Origin: Paracoccaceae bacterium
GTDB taxonomy: Bacteria; Pseudomonadota; Alphaproteobacteria; Rhodobacterales; Rhodobacteraceae
DNA length: 64,000 nucleotides
NCBI GenBank assembly: GCA_028284705.1
Contig: JANQRE010000011.1
Location: forward strand, 1-64,000
Direction of reading: 5' to 3'
The position numbers and the translations under genes are program-made. A model generated the notes under the pieces. That model was not told the DNA's origin and ran no database searches. It saw only the letters and a program-made list of their open reading frames with translations. Below, in pieces: positions 1-64,000 of this stretch. Positions within the stretch are counted from its first letter, which is position 1. Every line of letters begins with the position of its first letter.

Positions 1-24
1 GCGTAAGAAATCGGAAGGGTGGAC

Positions 25-585
25 GTGTCCGAACCAGTCGCGATCTCAACTGGCATTGCGCAACGCTACGCAACTGCCGTTTTCGAATTGGCCAAAGAGG
101 GCAAAGACCTCACATCGCTGGAAGCTGATATTGATGCGCTCGACACCGCTCTGGCCACAAGCGCAGATTTCCGCAACCTTATCGCCTCGCCGCTGCTGAG
201 CCGCGAAGAACAGGGCAACGGCATTGCAGCCATCGCCAAGAAGATGGGTTTGTCTTCTACCGTTGCGAACACATTGAGCCTGATGGCCGCCAAGCGCCGC
301 CTCTTTGTGTTGCCGCAACTGGTCAAAACCCTGCGCGAAGCGATTGCCGAGGACAAAGGCGAGGTCACAGCGGAGGTGTCAGCAGCAACGGAACTGACCG
401 ACGCGCAGAAGGATAAACTTGCCGAAACGCTGAAAGAGAGCGTGGGCAAAGATGTAAAGATCAACATGGCCGTCGATGAAAGCCTCATCGGTGGCCTTAT
501 CGTTAAAGTGGGTTCGAAAATGATCGACACCTCGATCAAGTCGAAACTCGCATCCCTACAGAATTCCATGAAAGAGGTCGGATAA
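25..585 (+). CDS. atpH: F1 ATP synthase subunit delta
   Basis: Delta (OSCP-like) subunit of the F1 sector of the F-type ATP synthase, which joins the catalytic head to the peripheral stalk on the cytoplasmic face of the membrane. It is 186 aa, the usual family length. The N-terminal helical part ([10 protein letters not shown]) and the C-terminal signature region ([16 protein letters not shown]) are both present. The GTG at 25 is chosen because GGAAGG at 13-18 lies 6 nt ahead; an in-frame GTG at 19 abuts that site and would leave no spacer, though it is the longer alternative. First gene of an atpHAGDC operon, with a single base between its stop and atpA. Whatever lies upstream is outside the window. 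Confidence 0.96.
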
Positions 586-586
586 G

Positions 587-2125
<1,539 letters not shown>

Positions 2126-2139
2126 GGAGAGACAAGGCC

Positions 2140-3006
2140 ATGCCAAGTCTTAAGGACCTTAAAACACGGATCGAGTCGGTCAAATCGACCCGCAAGATCA
2201 CGAAAGCGATGCAGATGGTCGCCGCTGCGAAACTGCGCCGTGCGCAGGATGCTGCGGAAGCCGGGCGTCCCTATGCGGAGCGGTTCAACGCCGTGATGGG
2301 CGGGCTTGCGGCTTCGGTTGGCAAGGCCGAGGGTGCGCCGAAGCTTTTGGCGGGTACTGGCGCCGACAATGTGCATCTTCTGGTTGTGATGACCGCCGAG
2401 CGTGGCCTTTGCGGTGGTTTCAACTCCAACATTGCGAAACTCGCCCGCGCCCATGCCGAGAAGCTGGAAAAAGCCGGCAAGACCGTCAAAGTCCTGACCG
2501 TCGGCAAGAAGGGTCGCGAGCAGATGAAGCGCGACTATGCCGATAAGTTTGTTGGCCATGTCGATCTGACGGAGGTCAAGCGTGTCGGTTATGATGATGC
2601 CGCCGGCATCGCGCAGGACGTCATCAAGCGCTTTGACGAGGGTGAGTTTGACGTCGCGACGATCTTCTTCTCGGAGTTCAAAAGCGTCATCAGCCAGATC
2701 CCGACGGCCAAGCAGGTCATCCCGGCTGATTTTGAGCCGAGCGAAGATTCCACCGTCTACGACTACGAACCGGATGAAGAGGAAATCCTCGCCGATCTGC
2801 TGCCGCGCGGTGTCGCGACGCAAATCTTCTCAGCACTGCTTGAAAACGGCGCCTCGGAGCAGGGCGCGCGGATGTCCGCCATGGACAACGCGACCCGCAA
2901 TGCAGGCGAGATGATCGACAAGCTGACCATCGAGTTCAACCGCTCGCGTCAGGCCGTCATCACCAACGAGCTTATCGAAATTATTTCGGGCGCCGAGGCG
3001 CTCTAA
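2140..3006 (+). CDS. atpG: F1 ATP synthase subunit gamma
   Basis: Central rotor stalk of F1 that couples proton-driven c-ring rotation to catalysis. The product is 288 aa. The N-terminal coiled-coil helix ([20 protein letters not shown]) and the C-terminal helix ([20 protein letters not shown]) that together make the rotor shaft are both clear, with the [11 protein letters not shown] core between them. A strong AAGGAGAGA ribosome site precedes the ATG. It sits between atpA and atpD in the standard order, with a 21-nt gap to atpD. Confidence 0.99.
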
Positions 3007-4452
<1,446 letters not shown>

Positions 4453-4461
4453 GGAGGCCTC

Positions 4462-4851
4462 ATGGCTGACACGATGCAATTCGATCTCGTGAGCCCTGAG
4501 CGGAGCCTTGCATCCACTCAGGCCACGGCGGTGCAAATCCCGGGCGCGGAAGGCGACTTCACGGCGATGCCGCTGCACGCGCCGGTGATCACGACGCTGC
4601 GCCCCGGTATTCTGTCGGTGACGTCCGCCAGCGGCACGGATGAGTATTTCGTCTCAGGCGGCTTTGCTGAGGTCACTGCGGAGAACGCCTCGGTGCTGGC
4701 AGAGCGCGCCTATGCCAAGGCCGACCTCACCGCCGAGATCATGGAAGAGCTGGTCAAAGACGCCAATATGCAGCGCGATGCGTCGCATACCGATATCGCC
4801 GCAAAATATGCCGATGACATGGCTGCGGCGGCGCGGGAACTTGGCTTCTGA
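4462..4851 (+). CDS. atpC: F1 ATP synthase subunit epsilon
   Basis: Epsilon subunit of F1, bound to the foot of gamma; in bacteria it moderates ATP hydrolysis. The 129-aa product has the N-terminal beta-sandwich start ([14 protein letters not shown]) and the [15 protein letters not shown] motif typical of the family, followed by a short helical tail. Last gene of the operon: a terminator hairpin follows 29 nt after its stop. Confidence 0.98.
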
Positions 4852-4880
4852 CACGGCTGACATTGTGGTAACACAATAAG

Positions 4881-4911
4881 AGCCCCGCCCTCCGGTGGGG
4901 CTTTCGCTTTT
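4881..4911 (+). terminator. Rho-independent terminator of the F1 operon
   Basis: A stem of AGCCCC paired with GGGGCT (outer arms 4881-4886 and 4897-4902, extended by inner pairs around a CTCC loop) is followed by a T-rich tract to 4911. Its position just after atpC fits the end of the atpHAGDC transcript. Confidence 0.85.
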
Positions 4912-4986
4912 CGCAGCAATCCTGTTTAAAGCCCCAATATTGTCAGATTTTTTGTCTATGCGCAGGCGGGGAAGGCCCACGTATCG

Positions 4987-5337
4987 ATGCAAAAATTACA
5001 GAATAACCTTGTTGGGATCACGCAGGGCAGTCGCGTGCTGTTCTCTGATTTCATCGATGACGGACCGATGTGGACTGGCACCGGCCCGCGCGAGCATCGT
5101 TTCGTGGTCGAGTTTCAGGAACCCTACGCCGGTATCCCGAATGTGCATGTCTCCATGAGCATGTGGGACGTGGATCACCAGACCAATCAGCGCATGGACA
5201 TCACTGCGGAAAATATCTGCGAGACCAGCTTTGATCTCGTCTTTCGCACCTGGGGGGACAGTCGTGTGGCGCGGGTACGGGCCAACTGGCTGGTAATTGG
5301 ACCTCTGCCCAATGAGGACGACTGGGAGCTTTATTGA
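4987..5337 (+). CDS. H-type lectin domain protein
   Basis: A 116-aa protein resembling the H-type lectin domain (Helix pomatia agglutinin type, six-strand beta sandwich). I recognise it from the spacing of FVVEFQEPYAGIPNVHVSMS, the D-x-N-x-R segment near TNQRMDITAENI, FDLVFRTWGDSRVARVRANW and the terminal IGPLP. It has no signal peptide, so secretion is not evident. It lies 135 nt after atpC, beyond the terminator, and so probably has its own promoter. Lectins of this family bind GalNAc-type sugars, but the ligand and role in bacteria are not known. The domain call is fairly firm; function is open. Confidence 0.8.
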   Translation: MQKLQNNLVGITQGSRVLFSDFIDDGPMWTGTGPREHRFVVEFQEPYAGIPNVHVSMSMWDVDHQTNQRMDITAENICETSFDLVFRTWGDSRVARVRANWLVIGPLPNEDDWELY

Positions 5338-5469
5338 GCCCTTGCCGCTCCGCTTGTCGTCTTCCTGAAACGCTGCGATATTAGACCAGTTCAGGTTCCC
5401 GTTTTCCAATTGATGCCTCGTCCCGCGGGCGTCGCTTTTCCGCTCCGAAATTCTCGAAAGGACGTCCCC

Positions 5470-6447
5470 ATGGCGCTCGTTGATCAGGTCCCTACGCAAT
5501 CCGGCTTTCATGCCAAGAGCACAGGGGCGGAGGTTCTGGCTGACATCGATCTAACCGGCAAAACCGCCGTGGTCACGGGTGGCTATAGCGGGATCGGGCT
5601 TGAGACCGTGCGGGCTATGGCGGCGAAAGGCGCCTCGGTCGTGGTCCCGGTGCGCTCGCCCGAGAAGGCGCAGGACACCCTCGCGGATGTGGATGGAGAT
5701 GTGACAACCGCACCGATGGACCTCGCCGATCTCGGTTCCGTTCGGGGTTTTGCCGAGACGATGCTGGATGACCTGAGCAAGATTGACCTTCTGATCAACA
5801 ATGCCGGGATCATGGCCTGCCCGCTGGCCCGTGTCGGGCCGGGATGGGAATCTCAGTTCGGGATCAACCACATGGGACATTTCGCCCTGACCAAGGCGCT
5901 GATGCCTCTGCTGACGAAAGCACCAAATCCGCGCGTTGTGGCGCTGTCGTCAACCGCGCATAAGATCACCGACATCCTGTGGGATGACATGCAATACGAG
6001 ACTGCTGACTACGACAAATGGCAGGCCTATGGGCAGGCCAAAACAGCCAATGCGCTTTTTGCCAACAGCCTGTCGCGCCGGTTGAAGGAACATGGCGGGC
6101 TGGCCTTCTCCGTGCATCCGGGCGGCATTTTCACACCGCTGCAACGGCACTTGCCGCAAGAGGAAATGATCGCCTTGGGGTGGCTTGAAGAGAACGGCGA
6201 ACCCTCTGAGTTGGCGAAACAGGGCTTCAAATCACCGGAGCAGGGTTGTTCCACGACCCTCTGGGCCGCGACCTCCGCCAAGCTCGAAGGTGTCCCAGGC
6301 GTCTATTGCGAGGATTGCGATATCGCGGCACCGACAGACCCCGACAGCCCGATGGGGCGCTATATGGGGGTCGAGGCGCATGCTTGTGATGACGCCTCGG
6401 CAGAGCGATTGTGGGAGATCAGCGAGACCCTTCTCGCCGCCGCCTAA
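5470..6447 (+). CDS. SDR family oxidoreductase
   Basis: Short-chain dehydrogenase/reductase of 325 aa that should use NAD(P)(H); the substrate cannot be read from sequence. The cofactor motif TGGYSGIG is at residues 36-43, NNAG and the catalytic YGQAK (YxxxK) follow, and the C-terminal third is longer than in classical SDRs, as in the WW-oxidoreductase/retinol-dehydrogenase-like group. The ATG at 5470 is preferred over an upstream in-frame ATG at 5410 because AAAGGA at 5456-5461 precedes it and the extra 20 residues look unrelated to SDRs. Its stop overlaps the convergent DUF6653 gene by 4 nt. Confidence 0.9.
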   Translation: MALVDQVPTQSGFHAKSTGAEVLADIDLTGKTAVVTGGYSGIGLETVRAMAAKGASVVVPVRSPEKAQDTLADVDGDVTTAPMDLADLGSVRGFAETMLDDLSKIDLLINNAGIMACPLARVGPGWESQFGINHMGHFALTKALMPLLTKAPNPRVVALSSTAHKITDILWDDMQYETADYDKWQAYGQAKTANALFANSLSRRLKEHGGLAFSVHPGGIFTPLQRHLPQEEMIALGWLEENGEPSELAKQGFKSPEQGCSTTLWAATSAKLEGVPGVYCEDCDIAAPTDPDSPMGRYMGVEAHACDDASAERLWEISETLLAAA

Positions 6448-6956
6448 GGCACGCTCTGCTTCAGGTCCTCAAGCGAGCCGCCATCGCGCTGAAAATCCTC
6501 CCAGATCCAGACCATCCGGTCGACGAACCAGAGCTTCGGCAGGATGGTCAGCACCAGTCCGGCGATGACCCATCCGGGCGACAGCACCCAAAGTCCATAG
6601 GCCAGCGGCGGCAGCCCAACGGCGGCAGCGGCGGTCAGCAGATACGCGACGCGTCTGTGATGCGGCGCGATTTGGGTCCGGTGATGCAGAAAGACCCGCT
6701 CGCCGGACGTGCCTTTCGCGGACCAGGTGTCCCAATCCGTGGCCGTCGCAAAGAGCCGCGGGTTGAGCCAGGTCCAAAAGAGCGCCAAGGCGAGGACCAA
6801 CCAAGCCCAGCCACCGATCCAGTCACGTGACCAGATCGCAAGAACGATGAGCGGCAGGCAACTAAACCGGCTCCAGGCCGACCACGGGTTTGCGTGCCGT
6901 GCCCACACCTCGTTGCTCATCGACATGAGCTTTTCCGAGGCGCGGTAGATATCCAT
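6444..6956 (-). CDS. DUF6653-like membrane protein
   Basis: A 170-aa protein with several hydrophobic stretches (around PLIVLAIWSRDWIGGWAWLVLALALFWTW, YLLTAAAAVGLPPLAYGLWVL and VIAGLVLTIL, each taken in part), so an inner-membrane protein with about four helices. It begins MDIYRASEKLMSMSNEVWAR and contains HRTQIAPHHRR. I believe this is the DUF6653 family, function unknown. It lies only 6 nt downstream of prs on the same strand and is probably co-transcribed with it. Its stop codon shares four bases with the convergent SDR gene. Confidence 0.75.
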   Translation of the reverse strand: MDIYRASEKLMSMSNEVWARHANPWSAWSRFSCLPLIVLAIWSRDWIGGWAWLVLALALFWTWLNPRLFATATDWDTWSAKGTSGERVFLHHRTQIAPHHRRVAYLLTAAAAVGLPPLAYGLWVLSPGWVIAGLVLTILPKLWFVDRMVWIWEDFQRDGGSLEDLKQSVP

Positions 6957-6962
6957 GTGGGA

Positions 6963-7979
6963 TTACTGTCCGGGGTAAGTCCACTCATAGAGCGGGGTGA
7001 GCGTGTCGGTGTCAAAGAGCGACGAGACCGACATGCCGCTGGAGATGTTCAGGATCGCCTGCGCGAAGATCGGCGCGGTTGGCACGATACGGATATTCTT
7101 GCAGCCTTTGACGGCCTCAGTGGCTTCGATGCTGTCGGTAATCACGAGGCTCTTCATCACCGATTTGGTGATGCGCTCGACCGCAGGACCCGACAGAACA
7201 CCATGGGTGATATAGGAATGCACTTCCTTCGCACCGTTCTCCAACAGCACTTCCGCCGCCTTGCAGAGCGTGCCCGCCGTGTCGCAAATGTCATCGACGA
7301 TGATACAGCGCTTGTCCTTCACTTCGCCGATCACGGTCATCTCGGCCACTTCGCCGGGTTTCTCGCGGCGCTTATCGACGATGGAGAGCGGCGCGTTGAT
7401 CCGCTGCGCCAGTTCCCGGGCACGCGCCACGCCGCCCACATCGGGAGAGACGATCATGACGTTATCCATCTTCTTGAAATGATGAAGAATATCGAGCGCG
7501 AAGATCGGTGAGGCGTAAAGGTTGTCGACAGGCAGATCGAAGAAACCCTGGATCTGGGTGGCATGCAAATCCATGGTCAGAACCCGCTCGATGCCCGCTT
7601 CTCGAATGAGGTTGGCAACGAGCTTGGCCGAGATCGGCGTGCGGGCCTTCGTGCGGCGATCCTGACGGGCATATCCGAAATAGGGGATCACGGCGGTGAT
7701 GCGGGCCGCTGAGGAGCGGCGCAGCGCATCCGCCATGATCAGAAGTTCCATCACATTGTCATTGGCGGGGTTCGAGGTCGGCTGGATGATGAACATGTCC
7801 TCGCCGCGGACATTCTCAAAGACCTCGACGAAAATCTCCGCATCGTTGAACCTCTCGACCCTTGCATCGACGAGATTGATCCGCTGGCCCCGATGCATCG
7901 ACATGCGCTTCGTGATGGCTTCCGCAAGCGGACGATTAGCGTTGCCGGAAATGAGTTTCGGCTCGGACGAGTTTGGCAT
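6963..7979 (-). CDS. prs: Ribose-phosphate pyrophosphokinase
   Basis: PRPP synthase, which transfers pyrophosphate from ATP to ribose 5-phosphate to feed purine, pyrimidine, histidine and tryptophan synthesis. It is 338 aa, slightly longer than the roughly 315 aa of E. coli Prs because of a longer N-terminal part. Visible motifs are the ATP-binding [10 protein letters not shown] segment (about 110-119), [12 protein letters not shown] (about 136-147) and the PRPP loop [12 protein letters not shown] at 226-237. It is followed after 6 nt by a membrane protein gene on the same strand. Divergent from the HCCA-isomerase-like gene. Confidence 0.97.
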
Positions 7980-8090
7980 GAATTTTCCCCAGGTTGGCAG
8001 CCCTTGACGCCAGCATCCCCAAAGCTGGCGTTGACACCGCTTACCACCCAGCTACCGTCCTCTCAAACCCTAATTCCAGAAAGAGTGAAC

Positions 8091-8687
8091 ATGGCGCATA
8101 TCGACTACTATTTTGCGACGATTTCCCCGTACACCTACCTCGCTGGCACCCGAATGGAGAAGGTCGCCGCCAAGCATGGCGCGACGATCACCTATAAGCC
8201 CGTGGACCTCATCACGCTCTTCGGTCGAACCGGGGGCGTGCCACCGAAAGACCGCCATCCCGCCCGTCAGGAGATGCGCCTGCAGGAGCTTCGTCGGTCG
8301 GGCGTGAAGAACGGCATGCCGATCAATCTGCACCCAGCACACTGGCCGACAAACCCGGCCCCCTCCGCCTATACGGTGATTACGGCGCAGAAAACGGGCG
8401 AGGGCGATCTCGGCGCTCTGGTTCAGGGCTTCACGCGGGCCTGCTGGGCGGAAGAGCGCGATATCAGTCAGGACGATGTGATCCGGGATGTGTTGGCGGC
8501 CAATGGGTTTGATCCCGCTCTCGCAGATTCCGGCATGCTGGCCGGTGCGGAGGAATACGCTGCCAACCTGGAAGAGGCCGTAAACAAAGGCGTTTTCGGC
8601 GCACCTTTCTATATCGTCGGTGACGAAAAGTTCTGGGGTCAGGACCGTATCACCGATCTTGATATGCATCTGGCGGGCAAGCTCTGA
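8091..8687 (+). CDS. 2-hydroxychromene-2-carboxylate isomerase-like DsbA-fold protein
   Basis: A 198-aa kappa-class GST/DsbA-fold protein of the 2-hydroxychromene-2-carboxylate isomerase family, which in naphthalene degradation uses glutathione to isomerise the ring-cleavage product. The fold markers are the start IDYYFATISPYTYLAG, the middle GMPINLHPAHWP, and the cis-proline region GVFGAPFYIVGDEKFWGQDR. There is no CxxC motif, as expected for this subgroup rather than DsbA. No aromatic degradation genes are nearby, so the true substrate may differ. The ATG at 8091 follows AGAAAGAG; an upstream in-frame start at 7893 would overlap prs and encodes unrelated residues. Confidence 0.82.
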   Translation: MAHIDYYFATISPYTYLAGTRMEKVAAKHGATITYKPVDLITLFGRTGGVPPKDRHPARQEMRLQELRRSGVKNGMPINLHPAHWPTNPAPSAYTVITAQKTGEGDLGALVQGFTRACWAEERDISQDDVIRDVLAANGFDPALADSGMLAGAEEYAANLEEAVNKGVFGAPFYIVGDEKFWGQDRITDLDMHLAGKL

Positions 8688-8704
8688 GCACCCTCAAACC
8701 ACAT

Positions 8705-9490
8705 GTGATCCGGTCCGGTCACGGCCCAGCGCCAGTGGTGTTTTTCCACTGTATGCTGGCCTATGCGCAAAGCCTTGACGGGGTGACCGAACAGCTTGCC
8801 AGCGAGATCACCGCCTCCGTCATGGATCTGCCCGGGCATGGCGAAAGTCCCGATTGGGACCCTGACCGCGATTTCGGCGATATGGCGCTTGAGATGGCGG
8901 AGCACTGCTTTGACGGGCCCGCCCATGTGGTGGGGCATTCCTTTGGCGGGTATCTCGCCCTGCGTCTGGCGATTGAACGACCCGATCTGGTGCAGAGCCT
9001 CAGCCTGATCGACCCTGTCTTTATCGCGGCGGCCAAAGCGGAACATCCGGAGCTGCTGGCCGAACATATGGAGCTTGCTGCGCCCGCCTTTCTCGCGCTG
9101 CAGGAGGGCGATCTGGACCGCGCGGCGGAGCACTTCATGGGCTATTGGGGCACGGGCGGGAATTTCGACACGCTGCGCCCGTCGGTTCTGGCCTATTGCA
9201 GCCGCCGGATGCCTCTGGTGATCGCAACGCAAGCGCCACTCTTGGAGGACAATGCCGGATTGTTGCCCCGCCTCGGAGAGATCAGAGTACCGGTGCTAAT
9301 CCTGGAAGGCAGTGAAAGCCCTGCGGTGATGAGCGCGATTTGTGACGAGCTGGAGGCCCAGTTACCGCAAGCGTTTCGTGTGTTGCTGCAGGGTGCGGGT
9401 CACATGGCGCCTTTGACCAATCCCGACGAAGTCGCAGGCATGATCGGAGCCTTTATCGCGTCGCAAAAGGCGAGCCGGATTCTGCAGTAA
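8705..9490 (+). CDS. Alpha/beta hydrolase
   Basis: Alpha/beta-hydrolase-fold protein of about 261 aa. The nucleophile elbow GHSFGG puts the catalytic serine at residue 79, the oxyanion region is FFHCMLAYA, DLPGHGES is the second conserved loop, an acid lies near VLILEGSESP, and the catalytic histidine is in GAGHMAPLTNP. Substrate unknown. A GTG at 8705 is used; no good ribosome site precedes it. The gap to the isomerase-like gene is only 17 nt, so translational coupling or a slightly earlier start is possible. The first complete copy of the intergenic repeat starts 6 nt after its stop. Confidence 0.85.
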   Translation: MIRSGHGPAPVVFFHCMLAYAQSLDGVTEQLASEITASVMDLPGHGESPDWDPDRDFGDMALEMAEHCFDGPAHVVGHSFGGYLALRLAIERPDLVQSLSLIDPVFIAAAKAEHPELLAEHMELAAPAFLALQEGDLDRAAEHFMGYWGTGGNFDTLRPSVLAYCSRRMPLVIATQAPLLEDNAGLLPRLGEIRVPVLILEGSESPAVMSAICDELEAQLPQAFRVLLQGAGHMAPLTNPDEVAGMIGAFIASQKASRILQ

Positions 9491-9495
9491 GAGGT

Positions 9496-9627
9496 TTTGC
9501 GCTTTGCTTCGCAAATCGCCGGGGGGCCGCGCTGCGGGGCAAGCCCCGCAGCCCGGCCGGATCGCTCCTGACGCAAGGCAGGGCGAACCCCCCCGGTTTG
9601 GTTTTGAGTATTTTCAGACCAGTGAAG
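9496..9627 (+). repeat. Composite palindromic repeat, copy A
   Basis: Three parts in order: a hairpin TTTGCG/CGCAAA (9496-9515), a perfect 9-bp hairpin CTGCGGGGC/GCCCCGCAG with an AA loop (9532-9551), then a conserved motif beginning GAGTATTTT and continuing to CCAGTGAAG (9606-9627). It fills the gap between the convergent hydrolase and aldolase genes, starting 6 nt after one stop and ending 3 nt before the other. The same order of parts occurs at 31345-31425 and, inverted, at 53799-53874. Confidence 0.75.
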
Positions 9628-9629
9628 GG

Positions 9630-10679
9630 TCAGGAAATCAGGGCGAGAAAGGCATCCACATCCGCCTCTGTCGTGCACCAGGAGCAGACGAGACGCGCCG
9701 ACAGCATCTCTTCATCGGATCCTTCAAGTGATTGATCAAAAGGCCAGAAATAGTATTTCGCGCCTGCCTCAATCGCCCGTTTGTGACCGGCCCGTGGCCA
9801 GCTCGCGAAGACGGAATTAGCGTCAGCGGGATGCAGAAGCGACGCGCCCTCGATGGATAAAATCCCGTCGCGCAATCGTATCGCTGCGGCATTGGCCTGA
9901 CGCGCCATGGTGAGCCAGAGATCATCGGTAAGATAGGCGTCCATCTGTGCCGACAGATAGCGGTGCTTGGAGAAAAGATGCCCACCGCGCTTGCGTCGCA
10001 ACTCAAACTCCCAGGCGATTTTGGGGTCAAACATCACGACCGCTTCGACACCCATCAACCCGTTCTTCGTGCCGCCCAGCGTCACCACATCCACGCCCGA
10101 CTTCCACGTCATCTCCGCCGGCGAGGCATTGGTTGCTGCAATGGCATTGGCAAAGCGCGCGCCGTCCATGTGCAGCGGCAGATTGTACGCCTTCGCGATC
10201 GCGCCGATTTTCGCAACCTCTTCAACGCTATAGGTTGCGCCGGCTTCTGTCGGGTTCGTCACCGAAATCGCGCCGCGCTGCACGTTATGCACGCCCACCC
10301 GCGCCGTGTGCTCGATCCGGGCCTCCAGGTGGCCCGGGTCCATCTTCGCGTCCTTGCCGCCGATCAGCGTCAGTTTAGAGCCGCCTGTATAGAACTCCGG
10401 CGCGCCGCATTCGTCTTCTTCCGCATGAGAATTCTGATGGGTGTAGATCGTGGCCCAGGGCGGGCAGAGGCAGGCCAGCGCTATGGCGTTCGCGGAGGTG
10501 CCGGTGGCGCAGAGATAGACCTCCGCCTCAGGCGCTTCGAACATATCGCGGATCTTGGCCCGCACCCGCTCCATGATCGGATCGGCACCATAGGGCATGG
10601 CGTAGCCTTCATTGGCTTTTGCCAAGGCCTCCATCACCTTAGGGTGCGCGGGGCTGGTATTGTCGGATGCAAAGAACAT
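9630..10679 (-). CDS. Low-specificity L-threonine aldolase-like PLP enzyme
   Basis: PLP-dependent beta-eliminating lyase/threonine aldolase family (fold type I), 349 aa. It probably cleaves L-threonine or allo-threonine to glycine and acetaldehyde. Visible are the N-terminal FFASDNTSPAHP, the ring-stacking region HQNSHAEEDECGAPEF, the PLP-ring aspartate in LHMDGARFAN (D172) and the Schiff-base lysine in GGTKNGLMG (K205). Start at 10679 is chosen for the family N terminus and a GAGGA site upstream; the frame stays open for 37 more codons without family similarity. It lies directly downstream of the cysteine-cluster gene, probably in one transcript with it and ribF. Confidence 0.9.
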   Translation of the reverse strand: MFFASDNTSPAHPKVMEALAKANEGYAMPYGADPIMERVRAKIRDMFEAPEAEVYLCATGTSANAIALACLCPPWATIYTHQNSHAEEDECGAPEFYTGGSKLTLIGGKDAKMDPGHLEARIEHTARVGVHNVQRGAISVTNPTEAGATYSVEEVAKIGAIAKAYNLPLHMDGARFANAIAATNASPAEMTWKSGVDVVTLGGTKNGLMGVEAVVMFDPKIAWEFELRRKRGGHLFSKHRYLSAQMDAYLTDDLWLTMARQANAAAIRLRDGILSIEGASLLHPADANSVFASWPRAGHKRAIEAGAKYYFWPFDQSLEGSDEEMLSARLVCSWCTTEADVDAFLALIS

Positions 10680-10680
10680 C

Positions 10681-11145
10681 TTACAAATCCTCGATAATGT
10701 GGTCTTCCCACTCGTCTTCCGGCACTTCGAATTCCGGCACTGTCCAGCCGCGCACTGATTGTCCGGCGGCATGCACTGTTTCCGGATCACCAGAGATCAA
10801 TGGGTGCCAGTCGTAAAGCGGTTTTCCCTCAGCCCGCAGGCGATAGGCGCAGGTTGAGGGCATCCAATAGGCGATGTCGTCGATGGTCTCAGGTTTCAGC
10901 ACGACACAGTCGGGCACGAATTGCAGGCGGATGTCATATTGCGCGCAGCGACAGGTCTCGCCATCCAGCAAGCGACAGGCGACGCGGGTGAAGGCGACCT
11001 CGCGCGTCTCGTCATCTTCGAGCTTGTTCAGGCAGCATTTCCCGCAGCCGTCACAGAGCGCTTCCCATTCGTTCTCGCTCAGCGACTTCAACGGGCGCTC
11101 CCAAAACTTGTGGCGCAGGCCCTCGCGGTTGATCGGGTCTTTCAT
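10681..11145 (-). CDS. YcgN-type cysteine cluster protein
   Basis: A 154-aa protein matching the E. coli YcgN/YkgJ cysteine-cluster family in size and layout. CDGCGKCCLN at 31-40 and further cysteines in ACRLLDGETCRCAQYD and FVPDC form a probable metal or Fe-S site. Function is not established. The ATG at 11145 overlaps the ribF stop as ATGA, so translation is coupled to ribF; the 11 extra codons upstream lie within ribF and are not needed. Confidence 0.88.
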   Translation of the reverse strand: MKDPINREGLRHKFWERPLKSLSENEWEALCDGCGKCCLNKLEDDETREVAFTRVACRLLDGETCRCAQYDIRLQFVPDCVVLKPETIDDIAYWMPSTCAYRLRAEGKPLYDWHPLISGDPETVHAAGQSVRGWTVPEFEVPEDEWEDHIIEDL

Positions 11146-12074
11146 ATCCGCGCCAGAATGTCTCGGGCTTGCGCGCAATCGGCATCCATCTGGGTGATCA
11201 GCGCATCGAGACTGTCAAATTTCTCTTCTCCACGCAGGTATTCGACCAAGGCAACCGAAAGGTGTTCTCCATAGAGATCGCCTTTGAAATCAAAGAGATA
11301 GGTCTCCACATTCGCGACATTCTCGCCAAACATCGGCCGTACGCCGATGGAGGTCGCCCCGTGATAGCTGCCCCGATGCGGTCCCGTCAGCACATCGACG
11401 AGCACTGCGTAAACGCCATGTTTGGGCGGATGCAGGCCCTCCAGCGACATATTCGCGGTGGGGTAGCCCAGCTCACGACCGCGCTGTTCGCCGGAAATCA
11501 CCTCGCCATCAATGCGATGCCAATGGCCAAGCATCTCTGCCGCAACGCGAGGCTGGCCGTCCGACAGCGCATTGCGGATGTTGGTTGAGCTGATTTGCGC
11601 ATCACCGGCCTCGACCAGTTCGGCGATGGTGACGCCAAAACCGAAGCTTTTGCCAAACTCTTCGAGCATAGTTGCGGTGCCGGCACGGCCCTTCCCGAAG
11701 CAAAAATCGCTGCCGACAACGACATGGGCAAGGGCGAGGCCCTTTGCAATCACGTCGCGGGCGAACTCCTCCGCCGTCAGGGTCGAAAGACCGGTGTTGA
11801 ATTGCAATTCATAGAGCCGTTTGACACCGAGCTTCTCCAAACGGTTCGCCTTCGCCTCCGCACTCATCAGCCGGAAGGGCGCAGCGTCCGGGGCAAAGAA
11901 CTGACGCGGATGCGGCTCGAAGGTCATGATGCCGAGCGGTGCGCTCGCGTCGGCCTTCGCGGCAATGTCGATCACCGCCTGATGGCCCAGATGCACGCCG
12001 TCGAAATTGCCGATGGCGACGCTGGCACCACGGTCCTCCGGGCGGACATATTGGTAATCTCGGATGATCCTCAT
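11142..12074 (-). CDS. ribF: Bifunctional riboflavin kinase / FAD synthetase
   Basis: Converts riboflavin to FMN and then to FAD. The 310-aa protein has the N-terminal adenylyltransferase domain with GNFDGVHLGHQ at 22-32, where the HxGH-like motif binds ATP, and a C-terminal riboflavin kinase domain marked by GEVISGEQRGRELGYPTANM and VYAVLVDV. Length and domain order are standard. First gene of a probable ribF-ycgN-aldolase transcript on the minus strand; divergent from a VOC protein 47 nt away. Confidence 0.97.
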   Translation of the reverse strand: MRIIRDYQYVRPEDRGASVAIGNFDGVHLGHQAVIDIAAKADASAPLGIMTFEPHPRQFFAPDAAPFRLMSAEAKANRLEKLGVKRLYELQFNTGLSTLTAEEFARDVIAKGLALAHVVVGSDFCFGKGRAGTATMLEEFGKSFGFGVTIAELVEAGDAQISSTNIRNALSDGQPRVAAEMLGHWHRIDGEVISGEQRGRELGYPTANMSLEGLHPPKHGVYAVLVDVLTGPHRGSYHGATSIGVRPMFGENVANVETYLFDFKGDLYGEHLSVALVEYLRGEEKFDSLDALITQMDADCAQARDILARI

Positions 12075-12121
12075 GGAGGGCAGGGGTAGCCCTGTGCCCG
12101 GATGGGTGCAAGAGTGCGTCC

Positions 12122-12511
12122 ATGTTTTCGCATATCAATATCGGTGTCAGCGATTTTGACCGGGCTTTCGCGTTTTACCGCGCGGTGCTCGAGCCGCTTG
12201 GGCTCGAGGTGAAATATGTCCAGTCGGAGGAGGGCTGGGCGGCCTGGAAACATCCCGATCATGACCGCCCGACGCTGATTATCGGAACGCCCTTGGATGA
12301 GCGGCCACATTCGGTTGGCAACGGGTCAATGGTGGCGTTTCTGGCGCAAAATCGCGCCGCGGTGTCCGACTGTCATCGGATCGCGATGGAGAACGGCGCG
12401 ACGGATGAGGGCGCGCCGGGGCCGCGGGCGCAGTATCACCCGAATTATTTCGGGGCTTATTTCAGGGATATCGATGGCAACAAGATTTGTGTCTGTTGCC
12501 ATAGCGCCTAG
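12122..12511 (+). CDS. VOC (glyoxalase-like) family protein
   Basis: A single-domain vicinal oxygen chelate protein of 129 aa. The start MFSHINIGVSDFDRAFAFYR and the C-terminal GAYFRDIDGNKICVCCH are family-typical, with likely metal ligands H4 and the acidic residue near the second repeat. Its substrate is unknown; relatives include lactoylglutathione-lyase-like proteins. The end overlaps the convergent MaoC gene by 4 nt, with both stop codons inside the palindrome CTAG. Confidence 0.85.
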   Translation: MFSHINIGVSDFDRAFAFYRAVLEPLGLEVKYVQSEEGWAAWKHPDHDRPTLIIGTPLDERPHSVGNGSMVAFLAQNRAAVSDCHRIAMENGATDEGAPGPRAQYHPNYFGAYFRDIDGNKICVCCHSA

Positions 12512-12966
12512 TCGAACCGTTTCGACGGGGCCAGTACCACTGCTTCACCTTTCAGGACCGGCTTGCCATCAATCAGGCACTGGGTCGTCATCGTCACGCG
12601 GCGCTTGCCGTAATCGATGTCGATCACTTCAACCTCTGCGGTGACCAGATCGCCGGGGCGCACGGGCGCGAGGAATTTCAGGCTCTGGCCCAGATAAACG
12701 GTTCCGTGGCCGGGGAGTTGCTCGCCGATGACGGCAGAGATCAGACCGGCGGTCAGCATGCCATGGGCGATGCGGCCCTCGAAGATGGTGTCCTGCGCGT
12801 AGTCGTCATCCAGATGCACCGGGTTGTGATCGGTGGAGACCTCAGCAAACAGCTCGATATCGCGGTTGGTCACCTGCTTGCGCAGATGCCGTTTCATGCC
12901 GATCTCGATATCCTCGATGCAGATCGTGCCGCGCGGGAAATTATCGTTGTTTGTCGTGTCCAACAT
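12508..12966 (-). CDS. MaoC family (R)-specific hydratase
   Basis: A 152-aa hot-dog-fold hydratase. The hydratase-2 signature is in AEVSTDHNPVHLDDDYAQ, with the probable catalytic pair D46 and H51, and IAHGMLTAGLISAVIG follows. Proteins of this type hydrate trans-2-enoyl-CoA to (R)-3-hydroxyacyl-CoA, in some organisms feeding polyhydroxyalkanoate synthesis. A GGAGG site precedes the ATG. An inverted repeat 54 nt upstream of the start (13020-13040) may be its operator. It follows the HAD phosphatase gene on the same strand after 89 nt. Confidence 0.88.
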   Translation of the reverse strand: MLDTTNNDNFPRGTICIEDIEIGMKRHLRKQVTNRDIELFAEVSTDHNPVHLDDDYAQDTIFEGRIAHGMLTAGLISAVIGEQLPGHGTVYLGQSLKFLAPVRPGDLVTAEVEVIDIDYGKRRVTMTTQCLIDGKPVLKGEAVVLAPSKRFD

Positions 12967-13019
12967 TTCGGCCTCCGGTAACTTTCAAACTTCCCAGAAG
13001 AGAAATTTGAAACTTAATT

Positions 13020-13040
13020 ACTTTGCACTTGCAGCAAAGT
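13020..13040. promoter_or_regulatory. Candidate operator upstream of the MaoC gene
   Basis: A perfect inverted repeat ACTTTGC-N7-GCAAAGT with TGCA-containing spacer, sited 54 nt before the MaoC start in an AT-richer stretch. TTTGC/GCAAA half sites resemble those bound by short-chain-fatty-acid regulators (RamB/PccR type), but the regulator here is inferred only. Confidence 0.4.
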
Positions 13041-13055
13041 CCAGAGGTTTTTGAC

Positions 13056-13931
13056 TTATCTCAGTTTCCCGATCGTGTAGGCTGGAGCGACCATTTCCTT
13101 TTGTAAATAAGCGCTTAGCAGATCAGGGTCCGGGTCGTGCGACGTTTTGGTCTCCGCCGCGGCGAGGCCGCCGGAGATGAAAAGGGAATCGAGGTCTTCG
13201 CCCATGGCGCCGCGGATGTCGGTCAGCACCCCGTCACCGATGCACAGGATACGGCTGTCAGGTGTATGTTCCCCTAACGCGAAGAGACGCTGGCGGGCGA
13301 GGTCGTAGATCGGCGGATGCGGCTTGCCGAAATAGAGGCTGGTACCGCCCATTTCCGTGTAGAGTTTCGCAAGCGCGCCGGCGCACCATTCGCGGGTCTC
13401 GCCACGGTCCACGACGATATCCGGATTGGCGCAGAGAAGCTTCATCCCCTTCTCCTTGGCATAGAGGAAGTCGGGCCGGTTGACGTCTGGATCGGCGAGC
13501 GGATCGACGGGGCCACAGCAGACGATACCCTCGGCCTCCTGCAGGCTCACGCGCTGAATTTCCGCTGGGTTTTCAACGATATGCAGGGGATCGAAGAAGT
13601 TCAGATCATGTGGTTGACCGATGAAATAGACGCGTCTGCCGACCGCCCCGTTGAACATCGCATAGCGGGCGCTGTCGCCGGAGGTGGCGATGTCATCATA
13701 GCTGTCTTTGGCCACGCCGATCTTCTCCAACTGGCGGGCAACCGAGGCGCGGTGACGCGGCGCGTTGGTGACGAAAATCACCTTGCCCTGACCGTTCGCG
13801 CGGTAGGTTTGCATGGCCTCAACCGCCGCTTCAAAGGGCTGCAATCCGTTGTGAATACAGCCCCAGAGATCGACGAACAGCGCGTCATAGCGCTCGGCGA
13901 TGTCGGACAGCGAGTTGATAATCTGGGTCAT
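13056..13931 (-). CDS. HAD-superfamily class IIA hydrolase (TIGR01459 type)
   Basis: A 291-aa NagD-like HAD phosphatase. The nucleophile motif DLWGCIHNG is at 21-29, VIFVTNAPRHRASVARQL is motif II, the cap domain contains VDPLADPDVNRPDFLYAKEK, and YFGKPHPPIYDLA with CIGDGVLTDIRGA supplies motifs III and IV. The DxWGxxHNG form is characteristic of the alphaproteobacterial TIGR01459 subgroup, whose substrate is not known. Upstream neighbour on the same strand is the redoxin gene 79 nt away; the MaoC gene is downstream. Confidence 0.9.
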   Translation of the reverse strand: MTQIINSLSDIAERYDALFVDLWGCIHNGLQPFEAAVEAMQTYRANGQGKVIFVTNAPRHRASVARQLEKIGVAKDSYDDIATSGDSARYAMFNGAVGRRVYFIGQPHDLNFFDPLHIVENPAEIQRVSLQEAEGIVCCGPVDPLADPDVNRPDFLYAKEKGMKLLCANPDIVVDRGETREWCAGALAKLYTEMGGTSLYFGKPHPPIYDLARQRLFALGEHTPDSRILCIGDGVLTDIRGAMGEDLDSLFISGGLAAAETKTSHDPDPDLLSAYLQKEMVAPAYTIGKLR

Positions 13932-14010
13932 TCCGATCTCCGATTTTGGCGAGCTTAAAACCGACTTAAAACCGGCTGAATGTCGTCGGACCTTTTGTCA
14001 GGCGCGAGGA

Positions 14011-14559
14011 TCAGCGCCATTTGATCGAGCAGCCCATGGACGGGGTCTGATCCGTTGGACCCTTCCCGGTCTCTGCGATCAGTTGCATAGCGGTCAGAAG
14101 CTCTGGGTCGCGGTTCGACGCATCCCCCATCGCTGCACTGTCGAGACGGCCGCGATATTGCAGCTCAAGCCCGGCATTGTAGCCAAAGAAATCCGGCGTG
14201 CAGACGGCTCCATAGGCGCGGGCGACGGATTGATCCTCGTCCACGAGATAGGGGAAATCCCAGCCATGTTTGGTGGCGAAGGGCCGCATCTTCTCCGGCG
14301 CGTCGGCAGGGTAGTTCTGGTAGTCATTGGCCATGATGGCCACGACACCGATCCCGGCTTCGTTCAGGGCTTTGGCATCCTCGCCGAAACGCTTTGCCAC
14401 CGCGATCACATAGGGGCAGTGATTGCAGACGAACGCGACAAGCAGACCGTTGGGTCCGGCGAGGTCCTGCAAAGAGACCGTTTCGCCCGCGGGGGTCTTC
14501 AGAGAGAAGTCCGGGGCAGGGGTGCCAAACGCGACCTCGGGCGTGTCGAGAAGCGCCAT
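14011..14559 (-). CDS. Thioredoxin-fold peroxiredoxin-like protein
   Basis: A 182-aa AhpC/TSA-type redoxin. CNHCPY at 45-50 is the active-site-like motif, in place of the PxxxTxxC of peroxiredoxins or the CGPC of thioredoxin, and the central region AIMANDYQNYPADAPEKMR is typical of this small family. No signal peptide, so cytoplasmic. It ends in GCSIKWR, as in relatives. Reaction unproven; a thiol-dependent reductase is likely. It starts 3 nt after the ppaC stop, so the two are probably co-transcribed. Confidence 0.88.
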   Translation of the reverse strand: MALLDTPEVAFGTPAPDFSLKTPAGETVSLQDLAGPNGLLVAFVCNHCPYVIAVAKRFGEDAKALNEAGIGVVAIMANDYQNYPADAPEKMRPFATKHGWDFPYLVDEDQSVARAYGAVCTPDFFGYNAGLELQYRGRLDSAAMGDASNRDPELLTAMQLIAETGKGPTDQTPSMGCSIKWR

Positions 14560-14562
14560 AAC

Positions 14563-15480
14563 TCACACCGCCAGGTTCGGGATGATCTGCTTCTTGCGCG
14601 ACATGATGCCGGGCAGAACCACGGTGTCCTCAGAGCAGATCGTCGCGAAGCTTTTTTCCGCCACCTGCTTGGTCAACTCATTGGGGATCAACATCGTCGC
14701 TTCCTCGTTGAGGATATCGACGACGAAGAGCAGGACCTGATCGACGCCGTCCTCCCGGGCCACGGTTTCCATCGCCTGCATCAGTGACGCCTTACGGTCG
14801 AGCACCAGTTGCGGGGCGGTGGTTTCCAGCACCGAGACGCGGAATTTGGTGTCGCCAACAGCATATTCTTTACTGTCCATGCGCAGAAGTTCAGCATCCG
14901 AGAAGGCGGAGACATCCGATTTGGCGGCGAACATCTCGGCGGCATAGTCGGCGATGTTGATGCCCAGATCGGCGGCGAGCTTTTCGGCCAATGACTGGTC
15001 AGCGCCAGTGGTGGTCGGCGAGCGGAACTCCAGAGTGTCGGACAGGATACAGGAGAGCATTGCGCCTTTGATACTCTCCGGCATGTGACCGGCATGCTCG
15101 CCCATCAGGTCATGCATGATCGTGGCGGTGCAGGCGAGCGGGCGGATCGTGATGTCGATGGGGCCCGCGGTCTCCAACCCGCCCACCAGCTTATGGTGAT
15201 CGATGATCGCACGCACATCCGCTGCGTTGATGTTCTCGGGCAGCTCAGCAGGGTTGTTGGTATCGACGATCACACATTCCTGACCGGCCTCGACATCGGA
15301 GATGATCTCCGGCTTTGCGAGGTTCCAGCGCTCCAGCATGAACGCGGCTTCGGTATTGGGCTCTCCCAACAGCACGGCTTTGGCGTCGTGGCCGGTATGG
15401 GTGAGGAACCATTCCCAGATGAGCGGCGAGCCGGTTGAATCCGTATCGGGCGATTTATGGCCGAAAACGAGCGTGGTCAT
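14563..15480 (-). CDS. ppaC: Manganese-dependent inorganic pyrophosphatase
   Basis: Family II (DHH) pyrophosphatase of 305 aa that hydrolyses PPi and so drives biosynthetic reactions. Metal ligands are in GHKSPDTDS (H8, D12, D14), VIVDTNN and the DHH motif IDHHKL; the C-terminal DHHA2 domain ends with LPGIMSRKKQIIPNL, containing the SRKKQ substrate loop. Start at 15480 gives the family N terminus MTTLVFGHKSPDTDS; an upstream in-frame start at 15501 adds seven unrelated residues. Confidence 0.95.
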   Translation of the reverse strand: MTTLVFGHKSPDTDSTGSPLIWEWFLTHTGHDAKAVLLGEPNTEAAFMLERWNLAKPEIISDVEAGQECVIVDTNNPAELPENINAADVRAIIDHHKLVGGLETAGPIDITIRPLACTATIMHDLMGEHAGHMPESIKGAMLSCILSDTLEFRSPTTTGADQSLAEKLAADLGINIADYAAEMFAAKSDVSAFSDAELLRMDSKEYAVGDTKFRVSVLETTAPQLVLDRKASLMQAMETVAREDGVDQVLLFVVDILNEEATMLIPNELTKQVAEKSFATICSEDTVVLPGIMSRKKQIIPNLAV

Positions 15481-15555
15481 GGGCGCTGTCCTTGCGAGCA
15501 ATGGATGATTTTGCGCGCCTTATAGGGCAGGGCGGGAAGGGTGTCACGCCAGCTT

Positions 15556-17025
15556 TCAAGCGGCGGAGCGTCGCGCCAGTTTCAGGTCCGGTGTGAACGG
15601 GATTTTGACCAGTTCGGGTGCGGCGTGAACCAGCAGCGCATCATTGTAAAGATTGGCCTGACGCTCTTTCACGGGCAGGCGCATGGAGGCCTGGATGAGC
15701 GCGCGATCACAGAATGGGTTGATCAGGAAGTTGCGCGTATATCCGAAAAACTTCGTCTGCCAGCCCGGCAGGAGATGTTCGACAAATGCGAAATCGTAAT
15801 GCACGCGTTTGGCCGCGTCGGGCAGGGCATCATACCAGGCTGCATATTCGTCCCGGAAGCGCGCGACCGCCTCGGCCTCGCGCTCGTGGTGAATGGCAAG
15901 CCGCGCGGTGGCATAGTCAAGATCAACACCATCAGGATGTTTTGCATCCCGGGCCAATCCGCGCTTCCAGTGATTGGCCTTGATGATTTCCATCACATTG
16001 CCACGCAACATCACGCCCTTGGGGACCATCTGGCAGAGACCATCGAGCACTTCGTTATTGGCGTCTCCGACATAACCCCCGGCCAGACGGAAGGCGAGTT
16101 TCTGGCGGCGACGGGCTTTCGGCCCGATTGTGTCACGATCATGCGCATCGCCGCGATAGGAGGTATAGTTGGTATGGGGAAGGCCGAGCCGTTTGGCGAT
16201 CTGGGCAGCGATCTCGCCGTCAATGGCGGCCTGCCAGTTCATCACAAAGGTGAAGGTCGTGCGGATATCGGCGAGATGCGGGATCGCGCAGGCTGCGAGG
16301 TTCCGGCTGTCACGCCCGCCTGAAAGCGGCAGATGCGTGGGCGCGGTTCGGGCGATGGCCCCGATCACATCAGCGAGGCGGTTTGCCATCGCCGGGATGA
16401 TCTGTTCGGGCTCCCCGACCGTCAGGTCCGTCTCGGCACGCGGCCAGAAGCGCTGCAGGGTGAAATCGGTGAGGCAGAGCTTGTGGTTCGGCGTGATGCC
16501 GCGCACAGCATGGTCACGAGTATAGCCCAGCGAATAGGCGCCATGGCCGGACATGATCGCCTTGGCATCAAACCCGTCCGGGGCTGACGGGGGCCTGTCG
16601 AGGCACATCAGAACAGTCGAGGCAACGGTGCGTGTGGAGGCATCATAGACCCCGCCCATGGATCCGGTTGGATCGGCATAGGCATGTGTTTGTGTGATGA
16701 GCATATATCGCCCGGCGGCCTCTGTGATCAGGTCTTCCGCAGTCTCGCCGCCCTCAAGCTGGCGGCCATCGGTGATCCGACGTCCCGCCGCATCAATGGC
16801 GATCCCGAGAATGATCCCGGCGAAATCGCCCTCAGCCGTTTCAAGCCGCGCATAAGGCAGGGATCGGCAATGGTGTAGACGCCAACCGCCGATCTCGGTG
16901 ACGCGGAAACTCTCGATCTCCAAATCCGGCGATTGCGACAGGACAAACTGCGCACGAAATGTGCGTGCAAATTTCAAGCCTGCGTGGCCGCAGGCGGTCT
17001 CTGCCGCGAGAGGCTGTTGGATCAT
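15556..17025 (-). CDS. Asparagine-synthase-like PP-loop ligase
   Basis: About 489 aa. The C-terminal half has the ATP pyrophosphatase loop LPLSGGRDSR (SGGRDS at 215-220) of the asparagine synthetase B/beta-lactam synthetase/lasso-cyclase superfamily, implying adenylation of a carboxylate followed by amide formation. The N-terminal half ends GRYMLITQTHAYADPTGSMG, the shape of the remnant glutaminase-like domain, but the protein does not begin Met-Cys, so glutamine hydrolysis is not expected. The ATG at 17025 follows AGGAG; the frame stays open to 17103. No peptide precursor or carbohydrate genes were seen alongside. Substrate unknown. Confidence 0.75.
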   Translation of the reverse strand: MIQQPLAAETACGHAGLKFARTFRAQFVLSQSPDLEIESFRVTEIGGWRLHHCRSLPYARLETAEGDFAGIILGIAIDAAGRRITDGRQLEGGETAEDLITEAAGRYMLITQTHAYADPTGSMGGVYDASTRTVASTVLMCLDRPPSAPDGFDAKAIMSGHGAYSLGYTRDHAVRGITPNHKLCLTDFTLQRFWPRAETDLTVGEPEQIIPAMANRLADVIGAIARTAPTHLPLSGGRDSRNLAACAIPHLADIRTTFTFVMNWQAAIDGEIAAQIAKRLGLPHTNYTSYRGDAHDRDTIGPKARRRQKLAFRLAGGYVGDANNEVLDGLCQMVPKGVMLRGNVMEIIKANHWKRGLARDAKHPDGVDLDYATARLAIHHEREAEAVARFRDEYAAWYDALPDAAKRVHYDFAFVEHLLPGWQTKFFGYTRNFLINPFCDRALIQASMRLPVKERQANLYNDALLVHAAPELVKIPFTPDLKLARRSAA

Positions 17026-17144
17026 CTGAGGGTGGCTCCTGTAGGGGCGCTTTGTCTGCTCTTTGTTACCCGCAGGATACATCAAAGCGGTTGCCATTGG
17101 CAAAAGCTTGTTGCGGGTTGTCAGCCGCGTGTAGCGTGCGCGCC

Positions 17145-17813
17145 ATGGTGAAAGAGACAGAGCTTTACCCGCCGGTGAAATCCTTCCTCGAAGCTCAAGG
17201 CTGCGAGGTGAAAGCGGAAGTGGGCGCGGTGGATGTGATGGCGATGCGGGGCGATGAACCGCCGGTGATCGTCGAGCTGAAAACCGGGTTCTCGCTGTCG
17301 CTGTTTCATCAGGCCATTGCCCGGCTTTCGGTGACGGACAACGTCTATATCGCAGTGCCGAGACCCAAGGGGAAACGCGGATTGAAGGCGCTGAAGGAGA
17401 ACACGAACCTGGCCCGTCGCCTCGGGATCGGGTTGATCACAGTGCGGCTCCGCGACCGACATCTCGAGGTGCATTGCGACCCAGGCCCTTATGCCCCGCG
17501 CAAGTCAAAGAAGCGTCAGGCGCGACTTTTGAAAGAGTTCGCGCGCCGGGAGGGAGACCCCAATGATGGCGGTGCGACGCGGCACGGATTGATCACCGCC
17601 TACCGTCAGGACGCGATCCGTTGCGCGCGGTTTCTGGCGGTGCATGGGGCCTCAAAGGGCGCCAAAGTTGCGGAATGGGCCGAAGTGCCGACGGCCACGC
17701 GCCTCATGCGTGACAATCACTACGGCTGGTTCGTGAAAGTGGAGAAGGGCATCTACGCCTTGTCGAAGGCGGGCCGCAAAGGCTTGGCCGATTACGGCGA
17801 CGAGACCGTTTGA
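17145..17813 (+). CDS. DUF2161 PD-(D/E)XK nuclease-like protein
   Basis: A 222-aa protein matching the DUF2161 family. The N-terminal half carries a PD-(D/E)XK-type site: E4, D30 (in GAVDVMA) and E44-x-K46 (in VIVELKTG). The C-terminal third (RHGLITAYRQDAIRCARFLA onward to GIYALSKAGRKGL) looks like a winged-helix DNA-binding domain. A nucleic-acid-processing role is inferred; no substrate is known. Start at 17145 is preferred, as the upstream in-frame extension overlaps the divergent ligase gene and looks non-coding. It lies just upstream of the groESL promoter. Confidence 0.82.
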   Translation: MVKETELYPPVKSFLEAQGCEVKAEVGAVDVMAMRGDEPPVIVELKTGFSLSLFHQAIARLSVTDNVYIAVPRPKGKRGLKALKENTNLARRLGIGLITVRLRDRHLEVHCDPGPYAPRKSKKRQARLLKEFARREGDPNDGGATRHGLITAYRQDAIRCARFLAVHGASKGAKVAEWAEVPTATRLMRDNHYGWFVKVEKGIYALSKAGRKGLADYGDETV

Positions 17814-17844
17814 ATTTTCAGTGAAATTTTTTCCTCTGCTCCTG

Positions 17845-17873
17845 TTGACACAGTTTGTCGCACTCCTTATCTC
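17845..17873 (+). promoter_or_regulatory. Probable groESL promoter
   Basis: A TTGACA -35 box at 17845-17850 is followed after 17 nt by TATCTC at 17868-17873, a housekeeping-sigma-like arrangement. The expected start point, about 17880, falls right at the CIRCE operator, which suits repression by HrcA. I did not find a clear heat-shock sigma (RpoH) promoter. Confidence 0.55.
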
Positions 17874-17880
17874 CGGCGCG

Positions 17881-17907
17881 TTAGCACTCATCACAGGTGA
17901 GTGATAA
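17881..17907. promoter_or_regulatory. CIRCE operator for HrcA
   Basis: TTAGCACTC-N9-GAGTGATAA, matching the CIRCE consensus TTAGCACTC-N9-GAGTGCTAA with a single mismatch in the right arm. It lies 50 nt before the groES start and just downstream of the predicted -10 box. HrcA bound here represses groESL until heat shock or chaperonin titration. Confidence 0.93.
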
Positions 17908-17956
17908 CGGGTCTATTGAGACCCATGGGAGAAACTTTGAGCTAGGAGCTGCAAAG

Positions 17957-18268
17957 ATGGCATTCAAACCACTTCATGATCGGGTGCTGGTGCGCCGTGT
18001 GGAAAGCGACGAGAAAACCGCTGGCGGGCTGATCATCCCCGACAGTGCAAAAGAAAAGCCTGCTGAAGGTGTTGTTGTTGCATGTGGCGACGGCGCCCGC
18101 AAAGACAGCGGTGAGCTGATCGAGATGGCTGTGTCCGAAGGCGACACCATCCTCTTCGGCAAATGGTCCGGCACGGAAGTGACCGTCGACGGCGAAGAGC
18201 TGCTGATCATGAAAGAGAGCGATATTCTGGGCATCATCACCGATGCCAAAGCTGCAAAAGCTGCCTGA
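17957..18268 (+). CDS. groES: Co-chaperonin GroES
   Basis: The lid of the GroEL folding chamber. The 103-aa product begins [14 protein letters not shown], has the mobile loop with [13 protein letters not shown] that contacts GroEL, and ends in a short alanine- and lysine-rich tail. The ATG at 17957 is preceded by AGGAG; a longer in-frame start at 17897 would lie inside the CIRCE element and is rejected. Transcribed with groEL under HrcA control. Confidence 0.98.
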
Positions 18269-18312
18269 AAACCTCGCCTCGTCCAAAACATCTGAAACAT
18301 AGGAGACCATGA

Positions 18313-19959
<1,647 letters not shown>

Positions 19960-19965
19960 GACGTC

Positions 19966-20028
19966 GTTTTCCCTTCTGGGAAAACACGTCCGGTGGTCGG
20001 CAGGCTTTTGGCTTTGCCAAAATGCCGA
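19966..20028 (+). other. Two hairpins in the groEL 3' region
   Basis: An 8-bp hairpin GTTTTCCC/GGGAAAAC with a TTCT loop (19966-19985) begins 6 nt after the groEL stop, followed by a longer one pairing TCGGCA/TGCCGA outside TTTTGGC/GCCAAAA (19997-20028). Neither has a strong T-tract, so they may stabilise the mRNA 3' end or attenuate it before the true terminator downstream. Confidence 0.6.
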
Positions 20029-20054
20029 GAGACCACGCCGTTGAATAGTTTGTG

Positions 20055-20086
20055 AAAGGGCCGCCCCCGCGCGGCCCTTTTTCTTT
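20055..20086 (+). terminator. Rho-independent terminator after groESL
   Basis: A 10-bp stem AAAGGGCCGC/GCGGCCCTTT around a six-base loop, running into a T-rich tract (to 20086). It lies 95 nt after the groEL stop and just before the EamA gene, and should end the groESL transcript. Confidence 0.88.
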
Positions 20087-20112
20087 GCCCACATCCGTGC
20101 CAAAGGCGTGTG

Positions 20113-20949
20113 ATGCGCCTGTTCTTCCTGACCACGCTTGCCATGATCGCCTTCGCGGCCAACTCGATCCTGAACCGTTTGGGCGTGTTCCAATCGGCGC
20201 TCGACCCGGTGGCCTTTGCCGCGATCCGGGTTCTGGCGGGCGCGGCCATGCTCCTGATCCTCGTCCAGATGCGGGGCCGTAGCATGACGTTGACAGGTGC
20301 AGAGCGCTGGATCGGCGCAGCAGCACTTGCGACCTATATGCTGGGCTTTTCGCTCGCGTATCTGGAGTTGGAGGCCGGACTCGGCGCCTTGATCCTGTTC
20401 GGCACGGTACAGATCACGATGTTTCTGGGCGCGGTTCTGGCACGCGAGGCGATCCCGGCACTGCGCATCGCGGGCGCGGTGGTGGCGCTGGGCGGGCTCG
20501 GTTACCTGCTCTTGCCCGGCGCCACCGCGCCGCCGCTCTTTGCCAGCGGCCTGATGATTGCAGCGGGCATTGGCTGGGGCGTCTATTCCCTGGTGGGGCG
20601 GAACGAGCGGGACGCGCTGGCGGGCACAGCGGGGAATTTCTTGCTGTGTCTGGTGCCGATGCTGCTGGCCTTTCTCTTCTTGCGGGAGGGAACGGTTCTG
20701 CCTTTGAGCGGCGTTCTCTATGCCGTTGCCTCCGGTGCTGTGGCCTCGGCCATGGGCTATGCGCTGTGGTATTCCGTTTTGCCCGCACTCGGCGCGACAC
20801 AGGCGGCGGTGGCGCAGCTCTCGGTGCCGGTGATCGCGATTGCGGCGGGGTGGGCGCTGCTGGACGAGACCGTCACGACGCGCATCGTGCTGGCCTCCCT
20901 GCTGGTTCTGGGCGGCATCACCCTATCCCTTGCGCGCAAGGCTGAGTAA
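20113..20949 (+). CDS. EamA (DMT superfamily) transporter
   Basis: A 278-aa integral membrane protein with about ten hydrophobic helices arranged as two EamA repeats, the layout of drug/metabolite exporters such as YdcZ/RhaT/YdeD. The first repeat has FAANSILNRLGV and the second SGAVASAMGYALWYSVLPALGATQAA, a conserved EamA segment. The transported solute cannot be read from sequence. An ATG at 20113 directly follows an in-frame GTG. Its last 27 nt overlap the convergent dprA gene. Confidence 0.88.
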   Translation: MRLFFLTTLAMIAFAANSILNRLGVFQSALDPVAFAAIRVLAGAAMLLILVQMRGRSMTLTGAERWIGAAALATYMLGFSLAYLELEAGLGALILFGTVQITMFLGAVLAREAIPALRIAGAVVALGGLGYLLLPGATAPPLFASGLMIAAGIGWGVYSLVGRNERDALAGTAGNFLLCLVPMLLAFLFLREGTVLPLSGVLYAVASGAVASAMGYALWYSVLPALGATQAAVAQLSVPVIAIAAGWALLDETVTTRIVLASLLVLGGITLSLARKAE

Positions 20950-22050
20950 CCCACCGGAGCTTCTGGCGATCTTACCCGTCATCTCCAGCTCGGTCAGCGC
21001 GGGAAGCGCCTCGCGCGGGTTGACGCCGAGATCGCGGATCAGTTGATCCTCGGCGAGGGGTGCCGCGCTGAGCAGGCCCAGAATGTGTTGATGGGCCGGG
21101 ATATGCTCGTGCACGGGCGCCGTTGGGGCGTCTTTCGGTGAGGCAGGCGCTTCGATCCGCGCGATGGCCTCCAACACATCCGCCGCATTGCGCACCAAGG
21201 TTGCGCCGTCGCGGATCAGCATATTGCTGCCCCAGGAGCGCGCATCGAAGGGGTGCCCGGGCACTGCAAACACATCCCGGCCTTGGTCGAGCGCGTTGCG
21301 GGCGGTGATGAGCGAGCCGGATTTTGCCGCCGCCTCCACCACGATCACGGCTTGGGAGAGGCCAGAGATGATGCGGTTGCGGCGCGGGAAATGGCGGGCC
21401 TGAGGCTGCAGACCGGGCGGCTGTTCGCTGACCAGCAGGCCTTTCGTCGCGATGTCACGCATCAGATCGGCGTTTTCCAGAGGATATGTGACGTCGATCC
21501 CGCCGCCCAGCACGGCAATAGTGCCTGTTTCGAGACCCGCCAGATGGGCCGCCGTGTCGATCCCACGCGCGAGGCCGGAGGTGATGACCTGCCCCTCCGA
21601 TCCAAGCTCCTCCGCCAGCTTGCGCGCCATGCGGGTGCCCAAGGAAGATGCGTTGCGCGCGCCGACGAGGGCGAGGCTGGGACGGTTAAGAAGGGTCAGA
21701 TCTCCCTTGGCCCAACACAGCGGCGGCGCATCGGCGATTTCGCGCAATGCATTGGGGTAATGCGGATCGTCATGGGCGACCAAATCGGCACCGAGGCGTC
21801 GACCGGCCTCCATCTCCTGTTCCGCGGCCTCTGGAGAGCAGGCGCGATAGCTTTTCACGCCAGCGGCAGCTGCGACCTCCGGCAAAGCCTCAAGTGCCGC
21901 CTCCGCAGAGCCATGCTCTGAGAGGAGCCGGTAATAAGTAGTTGGTCCGACGCGGAAAGATCTGATCAGACGGAGCTGTGCGGCCAAAGCGCCCCGAAGT
22001 CTGGGGGGTGCGAGGGGGGGTGGGGTAGACAGCAGGTCGCCAGCCATCAC
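20923..22050 (-). CDS. dprA: DNA-processing protein DprA
   Basis: DprA/Smf, which loads RecA on incoming single-stranded DNA during natural transformation and is widely kept even in bacteria not shown to be competent. The product is 375 aa. The Rossmann-like core is clear: LALVGARNASSLGTRMARKL, ITSGLARGIDTAAH, AVLGGGIDVTYPLEN, FPRRNRIISGLSQ and VVEAAAKSGSLITARNALDQ. A C-terminal winged-helix-like domain (QLIRDLGVNPREALPALTEL) follows. Stop lies within the end of the convergent EamA gene. Confidence 0.96.
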   Translation of the reverse strand: MMAGDLLSTPPPLAPPRLRGALAAQLRLIRSFRVGPTTYYRLLSEHGSAEAALEALPEVAAAAGVKSYRACSPEAAEQEMEAGRRLGADLVAHDDPHYPNALREIADAPPLCWAKGDLTLLNRPSLALVGARNASSLGTRMARKLAEELGSEGQVITSGLARGIDTAAHLAGLETGTIAVLGGGIDVTYPLENADLMRDIATKGLLVSEQPPGLQPQARHFPRRNRIISGLSQAVIVVEAAAKSGSLITARNALDQGRDVFAVPGHPFDARSWGSNMLIRDGATLVRNAADVLEAIARIEAPASPKDAPTAPVHEHIPAHQHILGLLSAAPLAEDQLIRDLGVNPREALPALTELEMTGKIARSSGGLLSLARKG

Positions 22051-22278
22051 TCGCTCCGTCCAATCATTGATGTAGTAATGACCGATCGCAGGTTAAGGGT
22101 TCATGAATCGATCAGCTGATTGGTGCCCATCCAATAAAAAAAGTTACAACCTACTGAGATGTATAGAAATTTTCACCGTCTGGGGGTGGGAAAAGTAGGC
22201 TCTCGCGAATGTCCCCTCCCCCAAAATAGCGAGGGAAATCGCGACAAACTCGGTTTTCGTTAACCAATTGTTTGGCGG

Positions 22279-23709
22279 TTAGGCTGCTGAGCCGCCCACG
22301 GTGAGCCCACCGATCATGAGAGTCGGCTGACCGACACCCACCGGCACCCATTGCCCCTGTTTGCCGCAATTGCCGATCCCGGGATCAAGCGCCATGTCAT
22401 TGCCGATGGCGCGGATTTGTTTCAGCGCCGTGGCCCCGTCACCGATCAGCGTCGCGCCTTTCACCGGTGCCCCGACCTTGCCGTCCTTCACGCGGTAAGC
22501 CTCGGTGCAGGAGAAGACGAACTTACCGTTGGTGATATCGACCTGACCGCCACCAAACCCGACCGCGTAGATGCCATCCTTCAAATCGGCGACAATGGCT
22601 TCGGGCGCGGCATCGCCGCCCAGCATATAGGTATTCGTCATGCGCGGCATCGGCGCATGGGCGTAACTTTCGCGCCGTCCGTTGCCGGTGGCCTCGACCC
22701 CCATCAGCCGCGCGTTCTGGCGGTCCTGCATATAGCCCACGAGCACGCCATCCTCGATCAGCACATTCTTGCCTGAGGGCGTGCCCTCATCATCCACGGT
22801 GATCGAGCCGCGCCGGTCGGGGATTGTGCCGTCATCCAGCACCGTGACCCCCTTCGCGGCGATCTGCTGGCCCATCAGCCCGGCGAAGGCGGAGCTTTTC
22901 TTGCGGTTGAAATCGCCCTCCAGCCCGTGACCGATGGCCTCGTGCAGCAGGATACCGGGCCAGCCGGGGCCGAGGACCACGTCCATCACACCGGCAGGCG
23001 CGGGTTCGGCGTCGAGATTGACACCAGCGATGCGGATCGCCTCGCGAATGAGGCCCTGCCAATGGGACGGCGCAAAGAGATCATCGAGCAGATGTCGCCC
23101 GCCACCGCCTGCCGACCCACTTTCGCGCCGACCGTCTTTCTCAAGGATTACGGAGACAAAGATGCGGGTCATGGGCCGCGTGTCGGAGACGTTCAGCCCA
23201 TCGGCGCGCAGGATTTCAACCTCCTGATGGGAGGCCGCGAGCGAGGCGGAGACCTGCACCACACGCGCATCCTCGGCGCGTGCGAAGGCATCAATCTCCC
23301 GCAGAAGTTCGGTCTTTGCACCAAAAGTCTGGCCGCTCATCGGGTTCACATCCGTATAAAGCCGCTGATTGGTGGGTTTCGGGGCAGGGGCCATCACTCC
23401 GCCGCCGTCCCCAACGGCCAGTCGCGCCGTCTCAGCCGCGCGCAACAGCGCCTGTTCCGAGATATCCGTGGCATGCGCATAAGCCGCCGTTTCGCCCTTC
23501 ACGGCGCGCAGGCCGAACCCTTCCGAGGCGTCATAGCTTGCGGTCTTCAGGCGCCCGTCATCGAAGGAAAACACTTCCGCCCGTTTGCGTTCGAAAAACA
23601 GCTCCCCATCATCGGCACCATCCGTCGCAGAGCGCAGTATTTTCAAGGCCTTGTCGCGATCCACACCGGTCTCGAACGGTTGAAAACGGTCGGATTCGGA
23701 AACGGTCAT
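22279..23709 (-). CDS. tldD: Metalloprotease TldD
   Basis: TldD, which with TldE/PmbA forms a zinc metalloprotease that digests unfolded peptides and matures some modified peptides or controls antitoxin stability in other bacteria. The 476-aa protein contains the metal motif HEAIGHGLEGD (HExxxH), the glycine-rich SGSAGGGGRHLLDDL segment and the C-terminal VGQPTLMIGGLTVGG, all family markers. No tldE gene is in the window. It is divergent from ctaC, 171 nt away. Confidence 0.96.
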   Translation of the reverse strand: MTVSESDRFQPFETGVDRDKALKILRSATDGADDGELFFERKRAEVFSFDDGRLKTASYDASEGFGLRAVKGETAAYAHATDISEQALLRAAETARLAVGDGGGVMAPAPKPTNQRLYTDVNPMSGQTFGAKTELLREIDAFARAEDARVVQVSASLAASHQEVEILRADGLNVSDTRPMTRIFVSVILEKDGRRESGSAGGGGRHLLDDLFAPSHWQGLIREAIRIAGVNLDAEPAPAGVMDVVLGPGWPGILLHEAIGHGLEGDFNRKKSSAFAGLMGQQIAAKGVTVLDDGTIPDRRGSITVDDEGTPSGKNVLIEDGVLVGYMQDRQNARLMGVEATGNGRRESYAHAPMPRMTNTYMLGGDAAPEAIVADLKDGIYAVGFGGGQVDITNGKFVFSCTEAYRVKDGKVGAPVKGATLIGDGATALKQIRAIGNDMALDPGIGNCGKQGQWVPVGVGQPTLMIGGLTVGGSAA

Positions 23710-23880
23710 CTGGGATTTCCTTGATTCTGGTCAAAAAAACCTGCGGCATGGTAGCGCGCGGGCTTTCGGAGCGCTTGCTCCTCTCCTCTCAATATGGTTT
23801 TTGCGAAGCCAGACGCAAGCGGGGGGATTCCGTGCTCGGAGAGAGGCACGCCTCCGATATAAAACGACGGGAAACAACTT

Positions 23881-24771
23881 ATGCGATTTTCGACCATTGC
23901 GGCAGCTCTTCTGGCTGCGGTTACGGCAACAGGGGCGCAGGCTCAGGACGCGCTGAAAGACCTTCCACTTGTAGGCATTCCAACCCCGGATGGTGTGAAC
24001 TTTCAGGAAGCGACGACAGAGCTGATGCGCGATATCGTGTGGCTCGACAATTTCCTTCTGATCATCATCACGGTCATCACACTGTTCGTAATGGTGCTGC
24101 TGGGCATCGTGATCCTGAAATACAACGAGAAGTCGAACCCCGAACCGGCCCGTTTCACGCATAACTCTCCGCTTGAGGTCGCCTGGACCCTGATCCCTGT
24201 GGTCATCCTTGTGATGATCGGGGCGTTTTCGCTGCCGGTGCTGTTTAAACAGCAGCGCATTCCCGAAGGCGACGTGGTCATCAAAGCCACCGGCTACCAG
24301 TGGTACTGGGGCTATGAATATGTCGATCACGACTTCGCCTTTGACAGCTTCATGATTGGCGCGGGTGAGAACCGTCTGACCCCGGATATTGAAGCGGAAC
24401 TGGTCGAAGCGGGCTATTCTAAGGACGAGTTCCTACTGGCCACCGACACCGCCGTTGTCGTGCCCGTCGACAAGACCATCGTCATTCAGGTGACCGGTGC
24501 TGACGTGATCCACTCCTGGACCATCCCGTCCTTCGGCGTGAAGCAGGATGCTGTGCCGGGTCGTCTGGCCGCGCTCTGGTTCAAGCCCGAGAAGATCGGC
24601 ACCTATTTCGGTCAATGCTCCGAACTGTGCGGTCAGGCCCATGCCTATATGCCGATCACGGTGAAAGTGGTCAGCCAGGAGGCCTATGATGCCTGGCTCC
24701 AGGGCGCGATTGACGAATATGCCGGCGATCCGACCTCGATCCCGGGCGTGAAAGTGGCTGCGGCTGAGTAA
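23881..24771 (+). CDS. ctaC: Cytochrome c oxidase subunit II
   Basis: Carries the CuA centre that takes electrons from cytochrome c in aa3-type oxidase. It is 296 aa: a signal peptide (MRFSTIAAALLAAVTATGAQ), two membrane helices (about 53-80 and 100-122) and a periplasmic cupredoxin domain. The CuA ligands are H201 and C236, E238, C240, H244 and M247 in CSELCGQAHAYM. The aromatic patch GYQWYWGYEY is also present. First gene of the ctaC-ctaB-small ORF-ctaG-ctaE block; subunit I is not in the window. Confidence 0.98.
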   Translation: MRFSTIAAALLAAVTATGAQAQDALKDLPLVGIPTPDGVNFQEATTELMRDIVWLDNFLLIIITVITLFVMVLLGIVILKYNEKSNPEPARFTHNSPLEVAWTLIPVVILVMIGAFSLPVLFKQQRIPEGDVVIKATGYQWYWGYEYVDHDFAFDSFMIGAGENRLTPDIEAELVEAGYSKDEFLLATDTAVVVPVDKTIVIQVTGADVIHSWTIPSFGVKQDAVPGRLAALWFKPEKIGTYFGQCSELCGQAHAYMPITVKVVSQEAYDAWLQGAIDEYAGDPTSIPGVKVAAAE

Positions 24772-24783
24772 GGCTAACGCGCA

Positions 24784-25731
24784 ATGGCTGACGTCACATC
24801 TCAGGTTCAAGCCCAATCGGGCGAAGGAGAGTTCGGCGATTACGTCGCGCTCCTGAAGCCTCGTGTGATGTCGCTGGTGGTGTTCACTGCCGCCGTGGGG
24901 CTATTCGTGGCTCCGGCGTATGTGCATCCTTTCGTGGCCTTCGTGGCGATCCTCTTCATTGCTCTGGGCGGTGGCGCGTCTGGCGCTTTGAACATGTGGT
25001 ATGACCACGACATCGACACGGTGATGAAACGCACCGCCAAACGGCCCATCCCGTCGGGTCGTGTGGCCCCGGGCGAGGCCTTGTCGCTGGGGCTCTGGCT
25101 GTCCTTCATCTCCGTCACGATGTTGGGTCTCGCCGCCAATTGGCTCGCCGCGGGCATCCTCGCCTTCACCATCTTTTTCTACGCCGTCATCTACACGATC
25201 TGGCTGAAACGCTGGACGCCGCAGAACATCGTCATCGGCGGCGCGGCTGGTGCGTTCCCGCCGATGATCGGCTGGGCCGTGGCCACGGGCTCGGTCTCTG
25301 TTGAAGCCGTGCTTATGTTCATGCTGATCTTCATGTGGACGCCGCCGCATTTCTGGGCGCTGGCGCTCTTCATGAACGAGGACTACTCGAAAGCTGGCGT
25401 GCCCATGCTAACCGTCACTCATGGCCGTCGCGAGACCCGCAAGCAAATCCTGATCTATTCCGCGCTGCTCGCTCCGATTGCGGTCGGCACGGCGTTTACC
25501 TCCATCGGCGGGTTCATCTATCTCGCGGTGGCCCTTTGGCTGAACGCCAAGTTCCTGCATGGCGCCTGGAAGCTCTGGCAGCGTGATGAGGCGACCGCCG
25601 AGGCGGATGTCTACGCCGCTGAGAAAAAATATTTCCGCCAGTCGCTCAGCTATCTCTTCCTGCATTTCGGCGCGTTGCTAGTGCAGGCGATCTGGGTCAA
25701 ATCGGGCCTTCCCGCATGGGGGCTTTTCTGA
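24784..25731 (+). CDS. ctaB: Protoheme IX farnesyltransferase (heme O synthase)
   Basis: Polytopic membrane enzyme that farnesylates heme b to heme o, the precursor of the heme a used by the oxidase encoded around it. It is 315 aa with UbiA-family motifs: [19 protein letters not shown] (first Asp-rich loop) and [20 protein letters not shown] (second), and about nine helices. Starts 12 nt after ctaC; its TGA overlaps the start of the following small gene (TGATG), showing translational coupling. Confidence 0.97.
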
Positions 25732-25919
25732 TGGCGATCAAGGTCGAACATGAACTGCACAAGCGCCGCTCGGGCCGCAATATCGGGCTGGGACTGGTGC
25801 TGGTCGCGTTCGTGGCCATCGTCTTCGGTCTCACCGTCGTGAAGATTTCCAATGGCGGCACGATTGAGGGCTTCGACCACACCGTGCGCTATTCCATCGA
25901 GCCGAAGGAGGACAACTGA
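25731..25919 (+). CDS. Small membrane protein of the cox operon (CoxF-like)
   Basis: A 62-aa protein with a charged N terminus ([14 protein letters not shown]), one membrane helix ([20 protein letters not shown]) and a polar tail. Its start overlaps the ctaB stop and its TGA overlaps the ctaG ATG, so it is locked into the operon by coupling at both ends. Rhodobacterales cox operons commonly have a short ORF here, sometimes called coxF; its role is thought to be in oxidase assembly but is unproven. The ATG at 25731 is preferred to an in-frame start at 25716 inside ctaB. Confidence 0.85.
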
Positions 25920-26500
25920 TGTTCTCGCGTCTCGACGGCAAATCCAAAACGCTGGCGCAGACGCTTGGTCTGGTCCTGTTCATGGGCGCGATGGGCTTTG
26001 CCTCGGTGCCGCTCTACGACTGGTTCTGCCGGGTCACGGGTTATGGCGGCACGACGCTGGAAGCCGATGCGGGCTCTGACGTGATCCTCGATCAGACGAT
26101 CAAGGTGCGCTTTGACGGCTCGCTGACCGCTGGCATGCCGTGGGAGTTCAAACCGGCCCAGCGGGAAATGGAAATCCGGATCGGCGAAACCGGTCTTGCC
26201 TTCTACGAGGCGCATAACCCGACCGACAAACCGATCGCTGGTTCGGCCAGCTACAACGTCTTTCCGTTCACCGTGGGCGGTTACTTCACCAAGATCGATT
26301 GCTTCTGCTTCGAGGAACAAATCCTGCAACCCGGAGAGACGGTGATGATGCCCGTCACCTTCTTTGTGGACCCCGATATCGTGGACGACCCCGAAGGCAA
26401 GCATGTCGAAGCGATCACGCTCAGCTACACATTCTACGAAATTGAGCCGGAAGAGGTGCAGGCCGCCCTCGCCACAGGCTCCGAAACCGATATAAACTAA
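25919..26500 (+). CDS. ctaG: Cytochrome c oxidase assembly protein Cox11
   Basis: Membrane-anchored copper chaperone that delivers CuB to subunit I. The 193-aa protein has one N-terminal helix (about 13-33), the conserved [13 protein letters not shown] (C37) just after it, and the copper-binding CFCF motif at 128-131 in [10 protein letters not shown], followed by a beta-rich periplasmic domain. Overlaps the small ORF by one base and is followed 23 nt later by ctaE. Confidence 0.97.
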
Positions 26501-26523
26501 GGTCCGACCAAGAGGGACAACAC

Positions 26524-27324
26524 ATGGCGCACGCTAAGAACCACGACTATCACATCCTGAACCCCTCCATTAACCCGTTCCTGGGTGCGGTGGCAGCTTT
26601 CGTCATGCTGTCGGGCTCGGTGGTGTTCTTCCACGATGGTGGCCCCTGGATGATGCTCATCGGGTTGGCCGGTGTGCTTTATGTGATGTTCGCCTGGTGG
26701 TCAGATGTGATCGAAGAGAGCCAGGTTGGCGATCACACCCCCGTCGTGCGCCTCGGGCTGCGATATGGCTTCATCTTCTTCATCATGTCCGAGGTCATGT
26801 TCTTCGTGGCCTGGTTCTGGTCGTTCTTCAAGCACGCCATGTATCCGATGGGCCCTGACAGCCCGATGGTGGATGGCCAATGGCCACCCGCGGGCATCGA
26901 GACGTTTGACCCGTGGCACCTGCCGCTGATCAACACGCTGATCCTTCTGTGCTCGGGCGCTGCAGCCACATGGGCGCACCACGCGCTGGCGCATGAGAAC
27001 AACCGTCAGGATCTGAAAGCCGGTCTGTGGCTCGCCATCGCACTGGGCGTCCTCTTCACCGGGTTCCAGGCCTACGAGTATAGCCACGCGGCCTTTGGCT
27101 TCTCCGGTAATATCTATGGCGCCAACTTCTTCATGGCGACGGGCTTTCACGGCTTCCACGTGATCATCGGCACGATCTTCCTCGCCGTCTGTCTGGCGCG
27201 CGCCTATGCCGGGCATTTCACGCCGGAGAAACATGTCGGCTTCGAGGCGGCGGCCTGGTACTGGCACTTCGTCGACGTGGTCTGGCTCTTCCTCTTTGCC
27301 GCGGTTTACATCTGGGGCGGCTAA
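26524..27324 (+). CDS. ctaE: Cytochrome c oxidase subunit III
   Basis: Seven-helix core subunit of the aa3 oxidase that stabilises proton uptake by subunit I. The 266-aa protein shows [21 protein letters not shown], the [10 protein letters not shown] loop, [15 protein letters not shown] and the C-terminal [20 protein letters not shown], all diagnostic. GAGGGACAA precedes the ATG. Its stop codon forms the beginning of the first of three consecutive hairpins. Confidence 0.98.
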
Positions 27325-27391
27325 AATTCTGACACAGAATTTTGGACAGAATTTCTGAGAAATTCTGGGCGCGAGGGGCAACCCTCGCGCT
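27323..27391 (+). repeat. Three consecutive perfect hairpins after ctaE
   Basis: AAAATTCTG/CAGAATTTT with an ACA loop (27323-27343), AGAATTTC/GAAATTCT with a TGA loop (27348-27366), and GCGCGAGGG/CCCTCGCGC with a GCAA tetraloop (27370-27391). The first starts inside the ctaE stop codon. The third is followed by only TTT, so it is at best a weak terminator before surf1, whose start is at 27415. Confidence 0.75.
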
Positions 27392-27414
27392 TTCACGTTA
27401 AAGGACGCGGGCGT

Positions 27415-28089
27415 TTGAAAAGCTACATCGCGGCATTGGTTCTGGGCATCGGCGGGATCGCGATCCTTCTGTCTCTGGGCTTCTGGCAGGTCCAGCGGCT
27501 GGAATGGAAACAAGGCGTCCTGGCCGAGATCGACGCGCGTATCGCCGATGCGCCCCAACCCTTGCCCGCCGCCCCAGACGCGGCGAACCACCGCTATCTT
27601 GCCGTGGAGGCAGCGGGGGATGTCTCGAAGGAGTATCGCCGCATCCTGATGTCCCTGAAGGGTCGTGGCCCGGGGTATCGGATCATCTCGGCCCTTGAGA
27701 CCACGGAAGGGCGGCGCATCCTCGTTGATCGCGGCTTTCAGCCCGTCTACAGCGCGGCGATTCCGCCGGAACTCAAAGACGTGACCATCCGGGGCAATCT
27801 GCACTGGCCCGACGAGGTCGACAATTGGACGCCCGAGCCGGACCGGGCAGAGGGCATCTGGTTTGCCCGTGACATCCCCGCGCTGGCGAAAGAGTTGAAA
27901 ACGGAAGAAGTGCTTCTGGTAGCGCGCGATATTTCCGGCGGTTTAGACGTCACTGATCCGCTGCCGGTCGACAGTTCGACCATCCCCAACGATCACCTGC
28001 AATACGCTGTGACATGGTTTGGCCTCGCCCTTGTCTGGTTGGGGATGACACTGTTTCTGCTTTGGCGTATCAGGCAACGAACGGCCTGA
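27415..28089 (+). CDS. SURF1 family oxidase assembly protein
   Basis: A 224-aa SURF1/Shy1 family protein that helps insert heme a into cytochrome oxidase subunit I. It has the two-helix layout: one near 5-25 (LVLGIGGIAILLSLGFWQVQR) taken in part, and one near the C terminus (TWFGLALVWLGMTLFLLW), with PALLVDRG-like RRILVDRGFQPVY between. A TTG start is used, with AAAGGA ahead of it. Context right after ctaE supports the role. Followed by thrC after 17 nt. Confidence 0.93.
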   Translation: MKSYIAALVLGIGGIAILLSLGFWQVQRLEWKQGVLAEIDARIADAPQPLPAAPDAANHRYLAVEAAGDVSKEYRRILMSLKGRGPGYRIISALETTEGRRILVDRGFQPVYSAAIPPELKDVTIRGNLHWPDEVDNWTPEPDRAEGIWFARDIPALAKELKTEEVLLVARDISGGLDVTDPLPVDSSTIPNDHLQYAVTWFGLALVWLGMTLFLLWRIRQRTA

Positions 28090-28106
28090 GAGGGACAAGA
28101 CCAGAG

Positions 28107-29492
28107 ATGCGCTTTATCTCGACGCGTGGCGCCGCACCTGCGCTGAATTTCGAAGACACGATGCTGACCGGACTGGCCCGCGATGGGGGCTTGTATCTGC
28201 CTGAAGCGATCCCCGGTCTGAGCGCCGATGAAATCCGCGCCATGCGGGGCAAAAGCTATGAGGAGATCGCCCATAAGGTGATGTTCCCTTATGTCTCGGA
28301 AAACTTCTCGTCGGAGGATTTTGTCGCCCTGATCGCCAAGGCCTATGCCGGGTTTGGCCATGAGGCCCGGGCCCCGCTTGTGCAACTGGGCCCCAACCAT
28401 TTCTTCCTTGAACTGTTCCACGGGCCGACGCTGGCCTTCAAAGATTTCGCGATGCAGCTGATCGGGCAGCTCTTCCAGTATGCGCTGGGGCGCTCCGGCA
28501 AGCGGGTGACCATCGTGGGCGCGACCTCTGGCGATACCGGCTCGGCGGCGATTGAGGCGTTTCAGGGCTTGAGCAATGTGGATGTGTTCATCCTCTATCC
28601 GCATGGTCGCGTCTCGGAGGTGCAGCGCCGGCAGATGACGACGCCAACCGCGTCCAACGTGCATGCGGTCGCCGTCGATGGCGATTTCGACACCTGTCAG
28701 GGCGCGTTGAAGGACATGTTCAACGATTTCACTTTCCGCGATGAGGTGGCGCTGGCGGGCGTGAACTCAATCAACTTCGCCCGCGTGCTGGCGCAGGTGG
28801 TGTATTATTTCTCCTCCGCCGTCTCGCTCGGCGCGCCCGACCGGCCCGTCTCGTTCACTGTGCCGACCGGCAATTTCGGCGACATCTTTGCTGGTTATCT
28901 GGCCCAGCAGATGGGGCTGCCGGTCGAGAAGCTGGTGATCGCCACAAATCAGAACGACATCTTGCACCGCACGCTGGAAACCCGCGAATATGCAACAACC
29001 GGAGTGATCCCCTCGATCAGCCCGTCGATGGATATCCAGGTCTCCTCCAACTTCGAACGCGCGCTTTACTACGCCTACGGGCAGGACGGCAAAGCCGTGG
29101 CGAAAGAGATGGCGTCGCTGAAAGACACGGGCAAATTCACCGTCTCCCAGGGCGCCTATGAGGCATTGAAATACACCTATGCCTCGGGCCGTGTCTCGGA
29201 AGAGGAAACCTCCGCCGAGATCAAACGCGTTTTGGCCGAGACGGGCGAGCTTCTTTGCCCTCATTCCGCCGTCGGCGTGAAGATCGGCGAGGCGCATTTG
29301 GGTGCGACCCCGATGATCACGCTCGGCACCGCCCACCCAGCGAAATTCCCCGCCGCGGTCGAAGCCGCCACGGGCATCCATCCGCCGCTGCCGCCGCGCA
29401 TGGCCGACCTCTTTGACCGAGACGAACGCGTCACGCGTATCTCCGGCGATGTTGAGGACATGAAAGCGCTGATCCGGGATCGGCTGGTATGA
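28107..29492 (+). CDS. thrC: Threonine synthase
   Basis: PLP enzyme that converts O-phosphohomoserine to threonine. At 461 aa it has the length of the longer, fungal/gammaproteobacterial-type enzyme. The PLP lysine is K112 in GPTLAFKDFAMQ; GATSGDTGSAA and SVPTGNFGDIF-type TVPTGNFGDIFAG bind the cofactor phosphate. The ATG at 28107 is chosen for the family start MRFISTRG; an earlier in-frame start lies within surf1. Its stop overlaps the M16 peptidase start as ATGA. Confidence 0.97.
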   Translation: MRFISTRGAAPALNFEDTMLTGLARDGGLYLPEAIPGLSADEIRAMRGKSYEEIAHKVMFPYVSENFSSEDFVALIAKAYAGFGHEARAPLVQLGPNHFFLELFHGPTLAFKDFAMQLIGQLFQYALGRSGKRVTIVGATSGDTGSAAIEAFQGLSNVDVFILYPHGRVSEVQRRQMTTPTASNVHAVAVDGDFDTCQGALKDMFNDFTFRDEVALAGVNSINFARVLAQVVYYFSSAVSLGAPDRPVSFTVPTGNFGDIFAGYLAQQMGLPVEKLVIATNQNDILHRTLETREYATTGVIPSISPSMDIQVSSNFERALYYAYGQDGKAVAKEMASLKDTGKFTVSQGAYEALKYTYASGRVSEEETSAEIKRVLAETGELLCPHSAVGVKIGEAHLGATPMITLGTAHPAKFPAAVEAATGIHPPLPPRMADLFDRDERVTRISGDVEDMKALIRDRLV

Positions 29493-30751
29493 CGGAACGG
29501 CTGCACACACTCCCCAACGGGTTTCGCATTGTCACCGAGCACATGCCGGGGCTGCAATCGGCCTCTGTCGGGGTCTGGGTCTCTGCCGGTGGACGTCATG
29601 AGCGACTAGAGCAGAACGGCATCGCGCATTTCTTGGAGCACATGGCGTTTAAAGGCACCCATCGCCGCTCCGCCCTGCAGATCGCCGAGGAAATCGAAAA
29701 TGTCGGCGGCTATATCAACGCTTACACCTCCCGCGAGGTGACCGCCTATTACGCGCGCGTGTTGAAAGACGATGTGGCGCTGGCGCTCGATGTGATCGCG
29801 GACATCCTGATGAACCCGGTTTTCGACACCCGCGAGATCGAGATCGAACGCGGCGTGATCCTGCAGGAAATCGGCCAATCGCTCGATACACCAGACGATG
29901 TGGTCTTCGACTGGCTGCAAGAGGCGGCGTTCCCCGATCAACCCATCGGCCGCACGATTTTGGGTCCCTCGGACAAGGTCTCCGGGTTTTCACGCGAGGA
30001 TTTGCAAGGGTTCGTTGCCGAGCATTACGGGCCCGAGCAGTTGATCCTCTCTGCCGCCGGTGCGGTGGATCATGACGCGATTGTGGCGCTGGCCGAAGAT
30101 CTCTTCGGCGGGCTGAAACCCCGATCCACAGTGGAGGCCGAGCAGGGGCGGTTTGTGTCCGGTGAGCGGCGTGAAGTCAAAGCGCTCGAACAGGCGCATT
30201 TCGCCATGGCGTTCGAGGCGCCCGGCTATCGCGACGATGATTTCTACACCGCGCAGATATTCTCCACCGCGTTCGGCGGTGGCATGTCCTCGCGCCTTTT
30301 CCAGGAAATCCGCGAGAAGCGGGGGCTTTGCTATTCGATCTTCAGCCAGATCGGCAGCTATTCCGATACCGGTCTGATGACGATCTACTCGGGCACTTCC
30401 GGCTCTGAGATCGGCGGTCTGGCCGACCTCACCGTGGATGAGTTGAAGCGCGCTGCCGAGGATATGAGTGCCGAGGAGATCGACCGCGCCCGCACGCAAA
30501 TGAAGGCGGGGCTTCTCATGGGGCTCGAAAGCCCGTCCTCCCGCGCCGAACGCCTCGCGCGTGTTCTGGGGATTTGGGGCCGCGTGCCGGATATCTCGGA
30601 AACGGTGGCCCGGATCGATGCCGTCGAGGCCGCCGATGTGCGCCGGTTTGCCGAAGCTGTGGCAAGCCGGGGTGAGGTCGCGATGGCGCTTTATGGTCCG
30701 GTCGAAAAGGCCCGCGATCTGGGCGCCATCACCCGGAGGCTGGCCGCCTGA
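29489..30751 (+). CDS. M16 family zinc peptidase (mitochondrial-processing-peptidase-like)
   Basis: A 420-aa pitrilysin-family protein resembling the alphaproteobacterial ancestor of mitochondrial processing peptidase beta. The inverted zinc motif HFLEH is at 47-51, with the distal glutamate near EIEIERGVILQEIGQS, and the C-terminal half has FGGGMSSRLFQEIREKRGLCYS, the R/Y substrate-binding motif. No signal peptide. Translationally coupled to thrC by a 4-nt overlap and to the next acetyltransferase gene by TGATG. Confidence 0.94.
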   Translation: MTERLHTLPNGFRIVTEHMPGLQSASVGVWVSAGGRHERLEQNGIAHFLEHMAFKGTHRRSALQIAEEIENVGGYINAYTSREVTAYYARVLKDDVALALDVIADILMNPVFDTREIEIERGVILQEIGQSLDTPDDVVFDWLQEAAFPDQPIGRTILGPSDKVSGFSREDLQGFVAEHYGPEQLILSAAGAVDHDAIVALAEDLFGGLKPRSTVEAEQGRFVSGERREVKALEQAHFAMAFEAPGYRDDDFYTAQIFSTAFGGGMSSRLFQEIREKRGLCYSIFSQIGSYSDTGLMTIYSGTSGSEIGGLADLTVDELKRAAEDMSAEEIDRARTQMKAGLLMGLESPSSRAERLARVLGIWGRVPDISETVARIDAVEAADVRRFAEAVASRGEVAMALYGPVEKARDLGAITRRLAA

Positions 30752-31335
30752 TGCTGCTTGGCAAGCGTCCCGTGCGGATCGTCACCGAACGGTTGGTGAT
30801 GCGCTTGCCGGCCCATTCGGACTTCCGCGCCTGGGCGAATTTGCGCTCCGCCTCGATCGAATTTCTAACCCCCTGGGAGCCGTCCTGGGCCAAGGATCAC
30901 CTGACCCGCAAAAGCTATACAAACCGGGTCTATTGGGCGCAGCGCTCGGTGAAGAACGGCTCCGCTGTGCCGCTCTTTCTGGAGCGCAGCGAGGATAAAT
31001 CGCTTTTGGGCGCGATTACGCTCGACAATATCCGCCGTGGGCCCTCGCAAGCCGGAACGCTCGGGTATTGGATCGGCCAGACCCATGCCCGCAAGGGCTA
31101 TATGCGCGAGGCCATCGAGGCGCTGGTGCATTACGCTTTCACCACCCTTGATCTGAGCCGGGTCGAGGCGGCCTGCCTGCCGGAAAACGATGCCTCCCGC
31201 GGTGTGCTGGAAAAGGCCGGGTTCAAATATGAAGGCGTGGCGCAGAGCTATCTGCAGATCAACGGGCGTTGGCGCAACCATGTGCTCTACGCCAATCTGC
31301 GTTCAGACCGCCGCGGGAAAACCGGTATAAGCTAG
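30751..31335 (+). CDS. GNAT acetyltransferase (RimJ-like)
   Basis: A 194-aa GNAT protein of the RimJ/RimL type, which acetylates the N termini of ribosomal proteins in E. coli. TERLVMRLPAHSD at the start, GTLGYWIGQTHARKGYMREA (acetyl-CoA binding, Q/RxxGxG/A-like) and AACLPENDASRGVLEKAGF are typical. Its start overlaps the M16 peptidase stop by one base, making it the third member of a coupled thrC-M16-GNAT set. A repeat element begins 9 nt after its stop. Confidence 0.9.
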   Translation: MLLGKRPVRIVTERLVMRLPAHSDFRAWANLRSASIEFLTPWEPSWAKDHLTRKSYTNRVYWAQRSVKNGSAVPLFLERSEDKSLLGAITLDNIRRGPSQAGTLGYWIGQTHARKGYMREAIEALVHYAFTTLDLSRVEAACLPENDASRGVLEKAGFKYEGVAQSYLQINGRWRNHVLYANLRSDRRGKTGIS

Positions 31336-31344
31336 CGGTTTCGA

Positions 31345-31425
31345 ATTGCGCGTCGCGCAATCCGACCGGTTGGGAGGGGCCAGCCCCTCCCAAACCCTCC
31401 CCGGAGTATTTTTGGACCAATGATG
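31345..31425 (+). repeat. Composite palindromic repeat, copy B
   Basis: Hairpin ATTGCGCG-T-CGCGCAAT (31345-31361), then a perfect 10-bp hairpin TGGGAGGGGC/GCCCCTCCCA with a CA loop (31371-31392), then the conserved motif starting GAGTATTTT with CCAATGA near its end (31404-31425). The order and spacing agree with copies at 9496-9627 and 53799-53874; CCGACC between the hairpins is also shared with the latter. Confidence 0.8.
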
Positions 31426-31476
31426 ATGCGGACAGTGGCGCGATTAGCGCTATTATCTGGGTCAAGGAGATTTTCC

Positions 31477-32307
31477 ATGCGCCTGATCCTGTTTTTCGTT
31501 TTCGCTGTTCTGCCCTTGGCCGCGACCGCACAAGACCGCCGACCGAGCCATTGTATTGCGCTGGCAGAGAGCACGCCGGGGATGGAATATCTGCACAAGG
31601 CCAGTTGGTCTGAGCCCGTGGTGAAGGACACGGTGCGGATCAATTACATCGACCACTCGACCTTCCTGATCCAGAGCCATGGCGGTCTAAACATGGCCAC
31701 CGATTTCACCGGATTTCTGGGCGCGGCACCGATCATCCCAGACGTGGTGACGATGAACCACGCGCATTCCTCTCACTGGACGCAGTTCCCCGATCCCGCG
31801 ATCCCGCACGTGCTGCGCGGCTGGCCGGATGAGGGCGAAGAGGTTGCCGATCACCATCTCGATCTGGGCGAAGTTCTGGTGCGCAATGTGGCGACGGATA
31901 TCCGCTCTCGCTTCGGGGTTGATGTTGAAGAGAACGGCAATTCGATCTTCATTTTCGAGGTGGCGGGGCTTTGCATCGGCCATCTGGGCCATCTCCATCA
32001 TGAGCCGAATAACGAACAATATGCGGCCATCGGGCGGCTCGATGTGGTGATGGCGGCGGTGGATGGTGGACTGACCGTGGACCTGCCGACAATGCAGAAG
32101 CTGCTGAAACGGCTGCGCGCCTCTGTCGTGATCCCGATGCATTGGTTTGGCCGCTCTACGCTCAACGCCTTCATTTCGGGCATGGGCGATGCATATCGCG
32201 TCGAGCGGACCGGCATATCCTCGATGGAAATCTCTCTGCGCGATCTGCCCTCGGAGCCCACGATCATCGTGCTGGAGCCTCAATTCCTGCGCATGCCGGA
32301 AGAATAG
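31477..32307 (+). CDS. Exported MBL-fold metallo-hydrolase-like protein
   Basis: A 276-aa protein with a signal peptide (MRLILFFVFAVLPLAATAQD) and a beta-lactamase-like fold related to the UlaG/YjgX-type L-ascorbate lactonase-like group: INYIDHSTFLIQSHGGLNMATDF, VTMNHAHSSHW, CIGHLGHLHHE and VVIPMHWF supply the likely metal histidines. Periplasmic location is inferred. The ATG at 31477 follows AAGGAG; an in-frame ATG at 31420 falls in the repeat element and would bury the signal peptide. Substrate unknown. Confidence 0.82.
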   Translation: MRLILFFVFAVLPLAATAQDRRPSHCIALAESTPGMEYLHKASWSEPVVKDTVRINYIDHSTFLIQSHGGLNMATDFTGFLGAAPIIPDVVTMNHAHSSHWTQFPDPAIPHVLRGWPDEGEEVADHHLDLGEVLVRNVATDIRSRFGVDVEENGNSIFIFEVAGLCIGHLGHLHHEPNNEQYAAIGRLDVVMAAVDGGLTVDLPTMQKLLKRLRASVVIPMHWFGRSTLNAFISGMGDAYRVERTGISSMEISLRDLPSEPTIIVLEPQFLRMPEE

Positions 32308-32345
32308 GGTTTTGCCCGTGTACCGGTCGCGCTACCGATAGCCCC

Positions 32346-33758
32346 ATGCTGAACCCTGCCACAGATGCGTTCCGGCGCAGGCTCTCGGATGTCCTGCCCG
32401 CCGCCGCTTTCCGCGAATTGACGGACGCCTATCTGCATGAGCCACGCGGGCGGTTCGAGGGCACAGGCGGCATTCTCGTCGCACCGGAATCAACAGAGGA
32501 GGTGGCGGCGGTCGTGCGGGCCTGTGCCGAGGCGCGGGTCGGGATCGTGCCCTATGGTGGCGGGACCGGGCTGGTCGGTGGTCAGATCGCGCAAGACGGG
32601 CCTTCTTGCGTAATCCTGTCCATGGAGCGCATGACCCAAATCCGCGCTGTGCATCCGGAAGAGAACCTCATGATCGCCGAAGCCGGCGCGATCCTGCAAA
32701 ACGTGCAGGCCGCAGCGGAGGAGGTCGACCGGCTCTTTCCCCTGACGCTCGCCAGCCAGGGCTCGGCGCGGATCGGAGGCAATCTCGCGACGAATGCAGG
32801 TGGCGTAAACGTGCTGCGCTATGGCAATGCGCGCGATCTTTGCCTCGGGATCGAAGCGGTTTTGCCCGATGGGTCGGTGATGAATGGCCTCTCAGGGCTC
32901 AGAAAGGACAATACCGGCTACGATCTGCGACATCTGCTGATCGGGGCGGAAGGCACGCTCGGGATCATTACCGCAGCGGCGTTGAAACTCTTTCCCAAGC
33001 CCGCTGAGCTCGGTGCGGCGCTGATGGTCGTGCGCGACCCGGCGGCGGCGCTCGATCTTCTGGCTCTGGCCGGAGATGTGATGGGTGGCACGGTTTCGGC
33101 CTTCGAGTTGATCCATAGGGCGGGGTTGGAGTTTTTAGCCGAAACCGGCCTCGAGGCGCCTGCGCCCTTTGATGAGACGCCCGAATGGATGGTGCTGATC
33201 GATATCGGCATGTCTGCCGGTGGCACGCCGCAGGAGCGGCTGGAAGTGCTGTTCGCGGAGGCGTTCGAGCGCGGGTTGGTCTCTGACGGCGTTGTGGCCC
33301 AGTCGCTGGCGCAGCGCGAGGCCTTCTGGACGATCCGCGAGATGATCCCGGAGGCCAATCGGCGCATCGGCTCGGTATCGAGCCATGACATCTCGATCCC
33401 GATCCGCCGTATCCCGGAATTCATCACGCGTGGCGCGCGGGAGATCGCGAGGGTAGGCGATTTCCGGATCAACTGCTTTGGGCATCTGGGCGATGGCAAT
33501 CTGCACTACAATGTTTTCCCGCAGCCGGGTAAAACGCGCGCGGATCACGAACAAGATCGCCCGGTCGTGAAGGCTCTGGTGCATGACCTGACCCACGAGT
33601 TTGGCGGATCGGTCTCGGCAGAGCATGGGATCGGGCGGCTGAAAGTGGCGGATTTGCAAAAATATGGCGACCCGGCAAAGCTGGCGGCCATCCGGGCGAT
33701 CAAACAGGCGCTGGATCCGCAGGGCATCATGAATCCCGGCGCGGTGGTGGTGCCGTGA
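32346..33758 (+). CDS. FAD-linked D-2-hydroxyacid dehydrogenase
   Basis: A 470-aa VAO/GlcD-type flavoprotein that should oxidise a D-2-hydroxyacid such as D-lactate, D-glycolate or D-2-hydroxyglutarate. The FAD domain shows GIVPYGGGTGLVGG, TLASQGSARIGGNLATNAGG and GAEGTLGIITAAALKL; the C terminus has FGHLGDGNLHYNV and SAEHGIGRLK with the histidines that bind substrate or metal. No glcE/glcF genes adjoin it, favouring a single-subunit enzyme. Start at 32346; the frame is open upstream to 32142 inside the MBL gene. Confidence 0.9.
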   Translation: MLNPATDAFRRRLSDVLPAAAFRELTDAYLHEPRGRFEGTGGILVAPESTEEVAAVVRACAEARVGIVPYGGGTGLVGGQIAQDGPSCVILSMERMTQIRAVHPEENLMIAEAGAILQNVQAAAEEVDRLFPLTLASQGSARIGGNLATNAGGVNVLRYGNARDLCLGIEAVLPDGSVMNGLSGLRKDNTGYDLRHLLIGAEGTLGIITAAALKLFPKPAELGAALMVVRDPAAALDLLALAGDVMGGTVSAFELIHRAGLEFLAETGLEAPAPFDETPEWMVLIDIGMSAGGTPQERLEVLFAEAFERGLVSDGVVAQSLAQREAFWTIREMIPEANRRIGSVSSHDISIPIRRIPEFITRGAREIARVGDFRINCFGHLGDGNLHYNVFPQPGKTRADHEQDRPVVKALVHDLTHEFGGSVSAEHGIGRLKVADLQKYGDPAKLAAIRAIKQALDPQGIMNPGAVVVP

Positions 33759-33765
33759 TGCGCAG

Positions 33766-33810
33766 GCAGGATTTTCGAAAATCCTGCATCAGAGTTTCCG
33801 GGAAACTCTG
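33766..33810. repeat. Twin perfect palindromes between convergent genes
   Basis: GCAGGATTTTC followed immediately by its reverse complement (33766-33787, no loop), then CAGAGTTTCC-G-GGAAACTCTG (33790-33810). They fill the 58-nt gap between the FAD dehydrogenase and apt stop codons. Without T-tracts on either side they are not standard terminators, though they could block transcription from both directions. Confidence 0.75.
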
Positions 33811-33816
33811 CCCCGC

Positions 33817-34344
33817 TCAATCGCCCTCGAACTCACAAAGGGCATGAACCTCCTGGCCCATCGCGTGAAGTTTCGCCCGCCCACCCAAATCCGGCAGGTC
33901 GATGATGAAGGAACACCCGATCACTTCGGCCCCAAGCTTCTCGATCAGCTTGATCCCGGCCTCTGCGGTGCCGCCGGTGGCCAGAAGGTCATCCACCAGC
34001 AGCACTTTTTCGCCCGCCTCCAGGCTGTCATCATGCAACTCCATGGTCGCTTCGCCATATTCGAGCTGATAGTCTTGGCTGATCACGCTGCCGGGGAGTT
34101 TCCCGGCCTTGCGAATGGGCACGAACCCAACAGAAAGCTGATGCGCAATCGCACCGCCAAGGATGAACCCACGCGCCTCGAGCCCCGCGACCTTGTCGAA
34201 GCGCACACCGGCATAGGGGTGCAGCAATTGATCCACCGCCATGCGAAATCCGCGCGGGTCGAGAAACAGCGTCGTGACATCGCGGAACATGATTCCCTCA
34301 TGCGGAAAATCAGGGATCGTGCGGATATAGTCTTTAACCTGCAT
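33817..34344 (-). CDS. apt: Adenine phosphoribosyltransferase
   Basis: Salvages adenine to AMP using PRPP. The 175-aa protein has the N-terminal [28 protein letters not shown] and the PRPP loop [14 protein letters not shown], all typical. Its role pairs with mtnP, two genes upstream on the same strand, whose reaction releases adenine from methylthioadenosine. An endolysin-like gene separates the two. Confidence 0.97.
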
Positions 34345-34430
34345 GCGCGTCTCCGGGTCTGGCAGCCAAACCCGGATACCTTATGAACTCAGAGGTTAAA
34401 AGAGCTTAACCGGCCCGTGCGTTGCGCGCC

Positions 34431-35264
34431 TCAAAGGCGTGCCGCTTGCACATGCATCCAATCAAAATTCTTCAAACGGCCAAGGCTCACCCAGCCCTGT
34501 TTCTCCCAGGCCTCCCAGAACTTGTTGCAATCGGGATGGGCGAGCGAGGCGCGGTTGCGCGACCATTTGAGCTGATTGCGCTCAGGGTCGAAATCAATCG
34601 CGATGCCCCAGCTATGGGTCGACCATTTGGACCCGCCGCGCATCTTGCGGGCATTGTAGTCGCCGCCAAAGAGATCAAAGCCCAACTGCCGGATTTCCTG
34701 CTGGCTATAGGTCTCGTCGATCTCCTGAAGCACGGTGGCGAGGCTGTCGGCGACTTTCTCATGCATCAGGAAATGCCTGCGGGTCTGGCTCTTGTTCCAG
34801 GCAATCCGCAAAGGCCAGGGGCAGGGGATGCGCACGAGTGGCGGCGGCGGGGTCGGTCCAAAATTGGCTTTGCCGTGCGGGCCATAGAACGCCGTCATAT
34901 CACGCTGCCGTGGCCATCGGTGCGGATTGGCGTCAATCGGTTCGATATCGCGCCACTCAAGGATCGCTCCGGTGGACATCTTTTCTTCCAGCGCATCTGC
35001 CGCCCAGGCCGTCTGCGGGCCCCACCAGCCATCGACGCGTCCGGCATTGATGCCCTCGGCGTGGCAGTACATCTGCAGAAACGTGATCGACTGGCGTTTG
35101 CCGGACCAACTGGTCCAGCCGGAGGGGGGTGTGCCCGTGAGTTCTGGAATGCCCTTGCGCACGGCTGCATGGGTCTTCGGCCCGCGCAATCCGTCGATCT
35201 TTCCTTTGTAGTGACCCAGGTCTCGCAGTTTACTCTGCACAAGTCTGACAGACGCTCTGTCCAT
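34431..35264 (-). CDS. Peptidoglycan-binding M15 family peptidase
   Basis: A 277-aa protein with two peptidoglycan-binding-like repeats (about 6-36, with GKIDGLRGPKT, and 60-92, with GRVDGWWGPQT) followed by a D-Ala-D-Ala carboxypeptidase/endolysin domain of the M15 type. The zinc motif is in STHSWGIAIDFD (H217 and D224), with a third ligand H271 in FDWMHVQ. There is no signal peptide, which is usual for phage or gene-transfer-agent endolysins rather than housekeeping enzymes. AAGGGGGG precedes the ATG. It sits between mtnP and apt with 86-nt gaps on both sides. Confidence 0.83.
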   Translation of the reverse strand: MDRASVRLVQSKLRDLGHYKGKIDGLRGPKTHAAVRKGIPELTGTPPSGWTSWSGKRQSITFLQMYCHAEGINAGRVDGWWGPQTAWAADALEEKMSTGAILEWRDIEPIDANPHRWPRQRDMTAFYGPHGKANFGPTPPPPLVRIPCPWPLRIAWNKSQTRRHFLMHEKVADSLATVLQEIDETYSQQEIRQLGFDLFGGDYNARKMRGGSKWSTHSWGIAIDFDPERNQLKWSRNRASLAHPDCNKFWEAWEKQGWVSLGRLKNFDWMHVQAARL

Positions 35265-35350
35265 AATGCCCCCCTTAAAAGACGTGTTAAAATACCGTCA
35301 GGTTAGGCGCGTCTGCACGTTTTCGCAAAAGATTTTTGTATCGCGCCCAG

Positions 35351-36223
35351 TTAGAGGACGCGTCCGGCCACCGCATTGAGCTTCGCGACAAGTGCGGGAT
35401 CGCGATTTGGCGGTTGCGTGAGGATGGCGAATTCGAGCGCTTTGTCACAGCCATGCGGGCAGTCTTCCCGGGTTTTGCCCAGGAGATCTGGCAGCCGTGC
35501 GACCAGCTGCCGGGCTTTGTCAGCGTTACCCATCAGTGTTGCGATGATCTGGGTCACATCGACCTCCCCATGATCGGGATGCCAGCTGTCATAATCGGTG
35601 ATCATGGCGACGGAGGCGTAACAGAGCTCCGCCTCCCGGGCGAGCTTCGCTTCGGGCATATTGGTCATACCAATGACGTCGCAACCCCAGTGTTCGCGAT
35701 ACATCTTGCTCTCGGCCAGCGTCGAGAATTGCGGGCCTTCCATGGCCAGATAGGTGCCACCGCCATGCACGGTGATCCCGGCGTCATTGGCGGCAGTCAC
35801 ACACGCTGCGCCAAGTCTGGGGCAGGTGGGATGCGCGACCGAGACATGCGCCACGCAGCCGGTGCCGAAGAAGGATTTCTCGCGCGCGAAGGTGCGGTCA
35901 ATGAACTGATCCACAACGACAAAATCGCCCGGCGCCATCTCTTCGCGAAACGACCCACAGGCCGAGACCGAGATCACATCCGTCACGCCCAGACGTTTCA
36001 GCCCATCGATATTGGCACGGTAGGGCACAGTCGTTGGCGAATGAGTATGTCCGCGTCCATGGCGTGGCAGAAAGACCATCTCGACCCCGTCGAGCGTGCC
36101 GGTCAGAACCTCATCGGACATCGGCCCCCACGGGCCTTCGACGCGGGTCCAAGTCGCCCCTTGAAGCCCATCGATCTCGTAAACACCCGATCCGCCGATG
36201 ATCCCAAGTTTTGTCTGCCCCAT
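35351..36223 (-). CDS. mtnP: 5'-methylthioadenosine phosphorylase
   Basis: Phosphorolyses methylthioadenosine from polyamine and quorum-signal synthesis to adenine and methylthioribose 1-phosphate. The 290-aa product has the family start LGIIGGSGVYEIDGL, the phosphate loop LPRHGRGHTHSPTTVPYRAN, and TYLAMEGPQFSTLAES plus GMTNMPEAKLAREAELCY for purine binding. Start at 36223 is set by AGGAGGG six nt ahead; an in-frame ATG at 36256 is rejected. Confidence 0.96.
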   Translation of the reverse strand: MGQTKLGIIGGSGVYEIDGLQGATWTRVEGPWGPMSDEVLTGTLDGVEMVFLPRHGRGHTHSPTTVPYRANIDGLKRLGVTDVISVSACGSFREEMAPGDFVVVDQFIDRTFAREKSFFGTGCVAHVSVAHPTCPRLGAACVTAANDAGITVHGGGTYLAMEGPQFSTLAESKMYREHWGCDVIGMTNMPEAKLAREAELCYASVAMITDYDSWHPDHGEVDVTQIIATLMGNADKARQLVARLPDLLGKTREDCPHGCDKALEFAILTQPPNRDPALVAKLNAVAGRVL

Positions 36224-36410
36224 TTCGCCCTCCTGATGTCGTGTTTCGCGGGCCATAAAGGCACAGAGTTAACCGGATGAAAACGTGCCGTTCGCATCAC
36301 ATTTGCGCCATGCAACAGGGGCAAGGCAGGTATGCCCAAGAATACCGTGCAATTGCGTCGAGACCTGCTAAAGGGCGGACATCACCGAAAGCTCCGGAAG
36401 GCTAAGCTGC

Positions 36411-38039
36411 ATGACACGTGTCCTCGCTGCACTCAACAACTCGTCCCTTTTGAACGACCTGCAAATGGCGCCGGGGGCGGCCATGGGTGCCTCGCGGCTT
36501 CGCATCGAGATATTGTCCGGTCTGACCGTGGCGCTGGCATTGGTGCCCGAGGCCGTGGCCTTTGCCTTCGTGGCTGGGGTGCATCCGCTGGTGGGCCTTT
36601 ATGCGGCCTTCATCGTCGGGCTTATCACCGCGCTGATCGGTGGCCGTCCGGGCATGATTTCCGGCGCCACCGGGGCGTTGGCGGTGGTGATGGTGTCGCT
36701 CGTGGCAACCCATGGGGTGGAGTATCTCTTTGCGACCGTCGTTTTGATGGGCCTGATCCAGATTGGCGCGGGCGTGTTCAAACTTGGCAAGTTCATCCGG
36801 CTTGTGCCGCATCCGGTGATGCTGGGCTTCGTAAACGGCCTCGCCATCGTGATTTTCCTCGCACAATTGAGCCAGTTTCAGGTGCCCGGCACCGCCGAAA
36901 GTGCAGGCCACGGGATGGCCAATGGCGAGTGGATGACCGGCATGCCGCTGGCGATCATGCTGGCGCTGACCGTGCTGACCATGGCGGTGATCTGGGTGAT
37001 GCCACGGCTCACAACCGCGATCCCCGCGCCTCTGGCCGGAATCGGTGTGGTCGTGCTGATCGTGATCGCTTTTGGCATCGATGTGCCACGTGTGGGTGAT
37101 CTCGCCTCCATCGAGGGCGGTCTGCCCACCTTCCATATCCCCTTAGTGCCGCTCAACTTCGAGACGCTCGAGATCATTCTGCCTTACGCGCTGATCCTTG
37201 CCGCCATTGGCCTGATCGAAAGCCTGCTGACCCTGAACCTCGTGGGCGAGATCACCGGCAAGCGTGGCGGTGCCAGTCAGGAATGTGTCGCTCAGGGCGT
37301 CGCCAATACCGTGACCGGGTTCTTCGGTGGTATGGGAGGTTGCGCGATGATCGGCCAGTCGATGATCAATGTGAAATCGGGGGGTCGCACGCGCATCGCC
37401 GGCATCGCCGCCGCTCTGTTCCTTTTGGCCTTCATCCTTGTCGCCGCCCCCGTGATTGAACAAATCCCGCTCGCCGCGCTTGTGGGCGTGATGTTCATGG
37501 TGGTGATCGGTACTTTCGCCTGGAATTCCTTCAAGGTGATGCGCAAGGCGCCGCGCGCGGATGCTTTCGTGATCTTGCTGGTGACGGTGACCACGGTGAT
37601 GTATGACCTCGCGATTGCGGTCGTGGTCGGGGTGATCGTCTCGGCGCTCGCCTATGCCTGGCAGAACGCCACCCGCATCCATGCCAAGACCTATGAAACG
37701 CCCGAAGGCGCGAAGGTCTATCAGGTGCAGGGGCCGCTGTTTTTCGGCTCTGTTGAGGGCTTCATGGAGCTTTTCACGCCGAAACAGGACCCAGGCCTTG
37801 TCGTTGTTGATTTTGTCGACAGCCGTGTCGCCGACCAATCCGCATTGCAGGCGATTGAGGATATTGCGGCAAAATACCAGGCTGAGGGGAAAACGCTGCA
37901 GCTGCGTCATCTGAGCCGTGACTGCCATCAATTATTGGCGAAAGCGGGCCAGTTGATGGTCGATAGCGATGACGACCCGGACTATCAGATCGCGGTTGAT
38001 TACTCGGTGCGCACAGGGATCCTGGGGGCCGCGCACTGA
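36411..38039 (+). CDS. SulP family inorganic anion transporter
   Basis: A 542-aa SLC26/SulP permease with about a dozen membrane helices and a C-terminal cytoplasmic STAS domain (roughly from residue 425, FFGSVEGFMELF to LQLRHLSRDCHQLL). The SulP signature region LTVALALVPEAVAFAFVAGV, taken in part, and FIVGLITALIGGRPGMISGATGA are clear. Substrates of the family include sulfate, bicarbonate and dicarboxylates; no sulfate-assimilation or carbonic anhydrase gene is adjacent to decide between them. The following 237 nt to the flavin reductase gene are AT-rich in part and hold no gene I can support. Confidence 0.93.
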   Translation: MTRVLAALNNSSLLNDLQMAPGAAMGASRLRIEILSGLTVALALVPEAVAFAFVAGVHPLVGLYAAFIVGLITALIGGRPGMISGATGALAVVMVSLVATHGVEYLFATVVLMGLIQIGAGVFKLGKFIRLVPHPVMLGFVNGLAIVIFLAQLSQFQVPGTAESAGHGMANGEWMTGMPLAIMLALTVLTMAVIWVMPRLTTAIPAPLAGIGVVVLIVIAFGIDVPRVGDLASIEGGLPTFHIPLVPLNFETLEIILPYALILAAIGLIESLLTLNLVGEITGKRGGASQECVAQGVANTVTGFFGGMGGCAMIGQSMINVKSGGRTRIAGIAAALFLLAFILVAAPVIEQIPLAALVGVMFMVVIGTFAWNSFKVMRKAPRADAFVILLVTVTTVMYDLAIAVVVGVIVSALAYAWQNATRIHAKTYETPEGAKVYQVQGPLFFGSVEGFMELFTPKQDPGLVVVDFVDSRVADQSALQAIEDIAAKYQAEGKTLQLRHLSRDCHQLLAKAGQLMVDSDDDPDYQIAVDYSVRTGILGAAH

Positions 38040-38276
38040 GCGGTTTCCTCTGCCGTACCGCAGTGATCGCCTGGGTACGGCTCCACGACAAAGGCACACC
38101 CTAAGAAAATCTTAACGGGTTTAAAAATTTTAAATTCCGAAATCGGCGTAACGCGCGGCATTGCAGTGGTTTTGGCAACAAAAGGCCCTGAGTCACCCAT
38201 CTCCGCATCGGATCTGATTTAAAATTCTTAAACTTGGAAACGGTTTCTTAACCCAGAAACAGCCCTTGGCCGGTGG

Positions 38277-38882
38277 TCAATCATCAGGACGCGCCAGCGA
38301 GAAAAGCTCCCGAACGGCGGAATAATCCCGGTATCCAAGTCGTGCCAAAGGTTGGAACGTCGTCACGTCGAAAATCCCGTCCACAAGGCATTCGTCGCGC
38401 AGATGAATGCCGGTCACTTCGCCAAACACCACCACATTCGCAGCGCCCGGCAGGTCCACGGCCTTCACAAGCTTGCACTCCATGTTCGCAGGTGCCGCGA
38501 CCACGCGGGAACACGGGATCGTCTTGCACTCTTCCCGTTCAAGGCCCGCGCGCTCAAACTCGTCCACCTCACGCGGGAACGCTTCTGACGTGATGTTCAT
38601 CACATCTCGCATCCCGTATTCCACGATATTCACACAAAACACGCCGGTATCGAGGATATTGCCGACGCTGTCCTTCCCCTTCTCGCGATCTGCCTTGGCG
38701 GCGGTCGAGGCGAACATCACCTGCGGCGGCTCATAGGCCGCGCCGTTAAAAAACGAGTAGGGCGCGAGGTTTTCCGACCCGTCCGCGCCGCGTGTCGAAA
38801 TCCAGCCAATCGGGCGCGGCGTGATCAGCGCGTTGAACGGGTTATGCGGCAGGCCGTGGCCGTCTTTGGGTTCGTAGAACAT
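38277..38882 (-). CDS. Flavin reductase family protein
   Basis: A 201-aa FMN-binding split-barrel protein of the flavin reductase-like domain. It begins MFYEPKDGHGLPHNPFNALI, has PRPIGWISTRGADGSENLAPYSFFN (in part), the FMN-phosphate region and CVNIVEYGMRDVMN. Such proteins reduce flavin for a partner oxygenase or act on their own; no oxygenase is adjacent. Divergent from the acetyltransferase gene with a 76-nt gap. Confidence 0.9.
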   Translation of the reverse strand: MFYEPKDGHGLPHNPFNALITPRPIGWISTRGADGSENLAPYSFFNGAAYEPPQVMFASTAAKADREKGKDSVGNILDTGVFCVNIVEYGMRDVMNITSEAFPREVDEFERAGLEREECKTIPCSRVVAAPANMECKLVKAVDLPGAANVVVFGEVTGIHLRDECLVDGIFDVTTFQPLARLGYRDYSAVRELFSLARPDD

Positions 38883-38958
38883 GTGCGCTCCTTCGCGATT
38901 TGCCCAAGACCTAACGCCATGCTAGGCGGACGGAAAGGGCAATCGGTGCAGGCGATCC

Positions 38959-39429
38959 GTGCAGTTACGCGAAGAGACGGCAGAGGACTGGTGGGAGGTG
39001 GAAGCCCTCTTCGATCTCTCCTTTGCACCGGGGCGGGAGGCGCTGTCCTCCTACCGGTTGCGCGACGGGGTCGATCCGGTTGCCGAGCTTTGCCTGGTCG
39101 CCCGCGATGACGACGGCATTCTGGCCGGTGCGATCCGCTACTGGCCGGTGCGGATCGATGCACATGCCGCACTTCTGCTGGGCCCAATTGCCGTGCACCC
39201 CACGCGGCAGGGCGAAGGTTTGGGCGGTTTTTTGATCCGCGAAAGCGTTGCGCGGGCAAAGGAGCTGGGTATCGCGCGGGTGCTGCTGGTCGGCGACGCG
39301 CCCTATTACGGGCGTCATGGGTTTTCGAAACTGACCGAGGTGGAGATGCCGCCACCCACCAACCCTGACCGTGTGCTCGGCCTCGGCGATTGGGAAGGGG
39401 TCGCGGGGCAGGTGACCCGTGCAGGTTGA
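38959..39429 (+). CDS. GNAT acetyltransferase (YhbS-like)
   Basis: A 156-aa GNAT protein. LLLGPIAVHPTRQGEGLGGFLI contains the acetyl-CoA loop RQGEGLGG, and VLLVGDAPYYGRHGFSKL is the typical fourth motif of YhbS-like members. It starts with GTG and has no strong ribosome site. Substrate unknown. The EcsC gene follows after 34 nt on the same strand. Confidence 0.88.
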   Translation: MQLREETAEDWWEVEALFDLSFAPGREALSSYRLRDGVDPVAELCLVARDDDGILAGAIRYWPVRIDAHAALLLGPIAVHPTRQGEGLGGFLIRESVARAKELGIARVLLVGDAPYYGRHGFSKLTEVEMPPPTNPDRVLGLGDWEGVAGQVTRAG

Positions 39430-39463
39430 AACTGCGGGAGCGTACCCCCACCTTACGTGCATC

Positions 39464-40228
39464 ATGACCCAAACCGTGCTCCCGCCCGTCAAAACTGCCA
39501 ACCCGCCCGTGGCCGAACAATTGGCCGACCTTGCTGCCCGCTATCGCAACGCCCGGGGGCTTGGCTTGCAAGTCCTTGGTGTGCTTGGAAAATCCGCCGA
39601 CAGTCTGCTGGATCAACTGCCGAATTCCGTGCGGGAGGGGCTCGACACAGCCACTCTTCGCGCGCTTGAGGTGGGGTTCGATGCCGCTTCGCTCTCGCGC
39701 GGACCACTGCCTGACACCGGCATATGGCTGACCCGCGCGATCACCGTTGGCTCCGGCGCGGCAGGCGGTTTTGGCGGCACACCGACCGCCCTGGCGGAGC
39801 TGCCTGTCACCACAACCGTCATTCTCCGTGCCATCCAGGGCATCGCGGCGGAGCATGGGTTCGACCCCGCCGATCCCGACACGCGGATGGACTGCCTGCA
39901 GGTCTTTGCGGCTGCGGGGCCCCTGACCGAAGACGACCAGACCGATATCGCCTTCCTGACCATGCGGCTGTCGGTGACGGGGGCCACGATGCAGGCCCTC
40001 ATCAAACAGATCGCGCCGAAACTGGCTCTGGTTCTGGGACAAAAACTCGCGGCGCAAACCGTCCCGGTCCTCGGTGCCGTCACCGGGGCCGCGATCAATT
40101 ACAGCTTCACCAGCTATTATCAGGAGGTCGCCCATGTGCAGTTTGCCTTGCGCAAACTGGCTGAGGAGACCGGTCGCGACCGCGCACAACTGATCGAGGA
40201 TTTCCGCCTCGCTCTGGAGCGAGACTAA
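39464..40228 (+). CDS. EcsC family protein
   Basis: A 254-aa protein resembling B. subtilis EcsC, whose biochemical role is unknown. Family marks are GGFGGTPTALAELPVTTTVIL, MRLSVTGATMQALIKQ and VLGAVTGAAINYSFTSYYQE, with amphipathic or membrane-associated helices. Start at 39464 is chosen for an ATG after the acetyltransferase stop; the frame is open 15 codons further. Its stop is 6 nt from the convergent ptsP stop. Confidence 0.85.
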   Translation: MTQTVLPPVKTANPPVAEQLADLAARYRNARGLGLQVLGVLGKSADSLLDQLPNSVREGLDTATLRALEVGFDAASLSRGPLPDTGIWLTRAITVGSGAAGGFGGTPTALAELPVTTTVILRAIQGIAAEHGFDPADPDTRMDCLQVFAAAGPLTEDDQTDIAFLTMRLSVTGATMQALIKQIAPKLALVLGQKLAAQTVPVLGAVTGAAINYSFTSYYQEVAHVQFALRKLAEETGRDRAQLIEDFRLALERD

Positions 40229-40234
40229 GGCCCT

Positions 40235-42490
40235 TCAAGACGATTGATCGCGCCCGGTGATCCACTTGATGACAGCTGGGCGCACGGATTGCGCGCCGCT
40301 CTCAAACGCCTCCTCAATCACCGCTTTCGCCTCCGCCAGGTCGGTCCGCCTGAGCAGGGACTTCACTGGACCAATCGAGGCCGGACGCATGGAGAGTGAC
40401 CGCATCCCGATGGCCGAAAAACACATCGCTTCAATCGGACGGCCCGCATCCTCACCGCAGAAACTCAGCGGCGTGCCGGTCGCATCACAGCGCTCCACGA
40501 TCTGTTTGAGGAATGACAGAAAGCTTACATTCAGCGTGTCGTAACGTTTCCGCACGCGCTCATTCTCGCGGTCAGCAGCAAAGAAGAACTGCTTCAGATC
40601 ATTGCCGCCGATGGAGATAAAGTCCGCCATTTCAAAGAATTGCCGGGGCGCGAAGGCAATCGAAGGGGTCTCCAGCATCGCGCCGATCTCTATCTTTTCC
40701 GGCAGCGGGTGGCCCAGTTTCCGCTCCCGTTCGATCTCGTCGAGCAAATGCTGGCGCGCCTCCCGGAACTCATCAAACTGTGCGATGAAGGGGAACATCA
40801 CCGTCAAAGGTCGCCCATTCGCAGCCCGGATCAGCGCCTGCAGCTGCATACGCAACACGCCCTTCTTCTCCAGCCCCACGCGGATTGCGCGCCACCCCAG
40901 GGCCGGGTTGGGTTCGTCCTGCGGCTTCATATAGGGCAGCACTTTGTCAGACCCGATATCGAGCGTGCGGAACACCACGCGTTTGCCATGGGCGGCATCC
41001 ATGACCCGGCCATAGATCGCCGCCAGTTCTGAGCGACGCGGCACGGTCGAGCGGACCAGAAACTGCAACTCGGTGCGAAAGAGGCCCACGCCCTCCGCGC
41101 CGGAATTGTCGAGCGAGGGCAGATCGGCCATCAGGCCGGCATTCATATGCAGCGAAATGATCTCGCCAGAGGTCGCCTGCGCAGGCTTGTCGCGAATTTC
41201 GGCATAGCGTGTCAGGGCTTGGGTCTGCATCGCAATCTTGTCGCGGAACGCGGTGGAGACGCTGTCCTCGGGGCGCAGATGCACGATCCCCTGATCGCCA
41301 TCGACGAGGATCGGATCGCCATTCAAGGCTTCGGTCAGGATGCGTTTCGCATTGATCACCAGCGGGATCGCCCAAGCGCGGGCGACGATGGCCGCGTGGG
41401 AGCCAACCGAGCCCTCTTCCAGCACAATCCCCTTCAACCTTTTGCCGTAGTCGAGCAACTCCCCGGGGCCGATATTCTTCGCCACAAGGATCGGGTTGTC
41501 CGGCATCTCGGCGCCCGTATCCTTGCCTTGCCCGGTCAGCAGCCGCAGCAGCCGGTTCGACAGATCGTCCAGATCATGCAGCCGTTCGCGCAAGTAAGGG
41601 TCCGGCACCTGCTCCATCCGCGCACGGGTTGCGGATTGCTCCTTCTCGACGGCGGCCTCGGCAGAGAGACCAAGCGCGATATCCTCCTCCATGCGTCGCA
41701 CCCAACCACGGGAATTGGCGAACATCCGGTAGGCTTCCATCACCTTCAGCTGTTCCTTGTCGGTGGAGGCTCCGGCGCTCGACAGCATCTCATCGACAGA
41801 ACCGCGCAGCGTTTCCATCGCTTCCTGAAGGCGTTTCAGCTCCGCATGGGGGTCCTCGGCAATCGGATTGGTCACCACCACCCGCGGCTCGTGCAGATAA
41901 ACACGACCCTCGGCAGCGCCTTCCTGGCCCGTGCCACCCCGGAACAGCGCCGGTTGCGTGTGCAGCGCCTTCAACGCCGCGCCTTCGCCGACGAACGCGC
42001 CCAACTCGGTCATCTCGGCGACCACCATCGCCACGACTTCCAGCGCATAGACCTCGTCTTCGGAATAGCTGCGCCCATCTTTCGATTGCACGACCAGCAC
42101 ACCCAAGGTTTCGCCCAGGCGCTGCACGGGCACCCCGAGGAAGGCAGAAAAAATCTCTTCGCCCGTTTCCGGCATGAAACGGAACCCGCGTGCATTCGGT
42201 GCGTCTGCAGTGTTCACAGGCTGTTTGGTGCGCGCTACGCGGCCCACCAGCCCTTCGCCAATGCGCATCCGCGTCTGGTGCACAGCCTCGGGATTCAGAC
42301 CTTCGGTGGCGCACAGCTCCAGCGTGTCGGCATCGCGGAACAGGTAGATCGAGCACACATCCGTGCCCATCTGCTCGGCAATGATCTTGGTGATGCGGTC
42401 CAGCCGTTCCTGACCGGCCGATTCCTCAGCCATGACCGCACGCAGATGCCCCAAAAGCTTGCGCGATGTACTTTCCGTCTGTCGGGCCAC
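40235..42490 (-). CDS. ptsP: Enzyme I of the nitrogen PTS (PtsP)
   Basis: EI-Ntr, a 751-aa phosphoenolpyruvate-protein phosphotransferase that phosphorylates NPr and so regulates nitrogen, potassium and carbon-storage processes rather than sugar uptake. A GAF domain occupies about 15-165, the linker follows, the phosphohistidine is H365 in GSVGSHAAIVAR, and the PEP-binding barrel has GLFRTELQFL, DIGSDKVLPY and the catalytic cysteine in LSFCGEDAGRP. NPr and EIIA-Ntr genes are not in the window. In related bacteria it commonly adjoins lysC; here a nickel/cobalt cassette lies between. Confidence 0.96.
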   Translation of the reverse strand: MARQTESTSRKLLGHLRAVMAEESAGQERLDRITKIIAEQMGTDVCSIYLFRDADTLELCATEGLNPEAVHQTRMRIGEGLVGRVARTKQPVNTADAPNARGFRFMPETGEEIFSAFLGVPVQRLGETLGVLVVQSKDGRSYSEDEVYALEVVAMVVAEMTELGAFVGEGAALKALHTQPALFRGGTGQEGAAEGRVYLHEPRVVVTNPIAEDPHAELKRLQEAMETLRGSVDEMLSSAGASTDKEQLKVMEAYRMFANSRGWVRRMEEDIALGLSAEAAVEKEQSATRARMEQVPDPYLRERLHDLDDLSNRLLRLLTGQGKDTGAEMPDNPILVAKNIGPGELLDYGKRLKGIVLEEGSVGSHAAIVARAWAIPLVINAKRILTEALNGDPILVDGDQGIVHLRPEDSVSTAFRDKIAMQTQALTRYAEIRDKPAQATSGEIISLHMNAGLMADLPSLDNSGAEGVGLFRTELQFLVRSTVPRRSELAAIYGRVMDAAHGKRVVFRTLDIGSDKVLPYMKPQDEPNPALGWRAIRVGLEKKGVLRMQLQALIRAANGRPLTVMFPFIAQFDEFREARQHLLDEIERERKLGHPLPEKIEIGAMLETPSIAFAPRQFFEMADFISIGGNDLKQFFFAADRENERVRKRYDTLNVSFLSFLKQIVERCDATGTPLSFCGEDAGRPIEAMCFSAIGMRSLSMRPASIGPVKSLLRRTDLAEAKAVIEEAFESGAQSVRPAVIKWITGRDQSS

Positions 42491-42570
42491 AGCAGCCCTC
42501 CCTTCACTGTCGGGTTAACTATACGGGGGATTCTTTGGGATGGGGAGTGGGGTTTGCCTGACGGCCCAGA

Positions 42571-43509
42571 TTACCCCAGGACGCGCAGCAAAAGACCGCT
42601 TGCGATGACCGCAATCAGGGTGCCTGCCAAAATTTCAATCATCGGTATGATCCAGGTGAGTGCCGCGGACCCGCTGAGGGCCGTCATCAACCCCCCGCGC
42701 ATGCCGACCGCAGCAAGGCCCACCGCGATGGTGACCATGGCCGTGCCAAGCGCCATCACCACGGTTCCCGCAATGCCTGCGGGCAGGATGCCCATCTGCC
42801 AGGTGATGATCAGAAGAAAAAGCGCGCCGGTGCAGGGACGGATCGCGATGCCCCCAATAAGCGCAAGCGCATCGCGGAAGCTCTTTGTGTTCTCGATCTC
42901 TTCAAGGCTCGGGCCATGGCGGTGACCGCACTCACCGCAAGCGTCTCCATGGTCATGATGATGGTGGTGATCGTGGTCGTGATGATGATGTGCGTGATCA
43001 TGTTCTTCATGCGCGTTCTGCTTCATCGCTTTGCGCGCACCGCGCAGGACCAGCCAGGCACCAATCACGGCGATAGCACCATAGCTTATCGGCGCCATGA
43101 CATTGTCTGCAATTCCGACCATCTGCCCGCGTGCGAGGCCAAAGAGCAGAATGCCTCCGACCACTAGCAGGATCGCTGTCAGCGCTTGTCCGAGACTTGC
43201 CAGAAGGGCAATCACCGACAGCCGCAGCCACGGCACTTGCCGCCCGAGCCCGTAACCACCGATCAGAATTTTCCCATGTCCCGGACCAATCGCATGAAAA
43301 AAGCCATAGGCAAAACAGACGCTTAGAAGCACCGCAAGGGCACCCGCTTCACCCGCGCGCAGCGCCCGCAACCCCTGCGCCATCTCATTCTGAAAGGTGC
43401 GCTGTTCGCCAGCAGCCCAGGCGGCGAGTTGATCAAACCCGCCAGAGCCCCAGAACCACACCAGGAAAACAGCCGCAATCGCAACCGGAACAATCAGGAG
43501 TTTGGACAT
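42571..43509 (-). CDS. NicO-type nickel/cobalt transporter
   Basis: A 312-aa membrane protein of the NicO/RcnA superfamily. HAIGPGHGKILIGGYGLG carries the family HX4-like metal motif, a long histidine- and aspartate-rich cytoplasmic or periplasmic loop (about 150-180, with HHHHDHDHHHHHDHGD in its middle) should bind metal, and IRPCTGALFLLI follows in the second half. Uptake or efflux cannot be told apart from sequence; pairing with a DUF1007 protein favours uptake. The start at 43509 lies inside the end of the DUF1007 gene, a 16-nt overlap. Confidence 0.9.
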   Translation of the reverse strand: MSKLLIVPVAIAAVFLVWFWGSGGFDQLAAWAAGEQRTFQNEMAQGLRALRAGEAGALAVLLSVCFAYGFFHAIGPGHGKILIGGYGLGRQVPWLRLSVIALLASLGQALTAILLVVGGILLFGLARGQMVGIADNVMAPISYGAIAVIGAWLVLRGARKAMKQNAHEEHDHAHHHHDHDHHHHHDHGDACGECGHRHGPSLEEIENTKSFRDALALIGGIAIRPCTGALFLLIITWQMGILPAGIAGTVVMALGTAMVTIAVGLAAVGMRGGLMTALSGSAALTWIIPMIEILAGTLIAVIASGLLLRVLG

Positions 43510-44144
43510 GTCACCCGGATATCCGTGGCGAAGCGTTCGCCCATCAGCGGGATGTCGTTCTCCTCGAGATCGGCATTGGCATCGATCGTCAGCAGAAAGG
43601 CCTGCATCGCGGCCAGTTCGCCATCGATATCCGGTTCGATCCGATCGAAACTGCAAGCGGGGGCGCCCACGAGCCTCACGGGCAAGTTGACCTCATAAGC
43701 CGTGTAAAATGTGGGATCGAAGGCTTTCACCGACAGCGCCTCCGCCCCGATCACCGGGGTGCCGGAGACTTCACGCAGATGGGTCGAGACAAGCCGCCCT
43801 TTGATCATCGTAGCGGTCGGCTCCAAGGGACCCGACAGCGGCAGCACTTGGCCCTCAAGCTTCACTTCCAGATCGCCGTGATAACCTTCCACCCAGTTGG
43901 CATCAAACCCTTGGATTTGCGCTTCTTCTTCCGGCGTCAGAGAGCCGTCTCCGTCCTGATCAATCCGGTAATCCTCAGCCAGAAGCAGCGAATAGAAATC
44001 GTCGTAAGCCCATGTCACCTTCACATGGGTCAGCTGACCGGTCTCATCGAAAATGATCTCCAGCCCCGTATCGATGAAGATATGGGGGTGTGCCAGCGCG
44101 GGCACAGGCGCAGCAAAACACAAAGCGGCCAGAACATGTCTCAT
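43494..44144 (-). CDS. DUF1007 periplasmic protein, NicO partner
   Basis: A 216-aa protein with a signal peptide (MRHVLAALCFAAPVPALA) followed directly by HPHIFIDTGLEI, the hallmark of DUF1007. An EF-hand-like stretch DQDGDGSLTPEEE is present in the middle. The family is regularly encoded beside nickel/cobalt or other divalent transporters and is thought to present metal to them. The ATG at 44144 is used; the frame is open upstream into the lysC gene. Overlaps the NicO gene by 16 nt. Confidence 0.88.
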   Translation of the reverse strand: MRHVLAALCFAAPVPALAHPHIFIDTGLEIIFDETGQLTHVKVTWAYDDFYSLLLAEDYRIDQDGDGSLTPEEEAQIQGFDANWVEGYHGDLEVKLEGQVLPLSGPLEPTATMIKGRLVSTHLREVSGTPVIGAEALSVKAFDPTFYTAYEVNLPVRLVGAPACSFDRIEPDIDGELAAMQAFLLTIDANADLEENDIPLMGERFATDIRVTCPNS

Positions 44145-44223
44145 GGCTCGATAAATAAAGCAGGAATTGGGGCAGTTCAAACCGCCAAAACGCCGTCGCG
44201 CGATAATTTGCGCGTGATCGCGA

Positions 44224-45462
44224 TCAGGCGGCCTTTTCCAGCCCGAAACTGTCATGCAGCGCCTGCACCGCCAGTTCCATGTATTTGCGGTCGATCAGCA
44301 CGGAGATTTTGATCTCCGAGGTGGTGATCACCTTGATGTTGATCCCGTCATCCTTCAGCGCCTTGAACATCTGCGCCGCGACCCCGGCATGGGAGCGCAT
44401 GCCGATGCCCACGACGGAGACCTTTGCGACATCCGTGTCGGCCACCAGATCGTGGAAATTGACCTCACCGGCCTCTTTGGTGGCATGCATCGCCTTCTCG
44501 GCGCGGGCCACCTGATCGACCGGGCAGGAGAAGGTCATATCCGTGCGGCCCTCCTCAGAGATGTTCTGCACGATCATATCGACATTGACACCGGCCTCGG
44601 CGAGCGGACCGAAGATCGCCGCGGCAATGCCGGGTCGGTCGGCGACCGAGATCAGGGTCATTTTCGCCTCGTCGCGGGAATAGGCCACACCGGCCACGAC
44701 ATTCTTTTCCACGATATCCTCCTCGGCACAGACCAGCGTGCCCGCAGTGTCACTCATTTCTTCGAAGCTCGAGAGCACGCGAAGGCGCACATTATAGCGC
44801 ATCGCCAATTCAACCGAGCGGGTCTGCAGCACCTTGGCGCCAAGCGAGGCCAGCTCGAGCATCTCCTCAAACGCGATCTTGTCGAGTTTGCGCGCCTTGT
44901 CCTCGATGCGCGGATCGGTGGTGTAGACCCCGTCCACATCGGTGTAGATGTCACAGCGCTCCGCCCCAAAGGCCGCGGCGAAGGCGACGGCGGTGGTGTC
45001 CGAACCGCCCCGGCCCAGTGTGGTGATCCGCCCCTCGGGCGAGATGCCCTGAAAGCCCGCCACCACGGCCACTTTCATGCCTTCGTTGAATTTTGCGTCG
45101 AGATTTTCCGTCGGGATTTCCTCGATCCGCGCCTGCCCGTGCGCATCGGTGGTTTTCAGCGGCACTTGCCAGCCCTGCCAGGACCGCGCCGGGACATCCA
45201 TCTCTTGCAGGGTCAGGGCCATCAGGCCGGCGGTCACGTTCTCGCCGGAAGAGACCACGGCGTCATATTCGCGCGCATCGTAGAGCGGCGAGATCTCGTC
45301 CACCCAGCCCACCAGCTCATTGGTCTTGCCGGACATGGCCGAGACGATCACGATCACCTCATAACCATTTGCCACTTCCACGCCGACGCGTTTGGCCGCG
45401 CGCCGGATGCGGTCGAGATTGGCGACCGAGGTGCCCCCGAATTTCATTACAAGACGTGGCAT
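44224..45462 (-). CDS. lysC: Aspartate kinase
   Basis: First enzyme of the lysine, threonine and methionine branch: phosphorylates aspartate. The 412-aa monofunctional enzyme has the N-terminal VMKFGGTSVANLDRI, TLGRGGSDTTAVAFAAAF and the C-terminal tandem ACT domains (from about residue 265, MTLISVADRPGIAAAIFGPL, and VSVVGIGMRSHAGVAAQMFK) that bind feedback amino acids. Codes in the same direction as the DUF1007-NicO-ptsP genes but with 79 nt before the next. Confidence 0.97.
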   Translation of the reverse strand: MPRLVMKFGGTSVANLDRIRRAAKRVGVEVANGYEVIVIVSAMSGKTNELVGWVDEISPLYDAREYDAVVSSGENVTAGLMALTLQEMDVPARSWQGWQVPLKTTDAHGQARIEEIPTENLDAKFNEGMKVAVVAGFQGISPEGRITTLGRGGSDTTAVAFAAAFGAERCDIYTDVDGVYTTDPRIEDKARKLDKIAFEEMLELASLGAKVLQTRSVELAMRYNVRLRVLSSFEEMSDTAGTLVCAEEDIVEKNVVAGVAYSRDEAKMTLISVADRPGIAAAIFGPLAEAGVNVDMIVQNISEEGRTDMTFSCPVDQVARAEKAMHATKEAGEVNFHDLVADTDVAKVSVVGIGMRSHAGVAAQMFKALKDDGINIKVITTSEIKISVLIDRKYMELAVQALHDSFGLEKAA

Positions 45463-45724
45463 CTGCCCGGTCCTTCACTGATCCGCACGCCTCTTACGGC
45501 GCAGGGGGATGGAGGGCAAGGGGTTGGCCGGTGAATGGCGGGAAAGGACACCGGAGGTGCGACGCTGAATCCCATATGGCATTCGTTCTTGCGCCGCTGC
45601 CCTCACAACAATGCTCCATACCTCTTCCATTTTCAGTTTTCGGCCCAATCTCTAGTGAATATCGCTGGCGATCCCTCACAGCCGAGAGAAGATCGACCTG
45701 CGGCCATATCTTGAGGGACAGTAA

Positions 45725-46435
45725 ATGCGTGATGACAGTGGTTTTGCCGAGGATGTGTGGCTGCTGCCCGGCAGTGATGTCCGAATGTACGGTATCCCGT
45801 TCACCAATCGCTCCACAATCATCCGCCTGAAATCCGGCGGTTTGTGGGTGCATTCGCCGGGTGTTCCGACCGACGGCCTTTTTGAAGCCGTAGATGCGTT
45901 GGGCCCGGTCGAATATCTGATCGCACCCAATAAGATCCACAGCCTCGGCATAGAGCCTTGGAAAACGCGCTACCCCAAGGCGGCGGTTTGGCTGTCGCCA
46001 GAGTTCAACAAACGCCATCCCACGATCAAAGGAGATGGGATCATTGGCACCGATGCACCCATTCCATGGCAGGATGAAATCGATTTCCACATATTCAAGG
46101 GGAGTTCCTTTCTCGATGAAGTGATCTTCTTTCACAAAGCGTCCCGAAGCCTGCTGGTCACTGACCTGATCCAGAAGCATGATCCAGAGGTGCAATCCTG
46201 GTTTTGGTGGTGCGTGAAGAAACTCGTGGGCGTGCTTGGCAAGGAGGGCGGCACAGCCCGCGATCTGCGCAAGACCTTTCGGGACAAATCGGCGGCGCGA
46301 CAGAGCCGCGATCAGATCATGAGCTGGGATTTCGACAATCTGATCATTTGCCATGGCCAGTGTCTGCGGGGAGGCGCGAAAGCCTCGGTGCAGGACGCTT
46401 TCGCCTGGCTTGGACCGACAGCGTCGCCAGCTTAG
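45725..46435 (+). CDS. DUF4336 domain protein
   Basis: A 236-aa protein of the DUF4336 family, related to the metallo-beta-lactamase fold: WLLPGSDVRMYGIPFTNRST, LWVHSPGVPTDGL, YLIAPNKIHSLGIEPWK and LIICHGQCLRGGA are the recognisable blocks. Only some of the usual MBL metal ligands are present, so catalysis is uncertain. Function unknown. Divergent from lysC across 262 nt in which I see no gene or clear operator. Confidence 0.82.
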   Translation: MRDDSGFAEDVWLLPGSDVRMYGIPFTNRSTIIRLKSGGLWVHSPGVPTDGLFEAVDALGPVEYLIAPNKIHSLGIEPWKTRYPKAAVWLSPEFNKRHPTIKGDGIIGTDAPIPWQDEIDFHIFKGSSFLDEVIFFHKASRSLLVTDLIQKHDPEVQSWFWWCVKKLVGVLGKEGGTARDLRKTFRDKSAARQSRDQIMSWDFDNLIICHGQCLRGGAKASVQDAFAWLGPTASPA

Positions 46436-46517
46436 ACAACGGACAGAGTATCGAACGCGCCCGTCCAGTGGCTCATCCGAACCGACGCAAGATCATCCAA
46501 ACAGCGCCCGCGACGCG

Positions 46518-47327
46518 CTACCCAAACTGCCCGGCGATAAAGCGGCGGGCTTTGTCGGTTTGGGCGGCGTTGAACATCTGTTCCGTCGGACCGATCTCCA
46601 AGAGCTCGCCACAGTGGAAATAGGCGACGCGATCGGCGATGCGCTTGGCCTCCATCATCGAATGGGTGATCACGACGATGCTGTGATCGCGGCTGAGATC
46701 AAGCATCAATTCTTCGATCAGCGCTGTGGCTACCGGATCGATGGAGCCGGTTGGTTCATCCATCAGCAGCACCTCGGGGTTCACCGATAGCGCGCGGGCG
46801 ATGCAAAGACGCTGCTGCTGCCCGCCGGAGAGAGCGTCGCCGGACATCTTGTAGAGCCGGTCCTTCACCTCATCCCAGAGCCCCGCCCGCCGCAGGCAGG
46901 TTTCCACATGCGCGTCCATCTCGGCGCGCCCATTCACCAGCCCGTGCAGACGCGGCCCATAGGCGACATTCTCATAGATCGAGCGCGCGAAAGGATTGGG
47001 TTTCTGCGCCACCCAGCCGAAGCGGCGCCGATGCAGCGGCGGATCGATATCGGGTCCGTAGATATCCTCACCATCCATGCGAATGCAGCCCTCGATGCGC
47101 ACGTCACGCGTGCCGTCATGCATCCGGTTCAGACATTTCAGTGCGGTGGTCTTGCCGCATCCGGAAGGCCCGATAAAAGCAAGGATTTCAGAGGGGTAGA
47201 TGTCAAAACTGACATCTTTCAGCGCATGGGCGTCCCCATACCAGAGATTGAGATGGTCCACTTGCAGGACCGGCGGGCGGTTCTGCGTGGCGGCAACGGC
47301 AGAGAGATTTGGCAATGTGTCGAGCAT
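46518..47327 (-). CDS. pstB: Phosphate ABC transporter ATPase PstB
   Basis: A 269-aa ABC ATPase closest to PstB. Walker A GPSGCGKT is at 53-60, TTALKCLNRMHD is the PstB-specific extension, and LSGGQQQRLCIARAL, the Walker B LLMDEPTGSIDP and VVITHSMMEAKRIAD follow. The start at 47327 follows AAAGGA. No pstS, pstC, pstA or phoU adjoin it, so this is an orphan that either serves permease genes elsewhere or has a regulatory use. Paired repeats resembling a Pho box lie about 80 nt upstream. Confidence 0.88.
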   Translation of the reverse strand: MLDTLPNLSAVAATQNRPPVLQVDHLNLWYGDAHALKDVSFDIYPSEILAFIGPSGCGKTTALKCLNRMHDGTRDVRIEGCIRMDGEDIYGPDIDPPLHRRRFGWVAQKPNPFARSIYENVAYGPRLHGLVNGRAEMDAHVETCLRRAGLWDEVKDRLYKMSGDALSGGQQQRLCIARALSVNPEVLLMDEPTGSIDPVATALIEELMLDLSRDHSIVVITHSMMEAKRIADRVAYFHCGELLEIGPTEQMFNAAQTDKARRFIAGQFG

Positions 47328-47456
47328 GGCGACGTTCCTTTGCTGAAACGGGTCATGCTGAGTATGAAATTGCATCCGCGCGCAGAATTTGACCTGCCGC
47401 AAATTTCGCAAGTCTTCATAAAAACTTCACAAAACCGGAGTGCTGGTCTCTGGTGG

Positions 47457-50400
47457 TCAGGCCACCATCTGCTCGGCCTTTTTGAGGTCGACCGAGACAA
47501 GCTGAGACACGCCCTGTTCCGCCATGGTCACGCCGAACAAACGGTCCATCCGCGCCATCGTCACCGCATGGTGCGTGATGATCAGGAAGCGTGTGTCGGT
47601 GCGGCGCGTCATCTCATCAAGAAGATCGCAGAACCGCGTGACATTGGCATCGTCCAAAGGCGCGTCGACCTCGTCGAGTACACAGATCGGCGCCGGGTTT
47701 GCCAGGAACACCGCAAAGATCAGCGCCAGCGCCGTCAACGTTTGCTCTCCACCGGATAACAGACTGAGCGTGCTCAGTTTTTTGCCCGGCGGCTGACACA
47801 TGATCTCGAGCCCCGCTTCCAGCGGGTCATCGCTTTCGACCATCACCAGTTTGGCCTCACCGCCGCCGAAGAGGTGTTTGAAAAGATTGCCGAAATTCGT
47901 GTTCACCTGCTCAAATGCGGTGATCAGACGCTCGCGACCTTCCTTGTTCAGCGAGTTGATCCCGGTGCGCAATTTGCCGATGGCTTCGAGCAGGTCATCG
48001 CGTTCGGTTTTGAGCGTGTTGTGCTCTTCCTCAACCTCCCGGGCATCCTCTTCGGCGCGCAGATTGACGGCCCCTAGCGCGTCCCGCTGACGCTTCAGGC
48101 GGTTCACATCGTTTTCGATGCTCTCCGCGCTCGGCATCTGCTCCGGATCGGCCTCGAGTCGTTCGAGAAGTGCCTCCGGTGTCGTGTCCTGTTCCTCCCG
48201 GATCCGCTCAATGGCGGCCTGCACGGTCTCGGCTGCCGCCTCGGCCCGGGCCTGCGCAGCGGCCCGCGCTTCGCGTGCCTCAGAGGCTGCGCGCTCCGCT
48301 TCTCGTTCACGCGTCACAGCCTCGCGCTGCGCGGTTTCGGCCTCTGCTAACTCATCCGCGGCGACGCGCCTGCGGCGTTCCGCTTCCTCGATGGCGGCCA
48401 CCAGCTTCTCGCGCTCTGCGGCGATCTCATCCGGCTTCGCAATCGCAGATTTCAATTCAATTTCAGAGGCTTCCTTCCGCTCCACCAGTTCCGCGATCCG
48501 CGCCTCGGCGGTCTCCAGACGGTGCTTCCAGCCGCTGATTTCGGTGATGATCTCCTGTGCGCGTTTCAGCCGAGCTTCACCTTCGCGGCGCAGCTCGTCA
48601 TGGGCGGAGCGTTTGGCCATCATCGTCATCCGCGCCGCTTCGACGGTCATCTTGATGTCCTCGACCTGCGCCCGCGCGGCGTCCAGATCGCCCAACTCTG
48701 CAACGCCGGCCTCCGCATCCCGCAGCCGCTCGCGCGCCGCTAAGGCTTCTTCCTCGTAGCGGGTCACGGCGAGTTGCAACGTCTCGACCTTGCCTGCGGC
48801 AATCGAGGCGTCCCCCTCGGCGCGGCTTAGGTCGCGGGACGCATCCGCCATCTCGCGGTCGGCGGCTTTGCGCGCCTCACGCGCCTCGCGGTCAGCCTTT
48901 GTGGCGGCTTCAAGCTCGGCGATCAGCGCCTCATGCCCCTGCCGCGCCCCATCGGTGCGGGCGGTCACCTCTTCCAGTGCCTGCTTTAACTCCTCCAGCC
49001 GGTTCAACTGCTGAAGGCGCAGCGCGGCGGCAGAGGGCGCATCCTCGGCCCCGGTGCGAAACCCGTCCCACCGCCACAAATCGCCCTCGATGGAAACCAG
49101 CCGTTGCCCCGGTTTCAGCTCCGCCTGCAAGCGCGAGCCGTCTTCCGAGGCGACCAGCCCCACTTGGGAAATCCGCCGTGCCAGAACATCCGGCACCGTG
49201 ACATAGGAGTTCAGACCGGTGACACCGTTGGGCAAGGGCTGAGGGTCGGGATAGCCGGGCAGGGACGCCCAGCCGGTAATTTCATCCTCGTCGATCTGAC
49301 GGGCGCGCAGATCGTCCGCCAAAGCGGCACCAAGCGCTTTTTCGTAGCCATCGCGCACCTGAACATCATCGAGCACTTGCCCGCCCTCGCGGGTTTCGCG
49401 ATCCACGAGCCGCGCCAGAGCCGTCGCTTCCGCGCGCAGCGTGTTGGCTTCACCTTCGGCTTCGGCGCGCCGTGCCCGGGCGCTTTCCTCGCGCGCCTGC
49501 GCTTCGTTGCGCGCAGCTTCGGCGGTGCCGGCCTTGGTATCGGCGGTCTCGACCTCCGCGCCCGCTGCAGCCAACCTCACCGCGGCGCTATCCAACGCGG
49601 AGGAGGCCGCGTCGCGGGTTGCTTCCGCCGCCGCCATCGCCTCCTGCACGGAACGCGCCTCGCCTTCGTAGCGGGCCAGCGTCTTTTCGGCGTCTTCCTT
49701 CAGGCGATGCGCCGATTGATGCCGCGCCGCCAGACGGGCGACATCCTCGGTCTGCTCGCTCAACGCCGTCTCGCGGTCCTGCAACACTTGGGCGGCTTCC
49801 CGAGCTTCGTTCCCGGCGGTGGTCAGAGCCGCGTCATGGCCCTCGGAGGCCTTCGCCACCTCACGCTGCTCCCATTCGAGCCGCTCAATCGTCTCGCCCG
49901 CGTCCTTGTTCAGCGCACTCTCGCGCTCGATATCGCGCGCGAGCTGTTCGATCCGCGCCTGCAGGGTCTCGATCTGCGCTTTGGCTTGAGCCTCGCGATC
50001 CTCCAACGTGTCGCGCTGCACCTGCAAGCGCTGCACAATCGCGGCGGCGATGCCATCCTCTTCGCGCAAAGGCGGAAGCTGCTCCTCGGCCAAAGCGCGG
50101 GCCTTCGCAGCTTCTCGCGCGGTTGTTTCTGCGGCACCTGCCGCCTTAGTGCGCTCCGTCAACTGCTCCGAGGTCGCCGCGCGGGCCAGATCGGCCTCTT
50201 TCCAGCGCCGATAAAGCAGCATGCCTTCCGACCGGCGCAACTGCTCGCCGATCTGGCGATAACGCGCCGCTTGCCGCGCCTGCCGGGCCAGCTGCGCCAG
50301 TTGCGACGCCAGTTGTTCGATCACATCTTCAACGCGCGCGAGGTTGGTCTCGGCCCCGTTCAGCTTCAACTCCGCCTCATGGCGTCGCTGGTAAAGCCCT

Positions 50401-50912
50401 GAAATCCCCGCCGCTTCTTCCAGAATGCGCCGTCGCGCTTTCGGTTTTGCATTGATAAGCTCGGCGATCTGACCCTGCCGCACTAGGGCAGGGGAATGCG
50501 CCCCGGTCGAGGCGTCCGCAAAGAGCATTTGCACATCGCGCGCCCGCACATCCTTGCCGTTGGCTTTATAGGCAGAGCCCGCATCGCGGGTGATCCGGCG
50601 AATGACTTCGAGATTGTCGAGATCGTTGAACCCGGCGGGCGCAAGTCGCTCCGAGTTATCCAATTGAATTGAAACTTCAGCAAAATTCCGGGCAGGCCGC
50701 GAGGCGGCGCCCGCAAAGATCACGTCCTCCATCCCGCCGCCGCGCATGGCGGTGGGGCGGTTCTCGCCCATCACCCAGCGCAGCGCTTCAAGCAGGTTCG
50801 ATTTCCCGCACCCGTTTGGTCCGACAACACCGGTCAGACCATCCGCGATCACAAGATCGGTCGGATCGACAAAGCTCTTAAAGCCGTTCAGTCTGAGTTT
50901 CGAAAACCGCAA
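47457..50912 (-). CDS. smc: Chromosome segregation protein SMC
   Basis: Structural-maintenance-of-chromosomes ATPase of 1151 aa that compacts and individualises sister chromosomes with ScpA and ScpB. The N-terminal ATPase half has GPNGCGKSN at 31-39; two long coiled-coil arms flank a hinge (about 480-620, with YEKALGAALADDLRARQ); the C-terminal half has LSLLSGGEQTLTALAL and VLDEVDAPLDDANV. A TTG at 50912 gives the family N terminus RFSKLRLNGFKSF; the frame continues to an ATG at 51029 but the added 39 residues are hydrophilic and unlike SMC. Divergent from the cobalamin block. Confidence 0.95.
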   Translation of the reverse strand: MRFSKLRLNGFKSFVDPTDLVIADGLTGVVGPNGCGKSNLLEALRWVMGENRPTAMRGGGMEDVIFAGAASRPARNFAEVSIQLDNSERLAPAGFNDLDNLEVIRRITRDAGSAYKANGKDVRARDVQMLFADASTGAHSPALVRQGQIAELINAKPKARRRILEEAAGISGLYQRRHEAELKLNGAETNLARVEDVIEQLASQLAQLARQARQAARYRQIGEQLRRSEGMLLYRRWKEADLARAATSEQLTERTKAAGAAETTAREAAKARALAEEQLPPLREEDGIAAAIVQRLQVQRDTLEDREAQAKAQIETLQARIEQLARDIERESALNKDAGETIERLEWEQREVAKASEGHDAALTTAGNEAREAAQVLQDRETALSEQTEDVARLAARHQSAHRLKEDAEKTLARYEGEARSVQEAMAAAEATRDAASSALDSAAVRLAAAGAEVETADTKAGTAEAARNEAQAREESARARRAEAEGEANTLRAEATALARLVDRETREGGQVLDDVQVRDGYEKALGAALADDLRARQIDEDEITGWASLPGYPDPQPLPNGVTGLNSYVTVPDVLARRISQVGLVASEDGSRLQAELKPGQRLVSIEGDLWRWDGFRTGAEDAPSAAALRLQQLNRLEELKQALEEVTARTDGARQGHEALIAELEAATKADREAREARKAADREMADASRDLSRAEGDASIAAGKVETLQLAVTRYEEEALAARERLRDAEAGVAELGDLDAARAQVEDIKMTVEAARMTMMAKRSAHDELRREGEARLKRAQEIITEISGWKHRLETAEARIAELVERKEASEIELKSAIAKPDEIAAEREKLVAAIEEAERRRRVAADELAEAETAQREAVTREREAERAASEAREARAAAQARAEAAAETVQAAIERIREEQDTTPEALLERLEADPEQMPSAESIENDVNRLKRQRDALGAVNLRAEEDAREVEEEHNTLKTERDDLLEAIGKLRTGINSLNKEGRERLITAFEQVNTNFGNLFKHLFGGGEAKLVMVESDDPLEAGLEIMCQPPGKKLSTLSLLSGGEQTLTALALIFAVFLANPAPICVLDEVDAPLDDANVTRFCDLLDEMTRRTDTRFLIITHHAVTMARMDRLFGVTMAEQGVSQLVSVDLKKAEQMVA

Positions 50913-51154
50913 ATTCTGCTCTTTTTGTTTATGCGTTTTGCCCGCTTGTCGCCTGTCGTCCCCGGAATCAGGCGCTGTTGGTCGATTGTTGGGATTAGCG
51001 AGGTCTCTGTCAACGGTGATCCCCTCCATGTGGGGTGCTATGGGGAGTTATCCCCAAAATGTTGAAGTATCGAGGGGAATTCCCGCCGCGAAACCGCTCC
51101 GCAAGGTCGGAATCGATCTTGACCAGATCGCGTCAGAGGCGCAAAGTCGCGCCC
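50913..51154. other. Intergenic region between smc and the cobalamin riboswitch
   Basis: This stretch must hold the smc promoter and the promoter of the riboswitch transcript, but I cannot place either with confidence. A short hairpin TGGGG/CCCCA with an AGTTAT loop occurs near 51043-51058. No further gene is supported. Confidence 0.5.
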
Positions 51155-51345
51155 GCAAGGTTCCTCACACCCCGTGCCAAAGCACGATGAGGATGAAATG
51201 GGAATCTGGACCCGGCGACCCAATCAGGGGCCGAATGCCAGAGCCGCCCCCGCGACTGTACGCGGCGAGCGCCCGTCACGATGCCACTGGGATGTCCCGG
51301 GAAGGCGACGACGCGCAGTGACCCGCAAGCCAGGAGACCAGCCTC
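51155..51345 (+). promoter_or_regulatory. Cobalamin (B12) riboswitch
   Basis: The aptamer is recognisable by AAGGTTCC at its 5' side, a hairpin CGTGC/GCACG, ATGGGAATC, the CCCCCGCGACTGTA block, GCCACTG at 51283-51289, GGGAAGGC at 51299-51306 and the B12 box GCCAGGAGACCAGCC at 51329-51343. It lies ahead of cbtB, and binding of adenosylcobalamin should shut off the downstream cobalt-uptake and cobalamin genes. A hairpin CCCGTC/GACGGG (51364-51381) just before the cbtB ribosome site may be part of the expression platform, suggesting control of translation. Confidence 0.92.
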
Positions 51346-51397
51346 GCATGTTTGAAACCCCAACCCGTCGGGTGTGACGGGAGATGGAGAGTACCTT

Positions 51398-51586
51398 ATG
51401 AAAGACGACGTCAAAGTCATCGCCCAAACCGCAGACGCCACCCAGGCCGATGCCGGTCTTCTGGGCATTGTCGGAGCCATCATGCTCGGCGCCATCCTGC
51501 TGTTCTCGGCAGGGTTCGCACAAGCCACTGTCATGCATGACAGCTCCCACGACATGCGCCACGCGCTGGCCTTTCCCTGCCACTAA
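51398..51586 (+). CDS. cbtB: Cobalt transporter subunit CbtB
   Basis: A 62-aa single-helix membrane protein (helix LGIVGAIMLGAILLFSAGFA). The C-terminal histidines in VMHDSSHDMRHALAFPCH form the metal-binding tail that defines CbtB. Together with CbtA it is predicted to import cobalt for B12 synthesis, and the family is typically found under B12 riboswitches, as here. GGAGAG precedes the ATG at 51398. cbtA starts 3 nt after its stop. Confidence 0.92.
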   Translation: MKDDVKVIAQTADATQADAGLLGIVGAIMLGAILLFSAGFAQATVMHDSSHDMRHALAFPCH

Positions 51587-51589
51587 GCC

Positions 51590-52282
51590 ATGCTGAAGCA
51601 CATATTGACCAGCGCAGTGTTCGCTGGGATCGTTGCGGGGATTTTCGCGGCGATCATTAACCTGTGGGCCGTCATTCCAATGGTGATGGAAGGCGAGCTT
51701 TACGAATCCGGAGACCGTGTGCATTTCGCTGCCGACGGCTCTCCCCAATCCGATGCGGGCAGCCCTTCGATCCTCGAGGAACCCTCGCGCCATATCATGC
51801 CCGCAGCGTTCAGCGTGGTGACCTTCACCGGCTACGCCTTCCTGATGATCGCAGGCATCGCCTTGGCCGAACGCTATGGCCACCGCCTGAGTTTACGTCA
51901 GGGCCTGATCTGGGGGCTCTGCGGGTTCATCACCTTCCAGCTCGCCCCCGCGATGGGCATGCCTCCGCAACTGCCGGCAACCCCGGGGCCAGAGGTCGAG
52001 CCCCGCCAGCTCTGGTGGCTGATGACAGTGATCTGCACTGCTGCGGCGCTGGGCCTCATCGCCTTCGGGCGCAACCCCATGATGTTTGTGGGCGCAGGCG
52101 CCTTGCTTCTGGCCCCGCATATCATCGGCGCCCCCCGCCTGGACACCTATTTCGGCTTCGCCGCCCCCGAACTGGCGGCGCATTTTGTTGGGTCCTCACT
52201 CGCGGCCACGGCGCTCACATGGTCCGTGCTTGGCCTCGCCTGCGCCTGGTTCTGGCTCCGTCTGACCCGGGAGGAGGCATAA
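51590..52282 (+). CDS. cbtA: Cobalt transporter subunit CbtA
   Basis: A 230-aa protein with five or so membrane helices, matching CbtA: a first helix in ILTSAVFAGIVAGIFAAIIN, the segment EEPSRHIMPAAFSVVTFTGY, GLIWGLCGFITFQLAPAMGMPP (in part) with PPQLPATPGPEVEPRQLWW, a CbtA signature, and HFVGSSLAATALTW near the end. Predicted cobalt permease partner of CbtB. Its final A is the first base of the cobW ATG, so the genes are coupled. Confidence 0.93.
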   Translation: MLKHILTSAVFAGIVAGIFAAIINLWAVIPMVMEGELYESGDRVHFAADGSPQSDAGSPSILEEPSRHIMPAAFSVVTFTGYAFLMIAGIALAERYGHRLSLRQGLIWGLCGFITFQLAPAMGMPPQLPATPGPEVEPRQLWWLMTVICTAAALGLIAFGRNPMMFVGAGALLLAPHIIGAPRLDTYFGFAAPELAAHFVGSSLAATALTWSVLGLACAWFWLRLTREEA

Positions 52283-53352
52283 TGGCCCAGAAAATCCCCG
52301 CCACGGTTGTGACCGGGTTCTTAGGCTCGGGCAAAACCACCCTGATCCGCGAGATGCTGCAAAACGCCAATGGCAAACGCATTGCGCTGATCATCAACGA
52401 GTTCGGCGACCTCGGCGTCGATGGCGACATCCTGAAAGGCTGCGGTGACGAGACCTGCTCCGAAGAGGATATGTTCGAGCTCTCCAACGGCTGCATCTGT
52501 TGCACCGTGGCCGAGGATTTCGTCCCCACGCTCGAAAAACTCCTCGGTCGCGAGGACAAACCCGATCACATCGTGATCGAGACCTCCGGCCTCGCCCTGC
52601 CGCAGCCTCTGGTTCGCGCTTTCAACTGGCCCGAAATTTCCACGCAAGTCACCGTCGATGGCGTCGTCACCGTCGTCGATGGCCGTGCGGTCAAAGACGG
52701 GCGGTTTGCTCATTCCGTCGAGGCCGTCGATGCGCAGCGCAGGCTCGACGAAAACCTCGACCACGAAACGCCGCTTTCCGAGCTCTTCGAGGACCAGGTC
52801 GCCTGCGCCGACATGATCGTCGTCAACAAAACCGACCTGCTGGACGGCACCGAGGCCTCCGATCTCGTCGCACGACTCCAGGGTGACAGCCGCGACGGCG
52901 TGCAGGTGGTGAAAACCTCCATGGGCAAACTTCCCATCGACGTGCTGCTCGGACAAGGCGTCGGAGCCGAGGCGGACATGGCGTCACGCCACGAAATCCA
53001 CCATCACCACGATCATGACGATGACGACCACCATGACGACGATCATCACCACCACGATCACGACCATGATGAGTTCGAAAGCTTCGTGGTCACTGCACCG
53101 GAAATCACCGATGCGACCGCGTTCGCCGAGCATGTGGCGGAGGTGATCCGCACCCACGACATCCTGCGTCTCAAGGGTTTCGCAGCCGTCGCAGGCAAGC
53201 CCATGCGCCTCACGCTGCAAGCCGTGGGCCCCCGCGTCGACACCTATTTCGACCGCCCCTTCGCCGCCGATGAGACGCGCGAAACGCGCCTGGTGGTCAT
53301 TGGCCAAGCCGGTCTTGACCGCGCCGCTATCGAGGCAGCGCTCACCCCATGA
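52282..53352 (+). CDS. cobW: CobW GTPase, cobalt metallochaperone
   Basis: A 356-aa G3E-family GTPase thought to load cobalt onto the CobNST chelatase during aerobic cobalamin synthesis. The P-loop GFLGSGKT is at 12-19, the metal motif CICC at 71-74 in NGCICCTV, the guanine motif NKTD near 185, and a histidine/aspartate-rich stretch about 235-262 (HHHHDHDDDDHHDDDHHHHD) which can hold several metal ions. Starts on the last base of cbtA and overlaps the next acetyltransferase gene by ATGA. Confidence 0.94.
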   Translation: MAQKIPATVVTGFLGSGKTTLIREMLQNANGKRIALIINEFGDLGVDGDILKGCGDETCSEEDMFELSNGCICCTVAEDFVPTLEKLLGREDKPDHIVIETSGLALPQPLVRAFNWPEISTQVTVDGVVTVVDGRAVKDGRFAHSVEAVDAQRRLDENLDHETPLSELFEDQVACADMIVVNKTDLLDGTEASDLVARLQGDSRDGVQVVKTSMGKLPIDVLLGQGVGAEADMASRHEIHHHHDHDDDDHHDDDHHHHDHDHDEFESFVVTAPEITDATAFAEHVAEVIRTHDILRLKGFAAVAGKPMRLTLQAVGPRVDTYFDRPFAADETRETRLVVIGQAGLDRAAIEAALTP

Positions 53353-53795
53353 TCATCGAACAGGGCGACCCTCGCGACCCCGCATCGGTCGCCCTACTCG
53401 AAGCCTCTCACGCGCTTATGGAAAGCCTCTTCCCGCCCGAAGACAATCACTATCTATCCATCGACGCGCTCTGCGTGCCGGAGGTGCATTTCTTCGTCGC
53501 GCGCGACGGCAATGAGACCCTCGGCTGCGGGGCGATCAAACAGATGGACGGCTATGCAGAAGTCAAATCCATGTTCACCGCGGAAGTCGGCAGGGGCAGG
53601 GGCGTCGCCGCCGCAATCCTCAACCGGCTTGAGGCGCAAACCCGCGCCCTCAACCTCCCCGAGATGCGCCTCGAGACCGGCAACACGCTGCACGCCGCCC
53701 ACCGCCTCTACGCCCGCCATGGCTTCAAACCCTGTGGCCCTTTCGGCGATTACAAGGCCAACGACACCAGCCTCTTCATGAAGAAGTCTCTATGA
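53349..53795 (+). CDS. GNAT acetyltransferase within the cobalamin operon
   Basis: A 148-aa GNAT protein: HFFVARDGNETLGCGAIKQM, KSMFTAEVGRGRGVAAAIL (acetyl-CoA loop GRGRGVA) and YARHGFKPCGPFGDY. It is translationally coupled to cobW by a 4-nt ATGA overlap and is followed by cobN across a repeat element. The position hints at a role in cobalamin metabolism or in handling a pathway intermediate, but similar enzymes have very varied substrates and the link is unproven. Confidence 0.88.
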   Translation: MIIEQGDPRDPASVALLEASHALMESLFPPEDNHYLSIDALCVPEVHFFVARDGNETLGCGAIKQMDGYAEVKSMFTAEVGRGRGVAAAILNRLEAQTRALNLPEMRLETGNTLHAAHRLYARHGFKPCGPFGDYKANDTSLFMKKSL

Positions 53796-53798
53796 ATT

Positions 53799-53874
53799 TT
53801 CATTGGTCCGAAAATACTCCAGAGGGGGTGTGGGGGAGGCTGGCCTCCCCCAGTTGGTCGGCGCGCGAAGCGCG
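53799..53874 (-). repeat. Composite palindromic repeat, copy C (inverted)
   Basis: Read on the minus strand: hairpin CGCGC/GCGCG with a GAA/TTC loop (53862-53874), a perfect 10-bp hairpin TGGGGGAGGC/GCCTCCCCCA (53831-53852), then the GAGTATTTT...CCAATGAA motif (53819 down to 53799). The same order as copies A and B. It begins 4 nt after the acetyltransferase stop and ends 11 nt before the cobN start, where no ribosome site is visible. Confidence 0.8.
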
Positions 53875-53885
53875 GCGAAACTGAC

Positions 53886-56800
53886 ATGCATCTCCTCGCC
53901 GCCACACCCGGCTCCGTTGACGATGGCCAGGAACCCGTCGACTTGGGCCAAACCCCCGCCGATATCGTCTTCATCTCCGCCGCCGACACGGAACTCGCAG
54001 CGCTGTCGGAAGCCCGCGCCGAGATGGCGACCCCTCCGACCCTACGCCTCGCCTCACTCACCCACCTGCAACACCCGATGTCGGTCGATCTGCATGTGGA
54101 ACATTGCGCCTCAAAATCCCGCCTGATCATCGCCCGGGTCCTCGGCGGCACCGGCTACTGGTCCTACGGCATCGCGCAATATTCCGCTGCCTGCCACGCC
54201 GCCGGTATCCCCTTCGTCGCCCTTCCCGGAGATGACAAACCGGACCCCGAGCTCCGCGATCTCTCAACCGTCAGCGACGAAGACTACGCTGCCCTCTGGG
54301 CCTATCTCGTCGAAGGCGGCCCCGCCAACGCCGCGAATTTCCTCAGCTACGCCAAAGCAATGCTGGACGGAGCCGAAAAACCTCCCACCGCCGCCCCGCT
54401 CCTGCGCGCTGGTGTGTACTGGCCCGGCGCGGGCGTCTCGGATCTTGCCACCGCTCAGGCCGCGTGGACCGAGGGCCAGCCCGTCGTCCCGCTCATCTTC
54501 TACCGCGCGCTGGTGCAGGGAGCCGGCCTGAACCCGGTGAACCGCCTCACCAAAGCCCTCCTTCGCGCCGGTCTGAACCCACTCCCGATCTTCGTGGCCT
54601 CGCTTAAAGACCCGCTCAGCCAATCCACGCTCGCCACGCTTTTTGAAGCCGCCCCGCCAGACGTCATCCTAAACGCCACCAGCTTCGCCGTCGGCTCGCC
54701 GCACGCAGGCGACACCAGCCCCGAAAACCCGCTCAGCCAGCCCGCCGCCAACAAGGCCCCCGTCTTCCAGGTCGTCTTCGCCAGTTCCACCGAGGCCGCC
54801 TGGGAGGAGGCCGCTTCCGGTCTTTCCGCCCGCGACATCGCCATGAATGTCGCGCTGCCGGAGGTCGATGGCCGCATCCTGTCGCGCGCCGTCAGTTTCA
54901 AGGGCGAGGCCTTCTTTGACGAGGCCACCGAATGCGCCATCGCCACCTACCGCGCCCGCGGTGATCGTATATCCTTCGTTGCCGAGCTGGCAGCCAACTG
55001 GGCCAATCTCCGCCGCACCAACGCCGCTGACAAGAAGGTCGCGCTGATCCTCGCCAATTACCCCAACAAGGACGGGCGCCTTGCCAACGGCGTCGGCCTC
55101 GATACACCCGCCGCCACAGTGCATGTTCTCAACCTGCTGCGCGACAACGGCTACACCGTCACGCCGCCGAACGACGCCAAATCCCTGATGGATCAGATCA
55201 CGGCCGGTCCCACCAACTGGCTCACCGACCGCGCCACCCGCGAGGGCGGAGAGGCGCTCCCCCTCGACATCTATCTTGAGCACTACGCCAAACTCCCCTG
55301 GGACGTTCGCGAGCAGATCAAAACCCGCTGGGGCCCGCCCGAAAAAGACCCCTTCATTCTGGCAGAAATACTCCCCCCGGAAGGTCCGCCAGCCAAAGGT
55401 CCTGCCTTCAAACTCTCAATCCTGCGCTTTGGCAACGCGGTTGTCGGCCTGCAACCTGCCCGCGGCTACAATATCGACCCGACCGAGACCTACCATTCGC
55501 CAGACCTCGTCCCGCCCCACAACTATCTCGCCTTCTACTTCTGGCTGCGCCACCACTGGGGCGCCGATGCGCTGGTCCATATGGGCAAACATGGCAATCT
55601 CGAATGGCTGCCGGGCAAGGCTCTGGCGCTCTCCGACACCTGTTTCCCCGAGGCCATCTTCGGTCCCACGCCGCATATCTACCCGTTCATCGTCAACGAT
55701 CCCGGCGAGGGCACCCAAGCCAAGCGCCGCGGGCAAGCCGTGATCATCGACCACCTCACGCCGCCGCTCACCCGCGCTGAAACCTATGGCCCTCTGCGCG
55801 ATCTCGAGGCCCTGGTCGATGAATATTATGAGGCCGCTGGCGTCGATCCGCGCCGCATCGACCATCTGCGCCGCGAAATCCTGTCGCTCAGTGCGGTGAC
55901 CGGCCTCGACAAGGATGTCGGCATGTCCGGCTCGGACGCCGAAGGCGATCTGGCCAAGCTCGACGCCTATCTATGCGAATTGAAAGAGGCGCAAATCCGT
56001 GACGGTCTACACATTTTCGGGCATTCCCCGACCGGCGATCAGGCCCGCGATCTCGCCATCGCGCTGACCCGGGTGCCGCGCGGCGATGGCAAAGGCAAAC
56101 ACGCGTCCTTGATCCGTGCTCTGGCGGAGGATTTGAACCTCGGAGTCGACCCCCTCGATTGCGACATGGCGGACACGTATGTAGGTCCCAAACCCGCGGC
56201 TTTGTCCGGCGAAGGCGCGTGGCGAAGCAATGGTGATACGGTGGAACGGCTTGAAGCACTGGCAGTCCGCCTGCTGGACGGCGAGACGTCCCCATCAGGG
56301 GCGGCGAGCACTGCGGTTCTGGATCACATTGAAGCCGAGATCAAACCCACAATTGCCGCTTGCGGCCCGGCGGAGGGGGCGGGCCTCCTCACCGCCCTTT
56401 CAGGGCACTTCGTCGCCCCGGCGCCATCCGGCGCGCCCACCCGCGGCCGTCTCGACACACTTCCCACGGGGCGCAACTTCTTCTCCGTCGATGCCCGCGC
56501 CGTGCCAACGCCCACCGCCTGGGCTTTGGGGTGGAAATCCGCGAACCTCTTGATCGAGAAACACCTGCAAACCCATGGCGATTGGCCGCGCACCATGCTG
56601 CTCACCGCCTGGGGCACCGCAAATATGCGCACTGGTGGCGATGACATCGCGCAAGCCTTGGCCCTCATGGGCGTCAAACCCACCTGGGACAGCGCCAACC
56701 GCCGGGTGACCGGCTTCGAAATCCTGCCCCAATCGGTCCTGGACCGCCCCCGCGTCGATGTAACCCTGCGCATCTCCGGCTTTTTTCGCGACGCTTTCCC

Positions 56801-57596
56801 CCAACTCATCGCCCTTGTCGATAGTGCCGCCCGCGCGGTGATGGCCCTGGAGGAGCCCGACGATCTGAACCCCGCCGCAGCCCGCGCCCGCGCGGAAGGC
56901 GACACCGCCCGCGTCTTCGGCTCCAAACCCGGCGCTTATGGCGCGGGCCTGCAAGCCATGATTGACGAGCGCCTCTGGTCCACCCGTGCTGACCTCGGCG
57001 AGGCCTATCTCACCTGGGGCTCCTACGCCTACACCACGAAAGATGAAGGCCGCGAAGCGCGTGCAGAATTCGAACAACGCCTCACCCAGACAGAGGCCAT
57101 CGTGCAAAACCAGGACAACCGCGAACACGACATCCTCGACAGCGACGACTATTACCAGTTCGAAGGCGGCGCTGCAGCGGCCATTCACAAACTGCAGGGA
57201 CAAGATCGCCCGATCTATCACAACGATCACTCCCGCCCCGAACGCCCGGTGATCCGCACGCTTGACGATGAGATCGGCCGCGTCATGCGCTCCCGCGCGG
57301 TGAACCCGAAATGGATCGAAGGCGTCAAACGCCACGGCTACAAAGGCGCATTCGAAATGGCGGCGACGCTCGACTATCTCTTCGCCTTTGCCGCCACCAC
57401 AGGCGCCGTCAAGAACCACCACTTCGATCTGGTCTATGACGCTTATCTCGAAGACGGCGCCACGCGTGGGTTCATCGAAGAGCACAACCCGAGTGGGTTG
57501 CGCGAGATGGCGGAACGGTTTCGGGAGGCGATCGATCGCGGCCTCTGGGTGCCGCGCTCAAATTCCGCCCGTGCTCGGATCGAAACATTGACATGA
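53886..57596 (+). CDS. cobN: Cobaltochelatase subunit CobN
   Basis: Large subunit (1236 aa) of the aerobic CobNST cobaltochelatase, which inserts Co2+ into hydrogenobyrinic acid a,c-diamide using ATP. It has the family N terminus MHLLAATPGSVDDGQEPVDL and the central chelatase motifs LQPARGYNIDPTETYHSPDL (in part), HMGKHGNLEWLPGKALALS and GEGTQAKRRGQAVIIDHLTPP. No Shine-Dalgarno sequence is evident ahead of the ATG, which directly follows repeat copy C. Codons 490-500 contain an in-frame copy of the repeat motif that encodes FILAEILPPEG. cobS and cobT are not in the window. Confidence 0.96.
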   Translation: MHLLAATPGSVDDGQEPVDLGQTPADIVFISAADTELAALSEARAEMATPPTLRLASLTHLQHPMSVDLHVEHCASKSRLIIARVLGGTGYWSYGIAQYSAACHAAGIPFVALPGDDKPDPELRDLSTVSDEDYAALWAYLVEGGPANAANFLSYAKAMLDGAEKPPTAAPLLRAGVYWPGAGVSDLATAQAAWTEGQPVVPLIFYRALVQGAGLNPVNRLTKALLRAGLNPLPIFVASLKDPLSQSTLATLFEAAPPDVILNATSFAVGSPHAGDTSPENPLSQPAANKAPVFQVVFASSTEAAWEEAASGLSARDIAMNVALPEVDGRILSRAVSFKGEAFFDEATECAIATYRARGDRISFVAELAANWANLRRTNAADKKVALILANYPNKDGRLANGVGLDTPAATVHVLNLLRDNGYTVTPPNDAKSLMDQITAGPTNWLTDRATREGGEALPLDIYLEHYAKLPWDVREQIKTRWGPPEKDPFILAEILPPEGPPAKGPAFKLSILRFGNAVVGLQPARGYNIDPTETYHSPDLVPPHNYLAFYFWLRHHWGADALVHMGKHGNLEWLPGKALALSDTCFPEAIFGPTPHIYPFIVNDPGEGTQAKRRGQAVIIDHLTPPLTRAETYGPLRDLEALVDEYYEAAGVDPRRIDHLRREILSLSAVTGLDKDVGMSGSDAEGDLAKLDAYLCELKEAQIRDGLHIFGHSPTGDQARDLAIALTRVPRGDGKGKHASLIRALAEDLNLGVDPLDCDMADTYVGPKPAALSGEGAWRSNGDTVERLEALAVRLLDGETSPSGAASTAVLDHIEAEIKPTIAACGPAEGAGLLTALSGHFVAPAPSGAPTRGRLDTLPTGRNFFSVDARAVPTPTAWALGWKSANLLIEKHLQTHGDWPRTMLLTAWGTANMRTGGDDIAQALALMGVKPTWDSANRRVTGFEILPQSVLDRPRVDVTLRISGFFRDAFPQLIALVDSAARAVMALEEPDDLNPAAARARAEGDTARVFGSKPGAYGAGLQAMIDERLWSTRADLGEAYLTWGSYAYTTKDEGREARAEFEQRLTQTEAIVQNQDNREHDILDSDDYYQFEGGAAAAIHKLQGQDRPIYHNDHSRPERPVIRTLDDEIGRVMRSRAVNPKWIEGVKRHGYKGAFEMAATLDYLFAFAATTGAVKNHHFDLVYDAYLEDGATRGFIEEHNPSGLREMAERFREAIDRGLWVPRSNSARARIETLT
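55353..55385 (-). repeat. Repeat motif copy D, in frame within cobN
   Basis: On the minus strand this is the conserved motif GAGTATTTCTGCCAGAATGA (55373 to 55354), preceded by a GGGGG run as in intergenic copies. On the plus strand it encodes residues 490-500, FILAEILPPEG, between DP and PPAKGPAFKL. The same motif at 59121-59142 differs at only a few positions. Confidence 0.7.
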
Positions 57597-58066
57597 AAAT
57601 CGCTGAGATATCAGAGGGCTACGACCGCTGGCGCGAGGTGCTGGCACTTCTTCATCAGTCCTTTGCCTATATGGAAGACCGCTTGCGACATCCCGCGAAG
57701 GCGACGCTTCTGCGCGAGGAGGATTTGCGTGCCGCTGCCCAACGCGGGACGGCCCTGATCATCGAGGAGGAGGGTCAGCCCATCGCCTGCCTCTTCTGTC
57801 GCCCATCACGCGACATCCCCGACGCGCTCTATCTGGGCTGGCTCGCCGTGGCGGAGACGCACCGGGGCGCCGGGCTGGCCCGGGCCTTGGTCGCGCATGC
57901 AGAAAATCGCGCGCGCAGTGACGGCTTTGCGGCGCTGACGCTCGATACCGGCCGCGCCCTTGACGAGGTTCAGGCGGTGTTCACACGCCTGGGGTTTGTC
58001 GAGACGGAAAACCCAAACGCCGAGGCCGATATCATCACCATGATCAAACCGCTCGATCCGGCTTAA
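57593..58066 (+). CDS. GNAT acetyltransferase downstream of cobN
   Basis: A 157-aa GNAT protein overlapping the cobN stop by 4 nt (ATGA), so translated together with it. LYLGWLAVAETHRGAGLARALV carries the acetyl-CoA loop HRGAGLA, and VQAVFTRLGFVETENP is the C-terminal motif. Second acetyltransferase tied to this cobalamin set. Substrate unknown. Its stop overlaps the convergent lipoprotein gene in a TTAA palindrome. Confidence 0.88.
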   Translation: MKIAEISEGYDRWREVLALLHQSFAYMEDRLRHPAKATLLREEDLRAAAQRGTALIIEEEGQPIACLFCRPSRDIPDALYLGWLAVAETHRGAGLARALVAHAENRARSDGFAALTLDTGRALDEVQAVFTRLGFVETENPNAEADIITMIKPLDPA

Positions 58067-58356
58067 CACACCAGTTCCGCTGCGATTTTCGCAGCATCCC
58101 CCTGAACTTTCGCCGGGTTCACCCGGCATCCGCTTGCCGTCTCAATGGCGGAGATCCCGGCACGCGACACAACCTCATATTTCGGGCGCCACATGGGGTT
58201 CAATCGGTACGCTTCCGCCTCGCTGAGCGTGTGGAAAACCCGAAACCGCATCCCATCCACCGTCACGGTTTCCGCCGGTGCATAGCGGTTGGGATAGGTC
58301 GGCATGTTGCAGGCCGCCACGCAGGTGAGGCTCAGGATCAGCAATCGCATGGCCAT
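58063..58356 (-). CDS. Small predicted lipoprotein
   Basis: A 97-aa protein (or 95 aa from a second ATG at 58350) with a lipoprotein signal MRLLILSLTCVAAC, the lipobox ending in a cysteine, so probably tethered to a membrane after cleavage. The rest (FRVFHTLSEAEAYRLNP, RAGISAIETASGCRVNPAKV) shows no domain I recognise. Convergent with the acetyltransferase gene and divergent from cobO. Confidence 0.7.
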   Translation of the reverse strand: MAMRLLILSLTCVAACNMPTYPNRYAPAETVTVDGMRFRVFHTLSEAEAYRLNPMWRPKYEVVSRAGISAIETASGCRVNPAKVQGDAAKIAAELVC

Positions 58357-58451
58357 GATCTGTCGCGCCCCTTGGTTAATAAATCGTTCATGCCCTTGCC
58401 TTTCGGCCCCCCGCGCATCAGGTTTCCTCAGAACCTATGGGAGCCCCCACT

Positions 58452-59075
58452 ATGACCGATGACACCAGCGCTGAGGACCTCGCGCGCCACGCCCAAAAGA
58501 TGGCGAAGAAAAAAGCCGCGCGCGACAAGATCATGGCCACGAAGACCGACAAGAAAGGCCTGATCATCGTGCATACCGGCAAGGGTAAAGGCAAAAGCTC
58601 GGCCGCCTTCGGGATGATCTTCCGCTGCATCGCGCATGATATGAAATGCGCCGTGGTTCAGTTCATCAAGGGCGGCATGTCCACAGGTGAACGCGATCTC
58701 ATTCTGTCAAAATTTTCAGACACTTGTGCGTTTCACACCATGGGCGAAGGCTTCACCTGGGAGACCCAGGACAAGTCGCGCGACATCGAAATGGCGCAAG
58801 CCGCCTGGGAGAAAGCCAAGGAGCTGATCCGCGACCCCGAGAACAAGATGGTGCTTCTAGACGAGATCAATATCGCCATGCGCTACGATTATGTGGATGT
58901 GAACGAGGTTGTGGCGTTTCTGTCGTCCGAAAAACCCGAGATGACCCATGTGGTTCTCACGGGGCGCAACGCCAATGACGAGCTAATCGACGTGGCCGAT
59001 CTCGTCACCGAAATGGAGCTTGTGAAACACCCGTTCCGCTCCGGCATCAAAGCCCAGATCGGTGTCGAATATTAA
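58452..59075 (+). CDS. cobO: Cob(I)yrinic acid a,c-diamide adenosyltransferase
   Basis: Adenosylates the cobalt of reduced cobyrinic acid diamide, giving the Co-C bond of coenzyme B12. The 207-aa protein has a basic N-terminal helix and the P-loop TGKGKGKSS at 42-50, then FIKGGMSTGERDL, GEGFTWETQD and LLDEINIAMRYDYVDVNEV, all CobO/BtuR family marks. The ATG at 58452 with GGGAG 8 nt ahead is preferred to an in-frame ATG at 58437. It lies in the cobalamin block but is separated from cobN by two genes, so may have its own promoter. Confidence 0.96.
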   Translation: MTDDTSAEDLARHAQKMAKKKAARDKIMATKTDKKGLIIVHTGKGKGKSSAAFGMIFRCIAHDMKCAVVQFIKGGMSTGERDLILSKFSDTCAFHTMGEGFTWETQDKSRDIEMAQAAWEKAKELIRDPENKMVLLDEINIAMRYDYVDVNEVVAFLSSEKPEMTHVVLTGRNANDELIDVADLVTEMELVKHPFRSGIKAQIGVEY

Positions 59076-59080
59076 CCGCC

Positions 59081-59394
59081 ATTAAGGTTAACGCGCCCGC
59101 CTCTCAAACCTCCTGAGGCTTTCATTCTGGCAAAAAATACTCCCGCCGGAGGCTTTGGGCCGGCTCAGACCGCGTGACACCGGATCGGATCGCACCATGG
59201 TCAATGGTCCGAATGCGGCCAGCGCCAACCATTTGAGTATTTTTACCAGAATGAAACCAGTATCACGCGAGAGAGGCGTTGCGGTACAGGGTGGAGACCC
59301 GATGACCGCCCAGGGTGAAGCCGCTGAATTTCAGTGACTTCTTGTGCATCAGGGGGACCACGTGTGCCCCCTGGTGGCGCGCGTTAACCTTAAT
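59081..59394. repeat. Nested inverted repeats between cobO and the TPP enzyme gene
   Basis: The 334-nt gap holds no supportable gene. Its ends are a perfect 16-bp inverted pair, ATTAAGGTTAACGCGC (59081-59096) and its reverse complement (59379-59394). Inside are two opposing copies of the dispersed motif: minus strand at 59121-59142 and plus strand GAGTATTTTTACCAGAATGA at 59235-59254, almost identical. A further hairpin CAGGGGG/CCCCCTG lies at 59350-59373. Two convergent genes end here, so a terminating or insulating role is possible. Confidence 0.75.
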
Positions 59395-59409
59395 ATCCGG
59401 TAAGCGAAA

Positions 59410-61074
59410 CTATTTGAGATTGCGGTGTCCGAGCGCCCGCGTTTCGCTGACCGTCATGCCGGTCGACAGCACCTCGTCATCGAGTTTCAGTTCGATCACC
59501 GCAAGCGTGCCTGCGTCCTGCGCCGCTTGGAAGGCTTCGGCAAAATCCTCGGTCCGGTTCACAACCATGCCAAATCCGCCATAGGCACGTGCCAGTGCCG
59601 CGAAATCCGGATTGGCAAGAGCCGTGCCCGAGACCCGTTCGGGATAGGCCAATTCCTGATGCATCCGGATCGTGCCGTATTTGCCATTGTTGACAACGAT
59701 CACGATCACCGCGGCGCCGTGCTGCATCGCCGTCGAACACTCATTCAGCGACATCTGGAAACACCCATCACCGGCAAAACAGATCGCCGGCCGGTCGGGA
59801 TGTTCCAGCTTCGCGGCAATGGCGGCGGGAAACCCATATCCCATGCTGCCGGATGTCGGGGCAACCTGCGTATGGACGCGCTTGTAGCGGAAATAGCGAT
59901 GCAGAAACGCTGCATAATTGCCCGCCCCATTGGTCAGGATCGCGTCCTCAGGCAGATGCTCCGAAAGCCATGGGATAATCTCTTCCATCTGCACCTGCCC
60001 GGGTGTGGCGTTCGGCTCCTGCCATGCCTCGTAATTGCGCCGCGCAGCAGCACGCCAATCGCGCCATGCCGCGCTGTCGATGGTCATTTGTCCCATGGCC
60101 TCCAGCACCGAAAGCGAAGACGCACAGACAGCCAGATCAACGGAATAAAGCCGCGCGAGCATATCCGGGTCAGGATGGGTTTGAATGAGTGTTTTGTCCG
60201 ACCCGGCAGGGTCCAACAGGTCGTACCCATCGGTCGCAATATCGCCAAACCGCGTGCCGAGCATCAAAAGCGTATCCGCTTCCCGCACCAGATCCGCGAG
60301 TTTCGGGTTCATCCCCACAGCGAGATCGCCGACATAGTTCGGATGCCGATTGTCGAGGTAATCCTGCCTCCGGAACGGCACGGCGACCGGCAGATCGAAC
60401 CGCTCGGCCACTTGGGCTAGGGCGGTGGCGGCATCCTCCGACCAGCCCGGCCCACCAGCAATGAGAAGCGGGCGTTCAGTGCGGGTCAGGGCTGCTGCAA
60501 TGGCCTCCGCCTGCGTGTCCGTCGCGACTGGAGCCGACACATCCACCCGCGGGCGGTCAGAGACTTCGGCGACGGCGGACAGCATATCCTCGGGCAGAGC
60601 CAGCACCACGGGCCCGGGACGACCCGACATCGCGGTTTGAAAGGCGCGGGCGACATATTCCGGGATGCGCTCGGTCTGGTCAATCTCGGCGACCCATTTC
60701 GCCAGGGGTCCGAACATCGCGCGATAATTCACCTCCTGGAACGCTTCCCGGTCGCGATGGCCACGCGCGATCTGGCCGACAAACAACACCATCGGCGTGG
60801 AATCCTGCATCGCCACATGCACGCCGCTCGATCCGTTCGTCGCGCCCGGACCCCGGGTCACGAAAGCCACGCCTGGGCGCCCGGTCAGCTTGCCATGCGC
60901 CTCGGCCATCATCACCGCGCCCCCTTCATGGCGGCAGACGACGTTTTGAATGGCGCTGTCATGCAGCCCGTCGAGCACCGCCAGAAAGCTCTCGCCCGGC
61001 ACCGAGAACACACGCTGCACACCCTGAACGGCCAGTTGATCGGTCAGGATCTTGCCACCGTGTCGCGCCGCCAT
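59410..61074 (-). CDS. Acetolactate-synthase-like thiamine pyrophosphate enzyme
   Basis: A 554-aa TPP-dependent enzyme of the acetohydroxyacid synthase/benzoylformate decarboxylase superfamily. The cofactor-activating glutamate is E50 in CRHEGGAVMMAEAHG, the FAD/ADP-like middle domain has AGGPGWSEDAAT, and the TPP-magnesium motif runs from AGDGCFQM to VNNGKYG. No small regulatory subunit gene adjoins it, so it is unlikely to be the main biosynthetic IlvB. True substrate unknown. Start at 61074 follows AGGAG; an in-frame upstream start at 61137 is less family-like. Confidence 0.88.
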   Translation of the reverse strand: MAARHGGKILTDQLAVQGVQRVFSVPGESFLAVLDGLHDSAIQNVVCRHEGGAVMMAEAHGKLTGRPGVAFVTRGPGATNGSSGVHVAMQDSTPMVLFVGQIARGHRDREAFQEVNYRAMFGPLAKWVAEIDQTERIPEYVARAFQTAMSGRPGPVVLALPEDMLSAVAEVSDRPRVDVSAPVATDTQAEAIAAALTRTERPLLIAGGPGWSEDAATALAQVAERFDLPVAVPFRRQDYLDNRHPNYVGDLAVGMNPKLADLVREADTLLMLGTRFGDIATDGYDLLDPAGSDKTLIQTHPDPDMLARLYSVDLAVCASSLSVLEAMGQMTIDSAAWRDWRAAARRNYEAWQEPNATPGQVQMEEIIPWLSEHLPEDAILTNGAGNYAAFLHRYFRYKRVHTQVAPTSGSMGYGFPAAIAAKLEHPDRPAICFAGDGCFQMSLNECSTAMQHGAAVIVIVVNNGKYGTIRMHQELAYPERVSGTALANPDFAALARAYGGFGMVVNRTEDFAEAFQAAQDAGTLAVIELKLDDEVLSTGMTVSETRALGHRNLK

Positions 61075-61165
61075 ATCTTGAGCACTCCTGCTTGTGGGCA
61101 CAGTTCTCGCCCGCATGATGTTCGCCAGAGAGACCACACTTACGGCTCAAGGAAAAGGACAACTG

Positions 61166-61696
61166 ATGCATCTTCTCGGGATTTCCGGCTCGCTTCGCAA
61201 AGCAAGCTTCAACACAAAACTTGTGCACGAGGCGGCGCGGCTCTTCGCGCCCGACACGTTCACGCTGGCGAACCTGCATCTGCCGCTTTATGACGGCGAT
61301 CTGGAAGCGGCAGAGGGCATCCCCGAGGCGGTCCAGACCCTGTCCGATCAGATCGCCGCCGCCGATGCCGTGGTGATTGCGACGCCGGAATACAACAAAG
61401 GCATTTCGGGCGTTCTGAAGAACGCGCTCGATTGGGTGAGCCGGACGGAGGGCAATCCGTGGAATGCCAAACCCGTTGCCATCATGTCCGCCACAGCCGG
61501 GCGCGCCGGTGGCGAGCGCACGCAATATGACCTGCGGCTCAAGCTTGTGACCTTTCGGCCAAGGGTTCTGTCGGGCCCGGAGGTGCTGGTCGCAGGCGCG
61601 TCAAAGGAATTCGACGCAGAGGGTCACCTGACCGGCGAGATGTATCTCAAATTGCTGACCGAGTTGATGGATGCGCTCAGGGCAGAGGTCGGTTAG
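61166..61696 (+). CDS. NADPH-dependent FMN reductase
   Basis: A 176-aa flavodoxin-like reductase of the NADPH-dependent FMN/azo/chromate reductase family (ChrR/ArsH-like small members). LLGISGSLRKASFNTKL binds FMN phosphate, TPEYNKGISGVLKNALDWVSR is the signature, and AGRAGGERTQYDLR follows. The ATG at 61166 follows AAAAGGA. It is divergent from the TPP enzyme, and its stop overlaps the convergent VOC gene in TTAG. Confidence 0.92.
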   Translation: MHLLGISGSLRKASFNTKLVHEAARLFAPDTFTLANLHLPLYDGDLEAAEGIPEAVQTLSDQIAAADAVVIATPEYNKGISGVLKNALDWVSRTEGNPWNAKPVAIMSATAGRAGGERTQYDLRLKLVTFRPRVLSGPEVLVAGASKEFDAEGHLTGEMYLKLLTELMDALRAEVG

Positions 61697-62085
61697 GTCT
61701 GGTTCGATATCTCGATCAGATTGCCATCGGGATCACGCAGATAGATCGACAGGATCGGCACCGTGGCTCCGGTGCGTGCAACTGGTCCCTCAACCAGGGC
61801 GATGCCGCGCTCCGAGAGCGCCTCTGCCCATTCCGCCACAGGGGTCGTGGAGAGAAAACACAAATCCGCAGTGCCAGGCCGGGCATGCGCGGCTTTGGGA
61901 TCAAATTCGGCGCCCGCTTGGTGCAGGTTGATCTTCTGAGCCCCGAATGTCAGCGCCACACGGGTCGAGCCATCGGCGGGCCGAAACGTCTCGACCTCCA
62001 TGCCCAGAACATCGCGATAGAAGCGACAAGTCGCGTCAATGTCGCGCACGGTCAGAACCAGATGGTCGAGGGCGTCCACTTTCAC
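61693..62085 (-). CDS. VOC (glyoxalase-like) family protein
   Basis: A 130-aa single-domain vicinal oxygen chelate protein: ALDHLVLTVRDIDATCRFYR with the first metal histidine, INLHQAGAEFDPKA with a second, and SIYLRDPDGNLIEISNQ with the terminal glutamate. These are the fosfomycin-resistance-like/virulence-associated VOC layout, but no substrate can be assigned. Divergent from the MaoC-like gene by 38 nt. Confidence 0.9.
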   Translation of the reverse strand: MKVDALDHLVLTVRDIDATCRFYRDVLGMEVETFRPADGSTRVALTFGAQKINLHQAGAEFDPKAAHARPGTADLCFLSTTPVAEWAEALSERGIALVEGPVARTGATVPILSIYLRDPDGNLIEISNQT

Positions 62086-62123
62086 CGCTTGTCTCCTGTC
62101 ATTTCGCGCAGCATGGTTCGCGC

Positions 62124-62909
62124 ATGATCAAAACGCAAACCGTTGAAGACATGATCGACCGGGCCCGGGTCGATGCGTTGAACGCCACCCTGGGGCGTGA
62201 TGCCGAGGACCTGCCGCTCTTCGGCCATCAGGCGTTTTTCTGGACCGCTTTGCCTGCCGATCAGCTTGGCCGCGATGGCCACCCGGCCACCGGTCACGCC
62301 AGCGGTCTCATTCCCGATCTCGGCCTGCCGCGGCGCATGTGGGCCGGCGGAGAGATTATTTGGCACGCACCGCTGGAGGTTGGACAAACCGCCACCCGCC
62401 GCTCCACCTGTCTTTCCGCCGAGATCAAACAGGGCAAACGCGGACCGCTCGGCCTCGTGAAACTGTCCCATGAGATCATGCAAAACGACCGCCTCTGCCT
62501 CACCGACCGCCAGGACCTAGTCTATCTCGAAGACCGCCCACAGGCGTCCAAACCACCCGTGGCCCGCACCGATGAAACCCATTCCGAGACCCGCAGCTTC
62601 ACCACCACAGACCTCTTCCGCTACTCCGCCCTCACCTTCAACGGCCACCGCATCCATTACGACCGCGACTATGCGCGGGAGGTCGAGGGCTATCCCGGCC
62701 TCGTCGTACACGGACCGCTTCTGGCGCAATATCTGATCCTGATGGCCGAGCATCTGCTCGGTGGTCTGACCCGCTTCACTTTCCGCGCCACTGCCCCGTT
62801 GTTCGATTTCGAAGAGGGTACATTCTGCGCAATGCCCGCGGACACCGGCCTCGATCTCTGGGTGCGCGGACCGGACGGGCGGCAATGCATGACCGCCTCA
62901 GCGCAGTGA
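62124..62909 (+). CDS. MaoC-like two-domain hydratase
   Basis: A 261-aa double hot-dog protein of the FAS1-type dehydratase/HTD2/mesaconyl-C4-CoA hydratase-like family. The N-terminal domain has WAGGEIIWHAPLEVGQTATR; the C-terminal domain carries the active-site-like YSALTFNGHRIHYDRDYARE and GLVVHGPLLAQYL. It should hydrate or dehydrate an acyl-CoA or acyl-ACP; substrate unknown. Start at 62124 is preferred over an open frame reaching 61947 that overlaps the divergent VOC gene. Its last 12 nt overlap the convergent FAD oxidase gene. Confidence 0.87.
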   Translation: MIKTQTVEDMIDRARVDALNATLGRDAEDLPLFGHQAFFWTALPADQLGRDGHPATGHASGLIPDLGLPRRMWAGGEIIWHAPLEVGQTATRRSTCLSAEIKQGKRGPLGLVKLSHEIMQNDRLCLTDRQDLVYLEDRPQASKPPVARTDETHSETRSFTTTDLFRYSALTFNGHRIHYDRDYAREVEGYPGLVVHGPLLAQYLILMAEHLLGGLTRFTFRATAPLFDFEEGTFCAMPADTGLDLWVRGPDGRQCMTASAQ

Positions 62910-63941
62910 GGCTTCCACCCGGAAACTCTCCGGGATCAGATCGCGACCGTTCAGGATCAGCTCGGCCATGACCTCACCCACTTTCGGCGCCATGCCGAAG
63001 CCGATTTTGAACCCGCCATTGGCGATAAACCGATCTCGCCGCCCCGGATCGGGCCCCAACATCGGCGCGCGGCTTTTGGCACGTGGGCGCACCCCGGCCC
63101 AGCGTTCCAAGACCTCCGCCTCCCGCAATTCCGGCACCGCGCCCCGCACCCGCGCCAGCAGATCCTCCAGCTGCGCATCGGTGGCGTCCGCCGCCGCCCA
63201 GTCCCGCTCCGAGGTCGACCCCACGGCCACGGTGCCATCCCCATGCGGCACCACATGCAACGCATCGACAAAGAGCTGCGGTCGATCCCTCGCCTCATGG
63301 CGCAAGAGCACCGCCTGACCCTTCACGCCATTGCCCACAGGTCGCTGCAACCGCTCCGCCATTGCCAGCAAGCCTTCATACCCCGTGGCCTCCACCACAA
63401 CGCCACCAGGGTCTTCCGTTACACCTTCTTCAATCACGCCGCCCTCGCGCCGGACCGCCGCGGCGAGCGCCAAAACCGCCCGCCGCGGATGGATACGCGC
63501 GCTCAGCGTGTCCCGGATAACCTGTCCCGTCGGCGAGGCCGGGCACCATTCCCGGCTCGCCGCCTCAACCTGCCAGACCGCCTTACCCTGCCACAACTCC
63601 CGCGCCCCCTCCGCGCGCGCCCGCGCCAGTTCCAACCCCCGCGCATCGAGGATCGGCTGCACCCGCCCCGATCGCGCATAGCCCGGGTCCGAGCCAGATA
63701 CCTCGGCGATCTCCGCCCACCAGCGCTCGGCCATCAACAGGCTCTCCAACTGGAACGCTTTCTTCTCGTTCCAGTTCTCCGGAATATGCGGCGCCAATGC
63801 CCCCACCAATCCACCGCTCGACCCGGCCCCCACACGGCGCTTCTCCAACACCCGCACCGAGGCCCCGCGGCGCAAGCATTCCCACGCCACGGACAGGCCA
63901 AAAATCCCGGCCCCCAGAACGGTGATTTCCTCGGTGGACAA
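62898..63941 (-). CDS. FAD-dependent amine/amino acid oxidase
   Basis: A 347-aa DAO-family flavoprotein (glycine oxidase ThiO or D-amino acid dehydrogenase type). The dinucleotide site EITVLGAGIFGLSVAWECLR is at the N terminus, LEKRRVGAGSSGG follows, and the C-terminal WAGVRPRAKSRAPMLGPD and FIANGGFKIGFGMAP close the FAD site. No thi genes adjoin in the window, so ThiO is only one option. A TTG start at 63941 is well supported by GGAGG 6 nt ahead. Nothing recognisable lies in the last 59 nt beyond it. Confidence 0.9.
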   Translation of the reverse strand: MSTEEITVLGAGIFGLSVAWECLRRGASVRVLEKRRVGAGSSGGLVGALAPHIPENWNEKKAFQLESLLMAERWWAEIAEVSGSDPGYARSGRVQPILDARGLELARARAEGARELWQGKAVWQVEAASREWCPASPTGQVIRDTLSARIHPRRAVLALAAAVRREGGVIEEGVTEDPGGVVVEATGYEGLLAMAERLQRPVGNGVKGQAVLLRHEARDRPQLFVDALHVVPHGDGTVAVGSTSERDWAAADATDAQLEDLLARVRGAVPELREAEVLERWAGVRPRAKSRAPMLGPDPGRRDRFIANGGFKIGFGMAPKVGEVMAELILNGRDLIPESFRVEASLR

Positions 63942-64000
63942 GCCGCACCTCCAGGCACATTCTCTGCTCCGGGCTATAGGGCAGGCGAGGGCGATGGAAA

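Follow-up and report, generated by a model that had tools for sequence, protein, structure and literature searches.

A dispersed hairpin repeat of possible triplex type with a GRRTATTT module near gene ends in a Paracoccaceae bacterium and its relatives

Which kind of element occupies the intergenic stretch at 31345-31425 was the question raised by this locus. The window (the whole stretch of DNA that was analysed, 64,000 nucleotides) had been described in an earlier note as carrying the same ordered parts at three loci, namely a CG-rich hairpin, a G-run/C-run hairpin and a nearly invariant motif, and a transcript-end element, a REP-like mobile unit or a protein-binding site had been considered. 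Copies 2 and 3 were found as described, while copy 1 shared only the first hairpin and the module with them; its middle was different, with a second hairpin of 8 bp placed 54 nt upstream of the module, off the rule of copies 2 and 3. The parts of the three copies and the further modules were located as below (position, strand, feature).

31339-31369, plus: first hairpin of copy 2, TTTCGAATTGCGCGTCGCGCAATCCGACCGG, directly 3' of the stop codon of a GNAT gene (30751-31335)
31370-31379, plus: purine-rich tract R1 of copy 2, TTGGGAGGGG
31380-31383, plus: loop CCAG of copy 2, whose second base could pair with 31403, a pair that covaries family-wide
31384-31393, plus: tract Y1 of copy 2, CCCCTCCCAA, antiparallel complement of R1, making a 10-bp hairpin with it (31370-31393)
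31393-31402, plus: tract Y2 of copy 2, which mirrors Y1 and is complementary to R1 in parallel, the proposed third strand, picked up by the mirror-hairpin scan
31403, plus: base G 3' of Y2 in copy 2, proposed partner of the loop
31404-31425, plus: module of copy 2, GAGTATTTTTGGACCAATGATG
53798-53880, minus: whole copy 3, with first hairpin at 53856-53880 and module at 53799-53819
about 53822-53852, minus: R1, loop, Y1 and Y2 of copy 3, with the 9-bp hairpin TGGGGGAGG/CCTCCCCCA
9495-9627, plus: whole copy 1, with first hairpin at 9495-9522 and module at 9606-9626, no clear mirror tract
9532-9551, plus: second hairpin of copy 1, CTGCGGGG/CCCCGCAG, 8 bp
55353-55373, minus: further module with the second tail type (GAGTATTTCTGCCAGAATGAA)
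59121-59142, minus: further module, GAGTATTTTTTGCCAGAATGAA, with one extra T; class B, with a short hairpin, GCCTCCGGCGG, upstream (whole 59121-59153)
59235-59255, plus: further module with the second tail type

In copy 3, Y2 (CCCCCTCT) agreed with the mirror at 7 of 8 positions, and the copy was antisense to both neighbours, a GNAT gene with its ORF end at 53795 and a CobN-type gene whose ORF runs from 53886. The first hairpin of copy 2 was also present, with compensating changes, in other copies of the same genome. At least three further modules existed in the window, all with the second tail type, and the modules at 59121-59142 (minus) and 59235-59255 (plus) shared an intergenic region as an inverted pair, in the manner of paired REP units. 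Inverted pairs of this sort were also observed at L006 and L287.

The search of the whole window against Rfam gave a cobalamin riboswitch as the sole match, and all matches within 31300-31500 were below gathering scores. The riboswitch (RF00174, 117 bits) was located at 51141-51360 on the plus strand, in a region that also holds the CobN-type gene (53886-57593) and a CobA/CobO-type adenosyltransferase gene (58437-59072).

Dispersal of the module and its tails

The motif called nearly invariant, GAGTATTTN5CCARTGA, was indeed matched 23 times in the window's genome (G000, 4.04 Mb, 50 contigs), with 0 matches for the reversed control. A mismatch-tolerant search of this genome revealed a second tail (GAGTATTT..CCAGAATGAA), about as common as the first. 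GRRTATTTTTGN5ATGAAG was found in 37 of 149 family genomes (one per genus), with 1 to 27 exact modules per positive genome and a control of 0 in each genome, and the other 112 genomes had none by that pattern. The idea of a dispersed family with many copies in relatives was borne out by these scans.

The tail was often near-uniform inside one genome and different between genera: 19 modules of G132 read GGATATTTTTGGCAAGATGAAG, and the 26 listed ones among the 27 modules of G009 had the common tail GGCAAAATGAAG. Several tails occurred together in G035, G119 and the window's own genome. Within the window's genus, a looser module form was present in 12 of 21 genomes (own included), with species-typical tails. 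Among 58 copies in G158, tail positions 12, 13, 15 and 16 were invariant though left free in the pattern, and positions 9-11 and 14 varied, which disfavours the tail as copied DNA. Fixed and free positions of this kind would fit recognition by something changing between species better than simple copying, and GRRTATTT with its tail is possibly a protein-binding site.

A total of 197 distinct places was collected by module regex, a few of which (L050, L051 and L055) were clearly not elements, and three upstream classes were told apart by eye. Class A, the commonest, was R1-loop-Y1-linker-Y2 with Y2 mirroring Y1, and its linker held an additional hairpin in L095, L138, L175 and L178. Class B was GCCTXCGGCGX', in which X-X' was a C-G, T-A or G-C pair. 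A T-run or no obvious structure was seen in class C and the others. Classes B and C were without triplex tracts, and the parts upstream of the module were interchangeable.

Nested or adjoining palindromes were also seen. In L015, L018 and L228 of the window's genome a second palindrome, GTCGTCC...GGACGAC (imperfect in one), lay insert-like between Y1 and Y2, and it holds CGTC, the tetranucleotide described for alphaproteobacterial REPs. Another palindrome, of CAAGAATTTTCGTACGAAAATTCTTG type, was directly 5' of class B modules in G132 (L152, L163), and similar AT-rich palindromes were found in L352 and L353, at the orthologous GNAT site of two congeners.

For the RAYT-type Y1 transposase (PF01797), none was identified in the window's genome (5 candidates scored). 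It occurred in 2 of the 37 strict-module genomes versus 13 of the 112 without strict module, a rough comparison, as G044, G097 and G099 among those 13 do carry the hairpin-mirror form. By eye, a GTAG/CGTC tag was not seen on the hairpin among the 23 copies inspected from the window's genome, CGTC being present in the nested insert of three copies. The REP-like unit with a RAYT-type transposase, as earlier proposed, was left unsupported, PF01797 being absent at home and no association being seen in relatives. No candidate recognition factor or transposase for the element was found.

At the orthologous GNAT site (gene 30751-31335), compared by eye in 21 congeneric genomes, 6 had the module: class A in G000, and class C with other tails in G150, G151, G152, G154 and G155 (the tail of G155 being degenerate). 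The other 15 genomes had no module there or had lost synteny. These modules may be separate events in G000 and its congeners, since the sequence past the module in G000 is unlike that in the other genomes with one.

Such presence and absence (6 of 21 congeners with module) could also come from a selfish repeat moved via single-stranded DNA by a putative non-RAYT transposase, with which genome-specific tails, inverted pairs (L006, L287 and 59121/59235 of the window) and the skew-linked orientation described below would agree. However, the window's genome is without Y1 transposase and no association was seen, and both the free positions within an otherwise fixed tail, which oppose simple copying, and the interchangeable upstream parts speak against it. 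We consider this explanation improbable.

Covariation of the mirror tract and the loop

The C-rich tract 3' of the second hairpin (Y2), missed by the earlier note, was the mirror of Y1, that is, the parallel complement of R1. For class A, Y2 was left free in the pattern GAGGGGN{3,9}CCCCTCN{5,14}GRRTATTT, which was run over 394 genomes (393 genera). Matches were found in 148 of them, at most 115 in one genome, and the control was 0 throughout. The GAGGGG-type element was most numerous in G401 (115), G110 (79) and G351 (52).

Among the matches listed, 45 genomes gave 110 distinct genome/sequence rows in which Y2 was scored; it was the exact mirror CTC(C)n in 88, a direct repeat in 0 and neither in 22. 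Most of these 22 rows among the matches listed were one base off, and 11 had A for T, which puts A opposite an A-T pair and is not a pyrimidine-motif triad. Longer stems obeyed the mirror rule as well, as in G035 (Y1 CCCCTCTCGC, Y2 GCTCTCCCC). For 39 unique interrupted R1 tracts, the parallel match with their own tails averaged 0.833, compared with 0.626 for the antiparallel reading and 0.705 for shuffled tails (sd 0.015, max 0.752 of 1000).

Pure G/C runs make mirror and direct repeat indistinguishable, which would leave room for chance G-run/C-run hairpins of GC-rich DNA. A module-blind scan of the window and 60 sample windows from three chromosomes gave 28 mirror hairpins, 6 of them followed by GRRTATTT and 22 without module, the latter being a point in favour of chance. 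The direct-repeat scan of the same windows found 50, with GRRTATTT following in 3, where the tract was a run of C interrupted by no more than one other base per side. On the other hand, reversed controls were 0, interrupted tracts retained the mirror, and viral contigs had 6 matches of the mirror pattern versus 0 of one direct-repeat pattern, so that chance is already contradicted and hardly credible. The phage collection gave short partial matches only.

As a mirror copy obeys no Watson-Crick pairing rule, it points to a third-strand rule. R1, Y1 and Y2 change together, in support of the selection on structure for which the earlier note had argued from hairpin changes. Three mirror-symmetric tracts permitting an intrastrand triplex were found, as in TM-ECO, BoxC and PIT repeats, and R1-loop-Y1-linker-Y2 with the loop-tail contact is, as judged from its letters, intrastrand-triplex geometry.

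The base 3' of Y2 covaried with the loop. It was scored in 79 rows among the matches listed that had a 4- or 5-base loop and a one-base tail, taking the second base of four-base loops and the third of five-base loops, and the pairs were C-G 70, T-A 8, C-A 1 and T-G 0 (Fisher 3e-10). Larger loops had 2-3 matched bases, such as TTTTGCA/GCA, TTTCACA/GTG, TTTTCCA/GGA, CTGTCTG/GA and CTGATTG/AT, giving the longer matched pairs CAC/GTG, TGC/GCA, TCC/GGA, TC/GA and AT/AT. The misfits were CTTTCTG/GC and TTGCA/GAT in G354 and CCAG/A in G392. Since this base varies with the loop, loop and tail appear to touch in the fashion of an H-type pseudoknot.

The first part of the element, in the commonest class, would be the R1:Y1 hairpin with the tail Y2 as a third strand that lies in the major groove and runs parallel to R1. 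The base or bases after Y2 would pair with the hairpin loop. The tract letters are those of a pyrimidine motif on the sense strand, and on the other strand the same letters could give a purine-motif triplex (G.G-C, A.A-T), sequence being unable to tell which of the two forms; the strand that is single-stranded at forks would carry the acid-favoured pyrimidine type, a point against the fold there. Mismatches in S1 (GT 3, GG 3, AA 3, AG 2, AC 1, others) were too few to show the functional strand by wobble pairs. A G-quadruplex on the complementary strand was set aside, many copies having only two long G-runs (by eye).

Placement at gene ends and orientation

Gene context was taken from our own ORF calls, which were crude and GC-based. 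After 37 of the 197 places were dropped, being inside a called ORF or with a neighbour missing, 160 had two flanking genes, of which 92 were tandem, 60 convergent and 8 divergent. Gene pairs in G009 were 217:75:70, and the tandem:convergent ratio of the places agrees with how many 3' ends the genes have there (217:150, p 0.74). The divergent places, 8 in number, are off that rule. The median position was 58 nt 3' of the stop codon of the co-oriented gene (123 places). Gene-end location was supported in this way, and the closeness to a stop codon claimed for each of the three copies was true of most collected copies by these ORF calls.

With intrinsic terminators the element shares a GC-rich hairpin close to the end of a gene and a T-rich tract. 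It differs from them in having Y2 and the first module bases before the T-tract, so that in class A no T-run is directly 3' of the hairpin but Y2 and GRRTA stand between, and in an orientation independent of the gene: among the 92 tandem places, 62 were sense and 30 antisense to both genes by the crude ORF calls.

The main rival explanation is an RNA 3'-end element, in which a transcript hairpin with triple helix and loop-tail contact before GRRUAUUU would terminate transcription or shield the 3' end. It would account for the gene-end location at a median of 58 nt, and GRRTATTT directly follows the last paired base, giving 8 nt to the end of TATTT; RNA can also form pyrimidine-motif triplexes, as stated in the available part of PMC4666352. 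The upstream gene is co-oriented and ends before the motif in 13/13 actinobacterial plasmid stretches as well, although the genes there are mostly unidirectional, so co-orientation tells little. The 30/92 antisense places, the weak T-tract, and L186 and L231, where the module comes after an ordinary hairpin with T-run, are against this rival, as is the distribution of antisense copies between the two strands of replication: beside leading-strand tandem genes 50/57 modules were sense and 7/57 antisense, and beside lagging-strand tandem genes 10/33 were sense and 23/33 antisense. The transcript-end element of the earlier note fits in its gene-end placement and is weakened by antisense copies and skew-linked orientation; we regard it as possible, though rather doubtful.

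On the basis of 3-kb skew, 147 of 187 modules were on the G-rich strand (the 197 places minus 10 without assigned genome). The numbers were 56/71 for class A, 37/45 for class B and 54/71 for the others, and 23 of the 30 copies antisense to both neighbours still followed the skew. The GC skew of G009 switches sign at 1.10-1.26 and at 2.72-2.88 Mb. Of the 26 copies listed for this genome, 21 were on the leading strand, one of them in an unsampled zone near the terminus, compared with 207 among 382 genes. The sign of the 3-kb skew was used as arc proxy in other genomes because it equalled the arc in 113 of 120 G009 windows. For G104, 5 of 7 listed copies (of 12) agreed with skew by nearest windows, some of them near zero. 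In the window itself the skew was weakly positive, weak left of 40 kb and negative beyond about 40 kb; the modules at 53799, 55353 and 59121 were on the minus strand, those at 9606 and 31404 on the plus strand, and the one at 59235 was against the local skew.

Since the triplex-free classes B and C show the polarity too, it belongs to the module. The triplex itself as cause of the polarity was rejected, the classes without triplex being equally biased.

KOPS and Chi are polar chromosome marks read by a translocase or a recombination enzyme, and by analogy the element could be such a mark, as polarity is present in every class and the module is nonpalindromic and bipartite. Nevertheless, exact modules number 1 to 27 in the 37 positive genomes and are absent by that pattern from 112 others, the placement is at gene ends, 40 of 187 copies are oriented opposite, and G288, with its patchy skew, has no polarity (5/10 listed copies agreed by nearest windows, some near zero). 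A role of this type seems very improbable to us.

Orientation goes with skew and not with genes, which is why a DNA-level reading is preferred over RNA. The fold would form in single-stranded DNA, on the lagging-strand template at forks and perhaps also in entering plasmid DNA. The second part, GRRTATTT with its genome-specific tail, resembles a site read by a sequence-specific factor, and the recogniser would be a factor evolving along with the tail; this factor may either move the element or treat it as a mark. To account for covariation in all three tracts, for the loop-tail pair and the module, for the gene-end location and for the co-orientation with skew seen in pooled genomes, we give an even chance to a dispersed REP-like element of two parts, a triplex-type hairpin and the module, whose fold acts in single-stranded DNA.

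Known systems and meaning of the element

The earlier note knew of no named family, yet intrastrand-triplex repeats (BoxC/PIT/TM) are a known kind that the element would work like. In the available part of PMC4666352, bacterial intrastrand triplex repeats including TM-ECO/BoxC/PIT are stable in vitro with function unassigned, and the E. coli ones are without in vivo footprint, promoter or terminator activity. Like the repeats in that part of the source, the element is scattered between genes, its three tracts have the geometry of an intrastrand triplex and its G/C runs are interrupted; some copies form inverted pairs, and copy number varies widely among relatives. It differs from TM-ECO as described there in the tract order on the G-rich strand (Y-R-R in TM-ECO, R-R-Y here, R-Y-Y on the other strand), in its skew orientation, TM-ECO having no strand bias, and in GRRTATTT with its tail plus the loop-tail pair, no fixed downstream module being described for TM-ECO. 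The published TM-ECO pattern, CCCTCNCCC N3-6 GGGNGAGGG N3 GGGNGAGGG, had 0 matches in its exact form in 431 sequences (2.47 Mb, both strands).

REP superfamilies, GTAG and CGTC, come with RAYT transposases in the available part of PMC3733652. The element is like these REPs in being a short extragenic palindrome of many copies, some paired, and unlike them as far as described there in the absence of RAYT from its own genome and in the extra mirror tract and module. It is also like H-type pseudoknots with triple helices (SAM-V and guanidine-III riboswitches, as partly described) in the hairpin, the tail in the groove and the loop-tail pairing; unlike those, it is at gene ends in both orientations, with a third strand spanning most of the stem. 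RNA motifs from Rhodobacterales that are of a different sort (PMC8632094) and the link of IS200/IS605 with the lagging strand (PMC6006769) were found in the available parts of those papers.

Outside the family, actinobacterial plasmids also carry the hairpin-mirror, there without GRRTATTT. In 13 stretches (L418-L427, L405, L406 and L409) the motif was intergenic and 3' of a co-oriented annotated gene in every case, often behind another hairpin, and it was present twice in 4 of them. ParA, ParB, ArdC or SSB genes were held by 12 of the 13, the exception being L426. The mirror covaries here as well, with GTGAGGGG and ACTCCCC in L409 and L422 and GCTCCCC instead in L419, and loop-tail pairing was looser (10 of 16 copies fit, by eye). 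Hairpin-mirrors without GRRTATTT were also observed in two small Roseobacter-group plasmids (L429, L430), where the genes upstream are a type IV secretory conjugative-transfer gene and a hypothetical one.

Judged from their gene names, the actinobacterial stretches would be conjugative leading regions. Plasmid leading regions carry Frpo single-strand promoters in the available part of PMC11541004, and the actinobacterial motif resembles that setting in standing among leading-region-type genes (ArdC, SSB, ParB), whereas its place 3' of stop codons would suit a gene end just as well. A single-stranded-DNA signal made of hairpin, third strand and loop-tail contact, common to family chromosomes and actinobacterial conjugation-related plasmid regions and read by a fast-evolving factor, is a tentative and rather unlikely extension; it would be exposed on the lagging-strand template in chromosomes and on entry in plasmids.

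The element is, by comparison of its copies, real, widespread and structured, and its details are new as far as searched, while its kind is known. A description of it was not found in the literature covered (subscription papers being outside the scope), and the ITxF database of PMC4666352 may list such tracts; a query with the motif letters gave unrelated papers only, and PMC2267715 held none of the terms sought.

The in vivo meaning of bacterial intrastrand triplexes is an old question. The third strand covaries with the hairpin in many genera, and the loop-tail pair does so separately, which gives comparative evidence for the fold; covariation, its sole basis, suggests that a triplex-type fold is kept by selection. 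We know of no earlier triplex with three strands shown by covariation to be selected, and the signal shared with plasmids, if true, would be one. The covarying copies offer many natural variants for direct tests, and a specific lead to follow comes from each of three features: the placement at gene ends, the module, and the orientation linked to skew.
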